The notes beneath the pieces were generated by a model. The model had not been told where the DNA came from and did no database searches. It worked only from the letters and a program-made list of their open reading frames with translations. Source: Gemmatimonadota bacterium (GTDB taxonomy: Bacteria > Gemmatimonadota > Gemmatimonadetes > Gemmatimonadales > Gemmatimonadaceae). Taken from it: a DNA stretch of 64,000 nucleotides. The stretch spans positions 1 to 64,000 of the forward strand of contig VHBO01000006.1 in the NCBI GenBank assembly GCA_016871895.1, given 5' to 3'. Below, piece after piece: positions 1-64,000 of the stretch (within the stretch, counting starts at the first letter, position 1; each line of letters opens with the position of its first letter). A program made the translations under genes and the position numbers.

Positions 1-1
1 G

Positions 2-571
2 CGGGACTTCCTGCGCGAGGTGCGCCGTCCCGATGGCTCCGGCACCGCGGTCCCGCTCGTCCGTCTCGAGCGCACCCTGTACACGGCGCGGCGTGCGCCC
101 GAGGCGTCGACGGCGCAGGGACTGTCGCTCGGGCCGATGGGGCCGCTCGCCGCGGTCTGGTTCCTCCTTCTCGTCCCCGTCTCCGCCGCTGCGCGGCGGC
201 GGAGACGGGGGGTCGCCGCGGTCGCCGTCGGGCTCTGGTGCACGGTCACCGGTCTCGTCGGCCTCATCCTGCTCGGGATGTGGCTGGGGTCCGCGCACGT
301 CTTCTGGTATCGCAACCTCACGATGCTGCTGGCGTCACCGATCGCCCTCGCGCTCGCCTGGCCTGCCGCGCGCGGCGTCTGGCGCGGGGCGGCCGGGCGG
401 TGGGTGCGGACGGGGACCCTCGCCCTCGTGGCCCAGACCGTGCTCGCCGTCGTCCTCGCGCCGCTCGTCGCGCAACGTCTCGCCGGACCGCTGATGCTCT
501 TCGCCGCGGCGAACCTCGCGATGGCGCTCGTGGTCTGGCGGCACGCCGTCGCACCGCCGACCCGTCCGTGA
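2..571 (+). CDS. C-terminal part of a DUF4105-like membrane protein (5' end outside window)
   Basis: The reading frame is open from the first bases, so only the last 189 residues are visible. After about 45 soluble residues there are about five hydrophobic stretches (for example LAAVWFLLLVPVSAA and VTGLVGLILLGMWLG), giving a multi-pass C-terminus. The segment HVFWYRNLTMLLASP resembles the membrane-proximal 'N-LL-SP' motif at the end of DUF4105 (Lnb N-terminal periplasmic) proteins. That family match is from memory and its function is not established. The stop overlaps the hyuA start (GTGA). The N-terminal catalytic-looking domain of such proteins would lie upstream of the window, so the call is tentative. 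Confidence 0.5.
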   Translation, partial: RDFLREVRRPDGSGTAVPLVRLERTLYTARRAPEASTAQGLSLGPMGPLAAVWFLLLVPVSAAARRRRRGVAAVAVGLWCTVTGLVGLILLGMWLGSAHVFWYRNLTMLLASPIALALAWPAARGVWRGAAGRWVRTGTLALVAQTVLAVVLAPLVAQRLAGPLMLFAAANLAMALVVWRHAVAPPTRP

Positions 572-2508
572 CGACCGGCACCGACCGCGTCGCCGGCGTC
601 GACGTCGGCGGCACCTTCACCGACGGCGTCGCCCTCGCCCCCGACGGCCGCATCGTAGCCGCGAAGGTCCTCTCCACACCGGAGGACCAGGGCATCGGCG
701 TCGTCGGGGTCCTCGACGCGCTCCTCGATGCCGCGATTCCGGTGGGGCGATTGATCCACGGCACGACGGTCGTCACGAACCTCCTCCTCGAGCGGACCGG
801 TGCGCGGGTGGTGCTCTGTGCCACTGAGGGCGCGACCGATCTGCTCGAGTTGCGCCGGCAGGATCGCGCCTCGCTCTACGACCTCGGCGTGCAGCACCCG
901 GCGCCGCTCGTGCCGCCGGAGGACGTGGTCCCGGTGCCGGAGCGCCGGACCCCGGAGGGTGTGCTCCGGCCCCTGACCGCGGAGGGGCTCGCGTCAGTCG
1001 TCGCTGCGGTGCTCGCGCACGAGCCGGAGATCGTGGTGGTCTCGCTCCTACACGCCTATGCTGACGACGCGCACGAGCAGGCGCTCGCGGCGGCGTTGCG
1101 CGCGGCGTGTCCCGGCCTCGAGGTCGTCACCTCGGCCGATGTGCTCCCCGAGATCCGCGAGTATGAGCGCACGGCGACGGCCGTGGCCGAGGGGTACGCC
1201 CGCCCGCGGGTGATGCGCTACCTCGAGGGGCTGTCGTCGCGGCTGCTGGCGAGCGGGAGGCCGGCGCCGGCGGTGATGACCTCGGGCGGGGGGATGCGTC
1301 CTGCGGCCGATGCCGCGCGGCAGGCGGCGTCGCTCGCGCTCTCCGGGCCAGCGGGGGGTATCGTCGGTGCCGCGGCGGTGCTCCGCGCATTCGGCCGGCA
1401 CGAGGCCCTCACCATCGACATCGGTGGCACCAGCGCCGATGCGGGGCTCATCCTCGATGGCGAGCCGCTCGTGGAGCCCGGTGGTGTGGTCGCCGGCGTT
1501 CCGATCGCGCTACCGCGCGTGCTCGTTGACACCGTCTCCGCCGGCGGCGGCAGCATCGCGTGGATCGACGATGGGGGCGCGCTGCGCGTCGGGCCGCGGA
1601 GCGCGGGGGCCCGGCCGGGGCCCGTCGCGTTCGGCCGCGGCGGGACGGAGCCGACGGTGACCGATGCGCAGATCGTCCTCGGCCGCATCGCGGCGCATCG
1701 CTTCGGCGGTGCTGTCGCGCTCGATGTCGATGCGGCGTCTCGGGCCATCACCGCGCTCGCCGCACGCCTCGGTGCCACGACGGAGCGGACCGCCGAGGCG
1801 ATCCTCTCGATCGCCGACGCCGAGATGGCGCGCGCGCTCCGCCGGGTCAGCGTCGAGCGCGGCATCGATCCGCGCGACGGCGCCCTCGTCGCCTTCGGCG
1901 GCGGCGGACCGCTCCACGCCTGCGCGCTTGCCGATGCCCTCGCGATGCGGACGATCATCGTCCCGCCGTTCGCCGGGGTGCTGAGCGCGCTCGGGCTCGC
2001 GATCGCGCCGGAGCGCCGGGAGGTCGCGATGGCGGTCCTCCGTCCGGCGCGCGACTGGACTGCGCCGGAGATCGCGGCGGCCTGCGAGCGGCTCGCATCG
2101 CGCGCGGAGGGTCGCGAACGCCGGTGGAGCGTGCGTGCGCGCTATGTGGGGCAGGGGCACGAGCTCGAGGTCCCCGTCACGCCCGGCGAGGACGGGTCGG
2201 CCGTCGCAGCGCGCTTCGCCGAGACGCACGCGGCGCGCTATGGCTTCACGCTGCCGCAGGCGGTGGAGTGCGTCGCGCTGCGGCACATTGCGAGCGATCC
2301 CGGTGCGGTGGTCACGTTCACGCGGGATCGCTCGGCCGCCGCTGTCGATCTCGTCGCGGGCATCGATTCGGGCGGTCCCGCGACCGTGGAGGCCGTGCCG
2401 GGCCCGCGGAGTCTCGCGCTCCCCGACGCGACGCTCTGGGTGGGTCGTGGGTGGCGCGCCACCGCGCTGGCGATCGGCGGCTGGCGTCTCGACCGGAAGG
2501 ACGCGTGA
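568..2508 (+). CDS. hyuA: hydantoinase/oxoprolinase subunit A (HyuA family)
   Basis: ATP-dependent ring-opening amidohydrolase subunit of the N-methylhydantoinase/5-oxoprolinase family, cytoplasmic and expected to act with HyuB. The 646-residue length is normal for a separate A subunit. The N-terminus has the actin/hexokinase-type nucleotide motif DVGGTFTDG (residues 12-20). A second one, [10 protein letters not shown], starts near residue 284, and GGGGPLHAC is near residue 443. I chose the GTG at 568 because it overlaps the upstream TGA and places the glycine-rich motif at the usual distance from the start; longer in-frame extensions run into the upstream gene. hyuB follows with another GTGA overlap. 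The substrate (hydantoin, 5-oxoproline or a ketone, as in acetone/acetophenone carboxylases) cannot be read from sequence. Confidence 0.9.
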
Positions 2509-4046
2509 GCGCGCCGGAGTCCGTCGACGCCCTGGAGCTCGCGGTCTGGGCCTCCGCCGTCGCGATGATCGCCGAGGAGATGGGGAGCGTGCTGATCCGT
2601 GGCGCGCTCTCCCCCAACATCCGAGAGCGTCGCGATGCCTCCTGCGCGCTGTTCGACGCCGAGGGGCGGATGATCGCGCAGGCCGCGCACATCCCGGTTC
2701 ATCTCGGCGCCCTCCCGGAGGCGGTACGCGCGGTGCGGGCCTGCGGGCCGCGCCCCGGCGATGTCTTTCTGCTCAACAGCCCGTGGGCGGGGGGATCGCA
2801 TCTCCCCGACCTCACGATGATCGAGGCGATCGCGGACGGCGATCGGCTCGCGGGGTTCGTCGTCGTGCGCGCGCATCACGCTGATGTCGGCGGGATGAGT
2901 CCGGGGTCGATGCCGCAGGGTGCGACCGAGCTCGTGCAGGAGGGACTCGTCCTGCCCCCCGTGCGGCTCGAGCGCGAAGGGGTGCCGGATCCCGAGTTGC
3001 TCGGACTGATCCTTGCGAATGTGCGCACGCCCGACGAGCGTCGTGGGGATCTTGCAGCCCAGCGGGCCGCGTGCGCCGCGGGCGCGGCTGGCTGGCGCGC
3101 CCTTCTCGCCCGGGTCGGTGCACCGCGGCTCGGCGCGGTGGGTGAGGCGCTGGTGACGTACGCCGAGCGTCGCGCAGTCGCGCGCCTGCGCGCCCTCGAC
3201 GGGGCGGTCGGACGGGCGGATGATGTGCTCGAAGGGGATGGGATCGACGAGACGCTCGTCCCGTTGCAGGTGGCGCTCAGCATCCACGACGGCCGGCTCC
3301 GGCTCGATTTCACCGGGACCTCGCCGATGGTGCGCGGGAACGTGAACTGCCCCATCCAGGTCACGCGGGCCGCCGCGCTCTTCGTGCTCCGGTCGCTCCT
3401 CGATGATGATGTCCCGACGAACGCCGGCATCGCCGCCCCGATCGATCTCATCATGCCGGACGACTGCTGCATCGCGGCGCGCGCGCCGGCGGCGGTGGCG
3501 GCAGGAAACGTCGAGATGAGCCAGCGCCTCACCGACCTGCTCTTCGCCGCGCTCGCCGACGCCGGCGTCGCCGTCCCCGCGCAGGGGCAGGGGACGATGA
3601 ACAACATCACCTTCGGTGGTGCGGGCTGGACGTTCTACGAGACGCTGGGCGGCGGGCAGGGCGCGAGTGCGCGCGGCCCGGGGCCCGACGCGGTGCACGT
3701 GGGGATGAGCAACACCCGCAACACGCCGATCGAGGCGCTCGAGCGCGCCTACCCCATCCGTATCGAGACGTATGCCGCGCGCCGTGGGTCCGGTGGGGCG
3801 GGCATCCATCGTGGTGGCGATGGCGTCGTCCGCGCGTATCGCGTGCTCGCCCCCTGCACGGTCACGTTGCTCACGGAACGGCGCGCGCGTGCACCGCGTG
3901 GCGCGCAGGGCGGGGTTGACGGCGCGGTCGGTGAGAATCGATTGAATGGCGCGCCGCTGCCGGCGAAATGCCGGCGGACGCTGCAGCCCGGCGATCTCGT
4001 GGAGCTCTGGACGCCCGGCGGTGGCGGGTGGGGCCCGCCTAGCTGA
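2505..4046 (+). CDS. hyuB: hydantoinase/oxoprolinase subunit B (HyuB family)
   Basis: Partner of HyuA in the same ATP-dependent amidohydrolase or carboxylase complex. It is 513 residues from the GTG that overlaps the hyuA stop. Family-typical stretches are the N-terminal [19 protein letters not shown], the [13 protein letters not shown] region near residue 125, the [13 protein letters not shown] segment near residue 270, and a C-terminal [22 protein letters not shown] end. The A-then-B order and 4-nt overlap imply equimolar coupled translation. The last 8 bases overlap the end of the convergent HD-GYP gene. No permease or regulator for hydantoins lies beside it, so the physiological substrate stays open. 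Confidence 0.9.
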
Positions 4047-6039
4047 TCAACGAGGGCCGCGAGCGTCCCGAGGAGCGGCGTTGCGGTGATCCGACGCTCT
4101 CGGGCACCATCGAGAAGACCCCGGCGCCGATGAAGATGCCGAGGAGGTGCGCATCGAGCAGCCCGCGGTCGGCCTCGCCGCGGAGGATGTCGAGCGCACG
4201 CTCCGGGGTCACGGCCCGCTTGTAGGGCCGGTCCGCGGCGGTCAGCGCGTCGTAGATGTCCGCAATCGTCATCATCCGCGCCTGCACCGGGATCTCCGCC
4301 GCGCGCACCCCGTGCGGGTACCCCGAGCCGTCGAGCTTCTCGTGATGCCCCTGCGCGATCTCCGGGACCGCCGAGAGCTCGGGCGTCCAAGGGATCATCT
4401 TGAGGAAGCGGTAGGTGTTGGCGACGTGCGACTCGATCTCGCGCCGCTCCCGTACGTCAAGGTTCCCTCGGGCGATCGACAAGAAGCGCACCTCGGCCTC
4501 GGTGAGCACGGGGTGGACGATGCCCTGCCGGTCGACCCACGTTTGCTGCGCGATCTGCTCGAGCTCCTCGGTGGCACCCTCGGGGAGGATTGTCGGTTCA
4601 TTCGACTGCGCAATGACGGTGAGCCAGTGCTGCAGTTGCTGCTGCCGCCCGGCGCGCGACGCGTCGAGCCGCGTCAGGGCGTCGGCGTAGCCGCTGGGGC
4701 CGTTCGTCAGGAGCCACTCCGCACGGTGCCGCTCGAACTCGAGGTCCGCCTGCTGCATCAGCATCTCGAACCGTTGGCGCAGGATCGCGAGATCATGCCC
4801 GTAGAGCTTTTTCTGTTTCACCAGGACCTTTTCGCGGACACCGACTTTGCCGAAGTCGTGGAGCAGGGCCGCGTATCGTAGTTCGCGGAGCTGGTCGCGG
4901 GTGAAGAGCTGGTCCGCGTACGGCCCATCCCCGACGCGGTCGACCGCCTCGGCGAGCTGGATGGTGAAGTTCGCCACGCGAAGGGAGTGACCCGACGTCG
5001 CTGGATCCCGGGATTCGATTGCCGAGACGGCGGCGGTCACGAACCCCTCGAAGAGGTGTTCGATGTCCTCGTAGAGCGAACTGTTCTCGATCGCCACCGC
5101 CGCGTGCGCGGCGAGCGCCGTCGCGAGCCGCATGGTCCGGCGGTCGAACGGGAGCACGTGCGCCTCGGCCATCACCGGGGTCGCGAGCCGCACCTCGGGG
5201 TCGCGCTTGCGGTTGATGAGCTGCAGGACGCCGATGGTCTGGTCCCGATGCGACCGCATCGGAATCACGAGCATCGACTTCGTCCGGTAGCCGAATCGTT
5301 CGTCGAACGACCGGTTGAGTTGGTACGGGACGTCGGCGCCGAGCTCATACACGTCGGGGATGTTCAGTACCTCCCCCGTCGCGGCGACATACCCCGCCAC
5401 GCTCCCGTGGTCGATCGGGATGTCGAACTGCACCAGCGGGAGGTCGGGGAGCGTCAGGTTGCGCGAGAGCGTGAAGTGCAGGACGCGCGTCTCGCCATCC
5501 TCGGCGTGGCGCACGAGGTAGAGCGAGACGGCGTCTGCGCCGGTGAGCCGGATGGACTGCCCGACGATCATCCCCAGCAGCGCATCGAGATCACGCTCCG
5601 TGGCGAGGGCATCGCCCACGGAGGAGAGGTCGATCAACTCCTGCTCGTTGATCTGCTCGAGGCGCTCGGCCCGTGCGGCGGCGACGAGTGATGCGGCATG
5701 GCGGAGCGCTCCCTGAATCTGCGTCCGTCCGATGGTTGGTGAGGCGTCAGCGGGGATCCAGCTGGTCAGCGGCAGGGCGGCGAGGGCCGGATGTGGTTCG
5801 GCGACTCCGGACTCACCGAGTCCGACGAGCGCCGTCACGCGGGCGAGCGCCTCGATCACTTCAGGAGCGCACCCTGGCAGATCCTCAGCCGCGATGAGCA
5901 GCACGATCGGCCGGTCGTGGTCGAGCGCGTCAGCGGTCGGTATCGTCGCGACGCGCTGGACCTCGACCTGAGAGAGGGCGTCGAGGTCCGGGAGGGCGGC
6001 GAGATCCCGGTCGCCACGGAGGATGAGCAGTGGGCGCAT
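4039..6039 (-). CDS. GAF-domain HD-GYP protein (probable cyclic-di-GMP phosphodiesterase)
   Basis: 666-residue soluble signalling protein. Residues about 1-120 look like a degenerate receiver-like domain, and residues about 145-320 form a GAF domain (DIPIDHGSVAGYVAATGE, IPMRSHRDQTIGVLQLINR). The HD-GYP domain follows, with HD at 394-395 (LLHDFGKVGV) and HHEKLDGSGYP starting at about 564. HD-GYP enzymes hydrolyse cyclic-di-GMP, and the signature residues are intact. The HD-to-HHE spacing of about 170 residues is roughly 100 longer than usual because of a charged, helical insert. The gene lies 18 bp behind the CsgG-like gene in the same direction and probably shares its transcript. Confidence 0.85.
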   Translation of the reverse strand: MRPLLILRGDRDLAALPDLDALSQVEVQRVATIPTADALDHDRPIVLLIAAEDLPGCAPEVIEALARVTALVGLGESGVAEPHPALAALPLTSWIPADASPTIGRTQIQGALRHAASLVAAARAERLEQINEQELIDLSSVGDALATERDLDALLGMIVGQSIRLTGADAVSLYLVRHAEDGETRVLHFTLSRNLTLPDLPLVQFDIPIDHGSVAGYVAATGEVLNIPDVYELGADVPYQLNRSFDERFGYRTKSMLVIPMRSHRDQTIGVLQLINRKRDPEVRLATPVMAEAHVLPFDRRTMRLATALAAHAAVAIENSSLYEDIEHLFEGFVTAAVSAIESRDPATSGHSLRVANFTIQLAEAVDRVGDGPYADQLFTRDQLRELRYAALLHDFGKVGVREKVLVKQKKLYGHDLAILRQRFEMLMQQADLEFERHRAEWLLTNGPSGYADALTRLDASRAGRQQQLQHWLTVIAQSNEPTILPEGATEELEQIAQQTWVDRQGIVHPVLTEAEVRFLSIARGNLDVRERREIESHVANTYRFLKMIPWTPELSAVPEIAQGHHEKLDGSGYPHGVRAAEIPVQARMMTIADIYDALTAADRPYKRAVTPERALDILRGEADRGLLDAHLLGIFIGAGVFSMVPESVGSPQRRSSGRSRPSLIS

Positions 6040-6057
6040 CGGCGACCCGCCGGCGGG

Positions 6058-6765
6058 TCAGCGACCGCCCTGCAGCCGCGCGCGCGCCGCCTTCGCGTCC
6101 GCGAAGTCGGGGAATCGGTCGATCGCTTGGCTGAACAGCGCGATTGCCTCGTCGCGACGCCCCTCATCCTGCGCGCTGAGCGCGCGTGAGTAGAGCATCA
6201 CTGCCTGGAAGGGGGCACGGCGCTGCGTCTCGGCGTGCGCGGCGCTCGTCTGGCGCGCCTGCGGGGTGAGGGCGGGGAGCCGGAGCCCCGTGTTTGCCGC
6301 CGTGCTCACCTTGGCGATCAGGTCCAAGAACTCCTCGGTCTTCCCCTCGCCGCGGTGCGTCCACATGATGCGGCCGGTCTCGCTGTCGATCGACTTCAGC
6401 GTGATCACCATCTTACCGCTGCGGTCCGTGATGAACGCGCCCGTCACCATATGCTTCGCCCCGAGGAGCTTGCCGATCCGCGCGGCGGTCGCGTCATCCA
6501 CGCGTCCATCCTGACCGAGCCGCTGCTCGTCGAGCAGGCGCTGGATGTTCTCACGCTCGACCACGCGGATCCCGGGATTCTGGCCGAGGTCCGTGATCAG
6601 CAGGTCTGCGATGCCTTTGGAGAGGGGGGCGAGCTCCGCGTTCGCTGCGCCAATCGCGCTGTTCACAAACGGAAGGACGGCGAGGGTCGGCCGCGCATCG
6701 TCCTGTGCGGCGAGGGAGCTGGCGAGCAGGGTCGCGAGGGCAACGCGGGAGAGCAGCGAGCGCAT
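6058..6765 (-). CDS. secreted CsgG/TolB-N-like protein with C-terminal TPR
   Basis: 235 residues starting MRSLLSRVALATLLASSLAAQ, a clear signal peptide. The body (LAVLPFVNSAIG, ELAPLSKGIADLLITDL, VVERENIQRLLDEQ) matches the CsgG/FlgO-type alpha/beta domain that often senses or assembles at the outer membrane. Residues about 185-232 (AVMLYSRALSAQDEGRRDEA) form one or two TPR-like helix pairs. There is no lipobox cysteine, so it is probably periplasmic rather than a lipoprotein. The start ATG overlaps the stop of the upstream hydrolase (ATGA), which fixes it; an upstream extension with no signal-like features was rejected. Curli secretion partners are absent nearby, so a curli role is not supported. 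Confidence 0.7.
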   Translation of the reverse strand: MRSLLSRVALATLLASSLAAQDDARPTLAVLPFVNSAIGAANAELAPLSKGIADLLITDLGQNPGIRVVERENIQRLLDEQRLGQDGRVDDATAARIGKLLGAKHMVTGAFITDRSGKMVITLKSIDSETGRIMWTHRGEGKTEEFLDLIAKVSTAANTGLRLPALTPQARQTSAAHAETQRRAPFQAVMLYSRALSAQDEGRRDEAIALFSQAIDRFPDFADAKAARARLQGGR

Positions 6766-7658
6766 CAGGGGCTCCGGTGTGAGGACGAGTCCAAGGTGAG
6801 ACCTTCGGCCGCGGCGAGCACCTCGAGCCGCCCGCCCAGCGACCGGACCTGCGCCCGGCACTCGGCCAGGCAGACATCGAGCGCGTCATCCGAGCGACGC
6901 GGTTCGTGATGGAAGAGGATGAGCGTCCGCACCCCCGCCTCGAGCGCGAGCGCGACCGCCTCCGCGTACGTCGAGTGGCCCCAGCCGTGATGATGGCCGT
7001 GCTCTGCCGTGGTGTACATCGCGTCGTGGATGAGGACCGAGGCACCGGCAGCGAATGCGATGAGCCGTGCGCGCCAGTCGGGGTCGTGGTCGTACTGCGG
7101 ATGCACGGCAAGCTCGTTGTCCGGGATGTACACCACATCCCCGTCCGACGTCCCGGGCGCGTGGAGCCGGAATCCAAGTGCGCCCCCCGGGTGCTGGACG
7201 GCGAATGCCGTCACCTCATACCCGTGCCCCGGGGTGCGGGTCCCATCGGCGAGGTGCCGGAAGTCGATGGCGGCTGCGAGTTGCTCGAAGGCGACCGGGA
7301 ACACGACCGGGGACATCTGATCACGCACGACCTCATCTACCCGGCGTTCCATCGCCGCCGACCCCCAGATGGTGAACCGATGTCCGCGGCCGAAGATCGG
7401 CGCAAAGAATGGAAGCCCCTGGATGTGGTCCCAGTGCGCGTGGGTCAGGAAGATGTCCCCCGCGATGAGCGTGCCCGCCGCCTCGTCGAGGAGACGGCGA
7501 CCCAGTTCGCGGATCCCCGTCCCGGCATCGAGGATGATCGGCCACCCCTCGGCCGTCCGGAGTTCGACGCAGGAGGTGTTGCCACCGTAGCGCACGGTGT
7601 CCGGGCCGGGCGTCGGGATCGATCCCCGCGTACCCCAGAAGCGAATGGTGAAGGTCAC
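6765..7658 (-). CDS. metallo-beta-lactamase-fold hydrolase
   Basis: 297-residue cytoplasmic hydrolase. It opens with TFTIRFWGTRGSIPTPG and GGNTSC, and the metal-binding motif THAHWDH starts at about residue 75. Further likely ligands are HDAMYT and the C-terminal FHHEP. The architecture is that of phosphodiesterase-like MBL proteins (class III cyclic-nucleotide phosphodiesterase/PhnP-like group); the substrate is unknown. I placed the start at GTG 7658, which is preceded by GAGAAAGG and aligns with homologues beginning just before RFWGTRGS. A TTG 24 bp upstream is possible. First gene of a probable MBL-CsgG-HD-GYP operon. Confidence 0.8.
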   Translation of the reverse strand: MTFTIRFWGTRGSIPTPGPDTVRYGGNTSCVELRTAEGWPIILDAGTGIRELGRRLLDEAAGTLIAGDIFLTHAHWDHIQGLPFFAPIFGRGHRFTIWGSAAMERRVDEVVRDQMSPVVFPVAFEQLAAAIDFRHLADGTRTPGHGYEVTAFAVQHPGGALGFRLHAPGTSDGDVVYIPDNELAVHPQYDHDPDWRARLIAFAAGASVLIHDAMYTTAEHGHHHGWGHSTYAEAVALALEAGVRTLILFHHEPRRSDDALDVCLAECRAQVRSLGGRLEVLAAAEGLTLDSSSHRSP

Positions 7659-7764
7659 GAGACCTTTCTCATACGGAGACAAGATGCGCTGCGGGCCCAG
7701 GGGGGCGAAAGGCGACGGCGCACGTTATCCGCGTGATCCACATCACCCTGGGTCGGCAGGGCCC

Positions 7765-8442
7765 TCAGGCCCGTTGCTGGGCGCGCCGCTCGAGCGCGCC
7801 CCGGTCGACGAGCCGAATCCTGCGGCGCTCGGTCGCGATCCACCCCTGTTGGACGAACTCTCGGAGCGCGCGCGAAACGGTCTCGCGACTCGCCCCGATG
7901 AGGTGCGCGATGGTCTGATGCGTCAGCGGCTTCTCGATGAAAGGTCCCCCCGCTTCGACGGCGGCCTCGATGAGGAGGTGCGCGATGCGCCCGGGCACGT
8001 CGAGCAGCACGAGCGCCCCGATCTTCTCGTCCGCGCGCCGGAGCCGGCGAGAGAGTTCTTGCAGGAGCGCCCACGCAACTGCGGGGTTCTCCTCCACCCG
8101 GCGACGGAAATCCTCGCGCCGCAGCACCAGGAGCTGGGCGTCCTCCATCGCCACCACGTGGGCGGAGCGGGGCTGGTCGTCGATCAGGGCGAGCTCGCCG
8201 AAATGCTCACCGACCCCGAGGAGGCCGAGGATGACCTCGCGTCCGTCCGGAGCGATCAGGACGACCTTCACCCGCCCCTGCCGCACCACGAAGAAGGCAT
8301 CCCCGGGGTCATCCTCGAAGACGATGACGTTGCCGCGAGGGTACCCTTTCTCACGGACCAGCTGGGCGAACCGGGCCGTCTCCGCCGCGTCCAGGTCGCG
8401 GAAGAGCGGCACGCTGGCCAGGAACTCGACGGTGGAGGACAT
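7765..8442 (-). CDS. Crp/Fnr-family transcriptional regulator
   Basis: 225 residues. The N-terminal cyclic-nucleotide-binding-type beta barrel (LFRDLDAAETARFAQLV, GREVILGLLGVGEHFGELAL, SAHVVAMEDAQLLVL) is followed by a C-terminal winged helix with the recognition-helix segment IGASRETVSRALREF near residue 185. There is no N-terminal cysteine cluster, so it is not an oxygen-sensing Fnr. The effector may be cAMP or another small ligand. Two adjacent starts (GTG 8445, ATG 8442) are available and ATG was preferred. The gene is divergent from rpmE across a 181-bp gap and separate from the MBL operon by about 100 bp. Targets cannot be inferred. Confidence 0.88.
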   Translation of the reverse strand: MSSTVEFLASVPLFRDLDAAETARFAQLVREKGYPRGNVIVFEDDPGDAFFVVRQGRVKVVLIAPDGREVILGLLGVGEHFGELALIDDQPRSAHVVAMEDAQLLVLRREDFRRRVEENPAVAWALLQELSRRLRRADEKIGALVLLDVPGRIAHLLIEAAVEAGGPFIEKPLTHQTIAHLIGASRETVSRALREFVQQGWIATERRRIRLVDRGALERRAQQRA

Positions 8443-8530
8443 CACGCGGGTGGGGATGGGAGAGGGGGGGGTGCCGGCGCGAACATACGGCGGCGCTGTG
8501 GGAGAGTCAAACTTCCAACCCCTTGTCGGC

Positions 8531-8560
8531 TTGCACGTTACGAGGCCCAGCGGTTAGACT
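8531..8560 (+). promoter_or_regulatory. putative sigma-70 promoter of the rpmE-prfA run
   Basis: TTGCAC (8531-8536) and TAGACT (8555-8560) are separated by 18 bp and lie 64 bp upstream of rpmE. The same -10 hexamer and 18-bp spacing occur before rpsF. This is the only good match in the 181-bp gap between the Crp-like gene and rpmE. Called by eye, with no transcript evidence. Confidence 0.45.
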
Positions 8561-8623
8561 TCTGGGCTCGGTTCGACCACGCCCGAACCAGAGGTTCCTT
8601 CTTCCAGCACAGGACGTCCCGCG

Positions 8624-8830
8624 ATGAAGCCCGAGATCCATCCGACCTACGCGACCGCCACCGTCCGCTGCGCCTGCGGCAACACGTTTCAGACGCGGTC
8701 GACGCACGCGGAGATCCAGACCGACCTCTGCGCCGCCTGCCACCCGTTCTTCACGGGCAAGCAGAAGCTCATCGACACCGCCGGCCGTGTCGAGCGCTTC
8801 CGCCAGAAGTACGGCAAGGCGAGCGCCTGA
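8624..8830 (+). CDS. rpmE: 50S ribosomal protein L31, zinc-binding type
   Basis: 68-residue large-subunit ribosomal protein. MKPEIHPTY at the start, the CxC pair (RCACGNTF), the later CAAC pair and the HPFFTGKQK segment are diagnostic. All four cysteines are present, so this is the zinc-coordinating (C+) form, typically used when zinc is sufficient. It heads a tight run with prfA, prmC, a YlbF-like gene, tmk and an S41 protease. Its TGA overlaps the presumed CTG start of prfA. Confidence 0.95.
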
Positions 8831-9903
8831 GCCTCCGCGACCGTCTCGCCGACGCGCTCCGGCGCGCCGCCGAGGTCGAGCGCGACCTCCTCGATCCCAA
8901 GACCGTTCGCGACGCCAAACTGATGGCGTCGCTTGGGCGCGAGCATCAGCGCCTCGGCCAATTGGTCGAGCGCGCCGGGGAGCTGGAGCGGATGGAGACG
9001 GAGCTCGCGCAGGCGCGCGAGCTCGCATCGTTTGAGGACCCCGAGCTCGCCGCCGAGGCGCGTCAGGAGGTCGATCGGCTCGGAGCCGCGATCGCCAAGA
9101 CCGAGGAGGCGCTCAAGCCCCTCCTCATCCCCCCCGACCCGCTGCACGATCGCAACGCCATCGTCGAGATCCGCGCCGGCACCGGCGGGGACGAGGCGGC
9201 GCTCTTCGCCGCAGATCTCCATCGGATGTACACCCGGTACATCGAGCGCCACGGCGGCTGGCGCCTGGAGATGATTTCCCTGTCCGACGGCACGCTCGGC
9301 GGCCTCAAGGAAGCGATCTTCAAAGTCAGTGGGCCCGGCGCCTTCGGTGACCTCCGCTACGAGTCCGGCGTGCATCGCGTGCAGCGCGTCCCCGCCACCG
9401 AGGCCGCCGGGCGCATCCACACCTCCGCCGCCACGGTCGCTGTCCTCCCCGAAGCCGAGGAGATCGACCTCACCATCGAGGAGAAGGACCTCCGCATCGA
9501 TGTGTTCCGCTCGTCGGGCCCGGGCGGGCAGAGCGTGAACACGACCGACTCGGCCGTCCGCATCACGCATCTCCCGAGCGGCCTCGTCGTCTCGCAGCAG
9601 GACCAGAAGTCTCAGCTCCAGAACAAGCTGAAGGCGATGGAGGTCCTCCGGTCGCGCCTCCTCGATCTCAAGATCGCGGAGCAAGAGGCCGAGCGCTCGC
9701 GGATGCGGAAGAGCCAGGTCTCCACCGGCGACCGCTCGGCGAAGATCCGGACGTACAACTACCCGCAGAGCCGCGTGACCGACCACCGCATCGGCTTCAC
9801 CACGCACGACCTCGCCGGGGTGATGGACGGGAAGCTCGATCCGCTGATGGAGGCGTTGCGCCTCGCGGACCTCGAGGAGCGTCTCGCCGGGGACGCGGGA
9901 TGA
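8827..9903 (+). CDS. prfA: peptide chain release factor 1 (apparent CTG start)
   Basis: 358 residues when started at CTG 8827. It recognises UAA/UAG and triggers peptide release. The GGQ motif ([10 protein letters not shown]), the PAT-containing [15 protein letters not shown] and [12 protein letters not shown] are all present, marking RF1 rather than RF2. In-frame codons upstream contain no ATG, GTG or TTG for about 60 codons. The first canonical start inside is ATG 8923, which would delete 32 residues that align with the N-terminus of known RF1. The CTG overlaps the rpmE stop (CTGA) and has AAGG at 8816-8819, 7 nt upstream. The N-terminal boundary is therefore inferred. Its Gln methyltransferase prmC follows with an ATGA overlap. 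Confidence 0.93.
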
Positions 9904-10763
9904 GGGAGACGGTCGGCGCCCTGCTCGATGCGCTGGCCGTGCGGCTCGCGGGACCGGGGCGGCCACCCGCGCGGACTGAGGCGCGCGACCTCATCGCCGC
10001 CGTCCTCGACGCTCCGCGGCACTGGCCCACCGCGCACCGGGAGGAGGTCCTTCCCGCGGCGGTGGTCGCGCGCATCGACGAGGCCGCCGCGCGTCACGCG
10101 GAGGGGATGCCGATGCCGTACGCCGTCGGGCGCGCCGCCTTCCGGCACCTGACGCTCGCAGTGGATCGCCGGGTGCTGATCCCGCGTCCTGAGACGGAGC
10201 TGCTCATCGATCTCGTCCTCTCCCTCACGAATGGCGGACGCGGCGTGGCGGTCGACGTCGGGACCGGCTCGGGTGCCATCGCGCTCTCGCTGGCGTTTGA
10301 GGGGGCGTTTGAGACGGTGCACGCGGTCGATCTATCCCCCGAGGCGCTGGCTGTGGCTCAGGCCAATCTTGCGGCGATCCCGGAGGCGTGCCGTGCCCGC
10401 GTGCGATGGCATCAGGGCGACCTCCTCGCGCCGCTCCGTGGGATCGCCGTCGACGTGGTGGCGTCGAACCCACCCTATATTTCCCCCGAGGAGATGCCGG
10501 CGTTGCCGGCGCTCGTGCGCGAGTGGGAGCCCGCGATGGCGCTCGTCGCGGCGGAGGAAGGGATGGCGCTGATCCGGGCGCTCGTGCCGCAGGCGGCGGC
10601 GGTGCTGGTTGCCGGCGGGTGGCTGGTGATGGAAGTGGATGCGCGGCGTGCCGATCTCGCGGCGGCCGCGGTGCGGGACGACGGGCGCTTCGCGGCCGTC
10701 GAGGTCCGCGCGGACCTGACGGGCCGCCCGCGATTCGTCGTGGGGCGGCGAACGGAGACGTGA
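9900..10763 (+). CDS. prmC: release factor glutamine N5-methyltransferase
   Basis: SAM-dependent enzyme that methylates the glutamine of the GGQ motif in release factors. 287 residues. The N-terminal helical domain is followed by a Rossmann methyltransferase with VDVGTGSGAIALSLA near residue 117 and the catalytic NPPY motif (SNPPYIS) near residue 192. IPRPETELL before the Rossmann fold is also family-typical. ATG overlaps the prfA stop, so enzyme and substrate are translationally coupled. Confidence 0.95.
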   Translation: MRETVGALLDALAVRLAGPGRPPARTEARDLIAAVLDAPRHWPTAHREEVLPAAVVARIDEAAARHAEGMPMPYAVGRAAFRHLTLAVDRRVLIPRPETELLIDLVLSLTNGGRGVAVDVGTGSGAIALSLAFEGAFETVHAVDLSPEALAVAQANLAAIPEACRARVRWHQGDLLAPLRGIAVDVVASNPPYISPEEMPALPALVREWEPAMALVAAEEGMALIRALVPQAAAVLVAGGWLVMEVDARRADLAAAAVRDDGRFAAVEVRADLTGRPRFVVGRRTET

Positions 10764-11116
10764 TGCTGAGCGACAAGGCAGGGGAAGTCGGCCGTCTGAT
10801 CGGCCAGAGCGCGGAGTATCAGGCGCTGAAGCGCGCCAACGAGGCGCTCAAGGATGAGGCGCCCCTCGTGGCGGCGCTGCGTCGGATGGACGGCCTGCGC
10901 GACGAGGCGCAGCAGATGATCGCCCGCGGCGAACAGCCGACCGAGGCGATGGAGCAGGAGCTCGAGCAGCTCCTCGGCGCGGTCCAGGCGAACACGCTCT
11001 ATCAGCGGATGCTCGCGGCCAACGAGAACTTCGAGAAGCTGATGGTGCAGGTGAACCAGTGGATCGGCGAGGGGATCCAGCGCGGTGCCACCAGCTCGAT
11101 CATCACGCTCGGCTGA
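10763..11116 (+). CDS. YlbF/YmcA-family protein
   Basis: 117-residue, largely helical cytoplasmic protein beginning MLSDKAGEVGRLIGQS and containing EYQALKRANEALKDE and a C-terminal FEKLMVQVNQWIGEGI. This matches the length and pattern of the YlbF/YmcA (control of competence/RNase Y-associated) family. In Bacillus these assist RNase Y; the role in this lineage is unknown. Its ATG overlaps the prmC stop (TGATG), and tmk begins 2 bp after its stop. Confidence 0.7.
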   Translation: MLSDKAGEVGRLIGQSAEYQALKRANEALKDEAPLVAALRRMDGLRDEAQQMIARGEQPTEAMEQELEQLLGAVQANTLYQRMLAANENFEKLMVQVNQWIGEGIQRGATSSIITLG

Positions 11117-11118
11117 TC

Positions 11119-11790
11119 GTGCCCGGGCGCGGGTGGTTGGTGGTCTTCGAAGGGGGCGAGGGCGTCGGGAAGTCGACGCAGCTCGCCCGCACCGCCAAGC
11201 GTCTTGCCGCCGCAGGGATCCCGCATCGCGTCTGTCGGGAGCCCGGGGGGACGCCGCTCGGGGATCGGGTACGCGACCTCCTGCTGCATGCCGACGTGGC
11301 CGTCGCCCCCGCGGCGGAGGCGGCGCTCTTCGCCGCGTCTCGCGCCCAGCTCGTCGCCGAGGTGCTGCAGCCGGCGCTCGTGGCGGGTGAGGTGGTCCTG
11401 CTCGATCGATTCCTCCTCTCGACGTATGCGTACCAGGTGGGCGGCCGTGGCCTCCCGGAAGGGCCGGTGCGCGAGGCGAACCGCCTCGCGACGGCGGGGA
11501 TCGTCCCCGACCTCACCTTGGTGCTGACGCTGGGGCCCGGCGCCGGGCTGGCGCGCGCGACAACGCGCGGCCCCGCCGACCGGATCGAGCGCGCCGACGC
11601 CGGATTCCACGCGCGCGTCGCCAACGCGTTCGGCACATTCGCCGATGCCGCGTGGCAGGCCGCGCACCCCGAATGCGGCCCCATCGTCGCGATCGATGCC
11701 GACGGTCCCGTCGACGTGGTGCAGGCCCGCATCGCCGAGCGACTCGCGGCTGCGATCCCGGCCTGTGGTGCGCTGGTGGGGGGCGTGTGA
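11119..11790 (+). CDS. tmk: thymidylate kinase
   Basis: Phosphorylates dTMP to dTDP for DNA synthesis. 223 residues from GTG 11119. The P-loop FEGGEGVGKST starts near residue 9, REPGGTPLGDRVRDLLL is the substrate-binding DRX-type region, and DRFLLSTYAYQ is the conserved DR(Y/F) segment. The C-terminal lid arginines are in the TRGPADRIE segment. It lies between the YlbF-like gene and an S41 protease whose GTG overlaps its stop. Confidence 0.93.
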   Translation: MPGRGWLVVFEGGEGVGKSTQLARTAKRLAAAGIPHRVCREPGGTPLGDRVRDLLLHADVAVAPAAEAALFAASRAQLVAEVLQPALVAGEVVLLDRFLLSTYAYQVGGRGLPEGPVREANRLATAGIVPDLTLVLTLGPGAGLARATTRGPADRIERADAGFHARVANAFGTFADAAWQAAHPECGPIVAIDADGPVDVVQARIAERLAAAIPACGALVGGV

Positions 11791-13124
11791 GCCGGCTCCG
11801 TTCGATCGCCCTCACCGGACTCGCCCTCGGCGTCGCCTGGGCCGCGACCGGTGCGCTCCGCGACGCCGTGCGGCCGCGTGATCCCTCGGGGCCCGACGGA
11901 GCGCGCCTCCTCGAGGCGGTGATGGAGCGCGTCCGTGCCAATTACGTCGACTCCGTCGATGACGCGCGCCTCTGGGAGCTCGCGACCCTCGGACTCCTCG
12001 GTGAGCTCGATGACCCGAACTCGAGTTATCTCACGCCGGCGCGGCGCGTGGCGCTCGAGCGCACCATCACCAACAGCTATCCCGGCGTCGGCGCGCAGGT
12101 CGAGGTGATGGGTGGCGTCCCGGTCATCGTGCAGACGCGCCCGGGGACACCGGCGGAGCGGGCGGGACTCGAGGAGGGGGATGAGCTTCTTGTGGTCGAT
12201 GGCCGGAGCACGCGCGGCTGGAGCGACGCCGAGGCCCGCGCCGCCCTGCGCGGACCGCGCGGCACCTCGGTGCGGCTCGAGGTCGATGGCCCGGCCGGTC
12301 GGCGCACGCTGACGCTCGTCCGCGATCAGATCCACGTTAATGCGATCGCGGGGGAAACACTCGTCGAGGCGGACGTCGCGTATCTCGCCGTCAGCACCTT
12401 CAGTGATTCCACCGCGGTCGAGCTGCGGCGCGCGGTGGACTCGCTCGTCGCGCGGGGCGCGCGGTCGCTGGTGCTCGACCTGCGCGGGAATCCGGGCGGC
12501 CTCCTCGCGCAGGGCGTCGAGGTCGCCGACCTCTTCCTCGGCGCGGGGGCACAGCTCGTCACCACCGCGGGGCGCACCGCCGCATCGCGGCGCGTCTACA
12601 CCGACTCGACCACCTCGGCCTGGTCAGCCCTCCCGGTCGTCGTGCTGGTGAACGAGCTCACCGCGAGCGCCGCGGAGATCGTCGCGGGGGCGCTGCAGGA
12701 CAACGATCGCGCACTCATCCTCGGGCGTGTGACGTACGGCAAGGGGAGCGCCCAGGGCGTCTACGGTCTCGACAACGGCGCGGCGATCTCACTCACCAAC
12801 GCGCGCTGGTACACCCCGCTGGGCCGCAGCATCGAGCACCCGGTGCCGGCGGATGACGTGCAGGCTGACGCGCCCGCCGAGGCGGACACCACGCGGCCCG
12901 TGCTGCGGACGCCGACGGGGCGCGTCGTGAAGGGTGGGGGCGGCATCGTCCCTGACCAGGTCATCGGCGACACCGCCGGCCTGGCGACGGACCGCCGGCT
13001 CGCGGCGGTGGTCCGCCGTCGTGATGATGGGTGGCAGGGCGCGCTGCGGGGCGATGCGGCGGTGGCGCGTGCCGTGGTGATCCTGCGTCGCGCCCGCGCA
13101 CCGCGCGACGTCTTTGTCGACTGA
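11787..13124 (+). CDS. S41-family carboxyl-terminal processing protease
   Basis: 445-residue periplasmic protease of the CtpA/Prc family. Residues 1-25 (SRLRSIALTGLALGVAWAA) are a signal anchor. A PDZ domain lies at about 95-180 (PGTPAERAGLEEGDELLVVDG), followed by the S41 catalytic domain with LVLDLRGNPGGLL, the nucleophile serine in NELTASAAEI (about residue 294) and the general-base lysine in TYGKGSAQG (about residue 318). Both catalytic residues are intact. Such enzymes trim or degrade envelope proteins. The start is GTG overlapping the tmk stop. Last gene of the rpmE run, facing lolA across 12 bp. Confidence 0.92.
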   Translation: MSRLRSIALTGLALGVAWAATGALRDAVRPRDPSGPDGARLLEAVMERVRANYVDSVDDARLWELATLGLLGELDDPNSSYLTPARRVALERTITNSYPGVGAQVEVMGGVPVIVQTRPGTPAERAGLEEGDELLVVDGRSTRGWSDAEARAALRGPRGTSVRLEVDGPAGRRTLTLVRDQIHVNAIAGETLVEADVAYLAVSTFSDSTAVELRRAVDSLVARGARSLVLDLRGNPGGLLAQGVEVADLFLGAGAQLVTTAGRTAASRRVYTDSTTSAWSALPVVVLVNELTASAAEIVAGALQDNDRALILGRVTYGKGSAQGVYGLDNGAAISLTNARWYTPLGRSIEHPVPADDVQADAPAEADTTRPVLRTPTGRVVKGGGGIVPDQVIGDTAGLATDRRLAAVVRRRDDGWQGALRGDAAVARAVVILRRARAPRDVFVD

Positions 13125-13136
13125 GGCGGCCGCCGC

Positions 13137-13922
13137 TCAGCGCGGTGCGACGCCGCCGAGCAGCGCGGCCTGATCGATCACCCGGACGCCCGACGGCGGC
13201 GTGAACGTGAACGCGTCCGCGGGGAGCCGCGTGCCGAGCCGGACCTCGGAGAACGTCAGCGCCCGGACGAGTCCGCTCGGCTCTCGGAGCGTTGCCGCGA
13301 CGATGACCCGCCGCGCGGCATCGATCCGGAGCGTCGCGCGCGAGAACGGCGCGCCGCCAGCCCGGGGTTCGAGGGTCACCTGCGCCTCGCGGCGGCCGGC
13401 GACGAGCGTATCGGGGAGGCGGCGGACGACGTAGCGGCGCGCCGGCTCGGGGAGCAGCGCGGCGACGAGATCGAGTCCCGCGCCGGCGCCGACGCCGCGG
13501 GGGAGGCGGATCGCCTGGCCGCGGAGCGTGCTGGGGAGGTAGATCCACACCGCCGCGCCATCGGCGATGATGCGATCCTCGGCGGGGTCGCTGAAGCGGA
13601 AGGCGAAGCGGGCGGAACCGGCCTGCAGGAATTCGCCGCGCGAGGTCATCGCGGCGCCGCCGCTCGCGGGCGTGAGGGTCTGCGTGAAGCGCGCTCGCAG
13701 TGTGCGGGCGCCACGATACGCGCCGGCGACGCGGTCGAGGAGGGCGATGGCGGCGGAGTCCCCCGGGTTCGCCGCCACCTGCGCCCGGAGCGGTGTCGGC
13801 CGTGCGACGCCCGCGAGGAGGACGCTGCGAGCGCCGTACAGCGCGAGCGGGCCGATCGCACTCAGCCCGACGAGCGCCGCGGCAGCGACCCGGCGCACGC
13901 CGGCGGCCACGGCCCCGCTCAC
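13137..13922 (-). CDS. lolA: LolA-like outer-membrane lipoprotein carrier
   Basis: 261 residues with an N-terminal hydrophobic export segment (AAAALVGLSAIGPLALYG). A LolA-type half-barrel follows: LRARFTQTLTP, GEFLQAGSARFAFRFSDPAEDRIIADGAAVW split over residues about 90-120, and the C-terminal VRALTFSEVRLGTRLPADAF. LolA carries lipoproteins across the periplasm to the outer membrane. The GTG start overlaps the aroF stop (GTGA), so it is the last gene of smc-aroF-lolA. No lolB or lolCDE is visible nearby. Sequence similarity to LolA families is moderate, so an LolA-like paralogue remains possible. Confidence 0.8.
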   Translation of the reverse strand: MSGAVAAGVRRVAAAALVGLSAIGPLALYGARSVLLAGVARPTPLRAQVAANPGDSAAIALLDRVAGAYRGARTLRARFTQTLTPASGGAAMTSRGEFLQAGSARFAFRFSDPAEDRIIADGAAVWIYLPSTLRGQAIRLPRGVGAGAGLDLVAALLPEPARRYVVRRLPDTLVAGRREAQVTLEPRAGGAPFSRATLRIDAARRVIVAATLREPSGLVRALTFSEVRLGTRLPADAFTFTPPSGVRVIDQAALLGGVAPR

Positions 13923-14941
13923 GCGAGCCGGCGGCCGAGCACCGTCGCGATGCCGGCGAGCTGACGCATCGTCTCGGTGAACTGGGCCGGCGTCTGCGAT
14001 TGCGCGCCGTCGGACATCGCCCGCTCCGGCTCGGGGTGCACCTCGAGGATGAGCCCGTCCGCGCCCGCCGCGAGGGCGGCGCGCGCCATCGGCATCACGA
14101 GGTCACGCCGGCCTGTGCCGTGGCTCGGATCGGCGATGATCGGCAGATGGCTCACTTGATGCACCACCGGGATGGCGGTGAGGTCGAAGAGGTTCCGCAC
14201 CGTCGCGTCAAAGCTCCGCAGGCCACGCTCGCAGAGGATGACGCTCGGATTCCCCTCGTTCAGGATGTACTCGGCGGAGAGGAGCAGGTCGGCGATCGTC
14301 GCCGCCGCGCCGCGCTTGAGCAGTACGGGGCGTCCGAGGCGGCCCACGGTCTTCAGGAGTGCGTAGTTCTGCATATTGCGCGCCCCCACCTGGATGCAGT
14401 CGGCGACCTCGGCGACCTGGCGGGCTCCCTCGTCGTCCATCGCCTCCGTCACGATCGCGAGGCCGGTCGCCTCGCGGGCCCGTGCCAAGAGCGTCAGCCC
14501 CTCGGCGCCGAGCCCCTGGAAGGCGTATGGCGAGGAGCGCGGCTTGAACGCGCCGCCACGGAGCGCGACCGCGCCGGCCGCCTTCACCTGCTCGGCCGCC
14601 CGGATGATCTGCGACTCGGACTCGACGGAGCAGGGACCGGCGATCACCGGGACCTGCTCCCCACCGAAGGCCACGCCCGGGGCGATGGTGACGATGGTGG
14701 GGGAGGGATGTGCGGCCCGCGCCGCCTTCCGGTACGGCGGGTCGACCTGCAGCACTTCCGCGACGCCGGAGAGGCCCTGCAGGGCGGCGCCGACGGCGCG
14801 TCCCTCGACGCCGTCGATCGCGACCGCGGTCTGCGCGCGCCCCGCCATCACCTGCGGGGTGAGCCCGCGCTCCCGAGCGAGGTCGCAGACCCGGGCGAGG
14901 TCCGCCGGGGTCGCCTCCGCCTGCATCACGACGAGCAGCAT
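13919..14941 (-). CDS. aroF: 3-deoxy-7-phosphoheptulonate synthase (DAHP synthase, type I-beta)
   Basis: Condenses phosphoenolpyruvate with erythrose 4-phosphate, the first step of aromatic amino acid synthesis. 340 residues. An N-terminal ferredoxin-like regulatory domain of about 70 residues is followed by the TIM barrel with IAGPCSVESESQI, GGAFKPRSSPYAFQG, LLKRG and the metal/substrate motif IIADPSHGTGRRD. The regulatory-domain fusion is typical of the AroA-I-beta group. The gene starts 7 bp after the smc stop and overlaps lolA. Confidence 0.95.
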   Translation of the reverse strand: MLLVVMQAEATPADLARVCDLARERGLTPQVMAGRAQTAVAIDGVEGRAVGAALQGLSGVAEVLQVDPPYRKAARAAHPSPTIVTIAPGVAFGGEQVPVIAGPCSVESESQIIRAAEQVKAAGAVALRGGAFKPRSSPYAFQGLGAEGLTLLARAREATGLAIVTEAMDDEGARQVAEVADCIQVGARNMQNYALLKTVGRLGRPVLLKRGAAATIADLLLSAEYILNEGNPSVILCERGLRSFDATVRNLFDLTAIPVVHQVSHLPIIADPSHGTGRRDLVMPMARAALAAGADGLILEVHPEPERAMSDGAQSQTPAQFTETMRQLAGIATVLGRRLA

Positions 14942-14948
14942 CGCGGCC

Positions 14949-17900
14949 TCAGCCCGCCGCAGCGGGCGCCTCGACGTCCACCGCGGGCCCGCGCATCCGT
15001 ACGCTCACGAGCGACGAGACGCCCGGCTCCTGCATCGTCACGCCGTAGACGGCGTCGGCGGCCTCGGTCGAGGTGCGCGGGTTGTGCGTGATGACGATGA
15101 ACTGCGTCCGCTGCTTGAACGCATTCAGCATCTTCACGAACCGACCGATGTTCGAGTCGTCGAGGGGCGCGTCCACTTCGTCGAGCAGACAGAAGGGGCT
15201 CGGCTTCGTGAGGAAGATCCCGAAGAGGAGAGAGAGCGCCACGAGGGCGCGCTCGCCGCTGGAGAGTAAATGGATGCGCTGCGTCCGCTTGCCGCGCGGG
15301 CTCGCGTGAATCTCGATGTCACAGTCGAGCGGTGCCTCGGGGTTCTCAAGCCGGAGATCGCACTCGCCACCACCGAAGAGCGTCATGAAGATGTCTCGGA
15401 AGTGCGTCCGCACCTCCGCGAAGGTCGCGAGGAACATCTCGCGCGCCGTCACGTCGATTTCCTTGATCGCCGCCTGCAGCTGGGTCTGCGCCTGCGTGAG
15501 GTCGGTCCGCTGTGCGGTCAGGAACTCGAGGCGCTTGGTCTCCTCCTCGTGTTCCTCGATGGCGAGCGGGTTCACCGGCCCGAGTTGCTCGAGCTGCACC
15601 CGGAGTCCCTCGGCCTCGGCGCGGAGCGCCTCGTCCTCGATCTCGAGGACGGTGTGGCTCGCCAGCAGCTCCTCGAGCGGACGACGCCACTCCGTCTCGA
15701 GGCGCTCGCGGATCGCCGTGCGCTTCCCGGAGAGCTCCGCGAACCGGAGCTCCGACAGATGCAGCGCCTGCGAGCGCTCGTCGGTCCCGCGTCGTGCGAC
15801 GTCGAGCGCCTGCTCCGCCTCGGCGAGCGTGGCGTCCGCGGTGCGCACCGCCTCCTCGGCGGCGCCGAGAGTCGCCTCGGCGTCCTCCTGCACCGCGCGG
15901 CGCGCGGCGAGCTCCTGCTGCCACGTCGTCAGCTGCGACGCGAGCGAGCCATCCTCCGCGGCGAGCGTGGCCAGCTCCCGGTCGAGCGCGGCGAGCCGCT
16001 CGGTCGCACTGGCCGACTCCCGCTCAAGGCGCTCGCGGCGCTCCGTGGCCACCTGGGCCCGCGCTTCCGCCTGCGCGTGCGAGACCTGCTGCGCTGCGCG
16101 CGCCTCGCGCGCCTGATCCTGCGCCTGCTCGGCCGCCATCAGGAGCGCGCGGGCCGTCGCCGCCGTCTCGTCGGCCACCACGAGCTGTCGGGCCGTCTCG
16201 TCCTGCGCGGCGAGACTCCGGTTCACCCGGTCGCCGAGCTCGCTGTGGCGCCCGGCGAGACGCTCGGCCAGCGCGACGGCGTCGGCGAGCTCGCGGGCGG
16301 CGCGATCCCGCACGCGATCGCGGTCGCTGCGCGTGGTCGCGGCGTCCGCCGCCGTACGCTGCGCGGTCGCGGTGCTCTCCGCCGCCGTCGCCGCCGCTGT
16401 CTCGGCCTGCACCACCTCGTCGTGGACCTGCTGCGCCGACGCCTGCACGGTGGCGCGGCGCCCGGCGATCGCTTCCACCTGCACCTTCAGTTCGTCGAGC
16501 TCCGCGCGGCGCCGCAGCGGGCCGGCACCCGACTCGCGGGCGGGGAGCCACACCGCGCCGCGTCCATCGACGAACGCCGATCCATCGGCGAGCGACCGCA
16601 CCTTCCCGAGCAGCGTCCGCACCCAGCCGGCGGCCGCGCCATCGCTCCGCACCTGCGCGCCGAGGTCGCCGGCCTCCGCCGCGCCGCCGTCACGGATGGC
16701 ATCGAGCGGGAGGAGGAGCAGGGCGCCGGGGTTCGCCTCGGTGTGCCAGGCGCGAATCGCGTCCGCGGCGGCGCGGTCCCGCACCACCACGGCGTGCACC
16801 GTCGCGCCGAGGAAGCGCTCGACCTGTGCGGCGATGGCGGTATCCGCCCCGATGAAGTCGGAGAGCGGCCCTAGTACCGCGTCGCCGCCGAAGCGCTCCC
16901 GCTCGCGCAGCAGCCGCGCGGCGGCGGGGGCGAGCCCGACCCGTTCCCGCTCGAGGCCCTCGAGCGCGGCGAGGCGCCCGTGGATCGCGGTGTGTTCCTC
17001 TTCGACACGGCGCACATCGGCGCGCGCCGCCGCTTCACGGTCCCGGGCCGTGCGCACCGTCGCGCGCGCCTGATCGAGCCCGTTCTCGGCGGCCGCCGCG
17101 GCTTCGCGCGCCCCCGCGAGGATGTCGTCCGCGGCGGCGAGCTCACGCTCTGCGAGCGCGAGACGCGCGGCGAGTCCCTCGTGCTCGACGCGAAGCGCGT
17201 CCGTCCGCTGCGCCACCTCGGCGAGCTCGCGTTCGGCGTTCTCCCGCTCGAGCTCGAGCCGGCGGGTGCGGTCGCGCAGTTCCCGCGTCGCGCGCTCCGC
17301 CTCCTCGGCCGCGGTCCGTGCCGCGGTGACCCCGGCCCGCGTCTGCTCCTCCGCGGCCTGGCGGTCCGTCAGCCCCTGCGCCGCCGTGGCCAGCGCCTCG
17401 ACACACTGCGTCTCCTCGGCGATCGCGGTCGCCTGCTCCATCCGCATCCGGTCGCCGAGTGCGAGCCCCTGCTCACGCTCCTGCACCGTGCGCTCTCGGC
17501 GCGCGAGCGCGTTCCGGTGCCGTTCTTCCGCGACGGCGAGCTCCTGTTGTAGCTCGAGCACGGCCTGCCGCGCCGCAGCGGCGATCGCCGCCCGCTCGTG
17601 CCGCGTCGTCTCCGCCGCCGCACGTGCCGCGTGCGCCGCATCGCGTGTGACCTCGGAGAGGCGGACTGCCTCCTGAGCTGTCGGCACCGCCTCGCGGAGC
17701 GCGCCGAGGCGCCCCTCGATCCCCGCCAGCTCCTCGTGCCAGGCGCCCATCTCGCGCGCGGCGAGCGTCAGTTCGACGTCGAAGCGACGTGCCATGATCT
17801 CCGCGTGGCGCTCGGCCCGCTTCCGCTGCCGTGCGAGTGAACGGACCTGCGTCTGCACCTCGCCCATCAGGTCGTCGATGCGCAGCAGATCCGCGCTGGT

Positions 17901-18449
17901 CGCCTCGAGTTGACGCTCCGTGCTCCGGCGGCGGTCGCGGTAGAGGCCGATCCCCGCCGCCTCCTCAAAGAGCTCGCGCCGATCGTCCGGGCGATCCGAG
18001 AGGAGGAGGTCGATCATCTTGCTCTCGATCACCACGCCGGTGTCGGCGCCAAGGCCGGTACCGCGGAGCAGGTCCTGGATGTCGCGCAGCCGGCACGGCG
18101 CGCGGTTCAGCAGATATTCGCTCTCGCCGCTGCGGGAGAGGCGCCGCGTGATGACCACCTCGGCGAACGGCACGGGGAGAATCCCCTCATCGTTCGAGAA
18201 GTGAAGGGAGACCTCGGCCACGTTCACCGCACGACGGGCGGAGGATCCCTGGAAGATGACCTCCTCCATCTTGGCGCCGCGGAGCAGGCGCGCGCGCTGC
18301 TCGCCGAGCACCCAGCGCACCGCGTCGGAGACGTTGGACTTGCCGCAGCCGTTCGGGCCGACGATCGCCGTCGCGCCCTGGTCGAACGTCAGGACGGTCG
18401 GGTCCGCAAAGGACTTGAACCCGTGTAACTCGAGCTTGGTCAACCGCAC
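14949..18449 (-). CDS. smc: chromosome segregation protein SMC
   Basis: 1166-residue condensin ATPase. The N-terminal head carries Walker A GPNGCGKSN near residue 33. A long Ala/Glu/Arg-rich coiled coil follows, with a central hinge at about residues 510-670 (around FIGADTAIAAQVERFLGATV), then a second coil. The C-terminal head has signature LSSGERALVALS near 1061 and Walker B CLLDEVDAPLDD near 1086. Full length for the family. I chose GTG 18449 (VRLTKLELHGFKSF, preceded by GGAGAG); the open frame extends about 100 codons upstream but with non-SMC sequence. scpA and scpB are not in the window. Confidence 0.96.
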   Translation of the reverse strand: MRLTKLELHGFKSFADPTVLTFDQGATAIVGPNGCGKSNVSDAVRWVLGEQRARLLRGAKMEEVIFQGSSARRAVNVAEVSLHFSNDEGILPVPFAEVVITRRLSRSGESEYLLNRAPCRLRDIQDLLRGTGLGADTGVVIESKMIDLLLSDRPDDRRELFEEAAGIGLYRDRRRSTERQLEATSADLLRIDDLMGEVQTQVRSLARQRKRAERHAEIMARRFDVELTLAAREMGAWHEELAGIEGRLGALREAVPTAQEAVRLSEVTRDAAHAARAAAETTRHERAAIAAAARQAVLELQQELAVAEERHRNALARRERTVQEREQGLALGDRMRMEQATAIAEETQCVEALATAAQGLTDRQAAEEQTRAGVTAARTAAEEAERATRELRDRTRRLELERENAERELAEVAQRTDALRVEHEGLAARLALAERELAAADDILAGAREAAAAAENGLDQARATVRTARDREAAARADVRRVEEEHTAIHGRLAALEGLERERVGLAPAAARLLRERERFGGDAVLGPLSDFIGADTAIAAQVERFLGATVHAVVVRDRAAADAIRAWHTEANPGALLLLPLDAIRDGGAAEAGDLGAQVRSDGAAAGWVRTLLGKVRSLADGSAFVDGRGAVWLPARESGAGPLRRRAELDELKVQVEAIAGRRATVQASAQQVHDEVVQAETAAATAAESTATAQRTAADAATTRSDRDRVRDRAARELADAVALAERLAGRHSELGDRVNRSLAAQDETARQLVVADETAATARALLMAAEQAQDQAREARAAQQVSHAQAEARAQVATERRERLERESASATERLAALDRELATLAAEDGSLASQLTTWQQELAARRAVQEDAEATLGAAEEAVRTADATLAEAEQALDVARRGTDERSQALHLSELRFAELSGKRTAIRERLETEWRRPLEELLASHTVLEIEDEALRAEAEGLRVQLEQLGPVNPLAIEEHEEETKRLEFLTAQRTDLTQAQTQLQAAIKEIDVTAREMFLATFAEVRTHFRDIFMTLFGGGECDLRLENPEAPLDCDIEIHASPRGKRTQRIHLLSSGERALVALSLLFGIFLTKPSPFCLLDEVDAPLDDSNIGRFVKMLNAFKQRTQFIVITHNPRTSTEAADAVYGVTMQEPGVSSLVSVRMRGPAVDVEAPAAAG

Positions 18450-18550
18450 GCCGAACGCTCTCCAGAGACGAGGGACAGGGTCGAAAGATGTACCGGACCG
18501 CTCGGGCGACGCTACGTCGTGGGGCCCATCGGCGAGGGCTTGACGCGGGG

Positions 18551-20074
18551 TCAGGGACCCGCTTCGAAGACCCAGAAGGGGCGGTCGCTCGCGATCCCTG
18601 CCCGCTCCGCCGCCTCGCGGCTTGCATACGGGCCGGCAATCACCCGCCAGGCGGGGGCGCCATCGCGAGTGGCTGGGACGAGTCGGGCGCCGCGGATCCC
18701 CGCGGCGAGCCGCCGAGCCGCCGCCTCTTCGCTGAGGGTCGCAAACCCGACCATCCACGCCTCGGCTAGGCCGGAGAGGGGCGCCCCGGGGGCCGATGGG
18801 CCGAGGCCTGCTGTGGCCCCGGACGCGTCGTTGGCCCCAGCGAGGGCACTCGTGTCGCCCACGAGCGCGGTGTCGGCCACAACGCCGTAGCGGGCGCGGA
18901 CCATCTCGGCGAAGGCGCTATCGGCCGCAGCGCTGTCCGTCACCGCATCGACGCTGAGCCGGTCATCGAGATTCGCTCGCCGTGGGCGGAACCCATCCCA
19001 ACGGACGAGGCGCCAGAGGTCGGCAGCACCATCCCGGTGCCGGACCTTTTCGCGCCCCGACACGATCTCCCGCTCCACAACGTCACGTCCGTCGCGCACC
19101 ACGATCGTCGCGGCCGGTGTCACCACCGGGAGGTCTGCTCCCCAGGGCGCGTTGATGGTTGCGATGACCCGGCCCGTCCCGACGGCGATGACATAGACCT
19201 GCTCGAGCCCCTCCGCGCCGGCGAGCAGATACGCACCCTCCGGATCCATCCGGAGCGAGGTGACCTCGGCGGGGAGATCGATCGCCGTCGCCTCCTCCTG
19301 AGCGAACCGGTCCACGACTTGGAGGGCGCGTGCTGCCGTCGCCACGTAGAGGCGGTCCCCGCTCGGCGTGGTCTCGATGGCGCGAATGCGGCCGCTGACC
19401 CCCTCGCGGAATACCTCAGTCAGGTCACGGACCCGCACGGCGATGATGTCGTCGTCGGCGACGCCCCAGACGAGATCGGCGGCGGTCGTCCGGCGCCACA
19501 TCGTCGTGGCCGGGAGATCGAGGCTGTCGACCGGGGTCGGATTCGGGGGACGGATGCGGCGGACCACCGAGCCTACGCCCTCGGTCGTCGCGATCACGAG
19601 TGCGCCGCCGTCGAGGAGCGGGACGAGCGCGTCGGGCGTCTGGGGCGGCCGCCACGTCCACCGCTCGATGGGGGTGAGCCGCTGCAGCGTGGTATCGGCG
19701 ATCGTCGTGAAGACGGCGGCCCCCTCGGTCGCGATGAGCGGGCCGAGCGGCGCGGTGCCGAAGCGCTCCACTGCACCGACGCGCAGGCTCATCCCGAACG
19801 GCCGCCCGCCGCTGTCCTGCGCGACGAGGGTCCCGAGATATTCGTCGAAGCCGAGCAGCGCCTGCGTGGGCGGGGCGGGCTCCCGAGACCGCCAGAGCAC
19901 CGAGTCGCTGCCGGGACGGTGGACCGAGACAACCCCGCCGTCCGTCGGGACCTGCAGCAGGAGCGCCTCGAATCCACCGCCGCCGGCAAGGGTCACGGGC
20001 GGCGGGGCATCATCGCCGCATGCGGTCAGCAGTGCGAGGGCGAGGTGGATCGAGCGGGAGGCGGGGCGGCGCAC
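18551..20074 (-). CDS. lipoprotein with beta-propeller-like body and C-terminal SPOR domain
   Basis: 507 residues from a GTG. The lipobox LLTAC places the acylated cysteine at residue 19. Residues about 40-380 are repeats of short beta strands (for example GDRLYVATAARALQVVD, GAYLLAGAEGLEQVYVIAVG), suggesting a WD40/YVTN-type propeller. After a low-complexity Ala/Gly/Ser linker, residues about 430-505 (WMVGFATLSEEAAARRLA, WRVIAGPYASREAAERAG) match a SPOR domain. SPOR domains bind denuded septal peptidoglycan, so a division- or cell-wall-located role is inferred. It sits between smc and the large barrel protein, all in the same direction. Confidence 0.72.
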   Translation of the reverse strand: MRRPASRSIHLALALLTACGDDAPPPVTLAGGGGFEALLLQVPTDGGVVSVHRPGSDSVLWRSREPAPPTQALLGFDEYLGTLVAQDSGGRPFGMSLRVGAVERFGTAPLGPLIATEGAAVFTTIADTTLQRLTPIERWTWRPPQTPDALVPLLDGGALVIATTEGVGSVVRRIRPPNPTPVDSLDLPATTMWRRTTAADLVWGVADDDIIAVRVRDLTEVFREGVSGRIRAIETTPSGDRLYVATAARALQVVDRFAQEEATAIDLPAEVTSLRMDPEGAYLLAGAEGLEQVYVIAVGTGRVIATINAPWGADLPVVTPAATIVVRDGRDVVEREIVSGREKVRHRDGAADLWRLVRWDGFRPRRANLDDRLSVDAVTDSAAADSAFAEMVRARYGVVADTALVGDTSALAGANDASGATAGLGPSAPGAPLSGLAEAWMVGFATLSEEAAARRLAAGIRGARLVPATRDGAPAWRVIAGPYASREAAERAGIASDRPFWVFEAGP

Positions 20075-20097
20075 CTAGGGAATCTAGCCGCCGCGGC

Positions 20098-23000
20098 TCA
20101 GAACGACTGCCCGAGGGTCCAGAACCAGTAGCCGTTCTTCAGCGAGCCGTCGCGCGGGATCGAGTAATCCCACCGAATCAGCGCGATGTTGAAGAGGTTC
20201 ATCCGCACGCCGAAGCCGTAGCTACGGAGCGGATAGCGCTGCGTCAGGAAGTCGTAGTTCGCCGGGCGCGTCGCCGAGATGCTCTGCCCGCGCGACCACG
20301 CCATCCCGAAGTCGTAGAAGAAGAGCCCGTCGACGGGGGGCAGGGAGACCGGCAGCACCCCGAGGACGAAGCGACGGACGAGCGGGAAGCGGAGCTCGAC
20401 GTTGGCGAAGGCGACGCGGCTCCCGAGGAGCTGGGTCGCCTCGCACTGATTCGGGTCAGTCGCGGAGCCCGCGCAGTTCGACGTGTACAGCTCACGGTCG
20501 TAGCCGCGCACGAAGTCGGGGCGGCCGATGAACTTTGGGAACTCCGTCTCGTCGGGACCGGCGGAGATGTTGAATGACACGCGGCTCGCGAGCGTGAGCA
20601 GGCTGAAGAGGATCGGGTCGTAGCGCCGGAGGTCGAGCCCATACGTGGTCCACGCGACGTTGCCGGCCAGTTTCTCGATCGACGCACGGTAGCGGTGCCC
20701 GAAGATCGCGCCCGTCCCGCTGAAGAGCGCGTTGTCCGAGACGTACGCGACGAACGGCGAGACATAGTTCAGCGAGCCGGCCCCGACGATGGAGTCGATG
20801 TAGAAGCCGGTCGAGAGCCCGAGGTTGAGGTCAATCCCCTGGCTGATGTACATCAGCGACCGGTCGACGTTCTGGACATTCGCGCCGACCTCGAACCGGG
20901 TGAATCGGTTGAGGGGGAAGATCCCGTTTGCGTACGCGGACCGGGCGATGAAGCGGGCGAGCACCTGCGTTTGCAGGAACTGTGCCCCATTCCCCACCTG
21001 GCTGGCGCCCGCGAGGAAGAAATAGGGCATCTGCTGCGCCCCGAGCTGGTACTGCAGGCGGCCGCCGAGGTTCGTGTACTCCGCGAAGACCTGGGCCTCA
21101 CTGAGGCGACCGTTCACCCCACCGGCCAGCGCGAGGCGCTCATTCCCCACCATATCGGCGAGGACGATCGTCGTGCCGCCATAGACGCCGCGGCCGAAGT
21201 TGTCCTGCGCGTATCCCACCTGCGGGCGGGCGACGTACTCGGCCTTCAGCCGTCCCTCGTACCGGCTCGCCGTGAACGAGGCCGGGTCGGGAAGGGCCAT
21301 CGTGCTGTCGAGGAGCGCGGCGACGGAGAGTCCGGCACGCTCGGTGCTCGGGAGCAGGCCGGCGGGGCGGAACCCCTCGGGGCCGCGGTACATCGCACGA
21401 CGCCGCGTGGCGTTCGCGGTCGCCTTGCGGAGGGCGATGCTGTCGAGGATCTCCTGCGCTACCGCCGTCGCGCCGCCGCGCACGGGTGCCGCGGCGGTGG
21501 TGTCGACCGCCGCCACGACCGCGGGGGCGCGGTACGGCTCCTTCTTCAGCTCGCGCGGGTTCACGATGCTCCAGATCGTGAACTGCCCGTCATCGTGGTA
21601 GGTGAAGGCGAGCTTGTCCGCCTCGCGCGCCCACGTCATCACCGGGCTGATCTCCGTGATGGAGAGCACGCCACCGACGAACCGGGTGAGCTGATAGTGC
21701 TCACGCGTCCCGAGGTCGTAGAGGAAGATCTGCGCGATCCCCGTGCGGTCCGAGACGAAGGCGACCGACTGGCCGTCCGGCGCCCACTGGGGATTGATGT
21801 TCTTGCCGGCCTGCTCGGGGAGGACCTCGACCGTGCCACTCGTCAGGTCGAGGACGCTGATGCGCCACGCGCCGAGGGTGAGCGAGGCGAGGTCGGTCCG
21901 CGGCCCGCGCTCGCTGACGAAGGCGATGCGCTGCCCGTCGGGCGACCACTGGGGCATCAGGTCGCCGTAATGGTCGTTGGTGAGCCGGGTCAGGTTCCGC
22001 CCGTCGGCGTCGATCATATACAGGTCCGAAAACCCACCCGAGGCGCCGCTGAAGACGAGCTTGCGCCCGTCCGGCGACCAACTCGGTCCCATCATCGCCT
22101 GCAGGTCGGTGTCGAGGCGCCGCGCCACCTGCTTCCGGCGCACATCGTAGACGTAGAGGACGTCGCGACCGCGCCGCTGTGCGGTGAAGGCGAAGTAGCG
22201 CCCATCCGGCGAGAACGCGCCCTGCGAGTAGAGGTAGCGCAGCTCCTCGAATTCCGGATCGAGGGTGCTCTTCGTGAGCCGGGCGAGCCGCTTGCCGGTG
22301 GTCGCGTCCGCGAGGTAGAGGTCGAGGAACACCTCGGCGCGGAGGAGGCTCCCCGTCGAGATGTAGGCGATCTGCTTGCCGTCGGGGGAGAGCGACGGCG
22401 CGACGTAGACGGGGATCACGCCACCGGTGCGCCGCGCGTTCAGCAAGGGCGCCGCGGTGCGGCGCGGCCGCTCGAGCTGCGCGACCTGCGGGAGGTACCG
22501 CTGCTGCACCTCCTCGCGCCACTCCTCGCCGAGGTCCTCGAGGTCAAGCCCGAGGAAGCGACGGAAGGCCCGGTCCACGCCGACGCTCGCCGAGGCCCGG
22601 AGGATCTCGCCGACGACCTCGTCCCCCCAGCGGCGGCCGACGTACGACCAGAGCGCCTCGCCGAACCGGTACGGGAAGTAGAGGTCGGGGCGCTCCGTCA
22701 TCTCCTCGACCGTCGGGATGTTGCCGTTCAACGCGGCGTCGCGGAGGATCGCGTCGGTGTAGGTGTGCGCGGGGCCGATCGACAGGTACTCCGCCATCCC
22801 CTCGACGAACCAGAGCGGGGGATTCACCTGGGCGAGCCCCTGCAGATCGCCCGTCTGTCCACGGGCGAGGATGTCGTACTGGAAGACGTGCACCATCTCG
22901 TGCGTCAGGACGTGCTCCGCCTCCCCGAGGTCGCCGGAGAAAAAGAACATGTTCCGCTGGCGGAGCGCGTCGGTGACGCCCCCCGTGCCTTCGCCGAGGT

Positions 23001-23316
23001 CGCCGGTGACGTTGTTCTGCGCGAACTCGGTGCGCGACCCGTAGATGAGGATCGGCTTCCGCTCGCGGAACTCGTGCCCGAGGAGTCGGGAGAGTCGGGC
23101 GTACGACCGCTCCGCCATCTGCCCCGCGTACCGGGCTGCGGTCTCGAGCTCCGGGTAGTAGTGCACATCGAAGTGCTCGGTCTTCAGGACCTGCCAGTCG
23201 AAGGTGCGGTACTGGACGTGGTTCTGCCCGAAGTAGCCCCCTTGGGCGCCGAGCGCGGGCGCGATCAGGGCGAGGAGGAGAGCGAGGGGGAGGCGGAACG
23301 ACAGTCGAGGGCGCAC
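20098..23316 (-). CDS. metalloprotease/TolB-propeller/outer-membrane barrel fusion protein
   Basis: 1072-residue exported protein with three parts. (1) Signal peptide (LALLLALIAPALGAQ), then a gluzincin-like peptidase domain with HEMVH at residues 139-143 and a downstream FVEGMAEY glutamate that would complete a zinc site. (2) About residues 300-640: TolB/PD40 repeats (LSPDGKQIAYIS, FSPDGRYFAFTA, WSPDGRKLVFSGA, WSPDGQRIAFVSERG, WAPDGQSVAFVSDR). (3) About residues 700-1072: a BamA/Omp85-like beta barrel ending with aromatic-terminated strands (IRWDYSIPRDG, WTLGQSF). I chose GTG 23316 because it directly precedes the signal peptide. It begins 7 bp after rsfS. The precise activity is unknown. 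Confidence 0.82.
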   Translation of the reverse strand: MRPRLSFRLPLALLLALIAPALGAQGGYFGQNHVQYRTFDWQVLKTEHFDVHYYPELETAARYAGQMAERSYARLSRLLGHEFRERKPILIYGSRTEFAQNNVTGDLGEGTGGVTDALRQRNMFFFSGDLGEAEHVLTHEMVHVFQYDILARGQTGDLQGLAQVNPPLWFVEGMAEYLSIGPAHTYTDAILRDAALNGNIPTVEEMTERPDLYFPYRFGEALWSYVGRRWGDEVVGEILRASASVGVDRAFRRFLGLDLEDLGEEWREEVQQRYLPQVAQLERPRRTAAPLLNARRTGGVIPVYVAPSLSPDGKQIAYISTGSLLRAEVFLDLYLADATTGKRLARLTKSTLDPEFEELRYLYSQGAFSPDGRYFAFTAQRRGRDVLYVYDVRRKQVARRLDTDLQAMMGPSWSPDGRKLVFSGASGGFSDLYMIDADGRNLTRLTNDHYGDLMPQWSPDGQRIAFVSERGPRTDLASLTLGAWRISVLDLTSGTVEVLPEQAGKNINPQWAPDGQSVAFVSDRTGIAQIFLYDLGTREHYQLTRFVGGVLSITEISPVMTWAREADKLAFTYHDDGQFTIWSIVNPRELKKEPYRAPAVVAAVDTTAAAPVRGGATAVAQEILDSIALRKATANATRRRAMYRGPEGFRPAGLLPSTERAGLSVAALLDSTMALPDPASFTASRYEGRLKAEYVARPQVGYAQDNFGRGVYGGTTIVLADMVGNERLALAGGVNGRLSEAQVFAEYTNLGGRLQYQLGAQQMPYFFLAGASQVGNGAQFLQTQVLARFIARSAYANGIFPLNRFTRFEVGANVQNVDRSLMYISQGIDLNLGLSTGFYIDSIVGAGSLNYVSPFVAYVSDNALFSGTGAIFGHRYRASIEKLAGNVAWTTYGLDLRRYDPILFSLLTLASRVSFNISAGPDETEFPKFIGRPDFVRGYDRELYTSNCAGSATDPNQCEATQLLGSRVAFANVELRFPLVRRFVLGVLPVSLPPVDGLFFYDFGMAWSRGQSISATRPANYDFLTQRYPLRSYGFGVRMNLFNIALIRWDYSIPRDGSLKNGYWFWTLGQSF

Positions 23317-23323
23317 GCGAAGG

Positions 23324-23692
23324 TCACGCGGAGGGAGCGGGGAGCGGGACGACGGCGGCGTCGCCCCAGAGGCGTTCGAGCTGGTAGTAGGAGCGCAGCG
23401 ACGGGTGGAATAGGTGCACGACGACGTCGACATAGTCGAGGAGGACCCAGCGGCCCTGCTCGAGCCCCTCCACCGAATGGACGGTCATCCCCTCGGCCTT
23501 CAACCGGTCGAGTACGTGCTCGGCGGTCGCGCGGACGTGCGTATCCGAGGTCCCGCTGGCCACGAGGAAGTAGTCGGCCATATCGGTGACTCCCCGGAGG
23601 TCGAGTAGGGTCACATCGACCGCCTTCTGATCGGAGAGGACGGTCGCGGCCTGGCGGGCGACCTGCAGGACGGCAGCGGGAGCGGAGACCAC
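23324..23692 (-). CDS. rsfS: ribosomal silencing factor RsfS
   Basis: 122-residue RsfS/Iojap protein that binds L14 and blocks subunit joining during starvation. Diagnostic segments are VTLLDLRGVTDMADYFLVASG, a DTHVRATAEHVLDRLK helix and GRWVLLDYVDVVVHLFHP, followed by the Y-x-LERLWGDA ending. The GTG start has no obvious Shine-Dalgarno sequence. Usually found with nadD or leuS; here it is directly followed (7 bp) by the large barrel protein gene. Confidence 0.93.
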   Translation of the reverse strand: MVSAPAAVLQVARQAATVLSDQKAVDVTLLDLRGVTDMADYFLVASGTSDTHVRATAEHVLDRLKAEGMTVHSVEGLEQGRWVLLDYVDVVVHLFHPSLRSYYQLERLWGDAAVVPLPAPSA

Positions 23693-23776
23693 GGAGAGAC
23701 TCGGGTGGGTGGTGGAGCGAACCCGGGATGGGTCGAAAGGTTCCGTCAGGGGCGGAGCGATGCAAGCGCGGGGAGG

Positions 23777-23817
23777 GCCGAAGGGGCGGCCCCGCCTCGC
23801 GGGACCGCCCCTTCGGC
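23777..23817 (-). terminator. strong hairpin after the rpsF-rplI operon
   Basis: A perfect 13-bp inverted repeat (GCCGAAGGGGCGG at 23777-23789, its complement at 23805-23817) encloses a second 5-bp stem (CCCGC/GCGGG). It lies 21 bp beyond the rplI stop and 85 bp before rsfS. There is no T-tract, so it would act as a GC-rich pause or terminator-like structure, or in 3'-end protection. It occupies most of the 145-bp gap. Confidence 0.6.
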
Positions 23818-23837
23818 TGCCGCCCGTGGGGCCGGAC

Positions 23838-24284
23838 TCAGGCCTTGATGACCCAGACCTTGATCTCGGGCTTCACGTCGGCGTGCAGCCGGATCGGCAC
23901 CTTGTAGACACCGAGCGCTTTGATCGGCTCGTGGAGGTCGATCATCCGCTTCTCGACCTCGGTGAAGCCCTGCGCCTCGAGCTGGTGTGCGATGTCCGTC
24001 GCGGTGACCGAGCCGAAGAGCTTCCCTTCCTCGCCGACCTTCGCGGAGAAGGTGAGGGAGACCTCCGCGAGCCGGTCCGCGATGGTTTGCGCCGCGGCGC
24101 GGCGCGCGTTCTCGGCGGCTTCGAGCCGCTCCTTCTCCTGCGCGATGCGCTTCTTGTTCCCGGGGGTCGCCTCGAAGGCGACGCCGCGCGGGAGGAGGAA
24201 GTTCCGGGCATAGCCCGAGGACACCTCCACGATGTCCCCGGGGTGCCCGAGGTTGTCGACCGCCTGCCGAAGGATGACTTCCAT
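23838..24284 (-). CDS. rplI: 50S ribosomal protein L9
   Basis: 148-residue L9. The N-domain signature MEVILRQAVDNLGHPGDIVE and SSGYARNFLLPRG is followed by the long central helix and the C-domain (GSVTATDIAHQLEAQG). The start at ATG 24284 is set by GGAG 8 nt upstream and by the universally conserved N-terminus. Last gene of the S6-S18-DUF2232-L9 operon, 4 bp after the DUF2232 stop. Confidence 0.96.
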   Translation of the reverse strand: MEVILRQAVDNLGHPGDIVEVSSGYARNFLLPRGVAFEATPGNKKRIAQEKERLEAAENARRAAAQTIADRLAEVSLTFSAKVGEEGKLFGSVTATDIAHQLEAQGFTEVEKRMIDLHEPIKALGVYKVPIRLHADVKPEIKVWVIKA

Positions 24285-24288
24285 TGTT

Positions 24289-25317
24289 TCACTCCACACG
24301 TTGGGATTCTCGCCGCGGGTCGCGGCGCCAGACGAACCAGGTGTCGCCGAGCCCGAGCCCGACCGCCACCGCCCCGATCACCGGCCAGAAGAGCAGGGTG
24401 AGGACCCCCCACGCCACCTTCTGCCACCATCCCGGTGCCAGGAACCACACCATCACGCCCACCCCGCGGATCGCGTAGAGGGCGCCGAAGACCACGAGCA
24501 GATTCCCTCCCCCCTGCTGGACGAGACCGCCGCCGGGCAGGGCGACGAGCGCGAGCCCGAGGACGACGCCCCAGACGACACGATCGTCGAACCGGAAGCG
24601 ACGTAGCGGCGACATCGGCGGACCGACCCGCCGCCGCCCGAGCCGGTGCACCAGCGCCCACGACAGCGCGAGGAGCAGGAGCGACTGAAGCACGACGAGG
24701 GCGGGGAAGAGCGGCCGGACCCTCGCGGGCCAGGTGCCGAGCTGACGCTCCACCTCGGTCGCCATCTCCGCCCACGCCGGCGACGAGGTCGCCAGCTCCT
24801 GCCAGGCGGTCGTGGCGGTCATCGCCTGCCACTCACGGCTTGCCGAGAGGGACCGGGCGCCGAGCTCCTCGCCGACGGCGGTGACGGCGCCGGCGAGCCC
24901 GCCCGGTGCGATTGTCAGGACCAGCAGCGTCGCCGCTCCGGCCACTCCCACGCTCCACGCTGCCTGCGTCAGCATCGGCCGATCGGGCCAGCGGACGAGA
25001 CGTGCGGTGAAGGCGAGGGCGAGAAGCAGGAGCCACCCGCCGGCGAGGGGCGCGAACGCCCCACCCACCTGCAGGAGCCGCCAGAGGAGGGCCGCCGCCG
25101 TCGTGCACCAGAAGATCGGCAGGACGGGGAATCCTCCCTCGCGCCGCCATCCCGCGAGCGCCGCGGCCGCGACGAGCGGGGCCAACGCCACCAACGGGAC
25201 GGTGAAGGGAATCAGGATGCGAAACAGCGGGACCTGCCCGAGATACGAGAGGAGGATCAGGATGCCCAATGGGGCCCAGATCCCACGCTCCCGCGGCGGC
25301 TCGACGTGCTCCGCCAC
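24289..25317 (-). CDS. DUF2232-like (YybS-type) multi-pass membrane protein
   Basis: 342 residues with about eight hydrophobic segments (LGILILLSYLGQVPL, VPLVALAPLVAAAALAG, LLLLALAFTA, LLLALSWALVHRLG, WGVVLGLALVALPGG, VWFLAPGWWQ and others). A multi-pass protein of this size between rpsR and rplI matches the DUF2232/YybS family found in ribosomal-protein neighbourhoods. The transport-like fold resembles ECF S-components, but no substrate is known. A soluble Ala/Trp-rich loop of about 50 residues sits between the N- and C-terminal membrane blocks. Identification rests mainly on topology and position. Confidence 0.65.
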   Translation of the reverse strand: MAEHVEPPRERGIWAPLGILILLSYLGQVPLFRILIPFTVPLVALAPLVAAAALAGWRREGGFPVLPIFWCTTAAALLWRLLQVGGAFAPLAGGWLLLLALAFTARLVRWPDRPMLTQAAWSVGVAGAATLLVLTIAPGGLAGAVTAVGEELGARSLSASREWQAMTATTAWQELATSSPAWAEMATEVERQLGTWPARVRPLFPALVVLQSLLLLALSWALVHRLGRRRVGPPMSPLRRFRFDDRVVWGVVLGLALVALPGGGLVQQGGGNLLVVFGALYAIRGVGVMVWFLAPGWWQKVAWGVLTLLFWPVIGAVAVGLGLGDTWFVWRRDPRRESQRVE

Positions 25318-25328
25318 GCCGACCTCGG

Positions 25329-25553
25329 TTACTGCGCCGACTGGCTGCGGGTGTACGGGAGCAGCGCGAGGTAGCGGGCCTTCTTGATCGCCTTCGCGAG
25401 CTGCCGCTGATGGCGCGCATCGACCCCGCTCAGCCGGCTCGGGAGGATCTTCCCGGTGTCGGTGATGAAGCGGGAGAGGAAACGCTCATCCTTGTAATCG
25501 ATGAAGCGGATGCCGGCCTCGGTGACCGGGCAGACCTTTCGGGAACGGCGCAT
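25329..25553 (-). CDS. rpsR: 30S ribosomal protein S18
   Basis: 74 residues. [21 protein letters not shown], then [19 protein letters not shown] and the C-terminal [14 protein letters not shown] are diagnostic. A single cysteine remains from the zinc-type motif. The Shine-Dalgarno GGAG lies inside the acidic C-terminal codons of rpsF, only 3 bp upstream. S18 pairs with S6 in the ribosome platform. Confidence 0.96.
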
Positions 25554-25556
25554 GGG

Positions 25557-25922
25557 TTACTCCTCGTCCTCGTCGTCGTCGGCATCGCGCGCCCGGCGGG
25601 CGGCGAGCTGCTCCTCGGTCATCGGCGGCGCGCCGAGCTCGTGCTCGTGCACCGAGACCAGGTAGCGGATGACCCCATCGTCGAGCTTGAGCGCGCGCTC
25701 GAACTCCGGCAGGGCCGCGGCATCGGCGTGGAACCGGGCGACGACGTAGTAGGCCGTCTCCTTGGTGCCGATCTTGTAGGCGAGCTGGCGCCGGCCCCAG
25801 TGATCGAGGGTGATGGGCGCGGTGGTGCCGAGGAGCGCGTGGTACTTCTCCAGCTTCTCGGCGATGGCGGTGTCTTCGAGTCCGGCGTCGAAGATGTACA
25901 CCGCCTCGTATTCACGAGACAA
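25557..25922 (-). CDS. rpsF: 30S ribosomal protein S6 (TTG start)
   Basis: 121 residues beginning SREYEAVYIFDAGL after a TTG initiation codon at 25922. GGGAGG precedes it at good spacing, and no ATG or GTG lies closer. HWGRRQLAYKIG and the ferredoxin-like alternation are S6-typical. The acidic tail DADDDEDEE corresponds to the glutamate-rich S6 C-terminus. First gene of the operon rpsF-rpsR-DUF2232-rplI. The single-strand-binding protein gene common at this position in other bacteria is missing. Confidence 0.95.
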   Translation of the reverse strand: MSREYEAVYIFDAGLEDTAIAEKLEKYHALLGTTAPITLDHWGRRQLAYKIGTKETAYYVVARFHADAAALPEFERALKLDDGVIRYLVSVHEHELGAPPMTEEQLAARRARDADDDEDEE

Positions 25923-25993
25923 TGTGGCAATCCTCCCTTTGGTCGTGATCGCCCCCCGCGGGTTGCCGACGCGGGAGGAGAGCGGGGCTGATC

Positions 25994-26011
25994 CGCCGAC
26001 GGACGTCGGCG
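25994..26011 (-). promoter_or_regulatory. hairpin in the rpsF leader (possible r-protein autoregulatory structure)
   Basis: CGCCGAC (25994-26000) pairs with GTCGGCG (26005-26011) around a 4-nt loop, inside the roughly 110-nt untranslated leader between the putative promoter and the TTG start of rpsF. S6:S18 complexes regulate such leaders in several bacteria. This one is only suggestive, because I did not verify the conserved bulge motif. Confidence 0.3.
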
Positions 26012-26038
26012 CGGGACCCCGGATGTGAACAGCCGATA

Positions 26039-26068
26039 AGTCTACCCGAACACGCCCAGCCGGGTCAA
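26039..26068 (-). promoter_or_regulatory. putative promoter of the rpsF operon
   Basis: On the minus strand TTGACC (26068-26063) and TAGACT (26044-26039) are 18 bp apart, about 117 bp upstream of the rpsF start. Identical -10 and spacing occur before rpmE. The surrounding 209-bp gap otherwise holds the leader hairpin and no open frame. Confidence 0.55.
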
Positions 26069-26131
26069 CCGGCCTCGCCTGGGGCTGGGTCAGGGCCGCC
26101 CCCGGCGTTCGACGAGGGACGCCCAAGCGGC

Positions 26132-26986
26132 CTACGGGAGCCGGCGCAGCCCGCGCTCCGCCGCCAGCACCCCGAAGCTCGGCGCCGGGTTCCCGGCGAG
26201 CACCCCTTGCCACGCCGCCTGAGCCTCAGCCGCTCGACTATTCGCGGCGTGCCACTGCCCCATCCCGTTCCCGATCGTCTGGCGCTCCAGCACGCTCGCG
26301 TCGGCGGGGAGCAGACGCTCCGCGGGAAGCGCGCCCTTCATCCAGAGCAGGAGCCGGTGGTAGCTCCCGTTCTCGATGATGTCCCAGGCTGGGTCGATCG
26401 GGGCGAGCACCTGCGCAACCTCCGCGCGGCGCCCGAGGTGCGCCAGCGAGAGCACCCACCAGTAGGTCGCGGCCACGCGCTGGTCGAGGTTCGACGCCAC
26501 GCGGGCATCTTCCGCCCAGATCGGCTCGGCGAGGGCGAAGTCCCCATCGAGGAAGTAGGCCAACGCGAGGTGGTAGCGGATGTTGGAGTGCAGCGAGCTC
26601 GTCGGGATGCCCCGCGCGTTCGGCTGACCGTCGGGCTCGACGACATCGGGCCAGGCTCGGACCACGTCCCACGCGCGCTCTAGGTCTGCGCGCGCACGGC
26701 GCGTATCGCGGATCGAGAGGAAGCGGTGACCGCGATGGCGGAGGAGGAACGGGGACTCGGGGTGGCGCTGCAGCCCGAGCGTAAAGAGATCGATCGCGCG
26801 CTGGTAGGCGCCGGTGTAGCCGATGCGGCGCCCGAGCCAGATCAGCGCGTCTCGGTCCTGGGGCGCCCGGTCGTACGCCACCTGGGCGGCGGCGAGGTCG
26901 GGCGGGATGGGGAAGGTGGGGTCCTGTGCCGCGAGGCGGACGAGGGGGACCGCCGATGCCACAAGTGTCGTTATGAAAAGCTGCAT
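26132..26986 (-). CDS. secreted TPR-repeat protein
   Basis: 284 residues starting MQLFITTLVASAVPLVRLAAQ (signal peptide). The rest is helical with TPR-like units, for example DALIWLGRRIGYTGAYQRAIDLFTLG broken across residues about 40-65, and RYHLALAYFLDGDFALAEPIW near residue 135. No catalytic motif is seen. I chose ATG 26986, 36 bp inside the open frame, because it begins the signal peptide. It borders the low-GC patch and is divergent from the first secreted protein there. A generic periplasmic scaffold is the most that can be said. Confidence 0.65.
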   Translation of the reverse strand: MQLFITTLVASAVPLVRLAAQDPTFPIPPDLAAAQVAYDRAPQDRDALIWLGRRIGYTGAYQRAIDLFTLGLQRHPESPFLLRHRGHRFLSIRDTRRARADLERAWDVVRAWPDVVEPDGQPNARGIPTSSLHSNIRYHLALAYFLDGDFALAEPIWAEDARVASNLDQRVAATYWWVLSLAHLGRRAEVAQVLAPIDPAWDIIENGSYHRLLLWMKGALPAERLLPADASVLERQTIGNGMGQWHAANSRAAEAQAAWQGVLAGNPAPSFGVLAAERGLRRLP

Positions 26987-27252
26987 CGAAAAATCTGAAG
27001 AGGACCGACTACGTGGCGGCACTGTGCTAGGAATATTATACCTGCGGGCAACCCAAGCAGCTTAACATGGCAAGATAGTCGTACTGAAAAGCCCAAACCG
27101 TGGCTAGCAACCACGGTCGAAGTGAAAATAACGGTGAGCTATTTCATGAACGGTCACGGGGCTTGCGTTCCCGAGTATCTGGGATCCGAATTATATAATG
27201 TAGATGGATCTCTCAAAAACCTTTGGCTCCCAATACACATCACGAGGTGAAC
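26987..27252. promoter_or_regulatory. AT-richer divergent intergenic region with two -10 boxes and a hairpin
   Basis: This 266-bp gap is about 48% G+C in its middle. A perfect TATAAT lies on the minus strand at 27035-27040 (toward the TPR gene) and another on the plus strand at 27194-27199 (toward the next gene), neither with a convincing -35 box. Between them ACCGTGG (27097-27103) and CCACGGT (27111-27117) form a perfect 7-bp inverted repeat with a 7-nt spacer, which could be an operator or hairpin. No open reading frame of note is present. Confidence 0.45.
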
Positions 27253-27915
27253 ATGAGTGAACACAGCCCTTCACGTCGAATACTGCTTCTCTGTGTGGCC
27301 ATGCTAGGAGGAAGCATGTTACCAGCTCAGCAGGTAGTCAGTGGGGTGATCCCAGGTCAGACGAATGAGCAAACGGCGGTCGCGATCGTAAAGCTCGACG
27401 GTCTCGATATCGAGTTCGGGGAGGATGGAGATTGGAACAAGATGTACGCCACCTATCGGCAACCTGTCGCCTTCCCAGATCGCCAGGGTTTTCGCCGCGC
27501 GTACACCATAGCAGAGGAGCGCGCGAAAGCTCAAGTCAGCCGATTCATCTCTCAGCAAGTGCAGTCTGAGCGATTGGTCACACAGGTCGACAGTTCCTTA
27601 CAGCTCGCTCAAAGGAGCCAGGTTGGCGAGGCGGATGCAATTTCGAAATCCACGCAGCGGACCACGGTCGAGTCGGTCAGAGAATTCACGAGATCTTTTT
27701 CTGAGGCGACGCTCCGGGGGTTGACCGTCGTCGAGCAGGGATACGACGAGGCCGCTGAAGAGGTATGGGTCACCGTCGGGCTCTCGAAGTCTACGATTCA
27801 AATCTCGAATCGCCTTCGCTCTGCGCTGCAGGCACCATCCGCCCCCGAATCGGGTGAGAAGCGTAGCGGAGGCACGTCCCCGCAAGCTGAAGCAACCCGG
27901 CGTAAGATTCCGTAA
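27253..27915 (+). CDS. secreted LPP20/FlgT-related unknown protein
   Basis: 220 residues beginning MSEHSPSRRILLLCVAMLGG, a signal peptide ending near PAQQ, with GAGGTG just upstream of the ATG. The mature part has a helical AEERAKAQVSRFISQQVQSE region and a late strand-rich segment EEVWVTVGLSKSTIQ. This resembles the 'makes its own class of alpha/beta domain' pattern of LPP20/FlgT-N-like envelope proteins. The resemblance is by eye and weak. G+C is about 50-55%, unlike the flanks. It is followed by the HEPN-motif gene and a second secreted protein in the same direction. Function unknown. Confidence 0.55.
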   Translation: MSEHSPSRRILLLCVAMLGGSMLPAQQVVSGVIPGQTNEQTAVAIVKLDGLDIEFGEDGDWNKMYATYRQPVAFPDRQGFRRAYTIAEERAKAQVSRFISQQVQSERLVTQVDSSLQLAQRSQVGEADAISKSTQRTTVESVREFTRSFSEATLRGLTVVEQGYDEAAEEVWVTVGLSKSTIQISNRLRSALQAPSAPESGEKRSGGTSPQAEATRRKIP

Positions 27916-27949
27916 CAACAGCTTTCAGAGCCTGGTAGAGGCGCTCGGT

Positions 27950-28414
27950 ATGAAATTTCTCGTCAGGGACACGCAACGATCGCGCCATCGCAAGATTCGC
28001 GGCTTTCTGACGGCGGAATCTGCGACGATCTCGGTGCTACTCGCGTGCGTCGATTTTGAATGGACGGTGCGGCGAGGCATCTACGCGCTCGGTACGTCGC
28101 CCATCCGGGCATTGCGAGCGGAATTCATTTCCGGCCTAAAGGGCTACGCTCTGCTATGGAATCGTGAGGTTTCTGTATCGCCGAAGCGTCCGCTTGAGGA
28201 AGTCGTCGGAAATTGGGGTCTGTTGCAGCAGGCAATGCAGCTGCGCAATGCCATCGTGCACGGGGCCGAAGGGGCCGTGGGGGTCCGATACGCCTCGCCG
28301 CGTGTGGAAACCTTGCTTGCCGCCTCTGTGGCTGTGGCAGACTATAGCCGGGGCATCGGGGTGGACCTGTATCGTGTCCTTAGAAGGGCTCGTCGCCCGC
28401 GGACGGAGGAATGA
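27950..28414 (+). CDS. small protein with HEPN-type RNxxxH motif
   Basis: 154 residues from ATG 27950, which has GAGG 8 nt upstream. A GTG at 27854 would add 32 residues but overlap the previous gene by 62 bp. The protein is helical and has LLQQAMQLRNAIVHGAEG: R99-N100-x3-H104 is the classic HEPN signature (R, polar residue, H) found in RNases, toxins and nucleic-acid-linked helical proteins. There is no signal peptide, so it is cytoplasmic, in contrast to its two secreted neighbours. Its TGA overlaps the next start. No adjacent nucleotidyltransferase (MNT) antitoxin is seen. It may be a true HEPN RNase or merely a HEPN-like helical domain. Confidence 0.55.
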   Translation: MKFLVRDTQRSRHRKIRGFLTAESATISVLLACVDFEWTVRRGIYALGTSPIRALRAEFISGLKGYALLWNREVSVSPKRPLEEVVGNWGLLQQAMQLRNAIVHGAEGAVGVRYASPRVETLLAASVAVADYSRGIGVDLYRVLRRARRPRTEE

Positions 28415-29799
28415 TGAGTGTGCGTCAAGTCGCGAACATTGAGCAAGGCCGATGCCTCCGGTCTGGGGCGTTCAAGCTGGCCCTGAATGCTGTTCTTGTC
28501 GGCTTCTTCAGTTTGTGCTGCCCCGCTCTTGCGGAGGCGCAGCAAGAAATTCAAGACTCAGTTATCGTCGAGGTCGTCGGCATTGGGCCGACTCGCTGGT
28601 CGGCCCAGTCGAATGCCGCGCGTATCGCGCTGCAGCAAACGATGCAGCAGCTGGTCCTCGCCGACAGGGTCGTGTCTGACTCTGAAGTGCTCAAGGATGA
28701 CGTCATTTCGACTCTGAATGGTTTTGTGCGCCGAATCGAAGTCGTCGATGAGCGAAGGGTAGAGGGGGATTTCGAACTTCGGTGTCGGGTTGTGGTCTCT
28801 CCTTCTGCCGTCACCAATTACATCTCTCGCGCATCGGGCGAACAGTCGGCGAGGCAGGTCGATGCTGGCGCTATGCTCGGCGCAGCACTGGCGGTCAGTG
28901 AGCGGCGCAGGGCGAATTACCGATTGCTCGAGCGCGTGCTAAAGGGGGAGGGGAACGCCGTGGGGGCGCGCGTTCATGAAATTCAGGCCGATTCGAGAGC
29001 CGACGCCGTGCGTGTTTCCCTAAGCTTCGCGCTGGACACCGGCTGGATTGCACATATGGAGAGCGTCGGTCGAGCTATGCGAGACGGCCCTTCCGACCCG
29101 AACTCTTCCGAATTTACCGTTCATGCCGCAGTGCCGCTCCCTGGCTACAGGCCGGAAGATCTGGTGTGCAATGGCTCGTGCGCTCTCCAGCGGGCCACGG
29201 GGCAGTTCAAGTCGTTGTTTTCGTTTGACGTCATCGGAAGGCTCCCCGAAGACTTTTATAACCGCCAACTAAGGGTTTTCGCACTTATTGCTGGGCCGCA
29301 GCTCGCGGTGCTGTGGTACCCAGTACCGACTTCGCTCGGTAACAGCTGGGGCCCCTTGGGGGTACGTTACAGTGAAGATGGGAACCTATGTAACACGGTT
29401 TTTTCTCCGCGCCAGATGATGGGCGAAAGTGGTGTCTGCATTTCTGGCATGATAAAGAATTGGGATGTAAACCTCCCGACGGCATTCTTTGACGGCGCTC
29501 AAGACGTGACTGTTGTCGTCCTCCCTTTCGTGCCAGGCTGCGAGGGGGGGTGGGGTCAGATTGGACCCGCCAAGACAATAAGCCTCCGGGAGTTTGCAAG
29601 GGATTGTTTGTTATGGGGGGTCATGTCCGAAAACTATACTCTCAGTTCGGGGGAGGTTCGTTCACGGTATCGCCCCTCGGAGAGGCCATACACTTTCCGA
29701 TTCTCCGGTGCTTCCTGGAAGCTTGAAGCGGCAGACTTTGGAACGGTCCGGGGGGATGGGGTTCAAGGCAGCGTGAGTCTGTTCCGAAGGGTTCCTTGA
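28414..29799 (+). CDS. secreted protein with FlgT-N-like domain, unknown function
   Basis: 461 residues. The signal peptide is around residues 20-42 (LNAVLVGFFSLCCPALAEA). The N-terminal mature domain (VIVEVVGIGPTRWSAQ, SNAARIALQQTMQQLV, GFVRRIEVVDERRVEG, FELRCRVVVSP) follows the FlgT-N/LPP20 pattern of a beta-alpha-beta envelope domain. The C-terminal 250 residues are unrecognised and include four cysteines. Two ATGs overlap the previous stop; 28414 has GGAGG at a workable distance, 28411 is too close. The lower G+C matches the preceding two genes. There are no flagellar genes in the window, so a flagellar role is not supported. Confidence 0.55.
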   Translation: MSVRQVANIEQGRCLRSGAFKLALNAVLVGFFSLCCPALAEAQQEIQDSVIVEVVGIGPTRWSAQSNAARIALQQTMQQLVLADRVVSDSEVLKDDVISTLNGFVRRIEVVDERRVEGDFELRCRVVVSPSAVTNYISRASGEQSARQVDAGAMLGAALAVSERRRANYRLLERVLKGEGNAVGARVHEIQADSRADAVRVSLSFALDTGWIAHMESVGRAMRDGPSDPNSSEFTVHAAVPLPGYRPEDLVCNGSCALQRATGQFKSLFSFDVIGRLPEDFYNRQLRVFALIAGPQLAVLWYPVPTSLGNSWGPLGVRYSEDGNLCNTVFSPRQMMGESGVCISGMIKNWDVNLPTAFFDGAQDVTVVVLPFVPGCEGGWGQIGPAKTISLREFARDCLLWGVMSENYTLSSGEVRSRYRPSERPYTFRFSGASWKLEAADFGTVRGDGVQGSVSLFRRVP

Positions 29800-29896
29800 C
29801 GATCCTTGTAGACGTTGGCGGTAGTAGTTCAGGCATTCCAGGATAATGAATGGATGAGTCGATTTATCGCGAGTCTCGAGCAGTCATCCGCGTCCT

Positions 29897-30997
29897 TCAG
29901 ACGTTGAAGCGGAAGAGCAGGACGTCGCCATCCTTTACGAGGTATTCCTTCCCCTCGCTGCGGACGGCGCCCTTCTCCTTCGCGCCCTTCCACCCGCCAA
30001 GCGCGACGAAGTCGTCATACGCGACCGTCTCCGCGCGGATGAAGCCGCGCTCGAAGTCGGTGTGGATCACCGCCGCCGCCTTCGGCGCCGTGTCCCCCTG
30101 CTTGATGGTCCAGGCGCGGACCTCCTTCTCGCCGGCCGTAAAATACGTCTGCAGGCCGAGCAGGTGATACCCGGCGCGGATCAGCCGGTCGAGCCCCGCC
30201 GACTCGAGGCCGAGCGAGGCGAGGAAGTCCGCACGGTCCTCCGCCGGGAGCTCGGCGAGCTCCGATTCGATCTTCGCGGAGAAGGTCACCACCTCCGCGG
30301 GCTCGTGGTCTGCGGCGATCGCGGCGCGGAGCGCCGTGACGTACGGACCTTCCGTGCCGGTGAGTTCGGCGTCGGTGACGTTCGCCGCGTACAGGATCGG
30401 CTTGAGGGTCAGCAGTTGGAGGGGCTTGAGGAGCTCGCGCTCCTCCGGCGTGAGGCTCACGTGCCAGAGGGCGCGACCTTCTGCGAGCGGCGCCTGCGCC
30501 TTCTCGAGCGCAGCGGCCTCGGTGGCAGCAGCCTTATCCCCCGTCTTCGCCGCGCGCTTCGCCTTGTCGAGGCGCTTCTCCACGACGGAGAGGTCCGCGA
30601 GGGCGAGCTCGAACTCGATCGTCTCACGGTCGCGGGCCGGGTTCACGCTCCCGTCCACGTGAATCACGTCAGGGTCGTCGAAGCACCGGACGACGTGCAC
30701 GATCGCGTCGGTCTCGCGGATGTTCGAGAGGAAAGCGTTCCCGCGTCCCTCACCCTGCGAGGCCCCCTTCACGAGCCCGGCGATGTCGACGAACTGCACC
30801 GCCGCCGGCACCGTCCGCTCGGGGCGCACGATGTCCGCGAGCCGGTCGAGGCGCGGATCCGGCACGGTCACGACTCCGACGTTCGGGTCGATGGTGCAGA
30901 ACGGGTAGTTCGCGGCCTCGGCCTTGGCGGCGGTGAGGGCGTTGAAGAGGGAGGACTTGCCGACGTTGGGGAGGCCGACGATACCGAGGCTTAACAT
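29897..30997 (-). CDS. ychF: redox-regulated ATPase YchF (Obg-like)
   Basis: 366-residue P-loop ATPase of the OBG family associated with ribosomes and stress. G1 motif GLPNVGKSSLFNAL is near residue 8, and NYPFCTIDPN and DIAGLVKGASQGEG (G3) follow. A helical insert and a C-terminal TGS domain (QTYFTAGEKEVRAW, FERGFIRAETV) complete it. The ATG at 30997 is fixed by the conserved N-terminus, yet no Shine-Dalgarno sequence precedes it. Instead a 7-bp repeat array runs directly into the start codon. Confidence 0.95.
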   Translation of the reverse strand: MLSLGIVGLPNVGKSSLFNALTAAKAEAANYPFCTIDPNVGVVTVPDPRLDRLADIVRPERTVPAAVQFVDIAGLVKGASQGEGRGNAFLSNIRETDAIVHVVRCFDDPDVIHVDGSVNPARDRETIEFELALADLSVVEKRLDKAKRAAKTGDKAAATEAAALEKAQAPLAEGRALWHVSLTPEERELLKPLQLLTLKPILYAANVTDAELTGTEGPYVTALRAAIAADHEPAEVVTFSAKIESELAELPAEDRADFLASLGLESAGLDRLIRAGYHLLGLQTYFTAGEKEVRAWTIKQGDTAPKAAAVIHTDFERGFIRAETVAYDDFVALGGWKGAKEKGAVRSEGKEYLVKDGDVLLFRFNV

Positions 30998-31063
30998 CAG
31001 GGAACAGGGGTCAGGGGTCAGGTATCAGACATCAGGTGACAGGTCTCAGGTGCTAGGGTACAG
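30998..31063 (-). repeat. tandem heptamer array, CTGANNN type (about 9 copies)
   Basis: Read on the minus strand this is nine consecutive 7-mers: CTGTACC, CTAGCAC, CTGAGAC, CTGTCAC, CTGATGT, CTGATAC, CTGACCC, CTGACCC, CTGTTCC, then CTG abutting the ATG of ychF. Period 7 is strict although the last three bases vary. It fills the 5' side of the gap between ychF and the four-helix-bundle gene. Related arrays lie at 31564-31584, 33681-33715 and 35096-35123. Confidence 0.8.
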
Positions 31064-31167
31064 CGGTTAATAGCCGAGAGTGTCGGTACCGATTCTGTCG
31101 GAAGATAAGGGAACTCGATGGAAGGAATCGACGATGATGCTCGCCGGCGCGGGTGCATCCTCCTCGC

Positions 31168-31581
31168 ATGGCATCCTTCCGAAAGCTCGCGGTCTGGGAA
31201 AAGGCCCACACCCTCACGCTGCTGACGTATCGCCTGGCCGAGGAACGACTGGTCCGACGCCACCCCGAGCTCGCCTCGCAGCTCACCCGAGCCGTCGCTT
31301 CGATCCCCGCGAACATCGCTGAAGGCCTCGCGCACCGGAGCGATGCGCAACTCAATCGCTTCCTCTCCATCGCGTATGCATCGGCACAGGAGGCGGACTA
31401 TCACTTCCTGCTCGCCAAAGATCTCGGAGTCATCCCCGTCACCGACTATGCCCATCTCGAGGCGCGCCTGACCGAGGTGCGTCAGATGCTCTCGGGACTA
31501 CGGCGGCGCGTCCAAGCTCGCGTCCGAGTCAAAGGAAAAAGGGGAGGCCGAACGGCCTCCCCTCTGACCCCTCTCACCTGA
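31168..31581 (+). CDS. four-helix-bundle protein (23S rRNA-intervening-sequence / S23 type)
   Basis: 137 residues from ATG 31168. [25 protein letters not shown], then [15 protein letters not shown] and [23 protein letters not shown] match the small four-helix-bundle family named after proteins in 23S rRNA intervening sequences (related to Avd of diversity-generating retroelements). Function is unknown in most lineages. The gene points against both neighbours. Its final 17 or so residues ([16 protein letters not shown]) are encoded by the hppA terminator hairpin and by a heptamer array, so the natural protein end may be recent. Heptamer arrays bracket the gene in opposite orientations. The family call is firm, the role open. 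Confidence 0.85.
31541..31562 (-). terminator. rho-independent terminator of hppA, inside the four-helix gene's 3' end
   Basis: GGGGAGGCC (31541-31549) pairs perfectly with GGCCTCCCC (31554-31562) around a GAAC loop. On the minus strand it is followed by TTTTTCCTTT, a classical U-tract, 28 bp past the hppA stop. It lies within the last codons of the opposing four-helix-bundle gene. Confidence 0.8.
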
Positions 31582-31584
31582 CCC
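31564..31584 (+). repeat. short heptamer array, CTGACCC type (3 copies)
   Basis: CTGACCC, CTCTCAC, CTGACCC in tandem on the plus strand. This is the reverse orientation of the array on the other side of the four-helix-bundle gene, and the unit CTGACCC is shared exactly. It includes the end of that gene and stops 6 bp before the hppA stop codon. Confidence 0.65.
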
Positions 31585-31590
31585 CTCGGC

Positions 31591-33648
<2,058 letters not shown>

Positions 33649-33680
33649 GGGAGGGAGGGGAGGGGAAAGGGGGACTACGG

Positions 33681-33715
33681 ATGAAAGAAGAAAGCTGAAT
33701 GCTGCAAGCTGAAAG
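33681..33715 (+). repeat. tandem heptamer array, CTGAAAG type (5 copies)
   Basis: ATGAAAG, AAGAAAG, CTGAATG, CTGCAAG, CTGAAAG in strict 7-bp phase, 33 bp upstream of the hppA start. It is A-rich compared with the other arrays but shares the CTGA core. It lies in the 111-bp gap between pth and hppA. Confidence 0.7.
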
Positions 33716-33727
33716 TTCGACTGCGAT

Positions 33728-33764
33728 GGTGACACGCGACGGGCGATAACGCCCGACCGTCACC
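33728..33764 (-). terminator. two-tier hairpin at the end of pth
   Basis: Outer stem GGTGAC/GTCACC (33728-33733 with 33759-33764) and inner stem CGGGCG/CGCCCG (33740-33745 with 33750-33755, loop ATAA). It includes the pth stop codon. There is no T-tract, so termination is plausible but not certain. Confidence 0.5.
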
Positions 33765-34335
33765 GATTGAACGCGTTCATCACCGGGAGGATGCCGTCGG
33801 CGGTCCACTGCCGCAGCGCCTGTTCCAGCGTCGGGAAGAGGGCCCGCACGTCGGCGGCCTCCTGCTTCCCGAAGTCCCCGAGCACGTAGTCAGCGAGGTC
33901 GCCGATGCGGCGCTGGGGGTCGTTCGGTCCGACGCCGATGCGGAGTCGGGCGTAGTCCTGGCCGCCGAGCGCCTGCTCAATGCTCTTCAGCCCGTTGTGC
34001 CCGCCGGCGGAGCCCTTCGCTCGGAAGCGGAAGGCGCCCACCGGCAACTGCACCTCGTCGGAGATGACCATCAGGTCGGCGACTGCGGCCCAGAACGGTC
34101 GCCGGAGCCAGGGCTTGAGGACCGCCCCGGAGAGGTTCATGAACGTCAGCGGCTTCACGAGCCGCACCTTCACGGCGCCGACGGTGCCCGACGCGGTCAT
34201 CGCCTCGCCGTCCTTCCGCCAGCCGTCGCATCGCCACGCCTCGGCGAGGTGGTCGACGATCCACCACCCCACGTTGTGCCGCGTGTCGACGTACGCCGCG
34301 CCGGGATTGCCGAGCCCGAGGATGACTTTCATCAT
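33760..34335 (-). CDS. pth: peptidyl-tRNA hydrolase
   Basis: 191-residue enzyme that releases peptides from stalled peptidyl-tRNA. LGLGNPGAAYVDTRHNVGW contains the catalytic histidine; PLTFMNLSG, VISDEVQLPVGAFRFR (catalytic aspartate) and GSAGGHNGLKSIEQAL follow. It lies 26 bp downstream of rplY in the common L25-Pth pairing, so the two probably share a transcript. Confidence 0.95.
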   Translation of the reverse strand: MMKVILGLGNPGAAYVDTRHNVGWWIVDHLAEAWRCDGWRKDGEAMTASGTVGAVKVRLVKPLTFMNLSGAVLKPWLRRPFWAAVADLMVISDEVQLPVGAFRFRAKGSAGGHNGLKSIEQALGGQDYARLRIGVGPNDPQRRIGDLADYVLGDFGKQEAADVRALFPTLEQALRQWTADGILPVMNAFNR

Positions 34336-34361
34336 CGCGCTCGGCGCCCCCGACGTCGGGC

Positions 34362-35009
34362 TTACTTCGCCTCGGCCGACTCGTCGGCCTTCGCCTTGCG
34401 GATGAGCTCGGGCTCGCCCGCGCCCGCCTCACCGGCTGCCGGCTCGGCCTCGACGCGCGGCGCGGCGCAGACGCAGACCGTCGCGTCGGGCGTCGAGTGG
34501 AGCGACACGCCGGCCGGGAGCGGGACCTCGCCGGCGTGGATCGACTGCCCGATGCCGAGCGCCGTCACGTCGAGGGAGATGTGGCCCGGGATGTTCGACG
34601 GGTCGCAGGAGACCTCGAGCTCGTGGAGGACCTGGTCGAGGAGGCCACCGCCGAGGCGCACGCCCTCGGGCGTCCCGGTGAAGTGGATCGGGACGCGCAC
34701 CGTCACCTTCTCGCCGGCGACGAGTTCCTGGAAGTCGACGTGCACGATCTGCTTCTTGAACGGGTGGCGCTGGATCTCGCGGATGAGCGTGTTGCTCGTC
34801 TTGCCGTCGATATCGAGGGCGATCACGGTGCTCTGGTACGGGTGCTTCTCGAGGAGGAGCTGGAGCTTGTGGTGATCAAGCGCGATCGGCTGCGGCTGCC
34901 GGGCGTGACCGTAGATGACGGCGGGCACCTGACCGGCGGCGCGGAGCTTACGGGCGACGCCCTTGCCGGTGGTGTCGCGGCTGGTGGCGGAGAACGGAAC
35001 AGTCGACAT
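34362..35009 (-). CDS. rplY: 50S ribosomal protein L25/general stress protein Ctc
   Basis: 215 residues: an N-terminal 5S-rRNA-binding L25 domain (GVARKLRAAGQVPAVIYG, HPFKKQIVHVDFQEL) plus a C-terminal TL5/CTC domain (VPIHFTGTPEGVRLGGGL, IPGHISLDVTALGIGQSIH). The end is Ala/Glu-rich (EAEPAAGEAGAGEPE). Long CTC-type form rather than the short E. coli L25. Located between prs and pth, all on the minus strand. Confidence 0.93.
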   Translation of the reverse strand: MSTVPFSATSRDTTGKGVARKLRAAGQVPAVIYGHARQPQPIALDHHKLQLLLEKHPYQSTVIALDIDGKTSNTLIREIQRHPFKKQIVHVDFQELVAGEKVTVRVPIHFTGTPEGVRLGGGLLDQVLHELEVSCDPSNIPGHISLDVTALGIGQSIHAGEVPLPAGVSLHSTPDATVCVCAAPRVEAEPAAGEAGAGEPELIRKAKADESAEAK

Positions 35010-35095
35010 CGGAACTACCTCGTGAGATTCGGCGCGCTACGTGGGTGCCCGGGAGATCCGGCCCAGCGTCGCGCCAAGGGAAACGGGACGAACAT

Positions 35096-35123
35096 CTGCT
35101 ACCTGCTACCTGACACCTGCCTC
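35096..35123 (+). repeat. tandem heptamer array, CTGNYAC type (4 copies)
   Basis: CTGCTAC, CTGCTAC, CTGACAC, CTGCCTC in 7-bp phase on the plus strand. The last unit overlaps the prs stop codon (35122-35124). It sits in the 112-bp gap between prs and rplY, whose remainder shows nothing recognisable. Confidence 0.7.
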
Positions 35124-36075
35124 AATCGAACAGCGAACTCACCGACTGGTCCGCGTGGGTGAAACGGATCGCCTTCGCCAGCAGATCGCCGACAGAGAGG
35201 ATCGCCAGCGTCGGGAAGCGCTTGTGCTCCGGGGTCGCGAGGGAATCGGTGATCGCGACCTCGGTGATCGGCGCGTCACGGAGCCGCTCGACGGCGGGGC
35301 CGCTGAGGAGTCCGTGCGTCGCGCAGACGTAGACGTCGCGGGCGCCGAGCTTCTTGAGCGCCCGCGCGCCCTCGCTGACGGTCCCGGCGGTGTCGATCAT
35401 ATCGTCCACCAACAGGCAATCGCGCCCCTCCACATCACCCACGACGTTCACCACCTCGGCGACGTTCGCCGCGGGGCGCCGCTTGTCGATGATTGCGAGG
35501 GAGGCGTTCAGGCGCTTGGCGAAGCCACGGGCCATCTTCGCCGCGCCGACATCCGGGGCGACGACGACCGGGTCGGTCAGGTTCTTCTTGCGATAGTGCG
35601 CGGTGAACACCGGCGCCGCGTACAGGTGGTCGACGGGGATGTCGAAGAACCCCTGCAGCTGATGCTGATGGAAATCGAGGCCGAGGACCCGGTCGGCGCC
35701 CGCGCGCATGATCATGTTCGCGACGAGCTTGGCGCCGATCGCGACCCGGGGCTGGTCCTTCCGGTCCTGCCGCGCGTACCCGTAGTACGGCATCACGACG
35801 GTGATGCGCGCCGCGGAGGCGCGCTGAGCGGCATCGATGAGGAGCAGGAGCTCCATCAGGTTGTCCGCCGGCGGGTTCGTCGGCTGGACGATGAAGACGT
35901 CGGCGCCGCGGACATTCTCGTCAAGCCGCACGAAGACCTCGCCGTCCGCGAAGCGCGTCACGGTGGTCTTGCAGAGGTCGATGCCCAGCGACGCGGCGAT
36001 CCCCTCCGCCAACGGCTGATTCGCCGTGCCGGTGAGGATCCGGATGCCGCGGATGGGGACTGAGAGGCCGTCCAT
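35122..36075 (-). CDS. prs: ribose-phosphate pyrophosphokinase
   Basis: 317 residues. Makes PRPP from ribose 5-phosphate and ATP for purine, pyrimidine, His and Trp synthesis. RFADGEVFVRLDENVRG, PYYGYARQDRKD, the LDFHQHQLQGFF loop, VVVAPDVGAAKMA and the PRPP-binding loop LLVDDMIDTAGT are all intact. Class I bacterial enzyme by length. tRNA-Gln and ispE lie upstream in the same direction (an ispE-tRNA-prs-rplY-pth order common in bacteria). Confidence 0.96.
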   Translation of the reverse strand: MDGLSVPIRGIRILTGTANQPLAEGIAASLGIDLCKTTVTRFADGEVFVRLDENVRGADVFIVQPTNPPADNLMELLLLIDAAQRASAARITVVMPYYGYARQDRKDQPRVAIGAKLVANMIMRAGADRVLGLDFHQHQLQGFFDIPVDHLYAAPVFTAHYRKKNLTDPVVVAPDVGAAKMARGFAKRLNASLAIIDKRRPAANVAEVVNVVGDVEGRDCLLVDDMIDTAGTVSEGARALKKLGARDVYVCATHGLLSGPAVERLRDAPITEVAITDSLATPEHKRFPTLAILSVGDLLAKAIRFTHADQSVSSLFD

Positions 36076-36213
36076 GAGCGTGGTCGCCGCGCCGAGGTCA
36101 GGGAGGGAACCGAAAGCCCCGAAAGATAGGCGGGACCGGAGTCGGACGGCAGGGGGGCGCGGTCACGCAAGTGCCGATGGCGCCCGCAGTTGCCCCGCAG
36201 CGGCCCTCTCGGA

Positions 36214-36284
36214 TTGCCCCTGGTGGATTCGAACCACCATTCTCGCATCCAAAGTGCGATGTCCTGCCGTTGGACGAAGGGGCA
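36214..36284 (-). tRNA. tRNA-Gln (anticodon TTG)
   Basis: Cloverleaf on the minus strand: acceptor TGCCCCT/AGGGGCA, D-stem GTCC/GGAC, anticodon stem TCGCA/TGCGA with loop CTTTGGA (anticodon TTG), T-stem GGTGG/CCACC with loop TTCGAAT, discriminator A. CCA is not encoded. It lies between ispE and prs. Confidence 0.93.
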
Positions 36285-36302
36285 GCGGCGAACGAGTCGA
36301 AC

Positions 36303-37184
36303 TTAGTCCAGGGGCTCGATCGGAGCCACCTCCCCGACGAGACGGCCGCGGACGAACCGGGTCCCCTCGGGCGCCCCTGCGACGGCGAAGGGCGCCTCCG
36401 CTGCGAAGACACCGAACACGGTCGACCCGGACCCGCTCATCCGTGCGACCTCGGCGCCCGCCGCCATCATCGAGTCACGCAAGGTGGCGAGGCTCGGATG
36501 CCGAGCCTCGACCGGCCCCTCCAGATCGTTCCGACTCCACGCGGCGACGCCGGACCAGGTGGCGACCCGCTCGGCGGTGACGGGCGCGGCGGGCTCGACT
36601 GGCGACCCGGCGCGCGTCTCGGCCATCCACCCGAACGCCGATTTCGTCTCGACCCCGAATGGCGGGAGGGCGAGCAGAATCTCACGTGCCGGCAACGCCG
36701 TGACGGGGATGAGTCGCTCCCCGCGTCCCCAGGCGAGGGCGAGGGGGGCGGTCGTTGCGAGGAAGGGCACATCGGCACCGAGCCCGAGGGCGATTGACGA
36801 CATCGCATCCTGTGGGAGGGGGGTCGGGGCCATCGCGTCAAGGAGGCGCAGGACGGCCCCGGCGTCGGCACTCCCCCCGCCGAGGCCGCCGCCGGCGGGG
36901 ATCCGCTTGGTCAGTTCGATCGCGAGCCCGGTCGCCCAGCCGCTCGCCTCGAGGTACGCGCGGGCCGCGCGGAACGCGAGGTTCCGTTCGACGGGGCCGA
37001 CGTCGGCTCCCACACAGTCGAGCGTGCAGCCGCTGGCTGTCCGCGTGATGGCAAGGTCGTCGGCGAGGTCGATCCGGGCGAAGAGGGTCTCGAGCTGGTG
37101 GTACCCACTCGGTTCTCGCCCGAGGACGCGGAGGCCGAGGTTCACCTTCGCCTGCGCGGCGAGCCGAGCCCGCGTCGGCCTCAT
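36303..37184 (-). CDS. ispE: 4-diphosphocytidyl-2-C-methyl-D-erythritol kinase
   Basis: GHMP kinase of the non-mevalonate isoprenoid pathway, 293 residues. The substrate-binding AQAKVNLGLRVLGREPSGYHQL, the ATP-binding IPAGGGLGGGSADAGAVL and the C-terminal MSGSGSTVFGVF motif are all in order. The ATG overlaps the stop of the upstream membrane protein gene (ATGA). In-frame extension upstream was rejected because it reads antisense-like sequence of that gene. Confidence 0.94.
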   Translation of the reverse strand: MRPTRARLAAQAKVNLGLRVLGREPSGYHQLETLFARIDLADDLAITRTASGCTLDCVGADVGPVERNLAFRAARAYLEASGWATGLAIELTKRIPAGGGLGGGSADAGAVLRLLDAMAPTPLPQDAMSSIALGLGADVPFLATTAPLALAWGRGERLIPVTALPAREILLALPPFGVETKSAFGWMAETRAGSPVEPAAPVTAERVATWSGVAAWSRNDLEGPVEARHPSLATLRDSMMAAGAEVARMSGSGSTVFGVFAAEAPFAVAGAPEGTRFVRGRLVGEVAPIEPLD

Positions 37185-38200
37185 GTGCCGCTCCGAGCGC
37201 GCCCGATGAGGTCGCGGAGACTCCACGGCTGCCGGGCGAGATACCAGGCGCCGAGCGCGGTGATCGGCACGAAGGAGAGCAGGTGGAAGCCGAGCGCCCA
37301 GGTCACCGCCGGCTCCGCGGCGATGGCGTAGAGCGCGAGCCCCGCCTTCCCGGTGGCCTCGAAGACCCCGAAGAACCCCGGCGCCTGCGGAATCGAGACG
37401 CCGATCGCGATCACCCCTTGGAGGAAGAGCGCGGCGCTGAAGGGGGCGTCGATGCCGAGCGCGCCGAAGCCGAGCCAGAACGCCAGGGCATTGGTCAGCC
37501 AATGCAGTAGCGTCCACCAGGCGACCTCTCCCACCAGGGCCGGGGAGCGAAGCACCGCGATGCCGGCGGCGAATGACTCGATCAGTGTCCGAAGGCGCGT
37601 GGCGACCGACGGCGCGAGACGTCCCACCGTCTGGTCGATCAGCCCCGTCACGAGCTCCGGCGCGAGGAGGAGCAGGACGAGTCCGAGGAGGACGACGCCG
37701 AGGACCGCGGCCGCGGCGAGGCCGATCTCGCCGGCCCGCCAGCCGAACACCGTCGCCTCGGCGGGGAATGCCGGGTCGAGGGTCCCGAGGAGGAGCAGCG
37801 TCAGCACCATCGTCCCGTCGAAGAGGCGGTCGACGACGAGAGAGCCGAGGGTCGCCCCGAGTCCGAGCGTCGGGTGCCGTTGAGTCAGGCTGAGGGCGCG
37901 CGCGAACTCACCGGCCCGGGCTGGGACGACGTTGTTCACCATCATTCCGATCGCGGTCGCCTCCCAGAGCGGCGCGAAGGGGACCCGCGGTCCGAGCGGG
38001 GCGAGGATCGCCTGCCAGCGGCGCGCGCGGAGCGGGAAGATCGCGGTGGCCGTGATGGTGCAGAGGGCCCAGAGGAGCGGGTCGGAGCCGCGGAGGCGTG
38101 CGGCGACGTCGGCGAACGCCACGTCGCGGAGGGTGAGCCAGAGGAGCGCCGCGCTGAGGGCGATGCCGAGGATGGCACGGAGATCGAGGCGCATCGTCAC
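37181..38200 (-). CDS. flippase-like membrane protein (LPG-synthase transmembrane / YbhN family)
   Basis: 339 residues with about eight membrane segments and the family-typical FPLRARRWQAILAPLG, NNVVPARAGEFARALSL, LGSLVVDRLFDG and IPQAPGFFGVFEATG motifs. This domain is the membrane half of lysylphosphatidylglycerol synthases and occurs alone in putative lipid or glycolipid flippases. The start is GTG 38200 overlapping the previous stop, or ATG 38194. Cotranscribed with pdxJ, an unknown gene and ispE. Confidence 0.82.
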   Translation of the reverse strand: MTMRLDLRAILGIALSAALLWLTLRDVAFADVAARLRGSDPLLWALCTITATAIFPLRARRWQAILAPLGPRVPFAPLWEATAIGMMVNNVVPARAGEFARALSLTQRHPTLGLGATLGSLVVDRLFDGTMVLTLLLLGTLDPAFPAEATVFGWRAGEIGLAAAAVLGVVLLGLVLLLLAPELVTGLIDQTVGRLAPSVATRLRTLIESFAAGIAVLRSPALVGEVAWWTLLHWLTNALAFWLGFGALGIDAPFSAALFLQGVIAIGVSIPQAPGFFGVFEATGKAGLALYAIAAEPAVTWALGFHLLSFVPITALGAWYLARQPWSLRDLIGRARSGT

Positions 38201-38844
38201 TCCTCGGCGAGGCGAAGGAGATCGTGCAGTTCGTCTATCGCGGCGGGGGTCGCGGCGCGCTCACCCCGTTCGAGGGCGTCACGGAGGGCCCGCGCGGCGG
38301 CCCGGGCGCTCGGGCCACGGTGGGCGAGCTCGGTGGCGTCGGGGAGTGAGGCGGGCGCCGCGAAGGCGGCGATGCCGTCTCGGAGCAGGTCGGCCAGTGT
38401 CGCACCAGCGGGCGCCGTCATCACGGGGGGGGGCATCACCGGTGGGGCGGCACGGACGAGCGCGGCGAGCGCGAGCACCGTCGCCCCGTCGGCGGCGGGT
38501 ACGAGCCCTGCGCCGAGCGCCGCCGCGCCCTCTTGGAGGGCCCGGCTCGCGAGTTCGAGGGTCGGCTGGACGAGCGTGGTCGGGGGCGCGGTGGCGGGCG
38601 TCGCGCCCGCGAGCTGACCGACGACATCGAGGACCGCGCGCAGCGGGGAGGCGGCATCGAGGTGAGCGACCCCGCGCAGCTCGGCGATCGCGACGCGCTG
38701 CGGCGCGAGGGAGGCGATCGGGTCGGCGGATCGGGCGGCGACGTCGATGGCGCTCGCGAGCGCGTCGAGGCGACTCACGATCCAACGCAGCGCCGTGTCG
38801 TCGGGCGCGTTGGGGCCGGTGACCGGAGTGGTGGGGGTCGGCAT
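38197..38844 (-). CDS. Ala-rich helical protein of unknown function
   Basis: 215 residues, unusually rich in Ala, Leu, Pro and Arg, with no signal peptide and no recognised motif. Helical runs (TALRWIVSRLDALASAIDVA, DATELAHRGPSARAAARALR) flank a Pro/Ala-rich middle. It begins 8 bp after pdxJ and overlaps the next gene by 4 nt, and codon use matches its neighbours, so it is likely a real gene. No function is proposed. Confidence 0.6.
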   Translation of the reverse strand: MPTPTTPVTGPNAPDDTALRWIVSRLDALASAIDVAARSADPIASLAPQRVAIAELRGVAHLDAASPLRAVLDVVGQLAGATPATAPPTTLVQPTLELASRALQEGAAALGAGLVPAADGATVLALAALVRAAPPVMPPPVMTAPAGATLADLLRDGIAAFAAPASLPDATELAHRGPSARAAARALRDALERGERAATPAAIDELHDLLRLAEE

Positions 38845-38852
38845 CGGCGTGG

Positions 38853-39587
38853 TCAGGGGGCGAGCCCCGGCCGGGCCGCATCCATCGCGGTCCGCATCCG
38901 ACGCACCGCCTCCGGAAGCCCGTGGAAGAGCGCGTCGGCGATGATCGCGTGTCCGATGTTGAGTTCCTCGCAGGTGGGGATCGCCGCGACGGGGCCGACG
39001 TTCGCGAGGGTGAGACCGTGCCCGGCGTGGATGGCGAGCCCCCGCGCCGCGCCGTCGGCCGCCGCCGTCTGCAGCGCGTGGAGCGCGTCGGCGTTTTCGG
39101 GGTCGTGGCAGTAGGTCCCGGTATGCAGTTCGATGGCGGCGACGCCGAGGGCGTGGGCCCGCTCGATCTGTCGGAGGTCGGGGTCGATGAAGAGCGCCGT
39201 GCGGATCCCGGCATCGTGCAACGCCGCGAGGGCACGCCGGAGTCCCTCGGGGTCGCGCGCGAGGTCGAGGCCGCCTTCGGTGGTGACCTCCTCGCGCCGT
39301 TCCGGCACAAGCGTGACCTGGTGCGGCCGGAGCCGACAGGCGAGCGCGATCATCTCCGGGGTGTTGGCGATCTCGAGATTGAATGGGGTGCGGAGCACCG
39401 ACGCGAGCGTGACGATGTCGGCGTCCTGCATATGCCGCCGGTCTTCGCGAAGGTGGGCCGTGATGCCGTCGGCACCGGCGTCCTCACAGCGTTGGGCTGC
39501 GACCACCGGATCGGGGTAGGCGACCCGCCGGGCCTGCCGGACCGTCGCGACGTGATCGATGTTGATGTAGAGGCGCTGCCGGCTCAT
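38853..39587 (-). CDS. pdxJ: pyridoxine 5'-phosphate synthase
   Basis: 244-residue TIM-barrel enzyme that closes the pyridoxine ring in the DXP-dependent vitamin B6 pathway. LYINIDHVATVRQARRVAYP, DAGADGITAHLREDRRHM, HQVTLVPERREEVTTEGGLD and HAGHGLTLANV contain the conserved active-site His/Glu/Arg set. First gene of its minus-strand run. The 35-bp gap to the divergent lipoprotein gene must hold both start regions. Confidence 0.95.
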   Translation of the reverse strand: MSRQRLYINIDHVATVRQARRVAYPDPVVAAQRCEDAGADGITAHLREDRRHMQDADIVTLASVLRTPFNLEIANTPEMIALACRLRPHQVTLVPERREEVTTEGGLDLARDPEGLRRALAALHDAGIRTALFIDPDLRQIERAHALGVAAIELHTGTYCHDPENADALHALQTAAADGAARGLAIHAGHGLTLANVGPVAAIPTCEELNIGHAIIADALFHGLPEAVRRMRTAMDAARPGLAP

Positions 39588-39622
39588 CTTGCGTCGACCT
39601 TCTTCAGGGTGGAGCGCTGCAC

Positions 39623-40060
39623 GTGCGACGATCGAATCTGATGGTGTTGGTGGCGGTGCTCGGCGGCGTCCTCACCGGGTGTCTCTCGGCGGGGGGTGCC
39701 AGGACCGGGGCGGCGACGCCGGAGGAGGCGGTGCGGCGCTATGTGACCGCGGCTGACGCGAAGGACGTCGACGAGCTCGCCGCCGTCTGGGGCACGGCGC
39801 AGGCGCCGCTCGCCGACCGCGCGTCGCGCTCGGAGGTCGAACGGCGGGCCTTCATCGTCTTCTGCCATCTGCAGCACGAGACGGTCGAACTCACCGGCCC
39901 GGCGCTCGGTGAGGGGGGACGGCAACTCTTCCGGGTGGCCCTCCGTCAGGGCGACCGGTCGGCCACCACGACGTTCGCGACGATCCAGAACACGCGCTCC
40001 AAGCGCTGGTTCGTCGAGACGTTCGACCTGTCGGCGGTCGTGACCCTCTGCACCCATTAA
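39623..40060 (+). CDS. small lipoprotein, unknown function
   Basis: 145 residues from GTG 39623. Residues 1-20 (RRSNLMVLVAVLGGVLTGC) end in a lipobox with cysteine at 20. The mature domain (TPEEAVRRYVTAADAKDVDELAAVWG, then a strand-rich C-half) has the helix-then-sheet look of an NTF2/DUF4878-like domain, by eye only. Its TAA overlaps the TAA of the convergent mce gene in the palindrome TTAA. Confidence 0.65.
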   Translation: MRRSNLMVLVAVLGGVLTGCLSAGGARTGAATPEEAVRRYVTAADAKDVDELAAVWGTAQAPLADRASRSEVERRAFIVFCHLQHETVELTGPALGEGGRQLFRVALRQGDRSATTTFATIQNTRSKRWFVETFDLSAVVTLCTH

Positions 40061-40476
40061 TATTCCGTGAGTTCGACCAGCACACCGGCCGTCGAGGCGG
40101 GGTGCAGGAAGGCGATCCGCTTCCCTTCGGCGCCCATCCGTGGGCGCTCGTCGATGAGGCGGATCCCCGCGGCCCGACACCGCTCGAGGGTGCCCTCGAG
40201 GTCGTCGACCGCGAAGCAGAGATGGTGGATGCCGGGGCCGCGCTTGTCGATGAACTTCCCGATCGGCGAGTCGGCGACCTTCGGCTCGAGCAGCTCCACC
40301 ACCGCGTCACCCGCCTGCAGCCCCGCGATGCGGGCGCCGTCGGCGTCGTCGAGCGGGACCTCGGGCATCCCGAGGACCTCTCGATAGAAGGGCAGGATCG
40401 CCTCCAGCGACGCCACCGCCACGCCGATGTGGGCGAGGCGGGTGCCGCGGCGGGGCGAGGGATCAGAAGCGTTCAT
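40057..40476 (-). CDS. mce: methylmalonyl-CoA epimerase (VOC family)
   Basis: 139 residues from ATG 40476. LAHIGVAVASLEAILPFYRE, PGIHHLCFAVDDLEG and a terminal GVLVELTEY supply the metal-binding His, His and Glu of the vicinal-oxygen-chelate fold. It interconverts (2R)- and (2S)-methylmalonyl-CoA in propionate metabolism. No mutase is visible in the window, so the assignment relies on the family pattern. It is divergent from trxA across 103 bp. Confidence 0.85.
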   Translation of the reverse strand: MNASDPSPRRGTRLAHIGVAVASLEAILPFYREVLGMPEVPLDDADGARIAGLQAGDAVVELLEPKVADSPIGKFIDKRGPGIHHLCFAVDDLEGTLERCRAAGIRLIDERPRMGAEGKRIAFLHPASTAGVLVELTEY

Positions 40477-40579
40477 CAGGCGGACGGACCCTGGGAGACG
40501 GGCGGGACGCAGGGGACGTCGGAACATTAGCGAGGCGCGCCGGACCCCGACACCGGGCGCCGCACCAGAGGAGCAGGCG

Positions 40580-40906
40580 ATGAGCAAGCCGGTGGTGGTG
40601 ACGGATGACAACTTCGCGGCCGAGGTGGAGCAGCAGGCCGGCGTGACGGTGGTGGATTTCTGGGCGACCTGGTGCGGGCCGTGCCGGATGATCGCCCCGA
40701 TCCTCGATCAGCTCGCCGCCGACTATGACGGGCGCGTGAAGGTGACGAAGCTCGACGTCGACGCGAACCAGCGGACCGCGGCGCGGTTCCAGGTGCGCTC
40801 GATCCCGACGCTGCTGTTCTTCAAGGACGGCAAGCTCGTGGACCAGCTCATCGGGGCGGTGCCGAAGCCCCAGCTCGCGGCCAAGTTCGATTCGCACTTG
40901 ACGTGA
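40580..40906 (+). CDS. trxA: thioredoxin
   Basis: 108 residues, standard thioredoxin. VVDFWATWCGPCRMIAP carries the WCGPC redox site near residue 32, with SIPTLLFFKDG (cis-Pro) and the terminal helix following. There is no signal peptide, so it is cytoplasmic. The start is ATG 40580 with GAGGAG just upstream. Its stop overlaps the GTG of rsmI, starting a long coupled run of plus-strand genes. Confidence 0.96.
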   Translation: MSKPVVVTDDNFAAEVEQQAGVTVVDFWATWCGPCRMIAPILDQLAADYDGRVKVTKLDVDANQRTAARFQVRSIPTLLFFKDGKLVDQLIGAVPKPQLAAKFDSHLT

Positions 40907-41745
40907 GTGCGGGCGGCGAGAGGGTGCCCGGCACCCTGTTCGTCGTCAGCACCCCGATCGGGCACCTCGGCGACCTGAGTCCGCGGGCGGTCGAGGTGCT
41001 CCGGTCCGTCGCGGCGATCCTCGCCGAGGACACGCGGCACACGCGGCATCTCACCGATCGCTTCGACATCCCGACGCCGCTCGTGAGCTATCACGAGCAC
41101 AACGAGGCCGAGCGCACGCCCGGCCTCGTCGCGCGTCTGCACGCGGGCGAGTCGCTGGCCCTTGTCAGCGACGCGGGCACGCCGCTCCTCTCCGATCCCG
41201 GCGCGCGGCTCGTCGAGGCGGTCGTCGCGGCGGGGCTCCCCGTCTCGCCGGTGCCGGGACCCTCGGCGCTCCTCGCCGCCCTCGTCGGTGCGGGGCTCCC
41301 CGCCGACCGATTCACCTTCTTCGGGTTCCTCCCGCGGAAGGGACGCGACCGGCAGGAGGCACTTGGATCGCTCGCGGCGCTCCCGCACGTCGGCGTGGTC
41401 TACGAAGCCGCCAACCGTGTGGCAGAGACGCTCGCGGAGCTCGCGGCGGCGGGCGCGGGCGAGCGGCCGGCGGTCGTCGCGCGGGAACTGACCAAACAGT
41501 TCGAGACCTTCCATCGCGGCACGGTCGCCTCCCTCGCGGCGTCGATGGCGGCGGAGCCACCTCGGGGCGAGGTGGTGCTGGTGATCGGGGCGGGCGCGCC
41601 GGCGCCGGCGCCCGACGAGGCGACCCTCCGGGCGCACGCGGTCCGCTGTCGCGCCGAGGGGATGAGCGCCCGCGAGGTGCAGCGCGTATTGATGGACGAG
41701 ATGCACGCGCCGCGGAACCTCGCCTACCGGATCGCGCACGGATGA
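40903..41745 (+). CDS. rsmI: 16S rRNA 2'-O-ribose C1402 methyltransferase
   Basis: 280-residue tetrapyrrole-methylase-fold SAM enzyme. GTLFVVSTPIGHLGDLSPRA, EDTRHTRHLTDRF, LVSDAGTPLLSDPGA and VPGPSALLAALV are diagnostic. It methylates C1402 of 16S rRNA at the decoding centre. The GTG start overlaps the trxA stop, and the next gene overlaps in the same manner. Confidence 0.94.
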   Translation: MSAGGERVPGTLFVVSTPIGHLGDLSPRAVEVLRSVAAILAEDTRHTRHLTDRFDIPTPLVSYHEHNEAERTPGLVARLHAGESLALVSDAGTPLLSDPGARLVEAVVAAGLPVSPVPGPSALLAALVGAGLPADRFTFFGFLPRKGRDRQEALGSLAALPHVGVVYEAANRVAETLAELAAAGAGERPAVVARELTKQFETFHRGTVASLAASMAAEPPRGEVVLVIGAGAPAPAPDEATLRAHAVRCRAEGMSAREVQRVLMDEMHAPRNLAYRIAHG

Positions 41746-42443
41746 CGCGCCGTCCTCGCCGCTTCTTCGCTGCCGGCGCCGTCGTATTGGTCGTCGCGCT
41801 CGGCGTGGCCGCCCGCCCGATCGGTTCTGGTGCGGTGCCGCGCCTCGCCGTCGCGCGGCTCCAATACGATGGTGACGATTGGTATGCGAACCCTTCGAGT
41901 CTGCCGAACCTCATCCGCGCGATCCGCGAACGCACCGCGCTCGCGATCGAGCCGCGGGAGGTGCGGGTCACGCTCCTCGACGACCGGCTCTTCGATGTGC
42001 CGTTCTTGCACCTCACCGGGCACGGGAACCTGACGCTGAGTGACGCCGAGGTCGTGCGGCTGCGGGAGTATCTCCTCCGCGGGGGGTTCCTGCACGCCGA
42101 CGACAACTACGGGCTCGACGCGGCCTTCCGTCGAGAACTCGCGAAAGTCTTTCCCGACCGCCCGCTCGTCGACGTCCCGCTCTCGCACCCGATCTACCGG
42201 ATCGTCTATCCGTTCCCGGAGGGGGTCCCGAAGATCCACGAGCACGACGGGCAGCCGGCGCGCGGGTATGGCCTCTTCATCGGGGATCGACTCGCTGTGT
42301 ACTACTCTCACGAGGCCGACCTCGGGAACGGATGGGAGGACGTCGGGACCTATGCGGACGATCCGCCTGAGGCGCACGAGGCGGCGCTGCGGATGGGAGT
42401 GAATCTTTTCGTGTATGCCGTGACGAGCGGGGTGGGGCGATGA
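41742..42443 (+). CDS. DUF4159 protein
   Basis: 233 residues with an N-terminal signal anchor (FFAAGAVVLVVALGVAA). The mature part (LAVARLQYDGDDWYANP, then LREYLLRGGFLHADDNYG and LSHPIYRIVYPF) fits DUF4159. This family has a class-I glutamine-amidotransferase-like fold without an obvious nucleophile and usually sits with MoxR/DUF58/BatA-type or DUF4175 genes. Here MoxR and DUF58 are absent and DUF4175 follows with a 4-nt overlap. Function unknown. Confidence 0.82.
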   Translation: MTRRPRRFFAAGAVVLVVALGVAARPIGSGAVPRLAVARLQYDGDDWYANPSSLPNLIRAIRERTALAIEPREVRVTLLDDRLFDVPFLHLTGHGNLTLSDAEVVRLREYLLRGGFLHADDNYGLDAAFRRELAKVFPDRPLVDVPLSHPIYRIVYPFPEGVPKIHEHDGQPARGYGLFIGDRLAVYYSHEADLGNGWEDVGTYADDPPEAHEAALRMGVNLFVYAVTSGVGR

Positions 42444-45400
42444 GGATCGTCGCGCTCGTCGCCGACGAATCTGCCCGGCTCCGTCGGCTCGCCGCTGCGA
42501 CCACGCTGGCGTGGCCCGCGGCGGTGGGCGTCGCCCTGCTCGCCGCGGGCGCGTTCGCGCTCGCCGACGGACGCTGGCTCACGGTGTCCCCGCTCTGGCC
42601 CTTCGCGGTCTGGGGGGGTGCACTGCTGGCGTGCGTCGGTGGGTGGCGTCTGCTGCGCCGGCGCGTCGGCGCAGCGTCGGCCGCGGCGCGGGTCGCGATG
42701 GCGATCGAAGCGGAGCAGGGGCAGCGACGCGGTTCGGTCGAAGGATTCCTCGAAGTCGCCCCGCTCGGCGGCGCGCTCGTCTCGCACGCCGACGCGCGCC
42801 TCGCGGCGGGGCTGCGCGCGGTCGCCGATGCGCCGGCGCCGCGGCATCGGCGCGCCGCGTGGCAGCGCGGCGGTGCCGGCGTCGTGGTGTTGCTGGGGAT
42901 GCTCGGCCTCGCCGGGCTCACGTCGCCGGCGACGGCGGACGGCTGGCGCGCGCTCGCCCATCCGGTGCGCGCCTGGCGTGGCACGCTCGTGGCGCCTCTC
43001 GCCGTGGAGGGACTCCCGTCCCGCGTCGTCCGCGGCGGGACGCTCGACGTCCGGCTCGCCGCACCGGGGCGCCGCGCGATCCGGCTGCGCTGGCGGCAGA
43101 CCGGCGGTGCGTGGCGCGATTCCGCGGTCGTCGTGACCGCCGGCCACGCCGCGGTGCGGGTGGGGCCGATCGACGCGGACCTCGTGCTCCTCGCGACCGA
43201 CGGGCGTGCGACGACGGACACGCTCCGCACCCGGATCGCCGATCGTCCGTTCCTCGGCGAGGTCGTCGTGCAGGCGATCTATCCCGCGTATCTCGGGCGC
43301 GCCGCCGAGCGGCTCGCCATCGATGCGCCGATCGCGGTGCCGGAGGGGACGCAGCTCCGGCTCGAGGGGCAGGCGTCGGAGCCGCTGTCGTCGGTGCAAC
43401 TCGTCTCCGCCGCCGGTGCGCGGGTCGCGCTGACGGTTCGTGGCGTCGCCTTCACCGGAGGCTTCCGGCCGTCGGGACTCGACGCGTGGCGCTGGGAGGC
43501 GCGGGGCTCTGCCGGGCCGATCGAGGATGTGCCGACGCCGCTCGAGATCGAGGTCGTCGCGGATGCCGCCCCGCGGGTGGAGATCGTCGAGCCCACGGGC
43601 GAGCCGAAGGTCGGGCCCGAGGATCGGGTCGGCATCGAGATCGTCGCCCAGGATGACCAGCAGCTGCGCGGGGTCTGGCTGCGACGCACGGTGTTCTCGC
43701 CGAGCGGCGATTCCACCGATGTCACGGAGTATCGGTTGAGTGACGCGCGGGAGTCGGAGTGGGTCGGCGGCGCGGTGCAGGCGTTGGCCGACCTCGCGCT
43801 CGCGCCCGGGTCGGCGGTGCGATTCGAAGCCGTGGCGCGGGATGCGGTCCCCGGCCGACCGGAGACGGTGAGCGCACCGTTGCTGCTCCGCATCCCGACG
43901 GCGGCTGAGGAGCGCGCTGCCGCACGCGACGTGGGGGATGCGGCCGCGGCCGCGGCGCGCGCGGCGGCACAGGCGCAGGCACAGCTCGCCGAACGCACCG
44001 CCACCGAGGCACGCACGCGGTCGGATCGTCCCGCCGCACCGACGGAGGCGTCACCGACGCGCCCGGGCGCGACCCCGCCCGCCGCGAACGCCGCGACGCC
44101 GATGCGCTACGATGGCGCGGAGCGCGCGCGCGAGATCGCGGCGCAGCAGCGGGCGATGCAGGACCGGGTGAGTGGGCTCGAGGAGACCGCCCGCGAGATG
44201 GAGGATCGCCTGCGCGAGGCGGGGGCGCTCGACACGTCGCTCGCCCGGCAGCTGCAGGATGCGCAGCGCCTCCTGCGCGAGGCGATGACCCCTGAGCTCG
44301 CGGAGGCGCTCCGGCGCGTGGAGCAATCGGCGAACGACCTGAACGCGGAGCGCACGCGGCAGTCGCTCGCGGATCTCGCCGCGCAGCAGCAGCGGATGCG
44401 GGAGGCGCTCGAGAAGAGCGCGGAGATGCTCCGGCGCGCGGCGCTCGAGGGGGCGATGAAGACGACGGCTGATCAGGCGCGCGACCTCGCGCAGGCGCAG
44501 CGCGCCTTCGCGGACAGCGCGCGCCGACGCCCGCCGGAGGCGCGCGAGGCCGAGGCGCTCGCGCGGCAATCGCGGGAGCTCGCGGAGACGATGGCGGCGC
44601 TCCAGGAGCGGCTCGCGCAGTCGCGGGCGCGCACCGGTGCGTCGCAGACCGAGCGGGCGTCGGCCGAGGCGCGTCGGTCGGAGTCGGCGCTGCAGGAGGC
44701 GATGCGACAGGCGCGTGAGGCGGCGGCGGGCGCGCGTCCCGCGTCGCGGGACTCCGCGCGGCGCGATGCACAGGACGCGGCGGCACAGGCCGCGCAGGCG
44801 ATGGCCGAGGCGGCCGCGGCGATGCAGCAGGCGCGCGCCGGCCAGGTCGCGGAGTGGAAGGGCGAGCTGACGCAGGCGCTCGATCGCTCGGTGCAGGAGA
44901 TGATGCAGCTCGCGCAGGAACAGGACGCGCTCGCCCGCGACGCCCAGCAGAATCCGTCGGATCCCTCGCTCCGAGGGCGCCAGTCGGCGTTGCAGCAGGG
45001 GATGCAGACCGCCCAACGCCGGCTCGCCGAGCAGGGGAAGCAGAGTGCACTCCTCTCCGCGCGCAGCGAGCAGATGGTGCAGCAGGCACAGCAGCAGGTG
45101 AGCGAGGCCACGCGCGACGCCGCACAGTCGGCGTCGGGCCAGTCGGCGCAGTCGATGCAGGAGGCGGCCGACGCGCTCCGGCAGGCGGCGGCGCAGCTCA
45201 CGCGGGACCGCGACCGCGCCGCGTCCGCGCAGTCGGCGTCGGGGGTCCCGGAGATGCTCGAGCAGCTGCAGCAGCTCGCCCAGCAGCAGGGGCAGCTGAA
45301 CGGGCAGATGCAGAGCCTCCTCGGTGGCGCACAGGCGCGCGGGTCGCAGGGCGTGGATGCCGCGGCGCGGGAACGGGCGCGCGAACTCGCGCGCTCGCAA

Positions 45401-45790
45401 CGGGAGGTCGCGCGCGCGCTCGATCAGGTCGCTGACGCTGATCCCACTGGGCGGGCGCAGGAGATGGCGCGCGAGGCGCGCGTGCTCGCGCAGGCGCTCG
45501 ATCAGGGGATCGCCGACCCCGCCACGCAGGCGCGTCAGGAACGGCTCTTCCGCCGGATGCTCGATGCGGGACGCGCCCTCGAACAGGACCAGCAGGACGA
45601 GGCGCAGCGTCGGGAATCCCGGGCCGCGCGTGGGACGGCCCGCTTCACCCCGGCCGATGGACCGCAGCGGGGCGCGGCGGCAGAGCGCTATCAGCTGCCG
45701 ACGTGGGAGGAACTGCGCGGGATGAGCGCCGAGGAGCGCCGCCTCGTGCTCGAGTACTTCCGCGCCCTGAACGCGGGGAAGGTGCCGTGA
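42440..45790 (+). CDS. DUF4175-like protein: membrane-anchored with a long Gln/Ala-rich coiled coil
   Basis: 1116 residues. Two membrane segments lie near residues 18-60 (AWPAAVGVALLAAGAFALA, LWPFAVWGGALLACVGG) and one near 140-160. A periplasmic beta-rich region of about 350 residues follows (TPLEIEVVADAAPRVEIVEP). Then come about 550 residues of continuous helix rich in Gln, Ala, Glu and Arg (QEQDALARDAQQNP, AQQQGQLNGQMQSLLGG), predicted coiled coil. The C-terminus ends YQLPTWEELRGMSAEERRLVLEYF. The layout matches DUF4175. Overlaps of 4 nt on both sides imply stoichiometric expression with the DUF4159 and TPR proteins. Confidence 0.8.
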   Translation: MRIVALVADESARLRRLAAATTLAWPAAVGVALLAAGAFALADGRWLTVSPLWPFAVWGGALLACVGGWRLLRRRVGAASAAARVAMAIEAEQGQRRGSVEGFLEVAPLGGALVSHADARLAAGLRAVADAPAPRHRRAAWQRGGAGVVVLLGMLGLAGLTSPATADGWRALAHPVRAWRGTLVAPLAVEGLPSRVVRGGTLDVRLAAPGRRAIRLRWRQTGGAWRDSAVVVTAGHAAVRVGPIDADLVLLATDGRATTDTLRTRIADRPFLGEVVVQAIYPAYLGRAAERLAIDAPIAVPEGTQLRLEGQASEPLSSVQLVSAAGARVALTVRGVAFTGGFRPSGLDAWRWEARGSAGPIEDVPTPLEIEVVADAAPRVEIVEPTGEPKVGPEDRVGIEIVAQDDQQLRGVWLRRTVFSPSGDSTDVTEYRLSDARESEWVGGAVQALADLALAPGSAVRFEAVARDAVPGRPETVSAPLLLRIPTAAEERAAARDVGDAAAAAARAAAQAQAQLAERTATEARTRSDRPAAPTEASPTRPGATPPAANAATPMRYDGAERAREIAAQQRAMQDRVSGLEETAREMEDRLREAGALDTSLARQLQDAQRLLREAMTPELAEALRRVEQSANDLNAERTRQSLADLAAQQQRMREALEKSAEMLRRAALEGAMKTTADQARDLAQAQRAFADSARRRPPEAREAEALARQSRELAETMAALQERLAQSRARTGASQTERASAEARRSESALQEAMRQAREAAAGARPASRDSARRDAQDAAAQAAQAMAEAAAAMQQARAGQVAEWKGELTQALDRSVQEMMQLAQEQDALARDAQQNPSDPSLRGRQSALQQGMQTAQRRLAEQGKQSALLSARSEQMVQQAQQQVSEATRDAAQSASGQSAQSMQEAADALRQAAAQLTRDRDRAASAQSASGVPEMLEQLQQLAQQQGQLNGQMQSLLGGAQARGSQGVDAAARERARELARSQREVARALDQVADADPTGRAQEMAREARVLAQALDQGIADPATQARQERLFRRMLDAGRALEQDQQDEAQRRESRAARGTARFTPADGPQRGAAAERYQLPTWEELRGMSAEERRLVLEYFRALNAGKVP

Positions 45791-47502
45791 GGGGTCTGCT
45801 TGGGTGGCTGCTCCTCGGCGGCGCGCTCGCGGCGCAGGAGGCCGCGCCCGCGGGTGCCGCGGCGCTCAGCCGCGGACTCGACGCGGAGAACGGGAACCGA
45901 GCGCGCGAGGCCGTCACCGCGTATCGCGAGGCGATCGCCGCTGGCGCGGTGGTGCAGGGGGTCCTCGGGCTCGAGCGCGTGTTCTCGCTGACGATGCAGG
46001 AGGACTCCGTGCTCGCGGCGCTCGACACGCTGTTGCCGCGCTTCCCCGGCGAGAGCGCGCTCCGAGGGGTGCAGCTCCGTGCCCTCGTCTCCCTCGGTCG
46101 GCCGCGCGCGGCCGACGCCGCGTTCCGGGCGTGGTGTGCGACGCGTCCGAGCGACCTGGCCCCGTACCGCGATTACGCGCGGATCCTCCTCTTCAACAAC
46201 CGCGCCGCCGCGGTGGACACCGTGTTGCGCGACGCCGCGACGGCACTCGGCTCGCTCCAGGGGCTGGCGCTCGAACTCGCGCAGATGCGCGCCGGGCTCG
46301 GTCGTTGGGAGGAGTCGGCGCTCGCCTGGCGCACCGTCGTGCAGGATGAGGCGTATTACGAATCGGCGGCGGTCTTCTCGCTGACGCCCGCTCCGGTCGG
46401 GGCCCGCGATGCCGTGCGGGCCGCGCTGATGACGGGACGCGGCACGGCGTCGAGTGCGACGGCCGCCGCGTCCCCGCCGACGATCGGTGTGCGACAGGTG
46501 CGGGCGCTTCTGGATGTGGCGTGGGGCTCGCCGCGCGACGGCTGGACGGTCCTCGCCGCCGTCCCCGTGACGGATACCGCGGTCGTGGTTTGGCGGCAGT
46601 TCGGGGAGGAGGTCGAGCGCGCGCAGGCGTGGGGGGTCGCCCGTGATGTCTGGGCCGCGGTGCATCGCGCCCGTCCTGAGGCGTCGGACGCGTGGCGCGG
46701 GGCGCAGGCGGCGCTCCGGGCCGGCGATGCGACCGGAGCGCTGACCCTCGTCCGCGGAGCGGGCGTGGGGGATTCCACGACGCGGGTCGATGTGGCGGTG
46801 CCGCTCGAGCTCGAGGCGCTCGCGCGGCTCGGGCGCGGCGCCGAGGTGACGGCTCGGCTCGCCGCCGAATCGGCGGCGCTGGGCCCGGACCGCGTGCGGT
46901 TGATGCAGCGCGTGGTCGCCTGGGCCTGGATCCGCGCGGGGGATGTGCCGCGCGCCCGTGCGGCGCTCGCCGGCGCGACGCTCGACGCGGAGGACGAGGT
47001 GGCCGGCTGGCTCGCGCTGTACGAGGGGGATCTCGTGGCGGCGCGACAGGCACTGCGCCACGTGCCGACGCCGGAGCAGGACGTCGTGCGCGCCCTCGCC
47101 CTGCTGAACCGGACGACCGTCCCCCGTGCGCCCGCCGTCGGCGCCGCCTTCCTCGCCCTCGGGCGTGCCGACACCACCGACGCGGTCCGCCGCTTCGAGT
47201 CGGCCGCTGCCGACCTCCCCGATGCGGCGCCGGTGCTCCTCGCGATGGCGGCCCGCCTCGAGACGGGGCGTGGGGCCGACGCGCGGGCGCGTCGTCTCTG
47301 GCAACGCGTCGCCGTGGAGCACGCGGCGGCACCCGAGGCGGCGGAGGCGCACCTCGAATGGGCCCGTGGGCTCCGGCGCGCCGGGGACGGCGACGGCGCC
47401 CGCGAACATCTCGAGCATCTCATCCTCACCTATCCCGGGAGCGCGCTCGTGCCGCAGGCCCGCCGCGAACTCGACGCCCTCCGCCCGGGGGTGGCCGCGT
47501 GA
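45787..47502 (+). CDS. exported TPR-repeat protein of the DUF4159/DUF4175 operon
   Basis: 571 residues from a GTG overlapping the DUF4175 stop. Signal peptide RGLLGWLLLGGALAAQE. The rest is helical repeats: ALSRGLDAENGNRAREAVTA near residue 30, YRDYARILLFNNRAAAV near 125, and AHLEWARGLRRAGDGDGARE near 540, about ten TPR-like units in all. No enzymatic motif. Likely a periplasmic scaffold for its operon partners. The next gene overlaps by 4 nt. Confidence 0.72.
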   Translation: MRGLLGWLLLGGALAAQEAAPAGAAALSRGLDAENGNRAREAVTAYREAIAAGAVVQGVLGLERVFSLTMQEDSVLAALDTLLPRFPGESALRGVQLRALVSLGRPRAADAAFRAWCATRPSDLAPYRDYARILLFNNRAAAVDTVLRDAATALGSLQGLALELAQMRAGLGRWEESALAWRTVVQDEAYYESAAVFSLTPAPVGARDAVRAALMTGRGTASSATAAASPPTIGVRQVRALLDVAWGSPRDGWTVLAAVPVTDTAVVVWRQFGEEVERAQAWGVARDVWAAVHRARPEASDAWRGAQAALRAGDATGALTLVRGAGVGDSTTRVDVAVPLELEALARLGRGAEVTARLAAESAALGPDRVRLMQRVVAWAWIRAGDVPRARAALAGATLDAEDEVAGWLALYEGDLVAARQALRHVPTPEQDVVRALALLNRTTVPRAPAVGAAFLALGRADTTDAVRRFESAAADLPDAAPVLLAMAARLETGRGADARARRLWQRVAVEHAAAPEAAEAHLEWARGLRRAGDGDGAREHLEHLILTYPGSALVPQARRELDALRPGVAA

Positions 47503-48755
47503 TCCTCCGTGTCCTGCTGATCGGACTGCTGCTCGTCGGACGAGCGGTGGGCGCCCAGCATCTCCTCCTCCCGATGGACGAGGCGCAGGCGAATCATCTG
47601 AAGGCGTATGGCGTCGTCTTCGGGGCGCTCGTCGACAACGTGCGCAGCGAATGGTTGATCAACTATCGCGGCGGCGCGTTCCTCGTGCCGGATCTGCCGA
47701 GCGTGCGCCGGGCGGCTGCGCTCGCGGGGGTGACGAGCGAACCCGTCGACGCTGGCACCCTCGCGACGATGCGGCGGGAGATCGCCGAGGGGAACATGGA
47801 CGCCGTGCCGCTCGAGCGCGCGCCGCGGATCGCCGTGTACACGCCGCCGGATGCGCCGCCGTGGGATGACGCGGTGACGCTCGCGCTGAGCTACGCGGGG
47901 ATCAAGTACGCGAAGATCTGGGACGACACGGTGCTCGCCACCGACCTCGCGCAGTTCGACTGGATCCATCTCTTCCACGAGGACTTCACGGGGCAGCAGA
48001 ACAAGCTGCACCTCGGGTTCCGCGATGCGCCCTGGTTCGTACAGGCACGCGAGCGCGACCTCGCGATGGCGCGCGGCCACGGGCTCGCCGACATCCCGAC
48101 GCTCAAGAAGGCGGTCGCGGAGAAGCTGCGCGCCTTCGTCGAGCGCGGCGGCTTCCTCTTCGCGATGTGCGGCGCCACCGAGACCCTCGAGCTCGCGCTC
48201 GCCGCGGCCGGGATCGACATCGCCGGGCCGTATGCCGACGGCTCCCCCCTCGATCCCGCGGCCGATGCCAAGCTCGCCTGGGACCGGAGCTTCGCCTTCC
48301 AGGGCGCACGACTAGAGTTCGCGCCCGGGATCAACGCGATGAGTGACATCGACGGGCATCAGGTGAATGTCCCCGCGCGTCGGCAGCCCCTCGGCACCTT
48401 CTCGCTCTTCGGCTTCTCGGCGAAGTTCGATCCCGTGCCGACGATGCTCGTGCAGAACCATCGCGCGGTGATGCCCGACTTCTACGGCGTGACCACCTCC
48501 TTCACGCGACGCACCCTCAAGCCCGGGGCGACGGTGCTCGCGCAGGAGGAGGGGGCGCCCTGGGTGAAGTATCTCCACGGGTCGTATGGTCGTGGCTCCT
48601 GGACCTACCTCGGCGGGCACGATCCCGAGGATCCGCAGCACAACATCGGGGCGCCACCGACCGACCTCGCGCTGCATCCCAACTCGCCCGGCTACCGGCT
48701 GATCCTGAACAACGTCCTCTTCCCGGCCGCGAAGAAGAAGACGCTCAAGACGTGA
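47499..48755 (+). CDS. exported protein of the 'asparagine synthetase B'-labelled family (probably not AsnB)
   Basis: 418 residues. Signal peptide ILRVLLIGLLLVGRAVGAQ, then LLLPMDEAQANHLKAYGVVF, WLINYRGGAFLVPDLPS, RIAVYTPPDAPPWDDAVTLA, WIHLFHEDFTGQQNK and FVERGGFLFAMCGATETLEL. From memory, homologues in Bacteroidota are database-labelled asparagine synthetase B, but there is no N-terminal Cys2 nucleophile and no AsnB ATP-pyrophosphatase motif. The sequence instead suggests a glutamine-amidotransferase-like alpha/beta domain with a cysteine in AMCGAT (ThuA/GATase1-like). A periplasmic hydrolase or binding protein is inferred. Overlaps both neighbours by 4 nt. Confidence 0.72.
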   Translation: MILRVLLIGLLLVGRAVGAQHLLLPMDEAQANHLKAYGVVFGALVDNVRSEWLINYRGGAFLVPDLPSVRRAAALAGVTSEPVDAGTLATMRREIAEGNMDAVPLERAPRIAVYTPPDAPPWDDAVTLALSYAGIKYAKIWDDTVLATDLAQFDWIHLFHEDFTGQQNKLHLGFRDAPWFVQARERDLAMARGHGLADIPTLKKAVAEKLRAFVERGGFLFAMCGATETLELALAAAGIDIAGPYADGSPLDPAADAKLAWDRSFAFQGARLEFAPGINAMSDIDGHQVNVPARRQPLGTFSLFGFSAKFDPVPTMLVQNHRAVMPDFYGVTTSFTRRTLKPGATVLAQEEGAPWVKYLHGSYGRGSWTYLGGHDPEDPQHNIGAPPTDLALHPNSPGYRLILNNVLFPAAKKKTLKT

Positions 48756-51328
48756 GCGCGCGCGACGAGGCGGAGACGGAGGGGCCGGCGCCGTCGGGCA
48801 CGCGTGCGGCTGGCGGCGCAGGGCACGGCGAGCCCGGACGGATCGCGCCCGGCGCGGCCGCCGCGGTGCGGACGGCGATCCGTCTCGCCGGCGGGCGTGA
48901 GGTCTGCTTCGTCTGCACCATCGACGAGGCCGGGCTCGTGGTCAGCGCCCGCGTGGCGGCGCGCGGCGATGTGTCGAGCGTCCTCGCGCTGCCGGGCTTC
49001 GCGAACCGGGGCGAACTCCTGCTGCATAACCATCCGAGCGGATGGCTCGAGCCGTCGGACGCGGATCTCGCCGTGGCGGCGCGTCTGCACGACGACGGAA
49101 TCGGATTCGCGATCGTCGACAACGAGGCGAGTCGGCTGTACGTGGTGGTCGAGGTCCCACGCGCGCGCCCCGCGGCGACGATCGCGCCGGACGATATCGC
49201 CGGGCTACTCGGGCCCGACGGACCCGTCGCGCGACGGTTGGGCCGCTACGAGGACCGCCCGAGCCAGCGTGAGATGGCGCGGCTCATCTCGTCCCTCTTC
49301 TCGCGCGGTGGGGTCGGGCTGATCGAGGCGGGGACCGGCGTCGGCAAGTCGCTCGGCTACCTCGTCCCCGCGCTCCGCTGGGCCGCCGAGAGTGGCGAGC
49401 GCACCGTCGTCAGCACCAACACGATCACGCTGCAGGAGCAGCTGACGGGGAAGGACCTCCCCTTCCTCGCCGAGGCGCTCACGGACCAGAAGGTGCGCTT
49501 CGCGCTGCTGAAGGGATGGCGGAACTACCTCTGCCTGCAGCGCCTCGAGCAAGCGCGGGCGCAGGGGCCGGCACTCTTCGACGACGCCGCCTCAGTGGAA
49601 CTCGCGGCGATCGAGGCGTGGGCGGAGAAGACCACCGACGGCTCACTCGCCGATCTCCCCGACCCGCCGCGTGGCGAGGTGTGGGATGAGGTCGCGGCGG
49701 AAGGGGACCTCTGCACGCGCCTCCGCTGTCCGCACTTCGAGCGCTGTTTCGTCTTCACCGCGCGGCGCGCCGCGGCGCAGGCGGACGTGATCGTCGTGAA
49801 TCATCACCTGCTGATGGCCGACCTCGCCGTGCGGCGTGCGTCGCAGCGCTGGGACGAGGCGGCGGTGCTACCGGCGTTCAAGCGTCTGGTGATCGACGAG
49901 GGGCACCACCTCGAGGATGCCGCAGCGTCGCACCTCGGGCAGGAAGTCTCACGGCGATCGCTCGAGCGGCTCTTCAATCGCCTCGACCGCCGCGGGAAGG
50001 GACTCCTCCCCGCACTCGAGCGGGCCCTGTCGAAGGGGACCGACCTCCTGAGCGTCGCGAGCCTCGACCTGTTGCGGGCGCGACTCGCGCCCTCCCTGCA
50101 CACGTCGCGCGTGAAGGCCGCGGCGCTCTGCGATCTCCTCGCCGGGTGGCTCGCGGTGCGGGACGAGCCGCAGGTGCGGCTCACGGATGCCTTCGCCGAC
50201 GACGCGATCTGGGGGGACGGCCTGGGCGTGGCGCTCGACGACCTGCTCGCGGAGATCGACCTCCTCGGCGACGGACTCCGGATGGTGCGAGAGCGCCTCG
50301 AGAGCGATGAGCGGCGCGCCGAGGAGCTCGCGCCGTTGCTCAACGAAGTGCGCGGGGTCACGCGTCGCCTCGCCGGCGCGGGCGACGCGTTGCGGGCGGC
50401 GCTACGGCCCGACCGCGACGGGCTGCCGCGCGTGCGCTGGCTCGAGCGTCGCGGTGGGGAGGGGAACGTCGGCGCCACCGCGGTGCCGCTCGATCTCGCG
50501 CCGGTGTTGCGCGAAGACCTCTTCCGTCGGGTCGAGACGGCGGTGGTGACCAGCGCGACCCTCGCCGTCGGTGATGGCTTCGACTTCCTCACGAAGCGCC
50601 TCGGCCTCGACGATCCCGAGCTCGAGCCGGTGACCGCGACCCTCGCCTCGCCGTTCTCGTATCCGACGCAGGCGGTCCTCGCCATCCCGAGCGACTTCCC
50701 GGCACCGAACCTCGATGGCTCCGCGCACTTCGCGCGCACGCTGAGCGCCGCGGAGGATCTCATCGCGTTCGCGGGCGGAGGCGTCTTCCTCCTCTTCACG
50801 AGCCATCGGGACGTGCGCGAGGCGGCGCGGGTGCTGCGGGAGCGTGGGGTGGCGGGGGCGCATCCACTCCTCGTCCACGGGGAGGCCCCGCGGGATGACC
50901 TCCTGCGGCGCTTCCGTGCGCACGGGGATGCGGTGCTCGTGGGCACCGCGAGCTTCTGGGAGGGGGTCGACATCCCGGGCCGCGCGCTGCGCGGGCTCGT
51001 GCTCGCACGCATCCCGTTCCGCGTCCCCACCGAGCCGGTGACCGCGGCGCAGTGCGAGGCGATCGAAGCCGAGGGGCGGAGCGCCTTCGACGAGTACATG
51101 ATCCCCCACGCCGCGCTGCGGCTGAAACAGGGATTCGGCCGGCTCATCCGCACCGCGGACGACCGGGGCGTCGTGGTGATCTGCGACCCGCGCGTCGTCA
51201 CCAAGGGGTACGGCCGTCGCCTCCTCCAAGGGCTCCCCCCGGCCGCCCGACTGCAGGGGCCGTGGGCCCTCCTGCGTGACGGGCTTCGGGCGTTCTACGC
51301 CGGGACCGAACCCCCGTCCCGCGGGTAG
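48752..51328 (+). CDS. dinG: JAMM-domain/DinG-type helicase fusion
   Basis: 858 residues. Residues about 35-150 carry HNHPSGWLEPSDAD: H92-x-H94-x7-S102-x2-D105, the JAMM metalloenzyme motif as in RadC-like proteins. From residue about 165 a DinG/XPD-type superfamily 2 helicase begins: Walker A AGTGVGKSLGY near 193, four iron-sulfur-type cysteines (NYLCLQR, then GDLCTRLRCPHFERCF), DEGHH near 382, VTSATLAVGDGFDF, and QGFGRLIRTADDRGVV near 793. DinG unwinds 5'-to-3' and removes R-loops or damaged forks. Usual DinG N-termini lack the JAMM part, so this is a composite. It follows the AsnB-like gene with a 4-nt overlap. Confidence 0.85.
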   Translation: MSARDEAETEGPAPSGTRAAGGAGHGEPGRIAPGAAAAVRTAIRLAGGREVCFVCTIDEAGLVVSARVAARGDVSSVLALPGFANRGELLLHNHPSGWLEPSDADLAVAARLHDDGIGFAIVDNEASRLYVVVEVPRARPAATIAPDDIAGLLGPDGPVARRLGRYEDRPSQREMARLISSLFSRGGVGLIEAGTGVGKSLGYLVPALRWAAESGERTVVSTNTITLQEQLTGKDLPFLAEALTDQKVRFALLKGWRNYLCLQRLEQARAQGPALFDDAASVELAAIEAWAEKTTDGSLADLPDPPRGEVWDEVAAEGDLCTRLRCPHFERCFVFTARRAAAQADVIVVNHHLLMADLAVRRASQRWDEAAVLPAFKRLVIDEGHHLEDAAASHLGQEVSRRSLERLFNRLDRRGKGLLPALERALSKGTDLLSVASLDLLRARLAPSLHTSRVKAAALCDLLAGWLAVRDEPQVRLTDAFADDAIWGDGLGVALDDLLAEIDLLGDGLRMVRERLESDERRAEELAPLLNEVRGVTRRLAGAGDALRAALRPDRDGLPRVRWLERRGGEGNVGATAVPLDLAPVLREDLFRRVETAVVTSATLAVGDGFDFLTKRLGLDDPELEPVTATLASPFSYPTQAVLAIPSDFPAPNLDGSAHFARTLSAAEDLIAFAGGGVFLLFTSHRDVREAARVLRERGVAGAHPLLVHGEAPRDDLLRRFRAHGDAVLVGTASFWEGVDIPGRALRGLVLARIPFRVPTEPVTAAQCEAIEAEGRSAFDEYMIPHAALRLKQGFGRLIRTADDRGVVVICDPRVVTKGYGRRLLQGLPPAARLQGPWALLRDGLRAFYAGTEPPSRG

Positions 51329-51337
51329 ATTCCCCAC

Positions 51338-51949
51338 ATGACTCGTCCGGGAAAGCTCGTCTGCGTGGGCCGCAATTATCGCGAGCACGCGAAGGAGATG
51401 GGGAACGAGGTACCGACCACGCCGGTCGTCTTCCTCAAGCCGCCCTCGTCCGTCATCGCTGACGGCGAGGCGATCGTCCTGCCGCCCGAGGTGGGACGCG
51501 TCGACTTCGAGGGGGAGATCGGCCTCGTCATCGGGACCCGTCTCTCGAAGGCCACGGCGGCGGTGGCCGCTGCCGCCGTGCGGGGGATCGTCGCGGTGAA
51601 CGACGTGAGCGCGCGCGACCTGCAGAAGTCCGATGTGCAGTGGTGGCGCGCGAAGGGCGCTGACACCTTCGGGCCGATCGGTGAGGAGCGGCAGGGCACG
51701 CCCGACTTCGCCGCGCTCGAGGTGATCACGCGGGTGAACGGCGTCGAGCGGCAACGCGGGCGGAGCGCCGATATGCTCTTCACCATCCCCGACCTGCTCG
51801 CCTTCATCTCGGCGTGGGTCACGCTCGAGCCGGGCGACATCGTGCTGACGGGGACGCCGGAAGGGGTCGGGCCGTTGGTGCCGGGCGATGTCGTCGAGGT
51901 CGAGGTGCCGGGCTGGAGTCGTGTCAGCAACCCGGTGCGCGCGGGCTGA
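51338..51949 (+). CDS. fumarylacetoacetate hydrolase (FAH)-family protein
   Basis: 203 residues. GKLVCVGRNYREHAKEM, VVFLKPPSSVI, VDFEGEIGLVIG, VNDVSARDLQKSD and VLTGTPEGVGPLVPGD supply the metal-binding Glu/Glu/Asp set of the FAH/acylpyruvase fold. This short form usually acts on acylpyruvates or oxaloacetate (YcgM/FAHD1 type). Exact substrate unknown. It starts 10 bp after the helicase gene, and the next gene overlaps its stop (TGATG). Confidence 0.9.
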   Translation: MTRPGKLVCVGRNYREHAKEMGNEVPTTPVVFLKPPSSVIADGEAIVLPPEVGRVDFEGEIGLVIGTRLSKATAAVAAAAVRGIVAVNDVSARDLQKSDVQWWRAKGADTFGPIGEERQGTPDFAALEVITRVNGVERQRGRSADMLFTIPDLLAFISAWVTLEPGDIVLTGTPEGVGPLVPGDVVEVEVPGWSRVSNPVRAG

Positions 51950-52857
51950 TGTCTCAGGGGCGGCGGGCGATCCTCCCGACGCGACCGCGCCGTGACCCGC
52001 GCGCGTCGCTGGTGGCGCTCGTCATCCAGCTGGTGGTGGTCGTCGTCCTCGCACGGATGGTCGTCTTCCCGGCGGCGATGGACCTCTTCGGTGGGCTCAG
52101 CGACCTGATCCGGGAGCAGCGGGTCACGTACGTGGTACCGGCCCCGGTCCGCGCCGGCACGCCGGGCGCGCGCCCGCGCGACGGTGGAGATGGGCGACGC
52201 GCGTCGGAGACGCCGCCGGAACGGGTGGTCGAGCCGGAGCCGATCACCGCGCCGGTGGACGTGCCGAGCGGGCTCCCCACGCGCCCCGGCCGCGCGGCGC
52301 CGATCGGACCGGGCTCGGGCCCGGTGATCGGTGGAGGCGGACCGTTGCAGGGGATCCAGCCCGGGTTCACCGACCCGCGCCTCTGGCCCACGCCGCGCCC
52401 CTACGACGAACCACGCCCATTCCCGATGAATCGCGCCGACTCGCTCGAGGCGGTGCTGCACGCCTTCGGCGAGCGCTTCGTCGACTCCGTCAGTCGTGCG
52501 GCGCCCACCGGACGGCAGCCCGGTGACTGGACCTGGGAGCGCAACGGTCGGAAGTATGGGATGGATCCGCAGTACATCCGGCTCGGCAAGTATTCGATTC
52601 CGACGGCGCTGCTGGCGCTGCTCCCCCTCAACGTGCCGGCGAACGGGCTCGAGATGGAGCGTGCGCGGCGCCTGAGTTCGATGCGCAGCGAGATCATGGA
52701 GCAGGCCGAGCGACGTGCGCGCGATGACGACTTCTACGCCGCCGTGCGGGCGCTCCGCGAACGGAAGGAGCGCGAGCGCCGGGAGGCAGAGGCGGCGCGT
52801 CGCGGGAGCGCCTCGCCCGCCTCCGCCACGACTACCCCTCGCCCCCCGATGCCATGA
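51949..52857 (+). CDS. membrane-anchored unknown protein
   Basis: 302 residues. One transmembrane segment near residues 20-40 (SLVALVIQLVVVVVLARMVVF), then a Pro/Gly/Arg-rich linker of about 110 residues and a C-terminal domain (DSLEAVLHAFGERFVDSVSR, WTWERNGRKYGMDPQYIRLG). It ends with a charged helix (RARDDDFYAAVRALRERKER). The shape is that of an envelope-spanning protein with a flexible linker, reminiscent of TonB or cell-wall-binding anchors, but there is no recognised domain. Translationally coupled to FAH and M20 genes. Confidence 0.62.
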   Translation: MSQGRRAILPTRPRRDPRASLVALVIQLVVVVVLARMVVFPAAMDLFGGLSDLIREQRVTYVVPAPVRAGTPGARPRDGGDGRRASETPPERVVEPEPITAPVDVPSGLPTRPGRAAPIGPGSGPVIGGGGPLQGIQPGFTDPRLWPTPRPYDEPRPFPMNRADSLEAVLHAFGERFVDSVSRAAPTGRQPGDWTWERNGRKYGMDPQYIRLGKYSIPTALLALLPLNVPANGLEMERARRLSSMRSEIMEQAERRARDDDFYAAVRALRERKERERREAEAARRGSASPASATTTPRPPMP

Positions 52858-54206
52858 CGTTGCCCCGACGCCGGTTCGTCGAGCAGGCCGCCACGCTCGC
52901 CGCACTCCCCTTCGTCGATCGATGGCTCGGCGGCGGACTTGGCTCGGGTCTCCCCCGCGACATCGACCCGCTGCTCGATGCCGCGCCGCTGCGCGCCGAC
53001 GGTGCGTGGGTGAACGCGGCGCTCGCGCGCTTCGACGCCATCGGGCGCACGGCGAGCGGGATCAACCGCGTCGCCTACTCCGAGGGGGATCTCGCCGGCC
53101 GCGCGTTCACGCTCGACCTGTATCGGGCGGCGGGGCTGACGCCGCGCATCGACGCGGCCGGCAACATCATCGCGCGCGTCGCGGGGAGCGATCCGCGTCT
53201 CCCCGCCATCGTCATCGGGTCGCACGTCGACTCGGTCACCGACGGCGGGAACTACGACGGCCCGGTCGGCACCTTCGGGGCGATCGGGGCCGCGCGTGCG
53301 CTACAGGCGCAGGGGGTCCGGCTCCGTCATCCGCTCGACGTGGTCTGTTGGCAGAACGAGGAGGGCGGCACCATCGGGAGCAAGCTCGCCATCGGCGCGC
53401 CGGTGGACCTCGACGGCGTCGCTCGGTCGGGGAAGACGATCCGCGAGGGGATCACGCTCACCGGTGGCGACCCGTCGCGTCTCGCCGAGGCGGTGCGGCC
53501 GCGCGGGAGCGTCGCGTGCTATCTGGAGCTGCACATCGAGCAGGGTGGGAATCTCGACCGCTCGGGGACGCCGATCGGCGTCGTGCTCGGGATCGTCGGG
53601 CTCAAGTGGTTCGAGGTGACGATCGACGGGTTCGCGAACCACGCGGGCGCCACGCCGATGGACCAGCGGCAGGATGCGATGCTCGCGGCAGCGAAATTCA
53701 CCATCGCGGTGAACGAGGCCATCCGCTTGGAACCGGGGCGTCAGGTCGCGACCGTGGGGCGCGTGGTGGCGCTCCCGAACACGCGCAACGTGATCGCGGG
53801 GCAGGTTCAGCTCACGGTGGACCTGCGCGACCTCGACGCCGCGAAGGTCGCGCGGTTCGCGGCGCGATTCCAGCAGATCGGTCGGGAGATCGGTGCGGCG
53901 ACGAACACGACCTTCACCTTTCGCGAGGCGACGAGCAGCGAGCCGGCGATGGCCGACCCGCGCGTGATGGGGTGGATCGAGGCGAGCGCTGGGGCGCTCG
54001 GGCTCGGGACGCAGCGGATGCCGAGCGGGGCGGGGCACGATGCGCAGGAGATGGCGCATCTCTGTCCGATGGGGATGATCTTCGTGCCGAGCGTCGGCGG
54101 GATCAGTCACTCCCCGAAGGAGTTCTCGCGGCCGCAGGACATCGCGAACGGTGTCGACGTGCTGCTCAACACCGTGATGGGCGCGGACCGCGCGTTGGAC
54201 GCGTAG
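52854..54206 (+). CDS. M20-family Zn-dependent amidohydrolase (AllC/HyuC-like) with twin-arginine leader
   Basis: 450 residues. The leader TLPRRRFVEQAATLAALPF has a twin-arginine motif, so Tat export is likely. The catalytic domain has GSHVDSVTDGGNYDGPVG (metal His and Asp), CWQNEEGGTIGSKLA (catalytic and metal Glu), ELHIEQGGNLDRSG and the terminal HSPKEF. This matches the N-carbamoyl-L-amino-acid hydrolase/allantoate amidohydrolase group (hydantoinase/carbamoylase family). The dimerisation domain lies at about 260-370. Substrate unknown; export would be unusual for a carbamoylase. Last gene of the long plus-strand run. Confidence 0.85.
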   Translation: MTLPRRRFVEQAATLAALPFVDRWLGGGLGSGLPRDIDPLLDAAPLRADGAWVNAALARFDAIGRTASGINRVAYSEGDLAGRAFTLDLYRAAGLTPRIDAAGNIIARVAGSDPRLPAIVIGSHVDSVTDGGNYDGPVGTFGAIGAARALQAQGVRLRHPLDVVCWQNEEGGTIGSKLAIGAPVDLDGVARSGKTIREGITLTGGDPSRLAEAVRPRGSVACYLELHIEQGGNLDRSGTPIGVVLGIVGLKWFEVTIDGFANHAGATPMDQRQDAMLAAAKFTIAVNEAIRLEPGRQVATVGRVVALPNTRNVIAGQVQLTVDLRDLDAAKVARFAARFQQIGREIGAATNTTFTFREATSSEPAMADPRVMGWIEASAGALGLGTQRMPSGAGHDAQEMAHLCPMGMIFVPSVGGISHSPKEFSRPQDIANGVDVLLNTVMGADRALDA

Positions 54207-54251
54207 CGAGCGATTGCTCGGGTGCCGTGCGGACGCGCGGCGCCCGAGGCA

Positions 54252-55709
54252 TCACCCCATCGTACCGAGCATCGCTTCGGCGTCCGCGATCCGCTTGAGG
54301 GTGCGGTCGCGGCCGAGGGCGACCATCACGTCGAAGATCCCCGGCGAGACGCCGAGGCCGGTGAGCGCGACCCGCAGCGGCTGGAAGATCTTCCCGCCGC
54401 CGACCCCCTGCGCCTCGGCGAGGGCGCGGAGCGCCTCCTCCATCGCGGCCGGTCCCCAGTCGGCGAGTGCGGCGAGCGTCTCGCGCGTCGCCGCGAGGAG
54501 CGGGCGCACGACCGTGGGCTCCTTCCACTGCTTGGCCACCGCGTCGGCGTCGTACTCGATCGCATCGCGGAAGTAGGGCACCGCCTGCCGGACGATATCG
54601 TCCACGAGACGCGACCGGACACGCAGGAGATCGAGGAGCTTCAGGTACCAGTCGCGCCGTGCGGCGAGGTCATCGGCGGTCGCGAGCCCCGCCGCCACGA
54701 GCAGCGGCGTCACGCGCGGCTCGAGCGCGTCGAGAGGGAGGCGCGAGAGGTGCTGGCCGTTCATCCACTCGAGCTTCTTCGGGTCGAAGACACTCGCCTT
54801 GCGGAGGAGACCGTCGGTGGAGAACGCCTCGATGAGCTGCTCGAGCGTCATCACCTCGTCGAAGTCACCGCCGGGGGACCAGCCGAGGAGGGCGAGGAAG
54901 TTCACCATCGCCTGCGGCAGGATGCCGAGGTGCTGGTAGTCGCCGACCGCGGTGGCCCCGTGCCGCTTGGAGAGCTTCTTGCCATCGGTGCCGTGGATCA
55001 TCGGCAGGTGGCCGAAGCGCGGGAGCCGGGCGCCGAGGGCTTCGTAGAGCAGGATCTGCTTGGGTGTGTTCGAGATGTGGTCGTCGCCGCGCATCACGAG
55101 CGTGACGCCCATCGCGATGTCGTCGGAGACGACCGCGTGGTTGTAGATCGGCGTCGCGTCGGAGCGGAGGATGACGAAATCCTCGATGTCCTTGTTCGGG
55201 AAGGTGATCACGCCGTGGACGAGGTCGTCCCACGCCGTCTCGCCCGCGGGGACGCGGAAGCGGAGCACGTGCGGCACGCCCGCGGCGACACGGCGCTCCA
55301 CCTCGCCGGGGGGAAGGAGATCGCAGCGGCGGTCGTACTTGAACGCTTCCTTTCGGGCCTCCGCCTCCGCGCGGCGCGTCGTGAGCTCGTCGGGGGTGCA
55401 GAAGCAGCGGTAGACCGCTCCCGAGGCGAGCATCGTCGCGGCGTCAGCGCGGTGGCGTTCGAGGTTCGCGCCCTGAAAGACGACTTCCTCGTCCCAGTCG
55501 AGCCCGAGCCAGGTGAGGCCCTCGAAGATCGCGCGGGTAGACTCGTCGGTGGACCGCGCCTTGTCGGTGTCCTCGATGCGGAGGAGGAACTGGCCGCCCG
55601 TCTTGCGGGCGAGGAGCCAGTTGAAGAGGGCGGTGCGCGCCCCGCCGACGTGGAGGTAGCCGGTCGGGGAGGGGGCGAAGCGGAGGCGCGGCGGAGTGGG
55701 TGCGGTCAT
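54252..55709 (-). CDS. gltX: glutamyl-tRNA synthetase
   Basis: 485 residues, class I. HIGH region LRFAPSPTGYLHVGGARTAL, KMSKS-type GKKLSKRHGATAV near residue 240, and RGDDHISNTPKQILLYEAL. The C-terminal helical anticodon-binding domain is full length. No glutaminyl-tRNA synthetase is visible; if it is absent genome-wide, this enzyme may also charge tRNA-Gln for amidotransfer. Start ATG 55709 chosen over an extension lacking homologous sequence. Confidence 0.95.
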   Translation of the reverse strand: MTAPTPPRLRFAPSPTGYLHVGGARTALFNWLLARKTGGQFLLRIEDTDKARSTDESTRAIFEGLTWLGLDWDEEVVFQGANLERHRADAATMLASGAVYRCFCTPDELTTRRAEAEARKEAFKYDRRCDLLPPGEVERRVAAGVPHVLRFRVPAGETAWDDLVHGVITFPNKDIEDFVILRSDATPIYNHAVVSDDIAMGVTLVMRGDDHISNTPKQILLYEALGARLPRFGHLPMIHGTDGKKLSKRHGATAVGDYQHLGILPQAMVNFLALLGWSPGGDFDEVMTLEQLIEAFSTDGLLRKASVFDPKKLEWMNGQHLSRLPLDALEPRVTPLLVAAGLATADDLAARRDWYLKLLDLLRVRSRLVDDIVRQAVPYFRDAIEYDADAVAKQWKEPTVVRPLLAATRETLAALADWGPAAMEEALRALAEAQGVGGGKIFQPLRVALTGLGVSPGIFDVMVALGRDRTLKRIADAEAMLGTMG

Positions 55710-55766
55710 CGGGGTCTGGATGTGCGAACGGGCCCACCGGCGCATTGGACCGGCAGACCCGTACCA

Positions 55767-55857
55767 CGGAGACGGAGGGATTCGAACCCTCGATACAGGT
55801 TTAAGCCCGTATAACGGTTTAGCAAACCGTCGCCTTCAGCCTCTCGGCCACGTCTCC
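55767..55857 (-). tRNA. tRNA-Ser (anticodon GCT)
   Basis: 91 nt on the minus strand. Acceptor GGAGACG/CGTCTCC, anticodon stem ACGGT/ACCGT with loop TTGCTAA (anticodon GCT), a long variable arm as expected for Ser, T-loop TTCGAAT and discriminator G. CCA not encoded. It lies 58 bp upstream of gltX. The following 206 bp to the next tRNA shows nothing recognisable. Confidence 0.93.
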
Positions 55858-56063
55858 TTCGCGCCGGCATCACGATGCCGAGCGAACGCGAAATGTCGCG
55901 GGTGCGACGGGGTGGGGCAAGGCAGAGGGTCACATCCGATGCCGAATCGGATCGGTTCGCTGGGCCTTGGGCACGCGAGGCGATTCGGATGCCCCGAGCG
56001 TGGGTAACTTGGGGGCCGCGGCGTGTTGCTGCGTCTCGTGGCGTTGTGTGGTGCGTCGTCGAG

Positions 56064-56146
56064 CGGAGGGCCTGGGATTCGAACCCAGAAGTCCTTTCGG
56101 ACGGCGGTTTTCAAGACCGCTGCAATAGCCATTCTGCCAACCCTCC
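56064..56146 (-). tRNA. tRNA-Ser (anticodon TGA)
   Basis: 83 nt on the minus strand. Acceptor GGAGGG/CCCTCC, anticodon stem GCGGT/ACCGC with loop CTTGAAA (anticodon TGA), variable-arm stem GTCC/GGAC with GAAA loop, T-arm CTGGG/CCCAG and discriminator G. CCA not encoded. Confidence 0.92.
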
Positions 56147-56245
56147 CGATGTACGGCGGGGCCGCCATCGCGCCTCGAAGATAGTCAGCGGGTGGGGGTC
56201 GGCGAGATGGGTGGATGGGCCGCTCGGTGGCGGGCAGCGGGATAC

Positions 56246-56275
56246 TTGACAGAAATCATCTGGATTAGCCATCAT
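56246..56275 (+). promoter_or_regulatory. putative promoter of the siderophore-receptor gene
   Basis: A perfect TTGACA (56246-56251) is followed 18 bp later by CATCAT (56270-56275, four of six -10 matches). Transcription would start near 56282, just before the Fur-box-like palindrome. Confidence 0.5.
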
Positions 56276-56290
56276 CCCGCCGATGTTCAG

Positions 56291-56305
56291 TGAGAATCGT
56301 TCTCA
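56291..56305 (+). promoter_or_regulatory. Fur-box-like palindrome
   Basis: TGAGAATCGTTCTCA: TGAGAA and TTCTCA are perfect inverted halves around TCG, close to the common TGAGAAT-N-ATTCTCA core of Fur sites. It overlaps the presumed start of transcription and lies 26 bp upstream of the chosen TTG start. Repression by Fur with iron is inferred. Confidence 0.65.
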
Positions 56306-56330
56306 TCTCAGGCGAATAAAGGGGAGTGAT

Positions 56331-58463
56331 TTGTTCCCGTCAGCAGATCTTCAGCAGACCAACCATCGCCGCCGGAAGAGGCGTATCCCATTCTTTTGCA
56401 ACGGCTTGGGTCTCATTGCCATCGCCCTGACCGCCCCCCGCCAAGCGACCGCACAGGGATCCAGCATCACCGACCCGCAGGGGGTCGATACCGTCCGGAT
56501 CCTCGCTACCAAGGACGGCTACCGCGCGCGCACCACCCGGTCCCTGACACGCACCGCGACCTCGCTGATGGAGACCCCGCAGGCGGTCACCATCGTCACG
56601 CGCGACGTCATCGAGGACCAGGCCATCATCGGTCTCGGCGACCTCGTCCGATACGTCCCCGGCGTGACGATGGCCCAGGGCGAGGGACACCGCGATGCCC
56701 CCGTGCTCCGCGGCAATGTGAGCACGGCCGACTTCTTCGTCGATGGGGTCCGCGACGACCTCCAATACCTCCGCGACCTCTACACCGTCGAGCGAGTCGA
56801 CGTCATCAAGGGCCCATCCGCGCTGACCTTCGGGCGCGGCACCGGCGGGGGCGCGATCAATCGCGTGATGAAGACCGCCGATGGCCGGCGCGTCCGCGCG
56901 CTCGATCTCACGGGCGACGGCTTCGGGCAGGCCCGCGTGGCCGGTGACCTCGGCGGGGCGGCGGGAGCACGCCTCGCCTGGCGACTCAATGCCGTCGGCG
57001 AGGAGAGCCGAACCTTCCGAGATGCGATGGCGATCCGCCGTCGCGGGATCGCGCCCGTCGCGCGGCTGACGCTCGGGGCGCACACTAGCCTCGAGGTGCA
57101 GGGGGAGCTCTTCGCCGATGACCGGACGGTCGACCGCGGCGTCCCCTCCCTCGACGGCGGGCCGTGGCGTGGAGCCGCCGAGACCTTCTTCGGCAATCCG
57201 CAGGCGTCGCGCAGCGCGATCGACGTCGCCACCCTGCGCGCGGCCCTCGACCACGCGTGGGGTGAGGCGCTCACGCTGCGGACCGTCGTCTCGGTCGGCG
57301 ACTACGCGAAGTCCTACGACAACGTCTTCCCGGGTGGCGCCGTCTCCGCCGCCGATCGCACGGCGCCCATCGCGGCGTACCAGAGCGCTACCGATCGGTT
57401 CAATGCGCTCGCACAGGCTGACCTCGTCTGGACGCCGACCCTCCGCGGGCGGCGGCACACGATGCTCCTGGCCATCGAAGGGGGACAACAGCACAGCGGC
57501 AACCGCCGCATCAACGCGACAGGCATCGTCGCGAGCCTCCTCGACCGCGGGCGCGGTTTCGTTCCCGACTTCGGCCGCCCGGCGGCCATCAACAACGCGA
57601 ACGCCCTCGGACTCGCGGCGGTGGTCGCGCAGGATCAGTTCGCCCTGACCGACCGACTCAGCGCCGTCGCCGGCGTGCGATGGGAGCGCTTCGCGCTCCG
57701 CTTCGACGATCGCCGCGCTGGGGCGACGGACGTCCAGCGGACCGATCGCTTCGCGTCGCCGCGGCTCGGGCTGGTCTGGGCGGCGTGGCCGGCGCTCGCC
57801 CTCTTCGGCGGCTGGACGACCGCGGCACTCCCGCAGTCCGGGGAGCAGTTCAATCTCCTCGATGCCACCCGCGCGGCGCTGACGCCGGAGCGCTTTGAGA
57901 ACGTCGAGCTCGGCCTCCGGTGGGAGCCTCGGCCGACGCTCCTCGCGAGCGCGACGCTGTATCGCCTCGACCGCACCAACACCATCGCACCCGGACCGAC
58001 GGCGGGGTTGGTGGTGCAGACGGGCGCGCAGCGCTCGGAGGGGCTCGAGGTCGCGCTCCAGGGCGAGGTCACGCCGCGCTGGCGGACCATCGGGGCGTTC
58101 GCGGTGCAGGAGGCGCGGATCACGCGCACCACGCGGGCGGCCCCGGCGGGGCGTCGCGCGCCGCTCGTCCCGCGCCTCAGCGCCTCGCTCTGGAATCGCG
58201 TCGAGGTGCACCCGCGGCTCGGCGTCGCGGTCGGCCTCATTCATCAGGGCGCGCAGTTCGCGTCGATCACGAACGCGGTGACGCTCCCAGCCTACACCCG
58301 GATGGATGGCGCGCTCTCCGTCGAACTCACGACGGGCCTGCGGCTACAGGTGAACGCCGAGAACCTGACCGGCAGTCGCTACTGGTACACCGCCCACACC
58401 GACGACAACCTCTCGCCCGGCGCGCCCACGCTGGTCCGCGTGGGGCTCTCGCTGCGCTACTGA
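56331..58463 (+). CDS. TonB-dependent siderophore receptor (TTG start)
   Basis: 710 residues. Charged N-terminus (HRRRKRR), hydrophobic core and an ATAQ signal-peptidase site. Plug domain: SLMETPQAVTIVTRDVIEDQ, LGDLVRYVPGVTMAQGEG, DVIKGPSALTFGRGTGGGAI. 22-strand barrel ending SPGAPTLVRVGLSLRY with a terminal aromatic. The plug pattern is that of catecholate/hydroxamate receptors (Fiu/FhuE-like). Start: TTG 56331 has GGGGAG 4 nt upstream. The ATG at 56283 would put the Fur site inside the coding region and has no good ribosome-binding site. No siderophore synthesis, TonB or ABC transporter genes are adjacent. Confidence 0.92.
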   Translation: MFPSADLQQTNHRRRKRRIPFFCNGLGLIAIALTAPRQATAQGSSITDPQGVDTVRILATKDGYRARTTRSLTRTATSLMETPQAVTIVTRDVIEDQAIIGLGDLVRYVPGVTMAQGEGHRDAPVLRGNVSTADFFVDGVRDDLQYLRDLYTVERVDVIKGPSALTFGRGTGGGAINRVMKTADGRRVRALDLTGDGFGQARVAGDLGGAAGARLAWRLNAVGEESRTFRDAMAIRRRGIAPVARLTLGAHTSLEVQGELFADDRTVDRGVPSLDGGPWRGAAETFFGNPQASRSAIDVATLRAALDHAWGEALTLRTVVSVGDYAKSYDNVFPGGAVSAADRTAPIAAYQSATDRFNALAQADLVWTPTLRGRRHTMLLAIEGGQQHSGNRRINATGIVASLLDRGRGFVPDFGRPAAINNANALGLAAVVAQDQFALTDRLSAVAGVRWERFALRFDDRRAGATDVQRTDRFASPRLGLVWAAWPALALFGGWTTAALPQSGEQFNLLDATRAALTPERFENVELGLRWEPRPTLLASATLYRLDRTNTIAPGPTAGLVVQTGAQRSEGLEVALQGEVTPRWRTIGAFAVQEARITRTTRAAPAGRRAPLVPRLSASLWNRVEVHPRLGVAVGLIHQGAQFASITNAVTLPAYTRMDGALSVELTTGLRLQVNAENLTGSRYWYTAHTDDNLSPGAPTLVRVGLSLRY

Positions 58464-58485
58464 CTGTCGGGCTACGCGGCCGGAC

Positions 58486-60753
58486 TCACTCCGGCTTCGC
58501 GGCCGTGTCGGGCGTCGATGCTGGCGCGGGGGCCGGCGCGGGTAACTGCGCCTCGAGGCTCGCCGCGATGTCATCGAAGCGCATCGCACGGGCGATGTCG
58601 CGCACGGTGCCGACCATCTGCTCGGCCTCGGCGCGGAGCCCGATCTGATTGAGTGCCTCGGCGGTGCTGATGCCGGTGCTCACGAGCAGGAAGGGGATGC
58701 CGCGCGACGGGGCGTCGACCCAGCCGCTGCGCCGGATGAGCGACGCGGGACCCTTGAACTCATCCCAGAGCTGCTTCGAGCGGAGCACATCGACGTACCC
58801 CTCGCCCGGGACGGGGACGATGGTCGCGCTCGGCGTCACCGGCCGGTTCACCACGCGGCGCGCGTGGCCCTGCATCACGACGTACGCGCCGAGGCCGAGC
58901 GTCTCGGCGAGGTCGGCGGAGGTCCGGCTGAAGTGAATCGTGCGCTGGTCGTTGTCGAGCAGCATCTGCAGGACGAGCAGCTCGGCGAGCGGAATCACAC
59001 GCGGCTCGACGACGGTACGGATGCTGTCCTTGATGATCGGGAGCGGGTTCCGGAGCTCCGAGAAGAGCTGCGTCCGTGCGAGTTCCGTGCCCTGTGCCAT
59101 CGACATCGCCAGCACCGGCTTCGTCGGCTTCGGCCAGCTCCGGTCGGCATAGGCCTTTGGCCCGTTCGCCGAGTCATAGTCGAAGATCGGGCGGCGGATC
59201 ATCTGCCGGACGTACCACTCGGTGTTGAGCAGCGAGGTGTTCGCGATCACGACATCCTTGCGGACCCCGAGGACCTCCTGCGCATACCAGAGCGGGAAGG
59301 TGTCGTTGTCGCCGACGGTGACGAGGATCCCGTACGGATCCACCGAGTTGAGCATATCGATGGCGAAGGCCGATGTGTCGTCTTGCCCCGCGCGCGAGGC
59401 GGAGGACCAGTTGGCGACCATCGGGATGAAGGCGACCGCGAGCAGCGGGGCGCTGAGGAGCCAGCTGCGACGCGTGGGGAGGTCGAAGCGCTGCGTCCCG
59501 ACCTGCGTCGACTGGTGTCCGAGGGTCACCGCGACGGATTCCCAGAGGTAGATCAGGCCGAGCGCGGCCCAGACGCTCCAGGCGGAGAAGCTCCAGAGGT
59601 AGAAATAGTCGCGGTCGCGGACTTCGCGATTGACTGTCCCGCCGAGTTCCGGCGCCTGAGAGGCGCCGTACTTGAAGTTCAGGTAGAAGATCAGGCCGAG
59701 CGTCAGCGTGAGCATCAGCGGCCCGAAGAAGGCGAAGCTGTGTGGGTCCCGCTTGTAGTGCACCCAGCCGCCCAGCAGGCCGAGGAGGAGGAAGAAGGCG
59801 GCGACCGCTCCCTGCAACCCTGGGCGCTCCGCGTACGCGTCACGGATCCACTGCCACTTGAAGTAGAGCCACCACATCCCGATCTGTGCGGAGAAGGGGG
59901 CCATCCGCTCGTACACCGGGGGCTTCTGGTACTGCCCGCGGTTGAAGTTGTACATGAACTGCTCGTAGGTTTCGCGCGAGAAGGTGCAGGAGGCCTCGAG
60001 CTGCTCCCAGCACCCGGTCGGCTCGCCCTCGCTGATGGCGGGGAAGTGCGCGGCGCGGATGGGCTGCGTGGCGAACGGGGTGGCCCCCAAGACCGCGGCG
60101 CCGACCATCGCGAGGAGGAGCCGCCACCGCATCAGCACGGCGGGGCGACGCACGAGGATCGCGAGGCCCAGCGCCGGGATGGCGAGCATCCCGGCCATAT
60201 GGTTCGCGTAGCCGAGGCCGCAGAGGTAGGCGACGAGGACGAGGAGGCGGTCCGCCTTCGGGGCGTCCGGCTCATCACACCACCGCACGACGAGCCACGC
60301 GCAGATGGCGAGGCCCGCGAGCGAGACGGTGTAGACCTTCTCGTTCACCACCGAGTTTCCCCAGACGGTGAACGCCGTGGCGCCGATGAGGACGGCGAGC
60401 GACCCGCCGACGATGCGCTGCCACCGCTCGGCGAGCCACCCGACGAGGACGCGCTCCGTGATGAGGAACCACATCCCGGCGCTCACGGCGCTCGAGAGCG
60501 CGGCGAGGAGGTTGACGCGCATCGCGACGTTCGGCGCGATCGGGAGGATCGATGCCACGCGGCCGATGAGCACGAAGAACGGATTCCCCGGCGGGTGCGG
60601 GAGCCCCATCGTGTACGCCGCCGCGATGTACTCGCTCGTGTCCCACATCGCCGAGTCGGGCGAGAGCGTGACGATGTAGAGGAGGAGCGTCAGCCCCGCC
60701 GCGATGGTGGCGGCGAGGTAGGAGGGGCGGTAGTCGAGCGTCGTCGAGGCCAT
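58486..60753 (-). CDS. DUF2723 multi-pass membrane protein (glycosyltransferase-like)
   Basis: 755 residues from ATG 60753. About ten membrane segments occur in the first 430 residues, with ATIAAGLTLLLYIVTLSPDSAMWDTSEYIAAA split across the first helix and loop, then GLPHPPGNPFFVLIGR, the hallmark DUF2723 start. This resembles protein O-mannosyltransferase-like lipid-linked glycosyltransferases. A soluble C-terminal region includes VTVGDNDTFPLWYAQEV and a low-complexity end (APAPAPASTPDTAAK). Donor and acceptor unknown. It faces the siderophore receptor across 22 bp. Confidence 0.85.
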   Translation of the reverse strand: MASTTLDYRPSYLAATIAAGLTLLLYIVTLSPDSAMWDTSEYIAAAYTMGLPHPPGNPFFVLIGRVASILPIAPNVAMRVNLLAALSSAVSAGMWFLITERVLVGWLAERWQRIVGGSLAVLIGATAFTVWGNSVVNEKVYTVSLAGLAICAWLVVRWCDEPDAPKADRLLVLVAYLCGLGYANHMAGMLAIPALGLAILVRRPAVLMRWRLLLAMVGAAVLGATPFATQPIRAAHFPAISEGEPTGCWEQLEASCTFSRETYEQFMYNFNRGQYQKPPVYERMAPFSAQIGMWWLYFKWQWIRDAYAERPGLQGAVAAFFLLLGLLGGWVHYKRDPHSFAFFGPLMLTLTLGLIFYLNFKYGASQAPELGGTVNREVRDRDYFYLWSFSAWSVWAALGLIYLWESVAVTLGHQSTQVGTQRFDLPTRRSWLLSAPLLAVAFIPMVANWSSASRAGQDDTSAFAIDMLNSVDPYGILVTVGDNDTFPLWYAQEVLGVRKDVVIANTSLLNTEWYVRQMIRRPIFDYDSANGPKAYADRSWPKPTKPVLAMSMAQGTELARTQLFSELRNPLPIIKDSIRTVVEPRVIPLAELLVLQMLLDNDQRTIHFSRTSADLAETLGLGAYVVMQGHARRVVNRPVTPSATIVPVPGEGYVDVLRSKQLWDEFKGPASLIRRSGWVDAPSRGIPFLLVSTGISTAEALNQIGLRAEAEQMVGTVRDIARAMRFDDIAASLEAQLPAPAPAPASTPDTAAKPE

Positions 60754-60848
60754 CGGGTCGTCGGCTGGGGAAGCGAGGAAAGCTAGGGGGCGTCCGAGGA
60801 GGGCGGGAGCCGCGCCGGGCATCGGGCGCGGGTGGAGGCGCGGGGCTG

Positions 60849-62378
60849 CTAGTGCCGGAAGGTGCGGCGCCCGGTGAAGATCATCGCGATGTCGTGCGCA
60901 TCGGCGGCGGCGATGACCTCGGCATCGCGTACCGATCCGCCGGGCTGGATGATCGCGCGGACCCCGGCGGCCGCCGCCTGCTCGACGCCGTCGGCGAAGG
61001 GGAAGAAGGCATCCGAGCCGAGCGCGGCGCCTTGGGTCTCGTGCCCCGCGGCCCGCGCCTTGTGCGCCGCGAGGAAGGCGGCGTCGACGCGTGACATCTG
61101 GCCCGCGCCGATCCCCAACGTCGCGCCGTCGCGCGCGAGGACGATCGCGTTCGACTTCACGCTCGCCACCGCGCGCCAGGCGAAGGTGAGGTCGGCGCGC
61201 TCCGTCGCGGTCGGCTGACGCCGGCTCACCACCGTCCACGCCGTCTCATCAAGGGGCGGGGTGGCACGTTCCTGCACGAGGATCCCGCCGCGCACCCCCT
61301 TCACGTCGAGCGTGGGGACGACCTCGGCGGCGGAGCCCTCGAGGATGCGGAGGTTCTTCTTCGCCCCGAGTGCGGCGAGCGCCTCGGCGGAATACGCGGG
61401 GGCGACGACGCACTCCACGAAGAGCTGCGCGACCGCCTCCGCGGCGGGGAGATCCACTGCCTGCGAGAAGGCGATGATTGAGCCGAAGGCAGAGACGGGG
61501 TCGCAGGCGAGCGCCTTTCGGTACGCCTCCACTGCCGTCGCGCCGACCGCGAGTCCGCAGGGGGTCGTGTGCTTCACGATCGCGCAGGCGATCTCCCCGC
61601 CGAACGGCGCCACCGCGAGCATCGCCCCTTCGAGGTCGAGGAGATTGTTGAACGAGAGCTCCTTCCCGCCGTGCTGTCGGAGCGCACCGAGGCCGCTCCC
61701 CTGGCGCTCCACGTAGAACGCGGCCCCCTGATCGGGGTTCTCGCCGTAGCGCAGCGGCTGCGCGCGCTCGAAGGCGAGGGTGAGGCGCTCCGGGAAGCGG
61801 TCGCCGCGCTGCGAGGCGAACCACCCGGCGATCGCCGCGTCATACGCCGCCGTGTGCGCGTACACCTTCTCGGCCAGGTCGCGGCGGAGCACGGCGTCCC
61901 CGCCGATGGCGAGGGCGTCGAGCACCCGCGCGTAGTCCGTCGGGTCGACCACCACGGTGACGGCGGCGAAGTTCTTCGCCGCGCTGCGGAGCATCGACGG
62001 GCCGCCGATGTCGATCTGCTCGATCACCTCGTCCGGCGCGATCCCCGGCGTCTCAGCGGTCCGGACGAACGGATAGAGGTTCACGCAGACGAGGTCGATC
62101 GGGGCGATCCCGTGTGCGGCGATGGCGTCCATATGCGCGGGGAGGTCGCGCCGCGCAAGCAGCCCGCCGTGGACCGCGGGGTGGAGCGTCTTCACTCGCC
62201 CATCGAGCATCTCGGGGAAGCGCGTCACATCGGCGACGTCGGTGACGATAAGGCCCGCGGCCCGTAGCGTCTTCGCGGTGCCACCGGTCGAGAGGAGCGC
62301 GTAGCCGAGCGCGTGCAGCCCCTCGGCGAAGGGGACGAGGCCGGTCTTGTCGGAGACGGAGAGCAGGGCAGCGGGCAT
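60849..62378 (-). CDS. purH: bifunctional AICAR transformylase/IMP cyclohydrolase
   Basis: 509 residues, last two steps of purine synthesis. The N-terminal MGS-like cyclohydrolase domain (LLSVSDKTGLVPFAEGL, STGGTAKTL, DGRVKTLHPAVHGGLLARR) is followed by the AICAR formyltransferase domain with KHTTPCGLAVG and SDAFFPFADGVEQAA. All landmark motifs are present at the usual spacing. 11 bp downstream of purN in a purine pair. Confidence 0.96.
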   Translation of the reverse strand: MPAALLSVSDKTGLVPFAEGLHALGYALLSTGGTAKTLRAAGLIVTDVADVTRFPEMLDGRVKTLHPAVHGGLLARRDLPAHMDAIAAHGIAPIDLVCVNLYPFVRTAETPGIAPDEVIEQIDIGGPSMLRSAAKNFAAVTVVVDPTDYARVLDALAIGGDAVLRRDLAEKVYAHTAAYDAAIAGWFASQRGDRFPERLTLAFERAQPLRYGENPDQGAAFYVERQGSGLGALRQHGGKELSFNNLLDLEGAMLAVAPFGGEIACAIVKHTTPCGLAVGATAVEAYRKALACDPVSAFGSIIAFSQAVDLPAAEAVAQLFVECVVAPAYSAEALAALGAKKNLRILEGSAAEVVPTLDVKGVRGGILVQERATPPLDETAWTVVSRRQPTATERADLTFAWRAVASVKSNAIVLARDGATLGIGAGQMSRVDAAFLAAHKARAAGHETQGAALGSDAFFPFADGVEQAAAAGVRAIIQPGGSVRDAEVIAAADAHDIAMIFTGRRTFRH

Positions 62379-62389
62379 CGACGGAAGGT

Positions 62390-63061
62390 TCAGGCGGGGT
62401 GAGGAGGCGAGGCGTCCGCGGAGACGAACCGCTCGAACGAGAGGGACGGGTCCGCAACGACCCGCCCCGCCTCGAGGCGGAGTGCGCCAGCACAGAGCGC
62501 GGCGACGCAGCGAGGATACAACTGATGTTCGACGGCGAGGACGCGCGCCGCGACGGTGTCGGCGTCGTCCGTCGGGCGCACGGGAACGGCCCGCTGCGCG
62601 ATCACGGCGCCTTCATCATAGTGCTCGTCGACGAAATGGACCGTGGCCCCGGTGGTGGCGGCGCCGGCGCGGACGACGGCCTCGTGCACGTGATGCCCGT
62701 ACATCCCGGGGCCGCCGAAGGCGGGGAGGAGCGCCGGGTGGATGTTCACGAGGCGGCCACGGAACGCGGCCACGACATCGGTCGGGATCAGGCGCAGATA
62801 GCCGGCGAGCGCGACGTGCGTCACGCCGGCCTCGGTGAGGCGTTCGAGGAGCCGGTGGTTCTCGCGCGCGGGGAGATGCACGGTCGGGATCCCCGCCCGT
62901 CGCGCACGGTCGAGCGCACCGGCCGCGGCGCGGTCGCTCACCACGAGCACCACGTCGCCCGGCGCGGAGGCGCCGAGCGCGGCGAAGTGGTCGAGGATCG
63001 CCTGCAGGTTGCTGCCGCCGCCGGAGGCGAGCACAGCGAGGCGGGCACGCGGGGCGGTCAC
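62390..63061 (-). CDS. purN: phosphoribosylglycinamide formyltransferase
   Basis: 223 residues. Transfers formyl from 10-formyl-THF to GAR. LAVLASGGGSNLQAILD at the start, then LAGYLRLIPTDVVAAF, the active-site NIHPALLPAFGG and GATVHFVDEHYDEGAVI with the catalytic His and Asp. The GTG start overlaps the gmhB stop (GTGA). Confidence 0.94.
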   Translation of the reverse strand: MTAPRARLAVLASGGGSNLQAILDHFAALGASAPGDVVLVVSDRAAAGALDRARRAGIPTVHLPARENHRLLERLTEAGVTHVALAGYLRLIPTDVVAAFRGRLVNIHPALLPAFGGPGMYGHHVHEAVVRAGAATTGATVHFVDEHYDEGAVIAQRAVPVRPTDDADTVAARVLAVEHQLYPRCVAALCAGALRLEAGRVVADPSLSFERFVSADASPPHPA

Positions 63062-63609
63062 GCGGGCGATCCCGACGGCAGGATGGCAGCGACGACGGCG
63101 CGACGATCGGGCACGCACTGCGCCTCGCGCCCGGCGCGCGCCACCTCGTCGGCCGGAGTGTCCTCGCTCGGCACGAGGAGGCCGCGACCACCGAAGACGA
63201 GCGCCGGGGCAACGTCGTGCCAGCGGTCCCCGATCCACACCGACTGCGCGAGGTCGAGTGCGAGGTCGCGCCGCGGCCTCGTGTAGAGCGCCGTCCCTGG
63301 CTTCCGGCATCGGCAGGGACCGGTGAACTCGGGGTGGTGCGGACAATGGTAGGTCGCGTCGAGCGTCACGCCCTCCGCCGCGAGGAGCGCGTCGAGGCGC
63401 GCGCGCACGGCCTCGTACTGCGCCGGCGTGATGAGTCCCCGCGCGATCCCCGCCTGATTCGTGACGACGACGAGCGCCCATCCCACCGCGCGGCAGGCGC
63501 GCAGCAGCTCCACGGTGCCGTCGAGGAGACGGACCTCCGCCGGGTCGCGCAGATAGTGCGCGTCGTGGATCAGGGTGCCATCGCGATCACAGAAGAGCGC
63601 CGGCCTCAC
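63058..63609 (-). CDS. gmhB: D-glycero-D-manno-heptose 1,7-bisphosphate 7-phosphatase (GmhB)-like HAD phosphatase
   Basis: 183 residues, HAD superfamily. FCDRDGTLIHDAHYL is motif I (DxDGT), VVVTNQAGIARGL is motif II, and CPHHPEFTGPCRCRKPGT holds the Cys/His/Cys/Cys zinc site and motif III Lys. The zinc loop separates GmhB/HisB-N from other HAD enzymes; LPS-core heptose synthesis is the likely role, histidinol phosphatase the alternative. The GTG start overlaps the selA stop. Confidence 0.85.
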   Translation of the reverse strand: MRPALFCDRDGTLIHDAHYLRDPAEVRLLDGTVELLRACRAVGWALVVVTNQAGIARGLITPAQYEAVRARLDALLAAEGVTLDATYHCPHHPEFTGPCRCRKPGTALYTRPRRDLALDLAQSVWIGDRWHDVAPALVFGGRGLLVPSEDTPADEVARAGREAQCVPDRRAVVAAILPSGSPA

Positions 63610-64000
63610 GCGAGCGCCTCCCGAACGAGCGCGACGAGCATCGCGTCGTCCTCCGGCGGGAGGCTGCGCAGGTCGAGCCGGACGCGGCTCTCCGCGATTC
63701 GCGCGATCACCGGGAGGCGTCCGGCCCGCAGCCGTCGTTCGATCGCCATCGCGTCGCCGGGCAGGGTGACCGCCGCCGACGGGATGCGCGCCGTCGGGAA
63801 GGCGCCGCCGCCGACGGAGGCCTCGCTCGCCTCGACTGTCGCCGACGGTCCGATCGCGGCCGCCACCGCCGTCGCGCGCACGTGGATCGCCTCGGGCGCG
63901 GCGGTCAGCATCGCGAGGGCGGGGATCTCCGCGCGGGCGCGCTCGGGGTCGCGGTAGAGCGCGAGCGTCGCCTCGAGTGCGGCGAAGGTGAGCTTGTCGA
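63606..64000 (-). CDS. selA: C-terminal part of L-seryl-tRNA(Sec) selenium transferase (5' end outside window)
   Basis: About 130 residues to the window edge, with no stop in frame. DKLTFAALEATLALY, then EASVGGGAFPTARIPSAAV, RRLRAGRLPVIARIAESR and VRLDLRSLPPEDDAML form the SelA C-terminal PLP-enzyme end. SelA converts Ser-tRNA(Sec) to Sec-tRNA(Sec), implying selenocysteine use. The PLP lysine lies outside the window. Stop overlaps gmhB start. Confidence 0.85.
   Translation of the reverse strand, partial: DKLTFAALEATLALYRDPERARAEIPALAMLTAAPEAIHVRATAVAAAIGPSATVEASEASVGGGAFPTARIPSAAVTLPGDAMAIERRLRAGRLPVIARIAESRVRLDLRSLPPEDDAMLVALVREALA

What the first reader, a model, noticed from the sequence alone, without database searches (positions are those of the whole stretch)
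30998..35123. Four arrays of a 7-bp CTGA-core repeat within 4.1 kb
Strictly 7-bp-phased tandem units occur at 30998-31063 (minus orientation, about 9 units), 31564-31584, 33681-33715 and 35096-35123. They share a CTGA core followed by three variable bases (CTGACCC, CTGATAC, CTGAAAG, CTGCTAC). I saw none elsewhere in the window. Arrays abut coding boundaries: the ychF start, the hppA stop side and the prs stop. Heptanucleotide short tandem repeats are known from cyanobacteria, but a CTGA family tied to these gene boundaries is not one I recognise.
Basis: seen in the sequence. Interest (0 to 1): 0.8.

Follow-up and report, generated by a model that had tools for sequence, protein, structure and literature searches.

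The report
Repeat arms of a tiny mobile gene
The 7-letter repeats are the paired end-pieces of a very small mobile DNA element that carries one protein gene (S23, a four-helix bundle) and no recognisable transposase; the same layout, with repeats particular to each protein lineage, recurs across much of the bacterial tree and has apparently not been described as one system.

Summary
The arrays are real: CTGANNN×3 occurs 57 times in this 2.28-Mb genome against 0 for the reversed pattern. The layout is general. Of 180 PF05635 loci from relatives, named genomes of many phyla and cyanobacterial plasmids, 96 have period-7 to -10 arrays on both sides with the same unit in inverted order, against 0 of 201 displaced controls. 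The unit goes with the S23 lineage: paralogues in one genome mostly differ, close S23 relatives agree far more often, and S23 arms predicted genome-wide units in three pattern tests. Plasmid pairs with 86-99% identical flanks differ by S23 insertions of about 430-510 bp, once with a 5-bp duplication. Reverse transcriptase is absent from 16 of 17 genomes of the genus, Y1 transposase from all 17. Best reading: arms and solo arms of a mobile 'S23 element' family, behaving like REPIN-RAYT without the transposase; 23S rRNA intervening sequences look like rRNA-inserted relatives. Insertion or loss and arm pairing are shown; arm recognition by S23 is inferred; the mobilising enzyme is unknown.

The parts
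30994..31063 (-). Upstream (purine-rich) arm of the S23 element: about 8-9 units CTGAYNC read on the minus strand; its last unit CTGATGT contains the ychF start codon
31153..31581 (+). S23 / four-helix bundle gene (PF05635 E 7e-28; TIGR02436 98 bits, cut-off 24); domain 31180-31497; the only PF05635 gene found in this genome
   Evidence: fold model pLDDT 97, matches 2GSC and 2RLD
31541..31562 (.). Hairpin GGGGAGGCC-GAAC-GGCCTCCCC, probably the hppA terminator (A-run on the + strand before it), lying inside the element next to the downstream arm; a similar hairpin is seen in most S23-bearing loci of the genus
   Evidence: Sequence; function inferred
31564..31584 (+). Downstream (pyrimidine-rich) arm of the S23 element: CTGACCC CTCTCAC CTGACCC; weak alone, inverted counterpart of the upstream arm
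   Evidence: the automated thresholds missed it
33681..33715 (+). Solo array of the second family (type B, CTGAARG) between pth and hppA
35096..35123 (+). Solo type-A array (CTGCTAC CTGCTAC CTGACAC CTGCCTC) at the prs stop; the same site holds GTCTCAM arrays in relative G004 and CATCTYM arrays in G016

Best explanation
The arrays are the arms, or leftover arms, of a small mobile element whose only gene encodes an S23-family four-helix-bundle protein. A full element is: a purine-rich array of about 4-8 short tandem units, the S23 gene, then the inverted pyrimidine-rich array of the same unit (roughly 420-590 bp). Gene-less pairs of arms with a short spacer are miniature derivatives scattered at gene boundaries. 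SHOWN: S23 genes are flanked by matched inverted arrays far above control; unit and period go with the S23 lineage; several genomes carry dispersed arrays of the same unit as their S23 arms; S23 elements are present or absent at sites with 86-99% identical flanks; the S23 protein of one element type is under purifying selection. INFERRED: S23, a pentameric ring in the solved relative and of the same fold as the DGR accessory protein Avd, recognises one unit per subunit in a single-stranded or hairpin arm (DNA or RNA). The arm is thus its target and perhaps also its translational control site. S23 would guide spread together with a host enzyme not yet identified. The mobilising step itself is unknown.
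For: Of 180 PF05635 loci, 96 have matched inverted arrays and 126 at least one strong arm; of 201 control placements 0 have a matched pair and 14 one arm (after removing duplicates and adding one locus, 96 and 126 of 179). The excess is at lag 7 (and its double 14), smaller at 8-10. In the own genome all 17 adjacent opposite arms are in purine-then-pyrimidine order, 0 reversed. Arms of one locus agree (mean 6.0/7 in 75 loci versus 3.7 between genomes). Unit similarity rises with S23 identity (Mantel r 0.30, 0 of 1000 permutations); within-genome paralogues share units in 2 of 35 pairs. Period follows the S23 tree, itself weakly resolved (12 changes, shuffled mean 22, 0 of 300). Units read from S23 arms at the ychF-hppA locus predicted genome-wide arrays in three patterns tested: ACTCAYR 27 hits only in G015, GTCTCAM 12 only in G004, CATCTYM mainly in G016, G009 and G011. 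Presence/absence: Trichormus L320 versus Nostoc linckia L327, 97-99% flanks, 428-bp insertion, GTAAT on both sides; further empty sites. One element type (416-419 bp, 78-82% identity) lies at three unrelated sites: L320, L322, L336/L338. dN/dS is 0.10-0.15 between diverged copies.
Against: No catalytic protein is encoded and none has been linked. 54 of 180 S23 loci have no strong arm; G005 has S23 without visible arms and G020 mostly lacks them. Arrays occur where no S23 was found: G003 (19 hits), G013 (6, genome 100% complete), G008 (58, incomplete), and CATCTYM arrays in G001 and G006 (4 each). The own genome's type B arrays have no S23 partner. The window's own downstream arm is weak. Only one of six filled/empty pairs shows a clear duplication; others show small deletions or diverged junctions. 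Direction (gain or loss) is not proven at single sites. Binding of arms by S23 is untested. The target could be DNA or RNA.
Confidence: 0.8

Rival explanations
1. Dispersed arrays are binding sites of a global regulator (possibly S23 acting in trans on mRNA leaders and tails), kept by selection; the S23 arms are its autoregulatory sites.
For: Paired heptamer arrays (MTYCTGA) were annotated as putative global regulator sites in Geobacter metallireducens (PMC2700814, passages). Array sites are often shared between species (15 of 20). The upstream arm lies just before the S23 start.
Against: Units differ completely between species of the genus at the same sites, which point mutation under selection at dozens of sites would hardly achieve. 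Presence/absence at plasmid sites with 86-99% identical flanks shows insertion or loss of whole elements.
Confidence: 0.2
2. Simple heptamer microsatellites grown by polymerase slippage (as proposed for heptamers in general), with S23 genes near them by chance or by insertion into them.
For: Heptamers are over-represented in bacterial genomes and slippage has been suggested (PMC4692102, passages). Copy number varies upstream of the Coxiella S23 ORF (PMC4990558, passages).
Against: Strict inverted order (17 of 17) and arm matching are not expected of slippage. Displaced controls give 0 of 201 pairs. The unit follows the S23 lineage.
Confidence: 0.04
3. A retroelement-like copy mechanism: S23 acts as Avd does, and a reverse transcriptase rewrites arrays from the S23 arms as template.
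For: S23 shares the Avd fold (4DWL, 8UB7; TM 0.80-0.83 though Foldseek E about 0.2; PF05635-Avd resemblance in PMC10053308, passages). Units change in concert within a genome.
Against: RVT_1 is found in 1 of 17 genomes of the genus (G006, 77% complete) and in 0 of the 11 that are at least 90% complete.
Confidence: 0.05
4. Bidirectional terminators or mRNA-stabilising hairpins that happen to be built of heptamers.
For: Of six arm pairs folded (six of the 17 found), five fold better than at least 199 of 200 shuffles and all better than at least 197 (z -2.6 to -8.0). Some spacers hold terminator-like hairpins.
Against: It does not explain the S23 gene, unit-lineage coupling or presence/absence. 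The whole window element folds no better than shuffles (z -1.5, 8 of 100 as good).
Confidence: 0.1

Closest known systems
23S rRNA intervening sequences (IVS) with S23 ORF (Coxiella, Leptospira, Brucella)
   Same: A small element with an S23 ORF and terminal inverted repeats that form a stem. In Coxiella 2-3 tandem heptamers lie just upstream of the ORF, vary between strains, and the 428-nt element is called selfish (PMC4990558, passages).
   Different: Ours lie between protein genes, carry matched tandem arrays as both arms, and have dispersed gene-less relatives. Excision from RNA was not tested.
REPIN-RAYT system
   Same: One resident protein gene plus a dispersed family of short inverted-pair elements (RAYT single-copy and vertically inherited, REPINs non-autonomous: PMC8049555, passages; lineage-specific repeat sequence and gene-boundary placement recalled).
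   Different: No Y1 transposase in any of 17 genomes of the genus; tandem 7-10-mers instead of REP palindromes; S23 has no known catalytic site (recalled). The S23 resident is single-copy here but many relatives hold several.
Xanthomonas GGGAATC and Nostoc GGGGA(T/C)T heptamer arrays
   Same: Period-7 intergenic arrays; in Xanthomonas 70-75 inverted pairs, most often 0-50 bp from ORFs, function unknown (PMC4692102, passages). The solved S23 structure 2GSC is from X. campestris.
   Different: No S23 link was drawn there (no 'S23' in the text). Whether XCC0516 is flanked by GGGAATC could not be tested here.
Geobacter class 3 'global regulator binding sites'
   Same: Fifteen of 16 sites are five tandem heptamers MTYCTGA; such sites mostly occur in pairs (PMC2700814, passages).
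   Different: Interpreted as regulator sites. Geobacter sp. AOG1 here has S23 arms TCCGAGT/GTCCCGA with two further sites of that unit.
DGR accessory protein Avd
   Same: Fold (TM 0.80-0.83); a weak profile match, below the cut-off, for the L320 S23 but not for the window's.
   Different: No reverse transcriptase in 16 of 17 genomes of the genus. No TR/VR pair was looked for.
Cyanobacterial short tandemly repeated repetitive sequences (STRR)
   Same: Heptamers; 10 of 12 cyanobacterial plasmid S23 genes have matched arms.
   Different: STRRs were described as repeats alone (recalled).

Membership tests
S23 / PF05635 / TIGR02436 protein family | Profile match above the curated cut-off, four-helix bundle | tested here: met
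   PF05635 97 bits (cut-off 33.8), TIGR02436 98 bits (24); model matches 2GSC and 2RLD
23S rRNA IVS element | Located inside a 23S rRNA gene | tested here: not met
   Lies between ychF and hppA
23S rRNA IVS element | S23 ORF with terminal inverted repeats | tested here: met
   general; arm ends pair in the fold
23S rRNA IVS element | Cut out by RNase III | not testable with these tools
   Needs RNA experiments
REPIN-RAYT | Y1 (HUH) transposase gene | tested here: not met
   PF01797 in 0 of 17 genomes of the genus
REPIN-RAYT | Resident gene flanked by the repeats that are dispersed in the genome | tested here: met
   With S23 in place of RAYT:
Diversity-generating retroelement | Reverse transcriptase | tested here: not met
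   PF00078 in 1 of 17 genomes of the genus, not in the window's genome
MITE / transposon with terminal inverted repeats | Inverted ends | tested here: met
   17 of 17 arm pairs in one inverted order
MITE / transposon with terminal inverted repeats | Target-site duplication | tested here: inconclusive
   Clear 5-bp GTAAT in 1 (L320/L327) of 6 filled/empty comparisons inspected (L320, L318, L324, L323, L322, L321); others diverged or with small deletions
MITE / transposon with terminal inverted repeats | A related transposase supplied in cis or trans | not tested
   Only Y1 and RVT_1 were searched
Slippage microsatellite | Head-to-tail array without preferred mate | tested here: not met
   Arms matched and inverted; 22 of 56 own-genome arrays are unpaired, though

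The most novel reading that the evidence does not exclude
S23 proteins are sequence-reading rings: each lineage recognises its own 7- to 10-nt unit, about one unit per subunit in arms of about 30-35 nt. When the resident S23 changes specificity, arrays throughout the genome are replaced at the same sites by the new unit. This would be a transposase-less mobile system with a protein-repeat code, found widely in bacteria, of which 23S rRNA intervening sequences and the unexplained heptamer arrays of Xanthomonas, Nostoc and Geobacter are parts.
Probability: 0.35. Interest if true: 0.95.

Novelty: categorically new. Interest (0 to 1): 0.87.

Why it matters
It offers one explanation for two long-standing loose ends: the function of the widespread S23 / four-helix-bundle family (structures released in 2006 and 2007 without a function) and the origin of heptamer arrays reported in Xanthomonas, Nostoc and Geobacter. 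It would add a class of mobile element that encodes no recognisable nuclease, transposase or polymerase. It is directly testable: many S23 genes come with their predicted target sequence written beside them, and natural relatives with changed units exist. It also suggests that the association of '23S rRNA IVP' with CRISPR loci (PMC10910872, one figure legend) is hitch-hiking of elements inserted between cas genes.

Tried and rejected
Reverse-transcriptase rewriting (DGR- or telomerase-like): rejected for this genus, PF00078 in 1 of 17. RAYT: rejected, PF01797 in 0 of 17. Known RNA family: none at gathering score in Rfam for 29800-36100. Phage origin: no S23 relative in the phage collection with one query. 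'Exactly five units per arm, one per pentamer subunit': not established. A first count peaked at 5 (58 of 96 period-7 arms) but the detection window favours 5; a laxer count gives 4-5 (55 and 44 of 160 arms), and the own genome's type A arrays peak at 7 (9 of 41). A universal outer GCAG/CTGC end: strong in G011 and G009, moderate in G015, weak in G000 and G016, absent in G004, so not general. Vertical descent of the ychF-site S23 with arms rewritten in place: open. The S23 and YchF trees disagree (each with 5 of 9 inner branches unresolved), so replacement by transfer is possible. The Xanthomonas test (is XCC0516 flanked by GGGAATC?) could not be run; the paper's text does not mention the gene.

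Rows dropped or doubled: one search kept 106 of 170 loci (left out: stops in the domain, no arm at 20/28, or arms of unlike period). One search used 180 of 182 loci (L122 and L253 have under 60 bp of flank); its displaced controls exist only for the first two sets (54 + 147 placements). Within it L075 and L272 are one locus and L091/L092 are identical; with these removed and the fetched L325 added (one strong arm, no pair), 96 of 179 have a pair and 126 an arm (L326, which is L308 again, taken out by hand). The 12 plasmid loci are 12 of 25 hits, chosen by me. In one search, 20 different-unit mappings were left after requiring at least 800 bp aligned and a map distance of at most 400; its null (13%) uses random positions, and a null confined to intergenic DNA would be higher. 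Of three same-unit mappings two coincide. In one search the arm match reaches 6/7 in 9 of 12 loci; the window's own locus, G005 and one G007 copy fail. Units read from arms of G007, G012/G014 and G002 were not tested genome-wide. In the test of CTGA counts against S23 units (8 genomes with a CTGA-type S23, 23 without, p 0.002), four genomes without one also reach 45-80 hits (G018, G088, G053, G026), and two with one have only 3; not all S23 loci of these genomes were fetched.
Full report
OBSERVATION. The four arrays exist at the stated places. The long one is far beyond chance; 33681 and 35096 are marginal and 31564 is at chance level when judged alone. Genome-wide, CTGANNN three times over has 57 matches against 0 for the reversed pattern. 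In 22 stretches around those hits plus the window I found 56 arrays in two families: type A (CTGAYNC, 41 arrays, 261 units) and type B (CTGAARG, 15 arrays, 93 units). Positions 1-4 were favoured by the detector; even so position 4 is A in only about 70%, position 6 varies, and position 7 (C or G) is about 90% fixed. Wherever two opposite arms of one family are neighbours (within 700 bp) they come purine-rich arm first, pyrimidine-rich arm second: 17 of 17; 22 arrays are unpaired. The window's own pair is not among the 17 because its short downstream arm fell below that threshold.

THE MISSED GENE. Between the arrays at 30994-31063 and 31564-31584 lies an S23 / 23S rRNA-intervening-sequence protein gene (PF05635), the only one found in this genome. 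The arrays are its inverted flanks. The AlphaFold model (pLDDT 97) matches the solved S23 proteins 2GSC and 2RLD and, more weakly (TM 0.80-0.83, E about 0.2), the DGR accessory protein Avd.

IT IS GENERAL. I collected PF05635 loci from 99 genomes of the genus, family and order, own included (79 have the family; 30 loci fetched there, plus 60 further loci), 80 named loci from many phyla (itself capped at 80 of 565) and 12 of 25 plasmid hits, all cyanobacterial. Within 250 bp of the gene, lag-7 self-matching of 20/28 or more occurs in 32 of 79 upstream and 36 of 78 downstream segments of the named set; segments 1 kb away give 0 of 73 and 5 of 75. Lag 14, its double, gives 18 of 79 and 18 of 78; lags 8-10 give a few; lags 4-6 and 11-13 almost nothing. 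Requiring the same unit on both sides in inverted order, periods 7-10, gives 24 of 30, 38 of 79, 24 of 59 and 10 of 12 loci (96 of 180), against 0 of 201 displaced placements; without duplicates 96 of 179. Period 7 dominates; 8, 9 and 10 occur and follow the S23 tree, which has few columns and many open forks.

A UNIT FOR EACH S23 LINEAGE. Both arms of one locus agree (mean 6.0 of 7; 57 of 75 loci reach 6, against 4% for arms taken from different genomes). Different S23 genes within one genome mostly carry different units (2 of 35 pairs alike), whereas S23 proteins of 60% identity or more in different genomes share units in 24-45% of pairs, against 2-3% below 50% (Mantel r 0.30, 0 of 1000). 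In the window's genus (17 genomes, own included) the ychF-hppA place could be read in 14; S23 sits there in 11 (12 loci) and is absent in G003, G010 and G013. The arms spell different heptamers: CTGACCC here, CATCTCC, CATCTTA, ACTCACR, GTCTCAM, CGTCTTC and CCTTCAG in others. By automated scoring 9 of 12 loci have matching arms; this window's own locus fails because its downstream arm is short and degenerate. From those arms I predicted genome-wide units and tested three patterns in all 17 genomes: ACTCAYR x3 occurs 27 times in G015 and nowhere else; GTCTCAM x3 12 times in G004 and nowhere else; CATCTYM x3 in G016 (27), G009 (20), G011 (12), G001 (4), G006 (4), with single hits in G004 and G014. 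No S23 was found in the incomplete G001 and G006. Outside the phylum, the S23-arm unit of Geobacter sp. AOG1 gave 17 hits in its genome (most at the S23 arms, two sites elsewhere) and 1 in 19 other genomes; the unit of Candidatus Chloroploca gave 15 hits, all on one contig and several near its S23, and 1 elsewhere.

SHARED SITES, CHANGED UNITS. Array sites recur between species of the genus with different units: of 20 comparable mappings 15 fall within 150 bp of the other species' array (random positions 13%). The window's 35096 array is one case: CTGACAC-type here, GTCTCAM in G004, CATCTYM in G016. There are also empty sites: where G011 has an array pair of about 150 bp, this genome has a 15-bp gap (L213 versus L050). 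Either arrays are rewritten in place or new elements repeatedly use the same boundaries; the data do not decide. The S23 and YchF trees of these loci disagree, so local replacement is possible.

MOBILITY. In cyanobacterial plasmids, S23 elements are present or absent in otherwise alignable DNA. Trichormus L320 and Nostoc linckia L327 (97-99% flanks) differ by 428 bp, with GTAAT on both sides of the insertion; five further records listed match at the same short length. A truncated S23 remnant lies at the same site in Nostoc C052. Other presence/absence pairs, with 86-96% identical flanks: L318/L334/L335, L324/L330 (between cas10 and cmr3), L323/L331, L322/L342. At the L323 site a related plasmid has an array of another unit and no annotated gene (L333). 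At the L316 site (cas6-S23-cas4) Dolichospermum, with 99% identical flanks, has a different inverted repeat in place of S23. One element type, 416-419 bp and 78-82% identical, occurs at three unrelated sites (L320, L322, L336/L338), the alignments ending with the arrays. Its S23 gene evolves with dN/dS 0.10-0.15 between diverged copies (synonymous distances near 1, so rough), so the protein matters; the nearly identical pairs L320/L329 (0.86) and L336/L338 (0) rest on very few changes.

HOW IT MAY WORK. Shown: arm pairing, lineage-bound units, dispersed relatives, insertion or loss, selection on S23. Inferred: S23 reads the arms. The solved relative is a pentamer of four-helix bundles (PMC4990558, passage, citing Lin 2006), the arms have mostly 4-5 units in period-7 loci (99 of 160 arms), and a short fixed core followed by variable bases recalls a ring protein that grips a core in each repeat, as TRAP does (recalled). 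The arms can fold into long hairpins, so the target could be a DNA or an RNA hairpin. No enzyme is encoded, and the two helpers I searched for, reverse transcriptase and Y1 transposase, are missing from 16 and 17 of 17 genomes of the genus, so a general host activity (replication, repair or recombination) is the likeliest executor. That step is a guess.

AGAINST. Almost a third of S23 loci (54 of 180) lack a strong arm; some may be old or domesticated copies. Some genomes have arrays but no S23 found (G003, G008, G013), and this genome's type B family lacks one. Only one clean target duplication was seen in six comparisons. Gene-boundary placement may reflect survival rather than targeting.

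WHAT IS KNOWN. I opened eight papers, passages only. The Coxiella IVS paper calls the 428-nt rRNA insert selfish, gives its S23 ORF and terminal inverted repeats, and notes 2-3 tandem heptamers before the ORF (PMC4990558). Heptamer arrays in inverted pairs are reported, unexplained, from Xanthomonas (PMC4692102) and, as putative regulator sites, Geobacter (PMC2700814). Nine searches of the open-access library (one search was for REPINs), judged by listings, returned no paper that joins S23 genes with flanking arrays as a system; the Coxiella paper comes nearest. Subscription papers and preprints were not covered. I rate the system categorically new because it meets the definition of neither IVS (not in rRNA), REPIN-RAYT (no transposase) nor DGR (no reverse transcriptase). 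A reader who counts rRNA IVS as the same kind would call it a new and far wider variant.

The family of the window is probably Gemmatimonadaceae: relative G032, placed in the same family, has a 1,106,233-bp contig with an S23 match at the place found in the Gemmatirosa kalamazoonensis plasmid record.

Noticed in passing
L316, L317, L324 (cyanobacterial plasmids): S23 elements sit between CRISPR genes (cas6-S23-cas4, cas10-S23-cmr3), with S23-free versions in related plasmids. This may explain the reported association of '23S rRNA IVP' with CRISPR modules as hitch-hiking.
   Followed up: partly
G032, G022, G079, G082, G043, G033 (control columns): The control pattern AGTCNNN x3 (GACT on the other strand) is itself very abundant in several relatives (up to 462 hits in G032): other array families. 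G022 has an S23 with unit TAGTCAC that fits its counts.
   Followed up: partly
31541-31562; L213 about 2465-2490: Terminator-like hairpins lie inside several array pairs, next to the S23 gene in this genus and in the gene-less G011 pair L213.
   Followed up: no
L320, L322, L336, L338 upstream arm: The last unit of the upstream arm (GGAGTCA) sits where a ribosome-binding site would be, so a protein bound to the arm could block its own translation.
   Followed up: no
G007:C49 and G007:C131 (L174, L179): Two diverged copies of the ychF-S23-hppA locus in one genome bin (YchF 91% identical), possibly two strains binned together.
   Followed up: no
L341 (Dolichospermum, cas6-cas4): A different inverted repeat (GTAGGTTGGGTT...AACCCAACCTAC) occupies the same gene junction that holds an S23 element in Anabaena sp. 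90.
   Followed up: no
33646-33735: The GTG-started hppA reading frame would run through the type B array; the ATG at 33648 is the more likely start.
   Followed up: no

What the first reader, a model, noticed from the sequence alone, without database searches (positions are those of the whole stretch)
48752..51328. JAMM (RadC/MPN-like) domain fused to a DinG helicase
HNHPSGWLEPSDAD (H92, H94, S102, D105) is a complete JAMM metal site upstream of an intact iron-sulfur DinG helicase. A deubiquitinase/RadC-like active site joined to an R-loop/fork helicase in one chain suggests a repair enzyme that unwinds and also cleaves a protein or nucleic-acid adduct.
Basis: partly seen in the sequence, partly recalled or inferred. 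Interest (0 to 1): 0.75.

Follow-up and report, generated by a model that had tools for sequence, protein, structure and literature searches.

The report
RadC-type JAMM domain on YoaA/DinG helicase
This bacterium's only DinG-type DNA-repair helicase carries an intact zinc-hydrolase (RadC/JAMM) domain at its front end; the arrangement has been published but never tested, and here it is shown to be old, widespread in one bacterial phylum and under selection to stay active.

Summary
The architecture is not new. It is the 'RadC-like DinG' subgroup of Cheng 2025 (PMC11981726), and RadC-DinG/RAD3 fusions were noted earlier by Aravind's group (PMC5512222).

New here: the protein occurs in 125 of 150 sampled genomes of the window's phylum (Gemmatimonadota by named relatives). 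All five JAMM residues are intact in 110 of 123 copies read, and within the genus the domain is as constrained as the helicase (pN/pS 0.22 against 0.20-0.26). Nine copies lack the domain, three keep it with a dead motif; the tree implies at least four decay events. So the site is conserved in most lineages but dispensable for the helicase. It is the only such helicase in this genome, which also has a separate RadC and no HolC.

By sequence the domain belongs with RadC rather than deubiquitinases. Most likely it is a metal hydrolase acting on nucleic-acid ends exposed by the helicase; adduct peptidase is the main rival. I found no biochemical test of its substrate.

The parts
48752..51328 (+). 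Whole gene: JAB(RadC-like)-YoaA/DinG helicase, 858 aa, GTG start overlapping the stop of the upstream gene (GTGA)
48839..49156 (+). JAB/JAMM (RadC-clade) domain, residues about 30-135
   Evidence: Pfam RadC PF04002; AF2 model pLDDT 88, best folds RadC 2qlc and Rpn11/CSN5/JAMM
48899..48901 (+). E50, JAMM catalytic glutamate (start of first strand of the JAB core)
   Evidence: aligned with the RadC Glu by hhalign; invariant in A1
49025..49033 (+). H92-N93-H94, metal-binding histidines
49055..49066 (+). S102 and D105 of the JAMM motif
49157..49246 (+). Linker, residues 136-165, fast evolving apart from an LGPxGPxA element that stays with the helicase when the JAB domain is lost
49247..51301 (+). 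YoaA/DinG-type SF2 Fe-S helicase core, residues 166-850
49331..49351 (+). Walker A GTGVGKS (194-200)
   Evidence: nearly invariant in A2
49532..49534 (+). C261, first Fe-S cysteine
   Evidence: invariant in A2
49712..49747 (+). C321, C326, C332, the other three Fe-S cysteines
   Evidence: invariant in A2 and in all 204 sequences
49895..49906 (+). Walker B DEGH (382-385)

Best explanation
It is a chromosomal, vertically inherited 'RadC-like DinG': a YoaA-type ATP-driven Fe-S helicase with an apparently catalytically competent RadC-clade JAMM metal hydrolase in the N-terminal slot where other DinG subgroups carry an exo- or endonuclease. Proposed working: the helicase loads on single-stranded DNA at a stalled or damaged fork or 3' end and unwinds it; the tethered JAMM site (zinc held by H92, H94 and D105, water activated by E50) hydrolyses a bond in the exposed nucleic-acid end or a blocked nucleotide, so that unwinding and end-cleaning are coupled. 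Shown here: domains, intact motif, fold prediction, selection, distribution, repeated loss. Inferred: zinc binding, catalysis, and a nucleic-acid substrate.
For: Domain and motif calls. Predicted JAB/MPN+ fold. E50/H92/H94/S102/D105 invariant in 52-member A1; intact in 110/123 copies. Within-genus pN/pS of the JAB domain 0.22, equal to the helicase 0.20-0.26, flanking linkers 0.54-0.63. Helicase motifs and four Fe-S cysteines conserved. Conserved chromosomal neighbours in 44-52 of 53 named loci. RadC-clade membership, and published arguments that RadC JABs lack the ubiquitin-tail groove and occupy nuclease positions in fusions with DinG/RAD3 helicases. ExoDinG and EndoDinG have nucleases in the same N-terminal position.
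Against: I found no demonstrated biochemical activity for any RadC-clade JAB; the JAMM enzymes of known activity in the literature read here act on ubiquitin-like substrates. E. coli radC mutants have normal damage sensitivity (quoted). Positional equivalence is a weak argument. Nine sampled copies keep the helicase without the domain.
Confidence: 0.42

Rival explanations
1. The JAMM domain is a peptidase that removes protein from DNA, with the helicase translocating into a DNA-protein crosslink and unfolding it: a single-chain counterpart of FANCJ (an XPD-family Fe-S helicase) handing an unfolded adduct to the SPRTN metalloprotease.
For: Best structural neighbours include JAMM peptidases Rpn11, CSN5, PfJAMM1, AfJAMM. 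FANCJ translocating into and unfolding a crosslink so that SPRTN can cut it is demonstrated (citing Yaneva 2023).
Against: JAMM peptidases cut (iso)peptide bonds after ubiquitin-like proteins, not general proteins; the domain groups with RadC by sequence, for which loss of the ubiquitin-tail groove is published; none of the neighbouring genes searched matches a ubiquitin-like or E1/E2 family.
Confidence: 0.25
2. The domain's main role is non-catalytic: a docking or regulatory module (for example replacing HolC recruitment), with the active site incidental or lost.
For: Dead motifs in L124, L125, L127 and probably Fusobacterium L134 while the domain is kept; no HolC found in the genome, so a different recruitment would be needed.
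Against: All five catalytic residues are intact in 110/123 copies and invariant in A1, which scaffolding alone would not require; f5 lineages with a dead site or lost domain (L119, L124/125, L127) have longer helicase branches, as expected if function is relaxed.
Confidence: 0.22
3. Ordinary domain shuffling without functional coupling; the JAMM residues persist only by short time or chance.
For: Nine domain-less copies show that the helicase can do without it.
Against: Phylum-wide conservation at down to about 43-50% whole-protein identity with an intact motif, and pN/pS equal to the helicase.
Confidence: 0.04

Closest known systems
RadC-like DinG subgroup (Cheng 2025, PMC11981726, Desulfuromonas soudanensis model)
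   Same: N-terminal RadC-like JAMM domain with conserved E, H, H, D; YoaA-like helicase; no HolC in the genome
   Different: Mainly the taxon; Gemmatimonadota is not named in the main text and the supplementary table could not be read. Cheng reports high conservation; domain loss and dead copies are added here.
RadC/JAB fused to DinG/RAD3-like helicases noted by Aravind's group (PMC5512222, its ref. 46)
   Same: Same pair of domains; nuclease hypothesis proposed there
   Different: That paper concerns mobile-element polyvalent proteins; this gene is chromosomal with conserved neighbours
E. coli YoaA (with HolC)
   Same: Closest helicase family model (562 bits)
   Different: YoaA has no JAB domain and works with HolC, not found here
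ExoDinG (SaDinG) and EndoDinG
   Same: Extra enzyme domain in the N-terminal slot of a DinG-type helicase
   Different: Exonuclease or endonuclease instead of JAMM
Stand-alone RadC (own genome, contig C20)
   Same: HNHPSG-x3-PS-x2-D motif, upstream Glu, shared R-G after the second strand
   Different: 142 bits to Pfam RadC against 23-31 for the fused domain; no helicase

Membership tests
RadC-like DinG (Cheng 2025) | N-terminal RadC-like domain on a DinG-type helicase | tested here: met
RadC-like DinG (Cheng 2025) | Conserved E, H, H, D catalytic set | tested here: met
   E50, H92, H94, D105
RadC-like DinG (Cheng 2025) | YoaA-like helicase, HolC absent from the genome | tested here: met
   YoaA model best; no DNA_pol3_chi hit in a 96%-complete genome
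RadC-like DinG (Cheng 2025) | C-terminal alpha7 helix of MD2 as in YoaA | tested here: inconclusive
   A predicted C-terminal helix 838-850 is present but was not superposed on YoaA
YoaA (NCBIfam NF053712 equivalog) | Score over the curated cut-off of 680 bits | tested here: not met
   562.3 bits
YoaA | Co-occurring HolC | tested here: not met
DinG/XPD Fe-S helicases | Walker A/B, Helicase_C_2 and four Fe-S cysteines | tested here: met
Stand-alone RadC (NCBIfam NF000642/TIGR00608) | Score over cut-off (180 / 133.85 bits) | tested here: not met
   25.7 and 23 bits for the N-terminal domain; the Pfam RadC domain cut-off is met
JAMM/MPN+ metallohydrolase fold | E...HxHx7SxxD on a JAB/MPN fold | tested here: met
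JAMM deubiquitinases | Cleavage of ubiquitin-like isopeptides | not testable with these tools
   needs biochemistry
Metal-dependent nuclease | Metal-dependent cleavage of nucleic acid | not testable with these tools
   needs biochemistry

The most novel reading that the evidence does not exclude
A single polypeptide that couples an XPD-family helicase to a JAMM hydrolase to clear blocked DNA ends or DNA-protein crosslinks, making it the first RadC-clade protein with an assignable catalytic function and a bacterial one-chain analogue of FANCJ plus SPRTN.
Probability: 0.2. Interest if true: 0.75.

Novelty: new member of a known kind. Interest (0 to 1): 0.36.

Why it matters
RadC is a widespread bacterial protein whose function is unsettled. 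A RadC-clade active site fixed to a helicase of a family with known DNA substrates, and repeatedly lost or inactivated in sister lineages, gives a natural experiment and a purifiable enzyme for finding out what RadC-type JAMM domains cleave.

Tried and rejected
E88 as the catalytic glutamate: rejected, it varies (E in 151 of 204, otherwise mostly G, Q, D, S) while E50 is kept in 185 of 204. Mobile or phage origin: no phage or plasmid record covers 80% or more of the query, and among the rows listed only a Fusobacterium chromosome-sized record reaches the JAB region, with a dead-looking domain; the one viral-contig relative matches from residue 169 only. JAB unfused elsewhere in genomes whose DinG lost it: only ordinary RadC found. 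RadC substituting for, or decaying with, the fused JAB: all three dead-JAB genomes also lack RadC, but six f5 genomes lack RadC with an intact JAB and all nine domain-less genomes keep RadC, so no clear pattern. Rate acceleration of the helicase after loss: clear in family f5 (L119, L124/125, L127), mild or absent in f1. Conserved neighbours as functional clues: no informative family for the upstream gene. Geometry of the JAB site relative to the DNA path was not measured because model coordinates are not returned. Significance of the RadC association was not computed, as the genomes are not independent.

Full report
Observation. The frame at 48752-51328 (+) is open for 858 aa and starts at a GTG that overlaps the upstream stop codon. 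Pfam finds a RadC-like JAB domain above its cut-off and Helicase_C_2 at 3e-42. NCBIfam places the helicase nearest YoaA (562 bits, under the 680 cut-off) and then DinG. The nearest solved helicase by sequence is DinG 6fwr. Walker A, Walker B and the four Fe-S cysteines (C261, C321, C326, C332) are conserved in a 40-sequence alignment. The first 29 residues are variable and of very low model confidence, so the exact start is uncertain.

Is the JAMM site complete? Profile-profile alignment with the phylum's own RadC proteins (probability 96.9%, E 1.5e-10) puts E50 on the RadC glutamate stretch and shows a shared R-G after the second strand. E50, H92, H94, S102 and D105 are invariant in 52 aligned domains. 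The motif pattern occurs once in the six-frame window and in 22 of 20,000 shuffled proteins.

Structure. AlphaFold2 on the domain gave mean pLDDT 88, pTM 0.75. Foldseek ranks RadC 2qlc first (E 6e-5), followed by COP9, Rpn11 and archaeal JAMM proteins. VIA-align gives Rpn11 Z 9.4 (rmsd 3.0 over 102 residues) and RadC Z 8.2 (3.3 over 96). These Z values are only moderately above the tool's stated noise level, so the fold call rests on the sequence match and the motif together. The full-length model has pTM 0.78.

Distribution. The whole protein matches in 125 of 150 genomes of the window's phylum. Nearly all named loci are Gemmatimonadota; two, L059 and L066, bear other MAG labels at 64-66% identity and are probably mis-binned. 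Of 123 copies read from the 150-genome draw, 110 have all five residues, 9 lack the JAB domain, 3 keep a JAB with a dead motif and 1 is cut by a contig end. Twenty-four of 150 genomes have no Helicase_C_2 match at the E-value limit used. In the window's own genome this is the only Helicase_C_2 protein, a true RadC sits elsewhere, and no HolC was found.

Selection and loss. Among 13 close relatives, median pN/pS is 0.22 for the JAB domain, 0.20, 0.26 and 0.22 for three parts of the helicase, and 0.63 and 0.54 for the flanking linkers. The domain is therefore maintained as tightly as the motor. A FastTree phylogeny of the helicase region places the domain-less and dead-site copies in at least four separate places: L115-L117; L099/L112/L113/L114; L118; L119 with L124/L125; and L127. 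Support for some internal nodes is low, so the count holds only under this tree. In family f5 the affected lineages have longer helicase branches than intact sisters (0.94 against 0.43, 1.42 against 0.43, 0.35 against 0.17), but in f1 the difference is small or absent.

Fusobacterium. A Fusobacterium vincentii DinG-type protein carries an N-terminal region aligned from residue 48, reading RTTKPKQLYPSDME where the motif would be. The JAB profile matches it weakly but end to end (12 bits, E 1e-4 in a small set). It is probably a dead relic, not proven.

Context. The same genes flank the locus in 44-52 of 53 named loci with enough sequence: three upstream genes of unknown or TPR type, a fumarylacetoacetate-hydrolase-family gene, and gltX on the other strand. 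This is a stable chromosomal site, not a mobile element. The neighbours give no clue to function.

Prior knowledge. Cheng 2025 defines 'RadC-like DinG', reports the conserved E, H, H, D, models zinc there, notes that the rest resembles YoaA, that HolC is absent and that no research on it existed. [quoted passage not shown] The finding is thus a member of a described, unstudied class.

Mechanism. I favour a metal hydrolase acting on nucleic-acid ends exposed by the helicase (0.42), because the domain is RadC-clade, sits where ExoDinG and EndoDinG carry nucleases, and is catalytically conserved. A purely structural role (0.22) fits the dead-site lineages but not the general conservation. I found no biochemical test of any of these.

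RadC association. All three dead-site genomes also lack stand-alone RadC, while 134 of 150 genomes have it. Six other f5 genomes lack RadC with an intact fused JAB, the three are small genomes representing about two events, and domain-less lineages keep RadC. I record it as an unexplained, weak association.

Noticed in passing
G122, G110, G132 (loci L124, L125, L127): The three genomes whose fused JAB has a dead JAMM motif also lack any stand-alone RadC; small genomes (1.8-2.0 Mb), about two independent events.
   Followed up: partly
L134, 3926-6394: Fusobacterium vincentii DinG-type helicase with an N-terminal region that looks like a JAB domain without metal ligands; the record is labelled a plasmid but is 2.1 Mb and probably a chromosome.
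   Followed up: partly
window 47490-48755 (+): A 421-aa protein frame directly upstream, overlapping the helicase start, has no Pfam, NCBIfam or PDB match yet is conserved beside JAB-DinG in 52 of 53 loci.
   Followed up: partly
window 42440-45790 (+): 1116-aa protein rich in Ala, Gln and Arg, probably with a long coiled coil, no Pfam or NCBIfam match, conserved upstream in 49 of 53 loci.
   Followed up: no
G042 and other family f7 genomes; genus g13: Several Gemmatimonadota lineages gave no clear DinG/XPD-type helicase match at all.
   Followed up: no
L059, L066: MAG contigs labelled Phycisphaerales and Candidatus Kuenenia carry genes 64-66% identical to the Gemmatimonadota protein and are probably mis-binned.
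   Followed up: no
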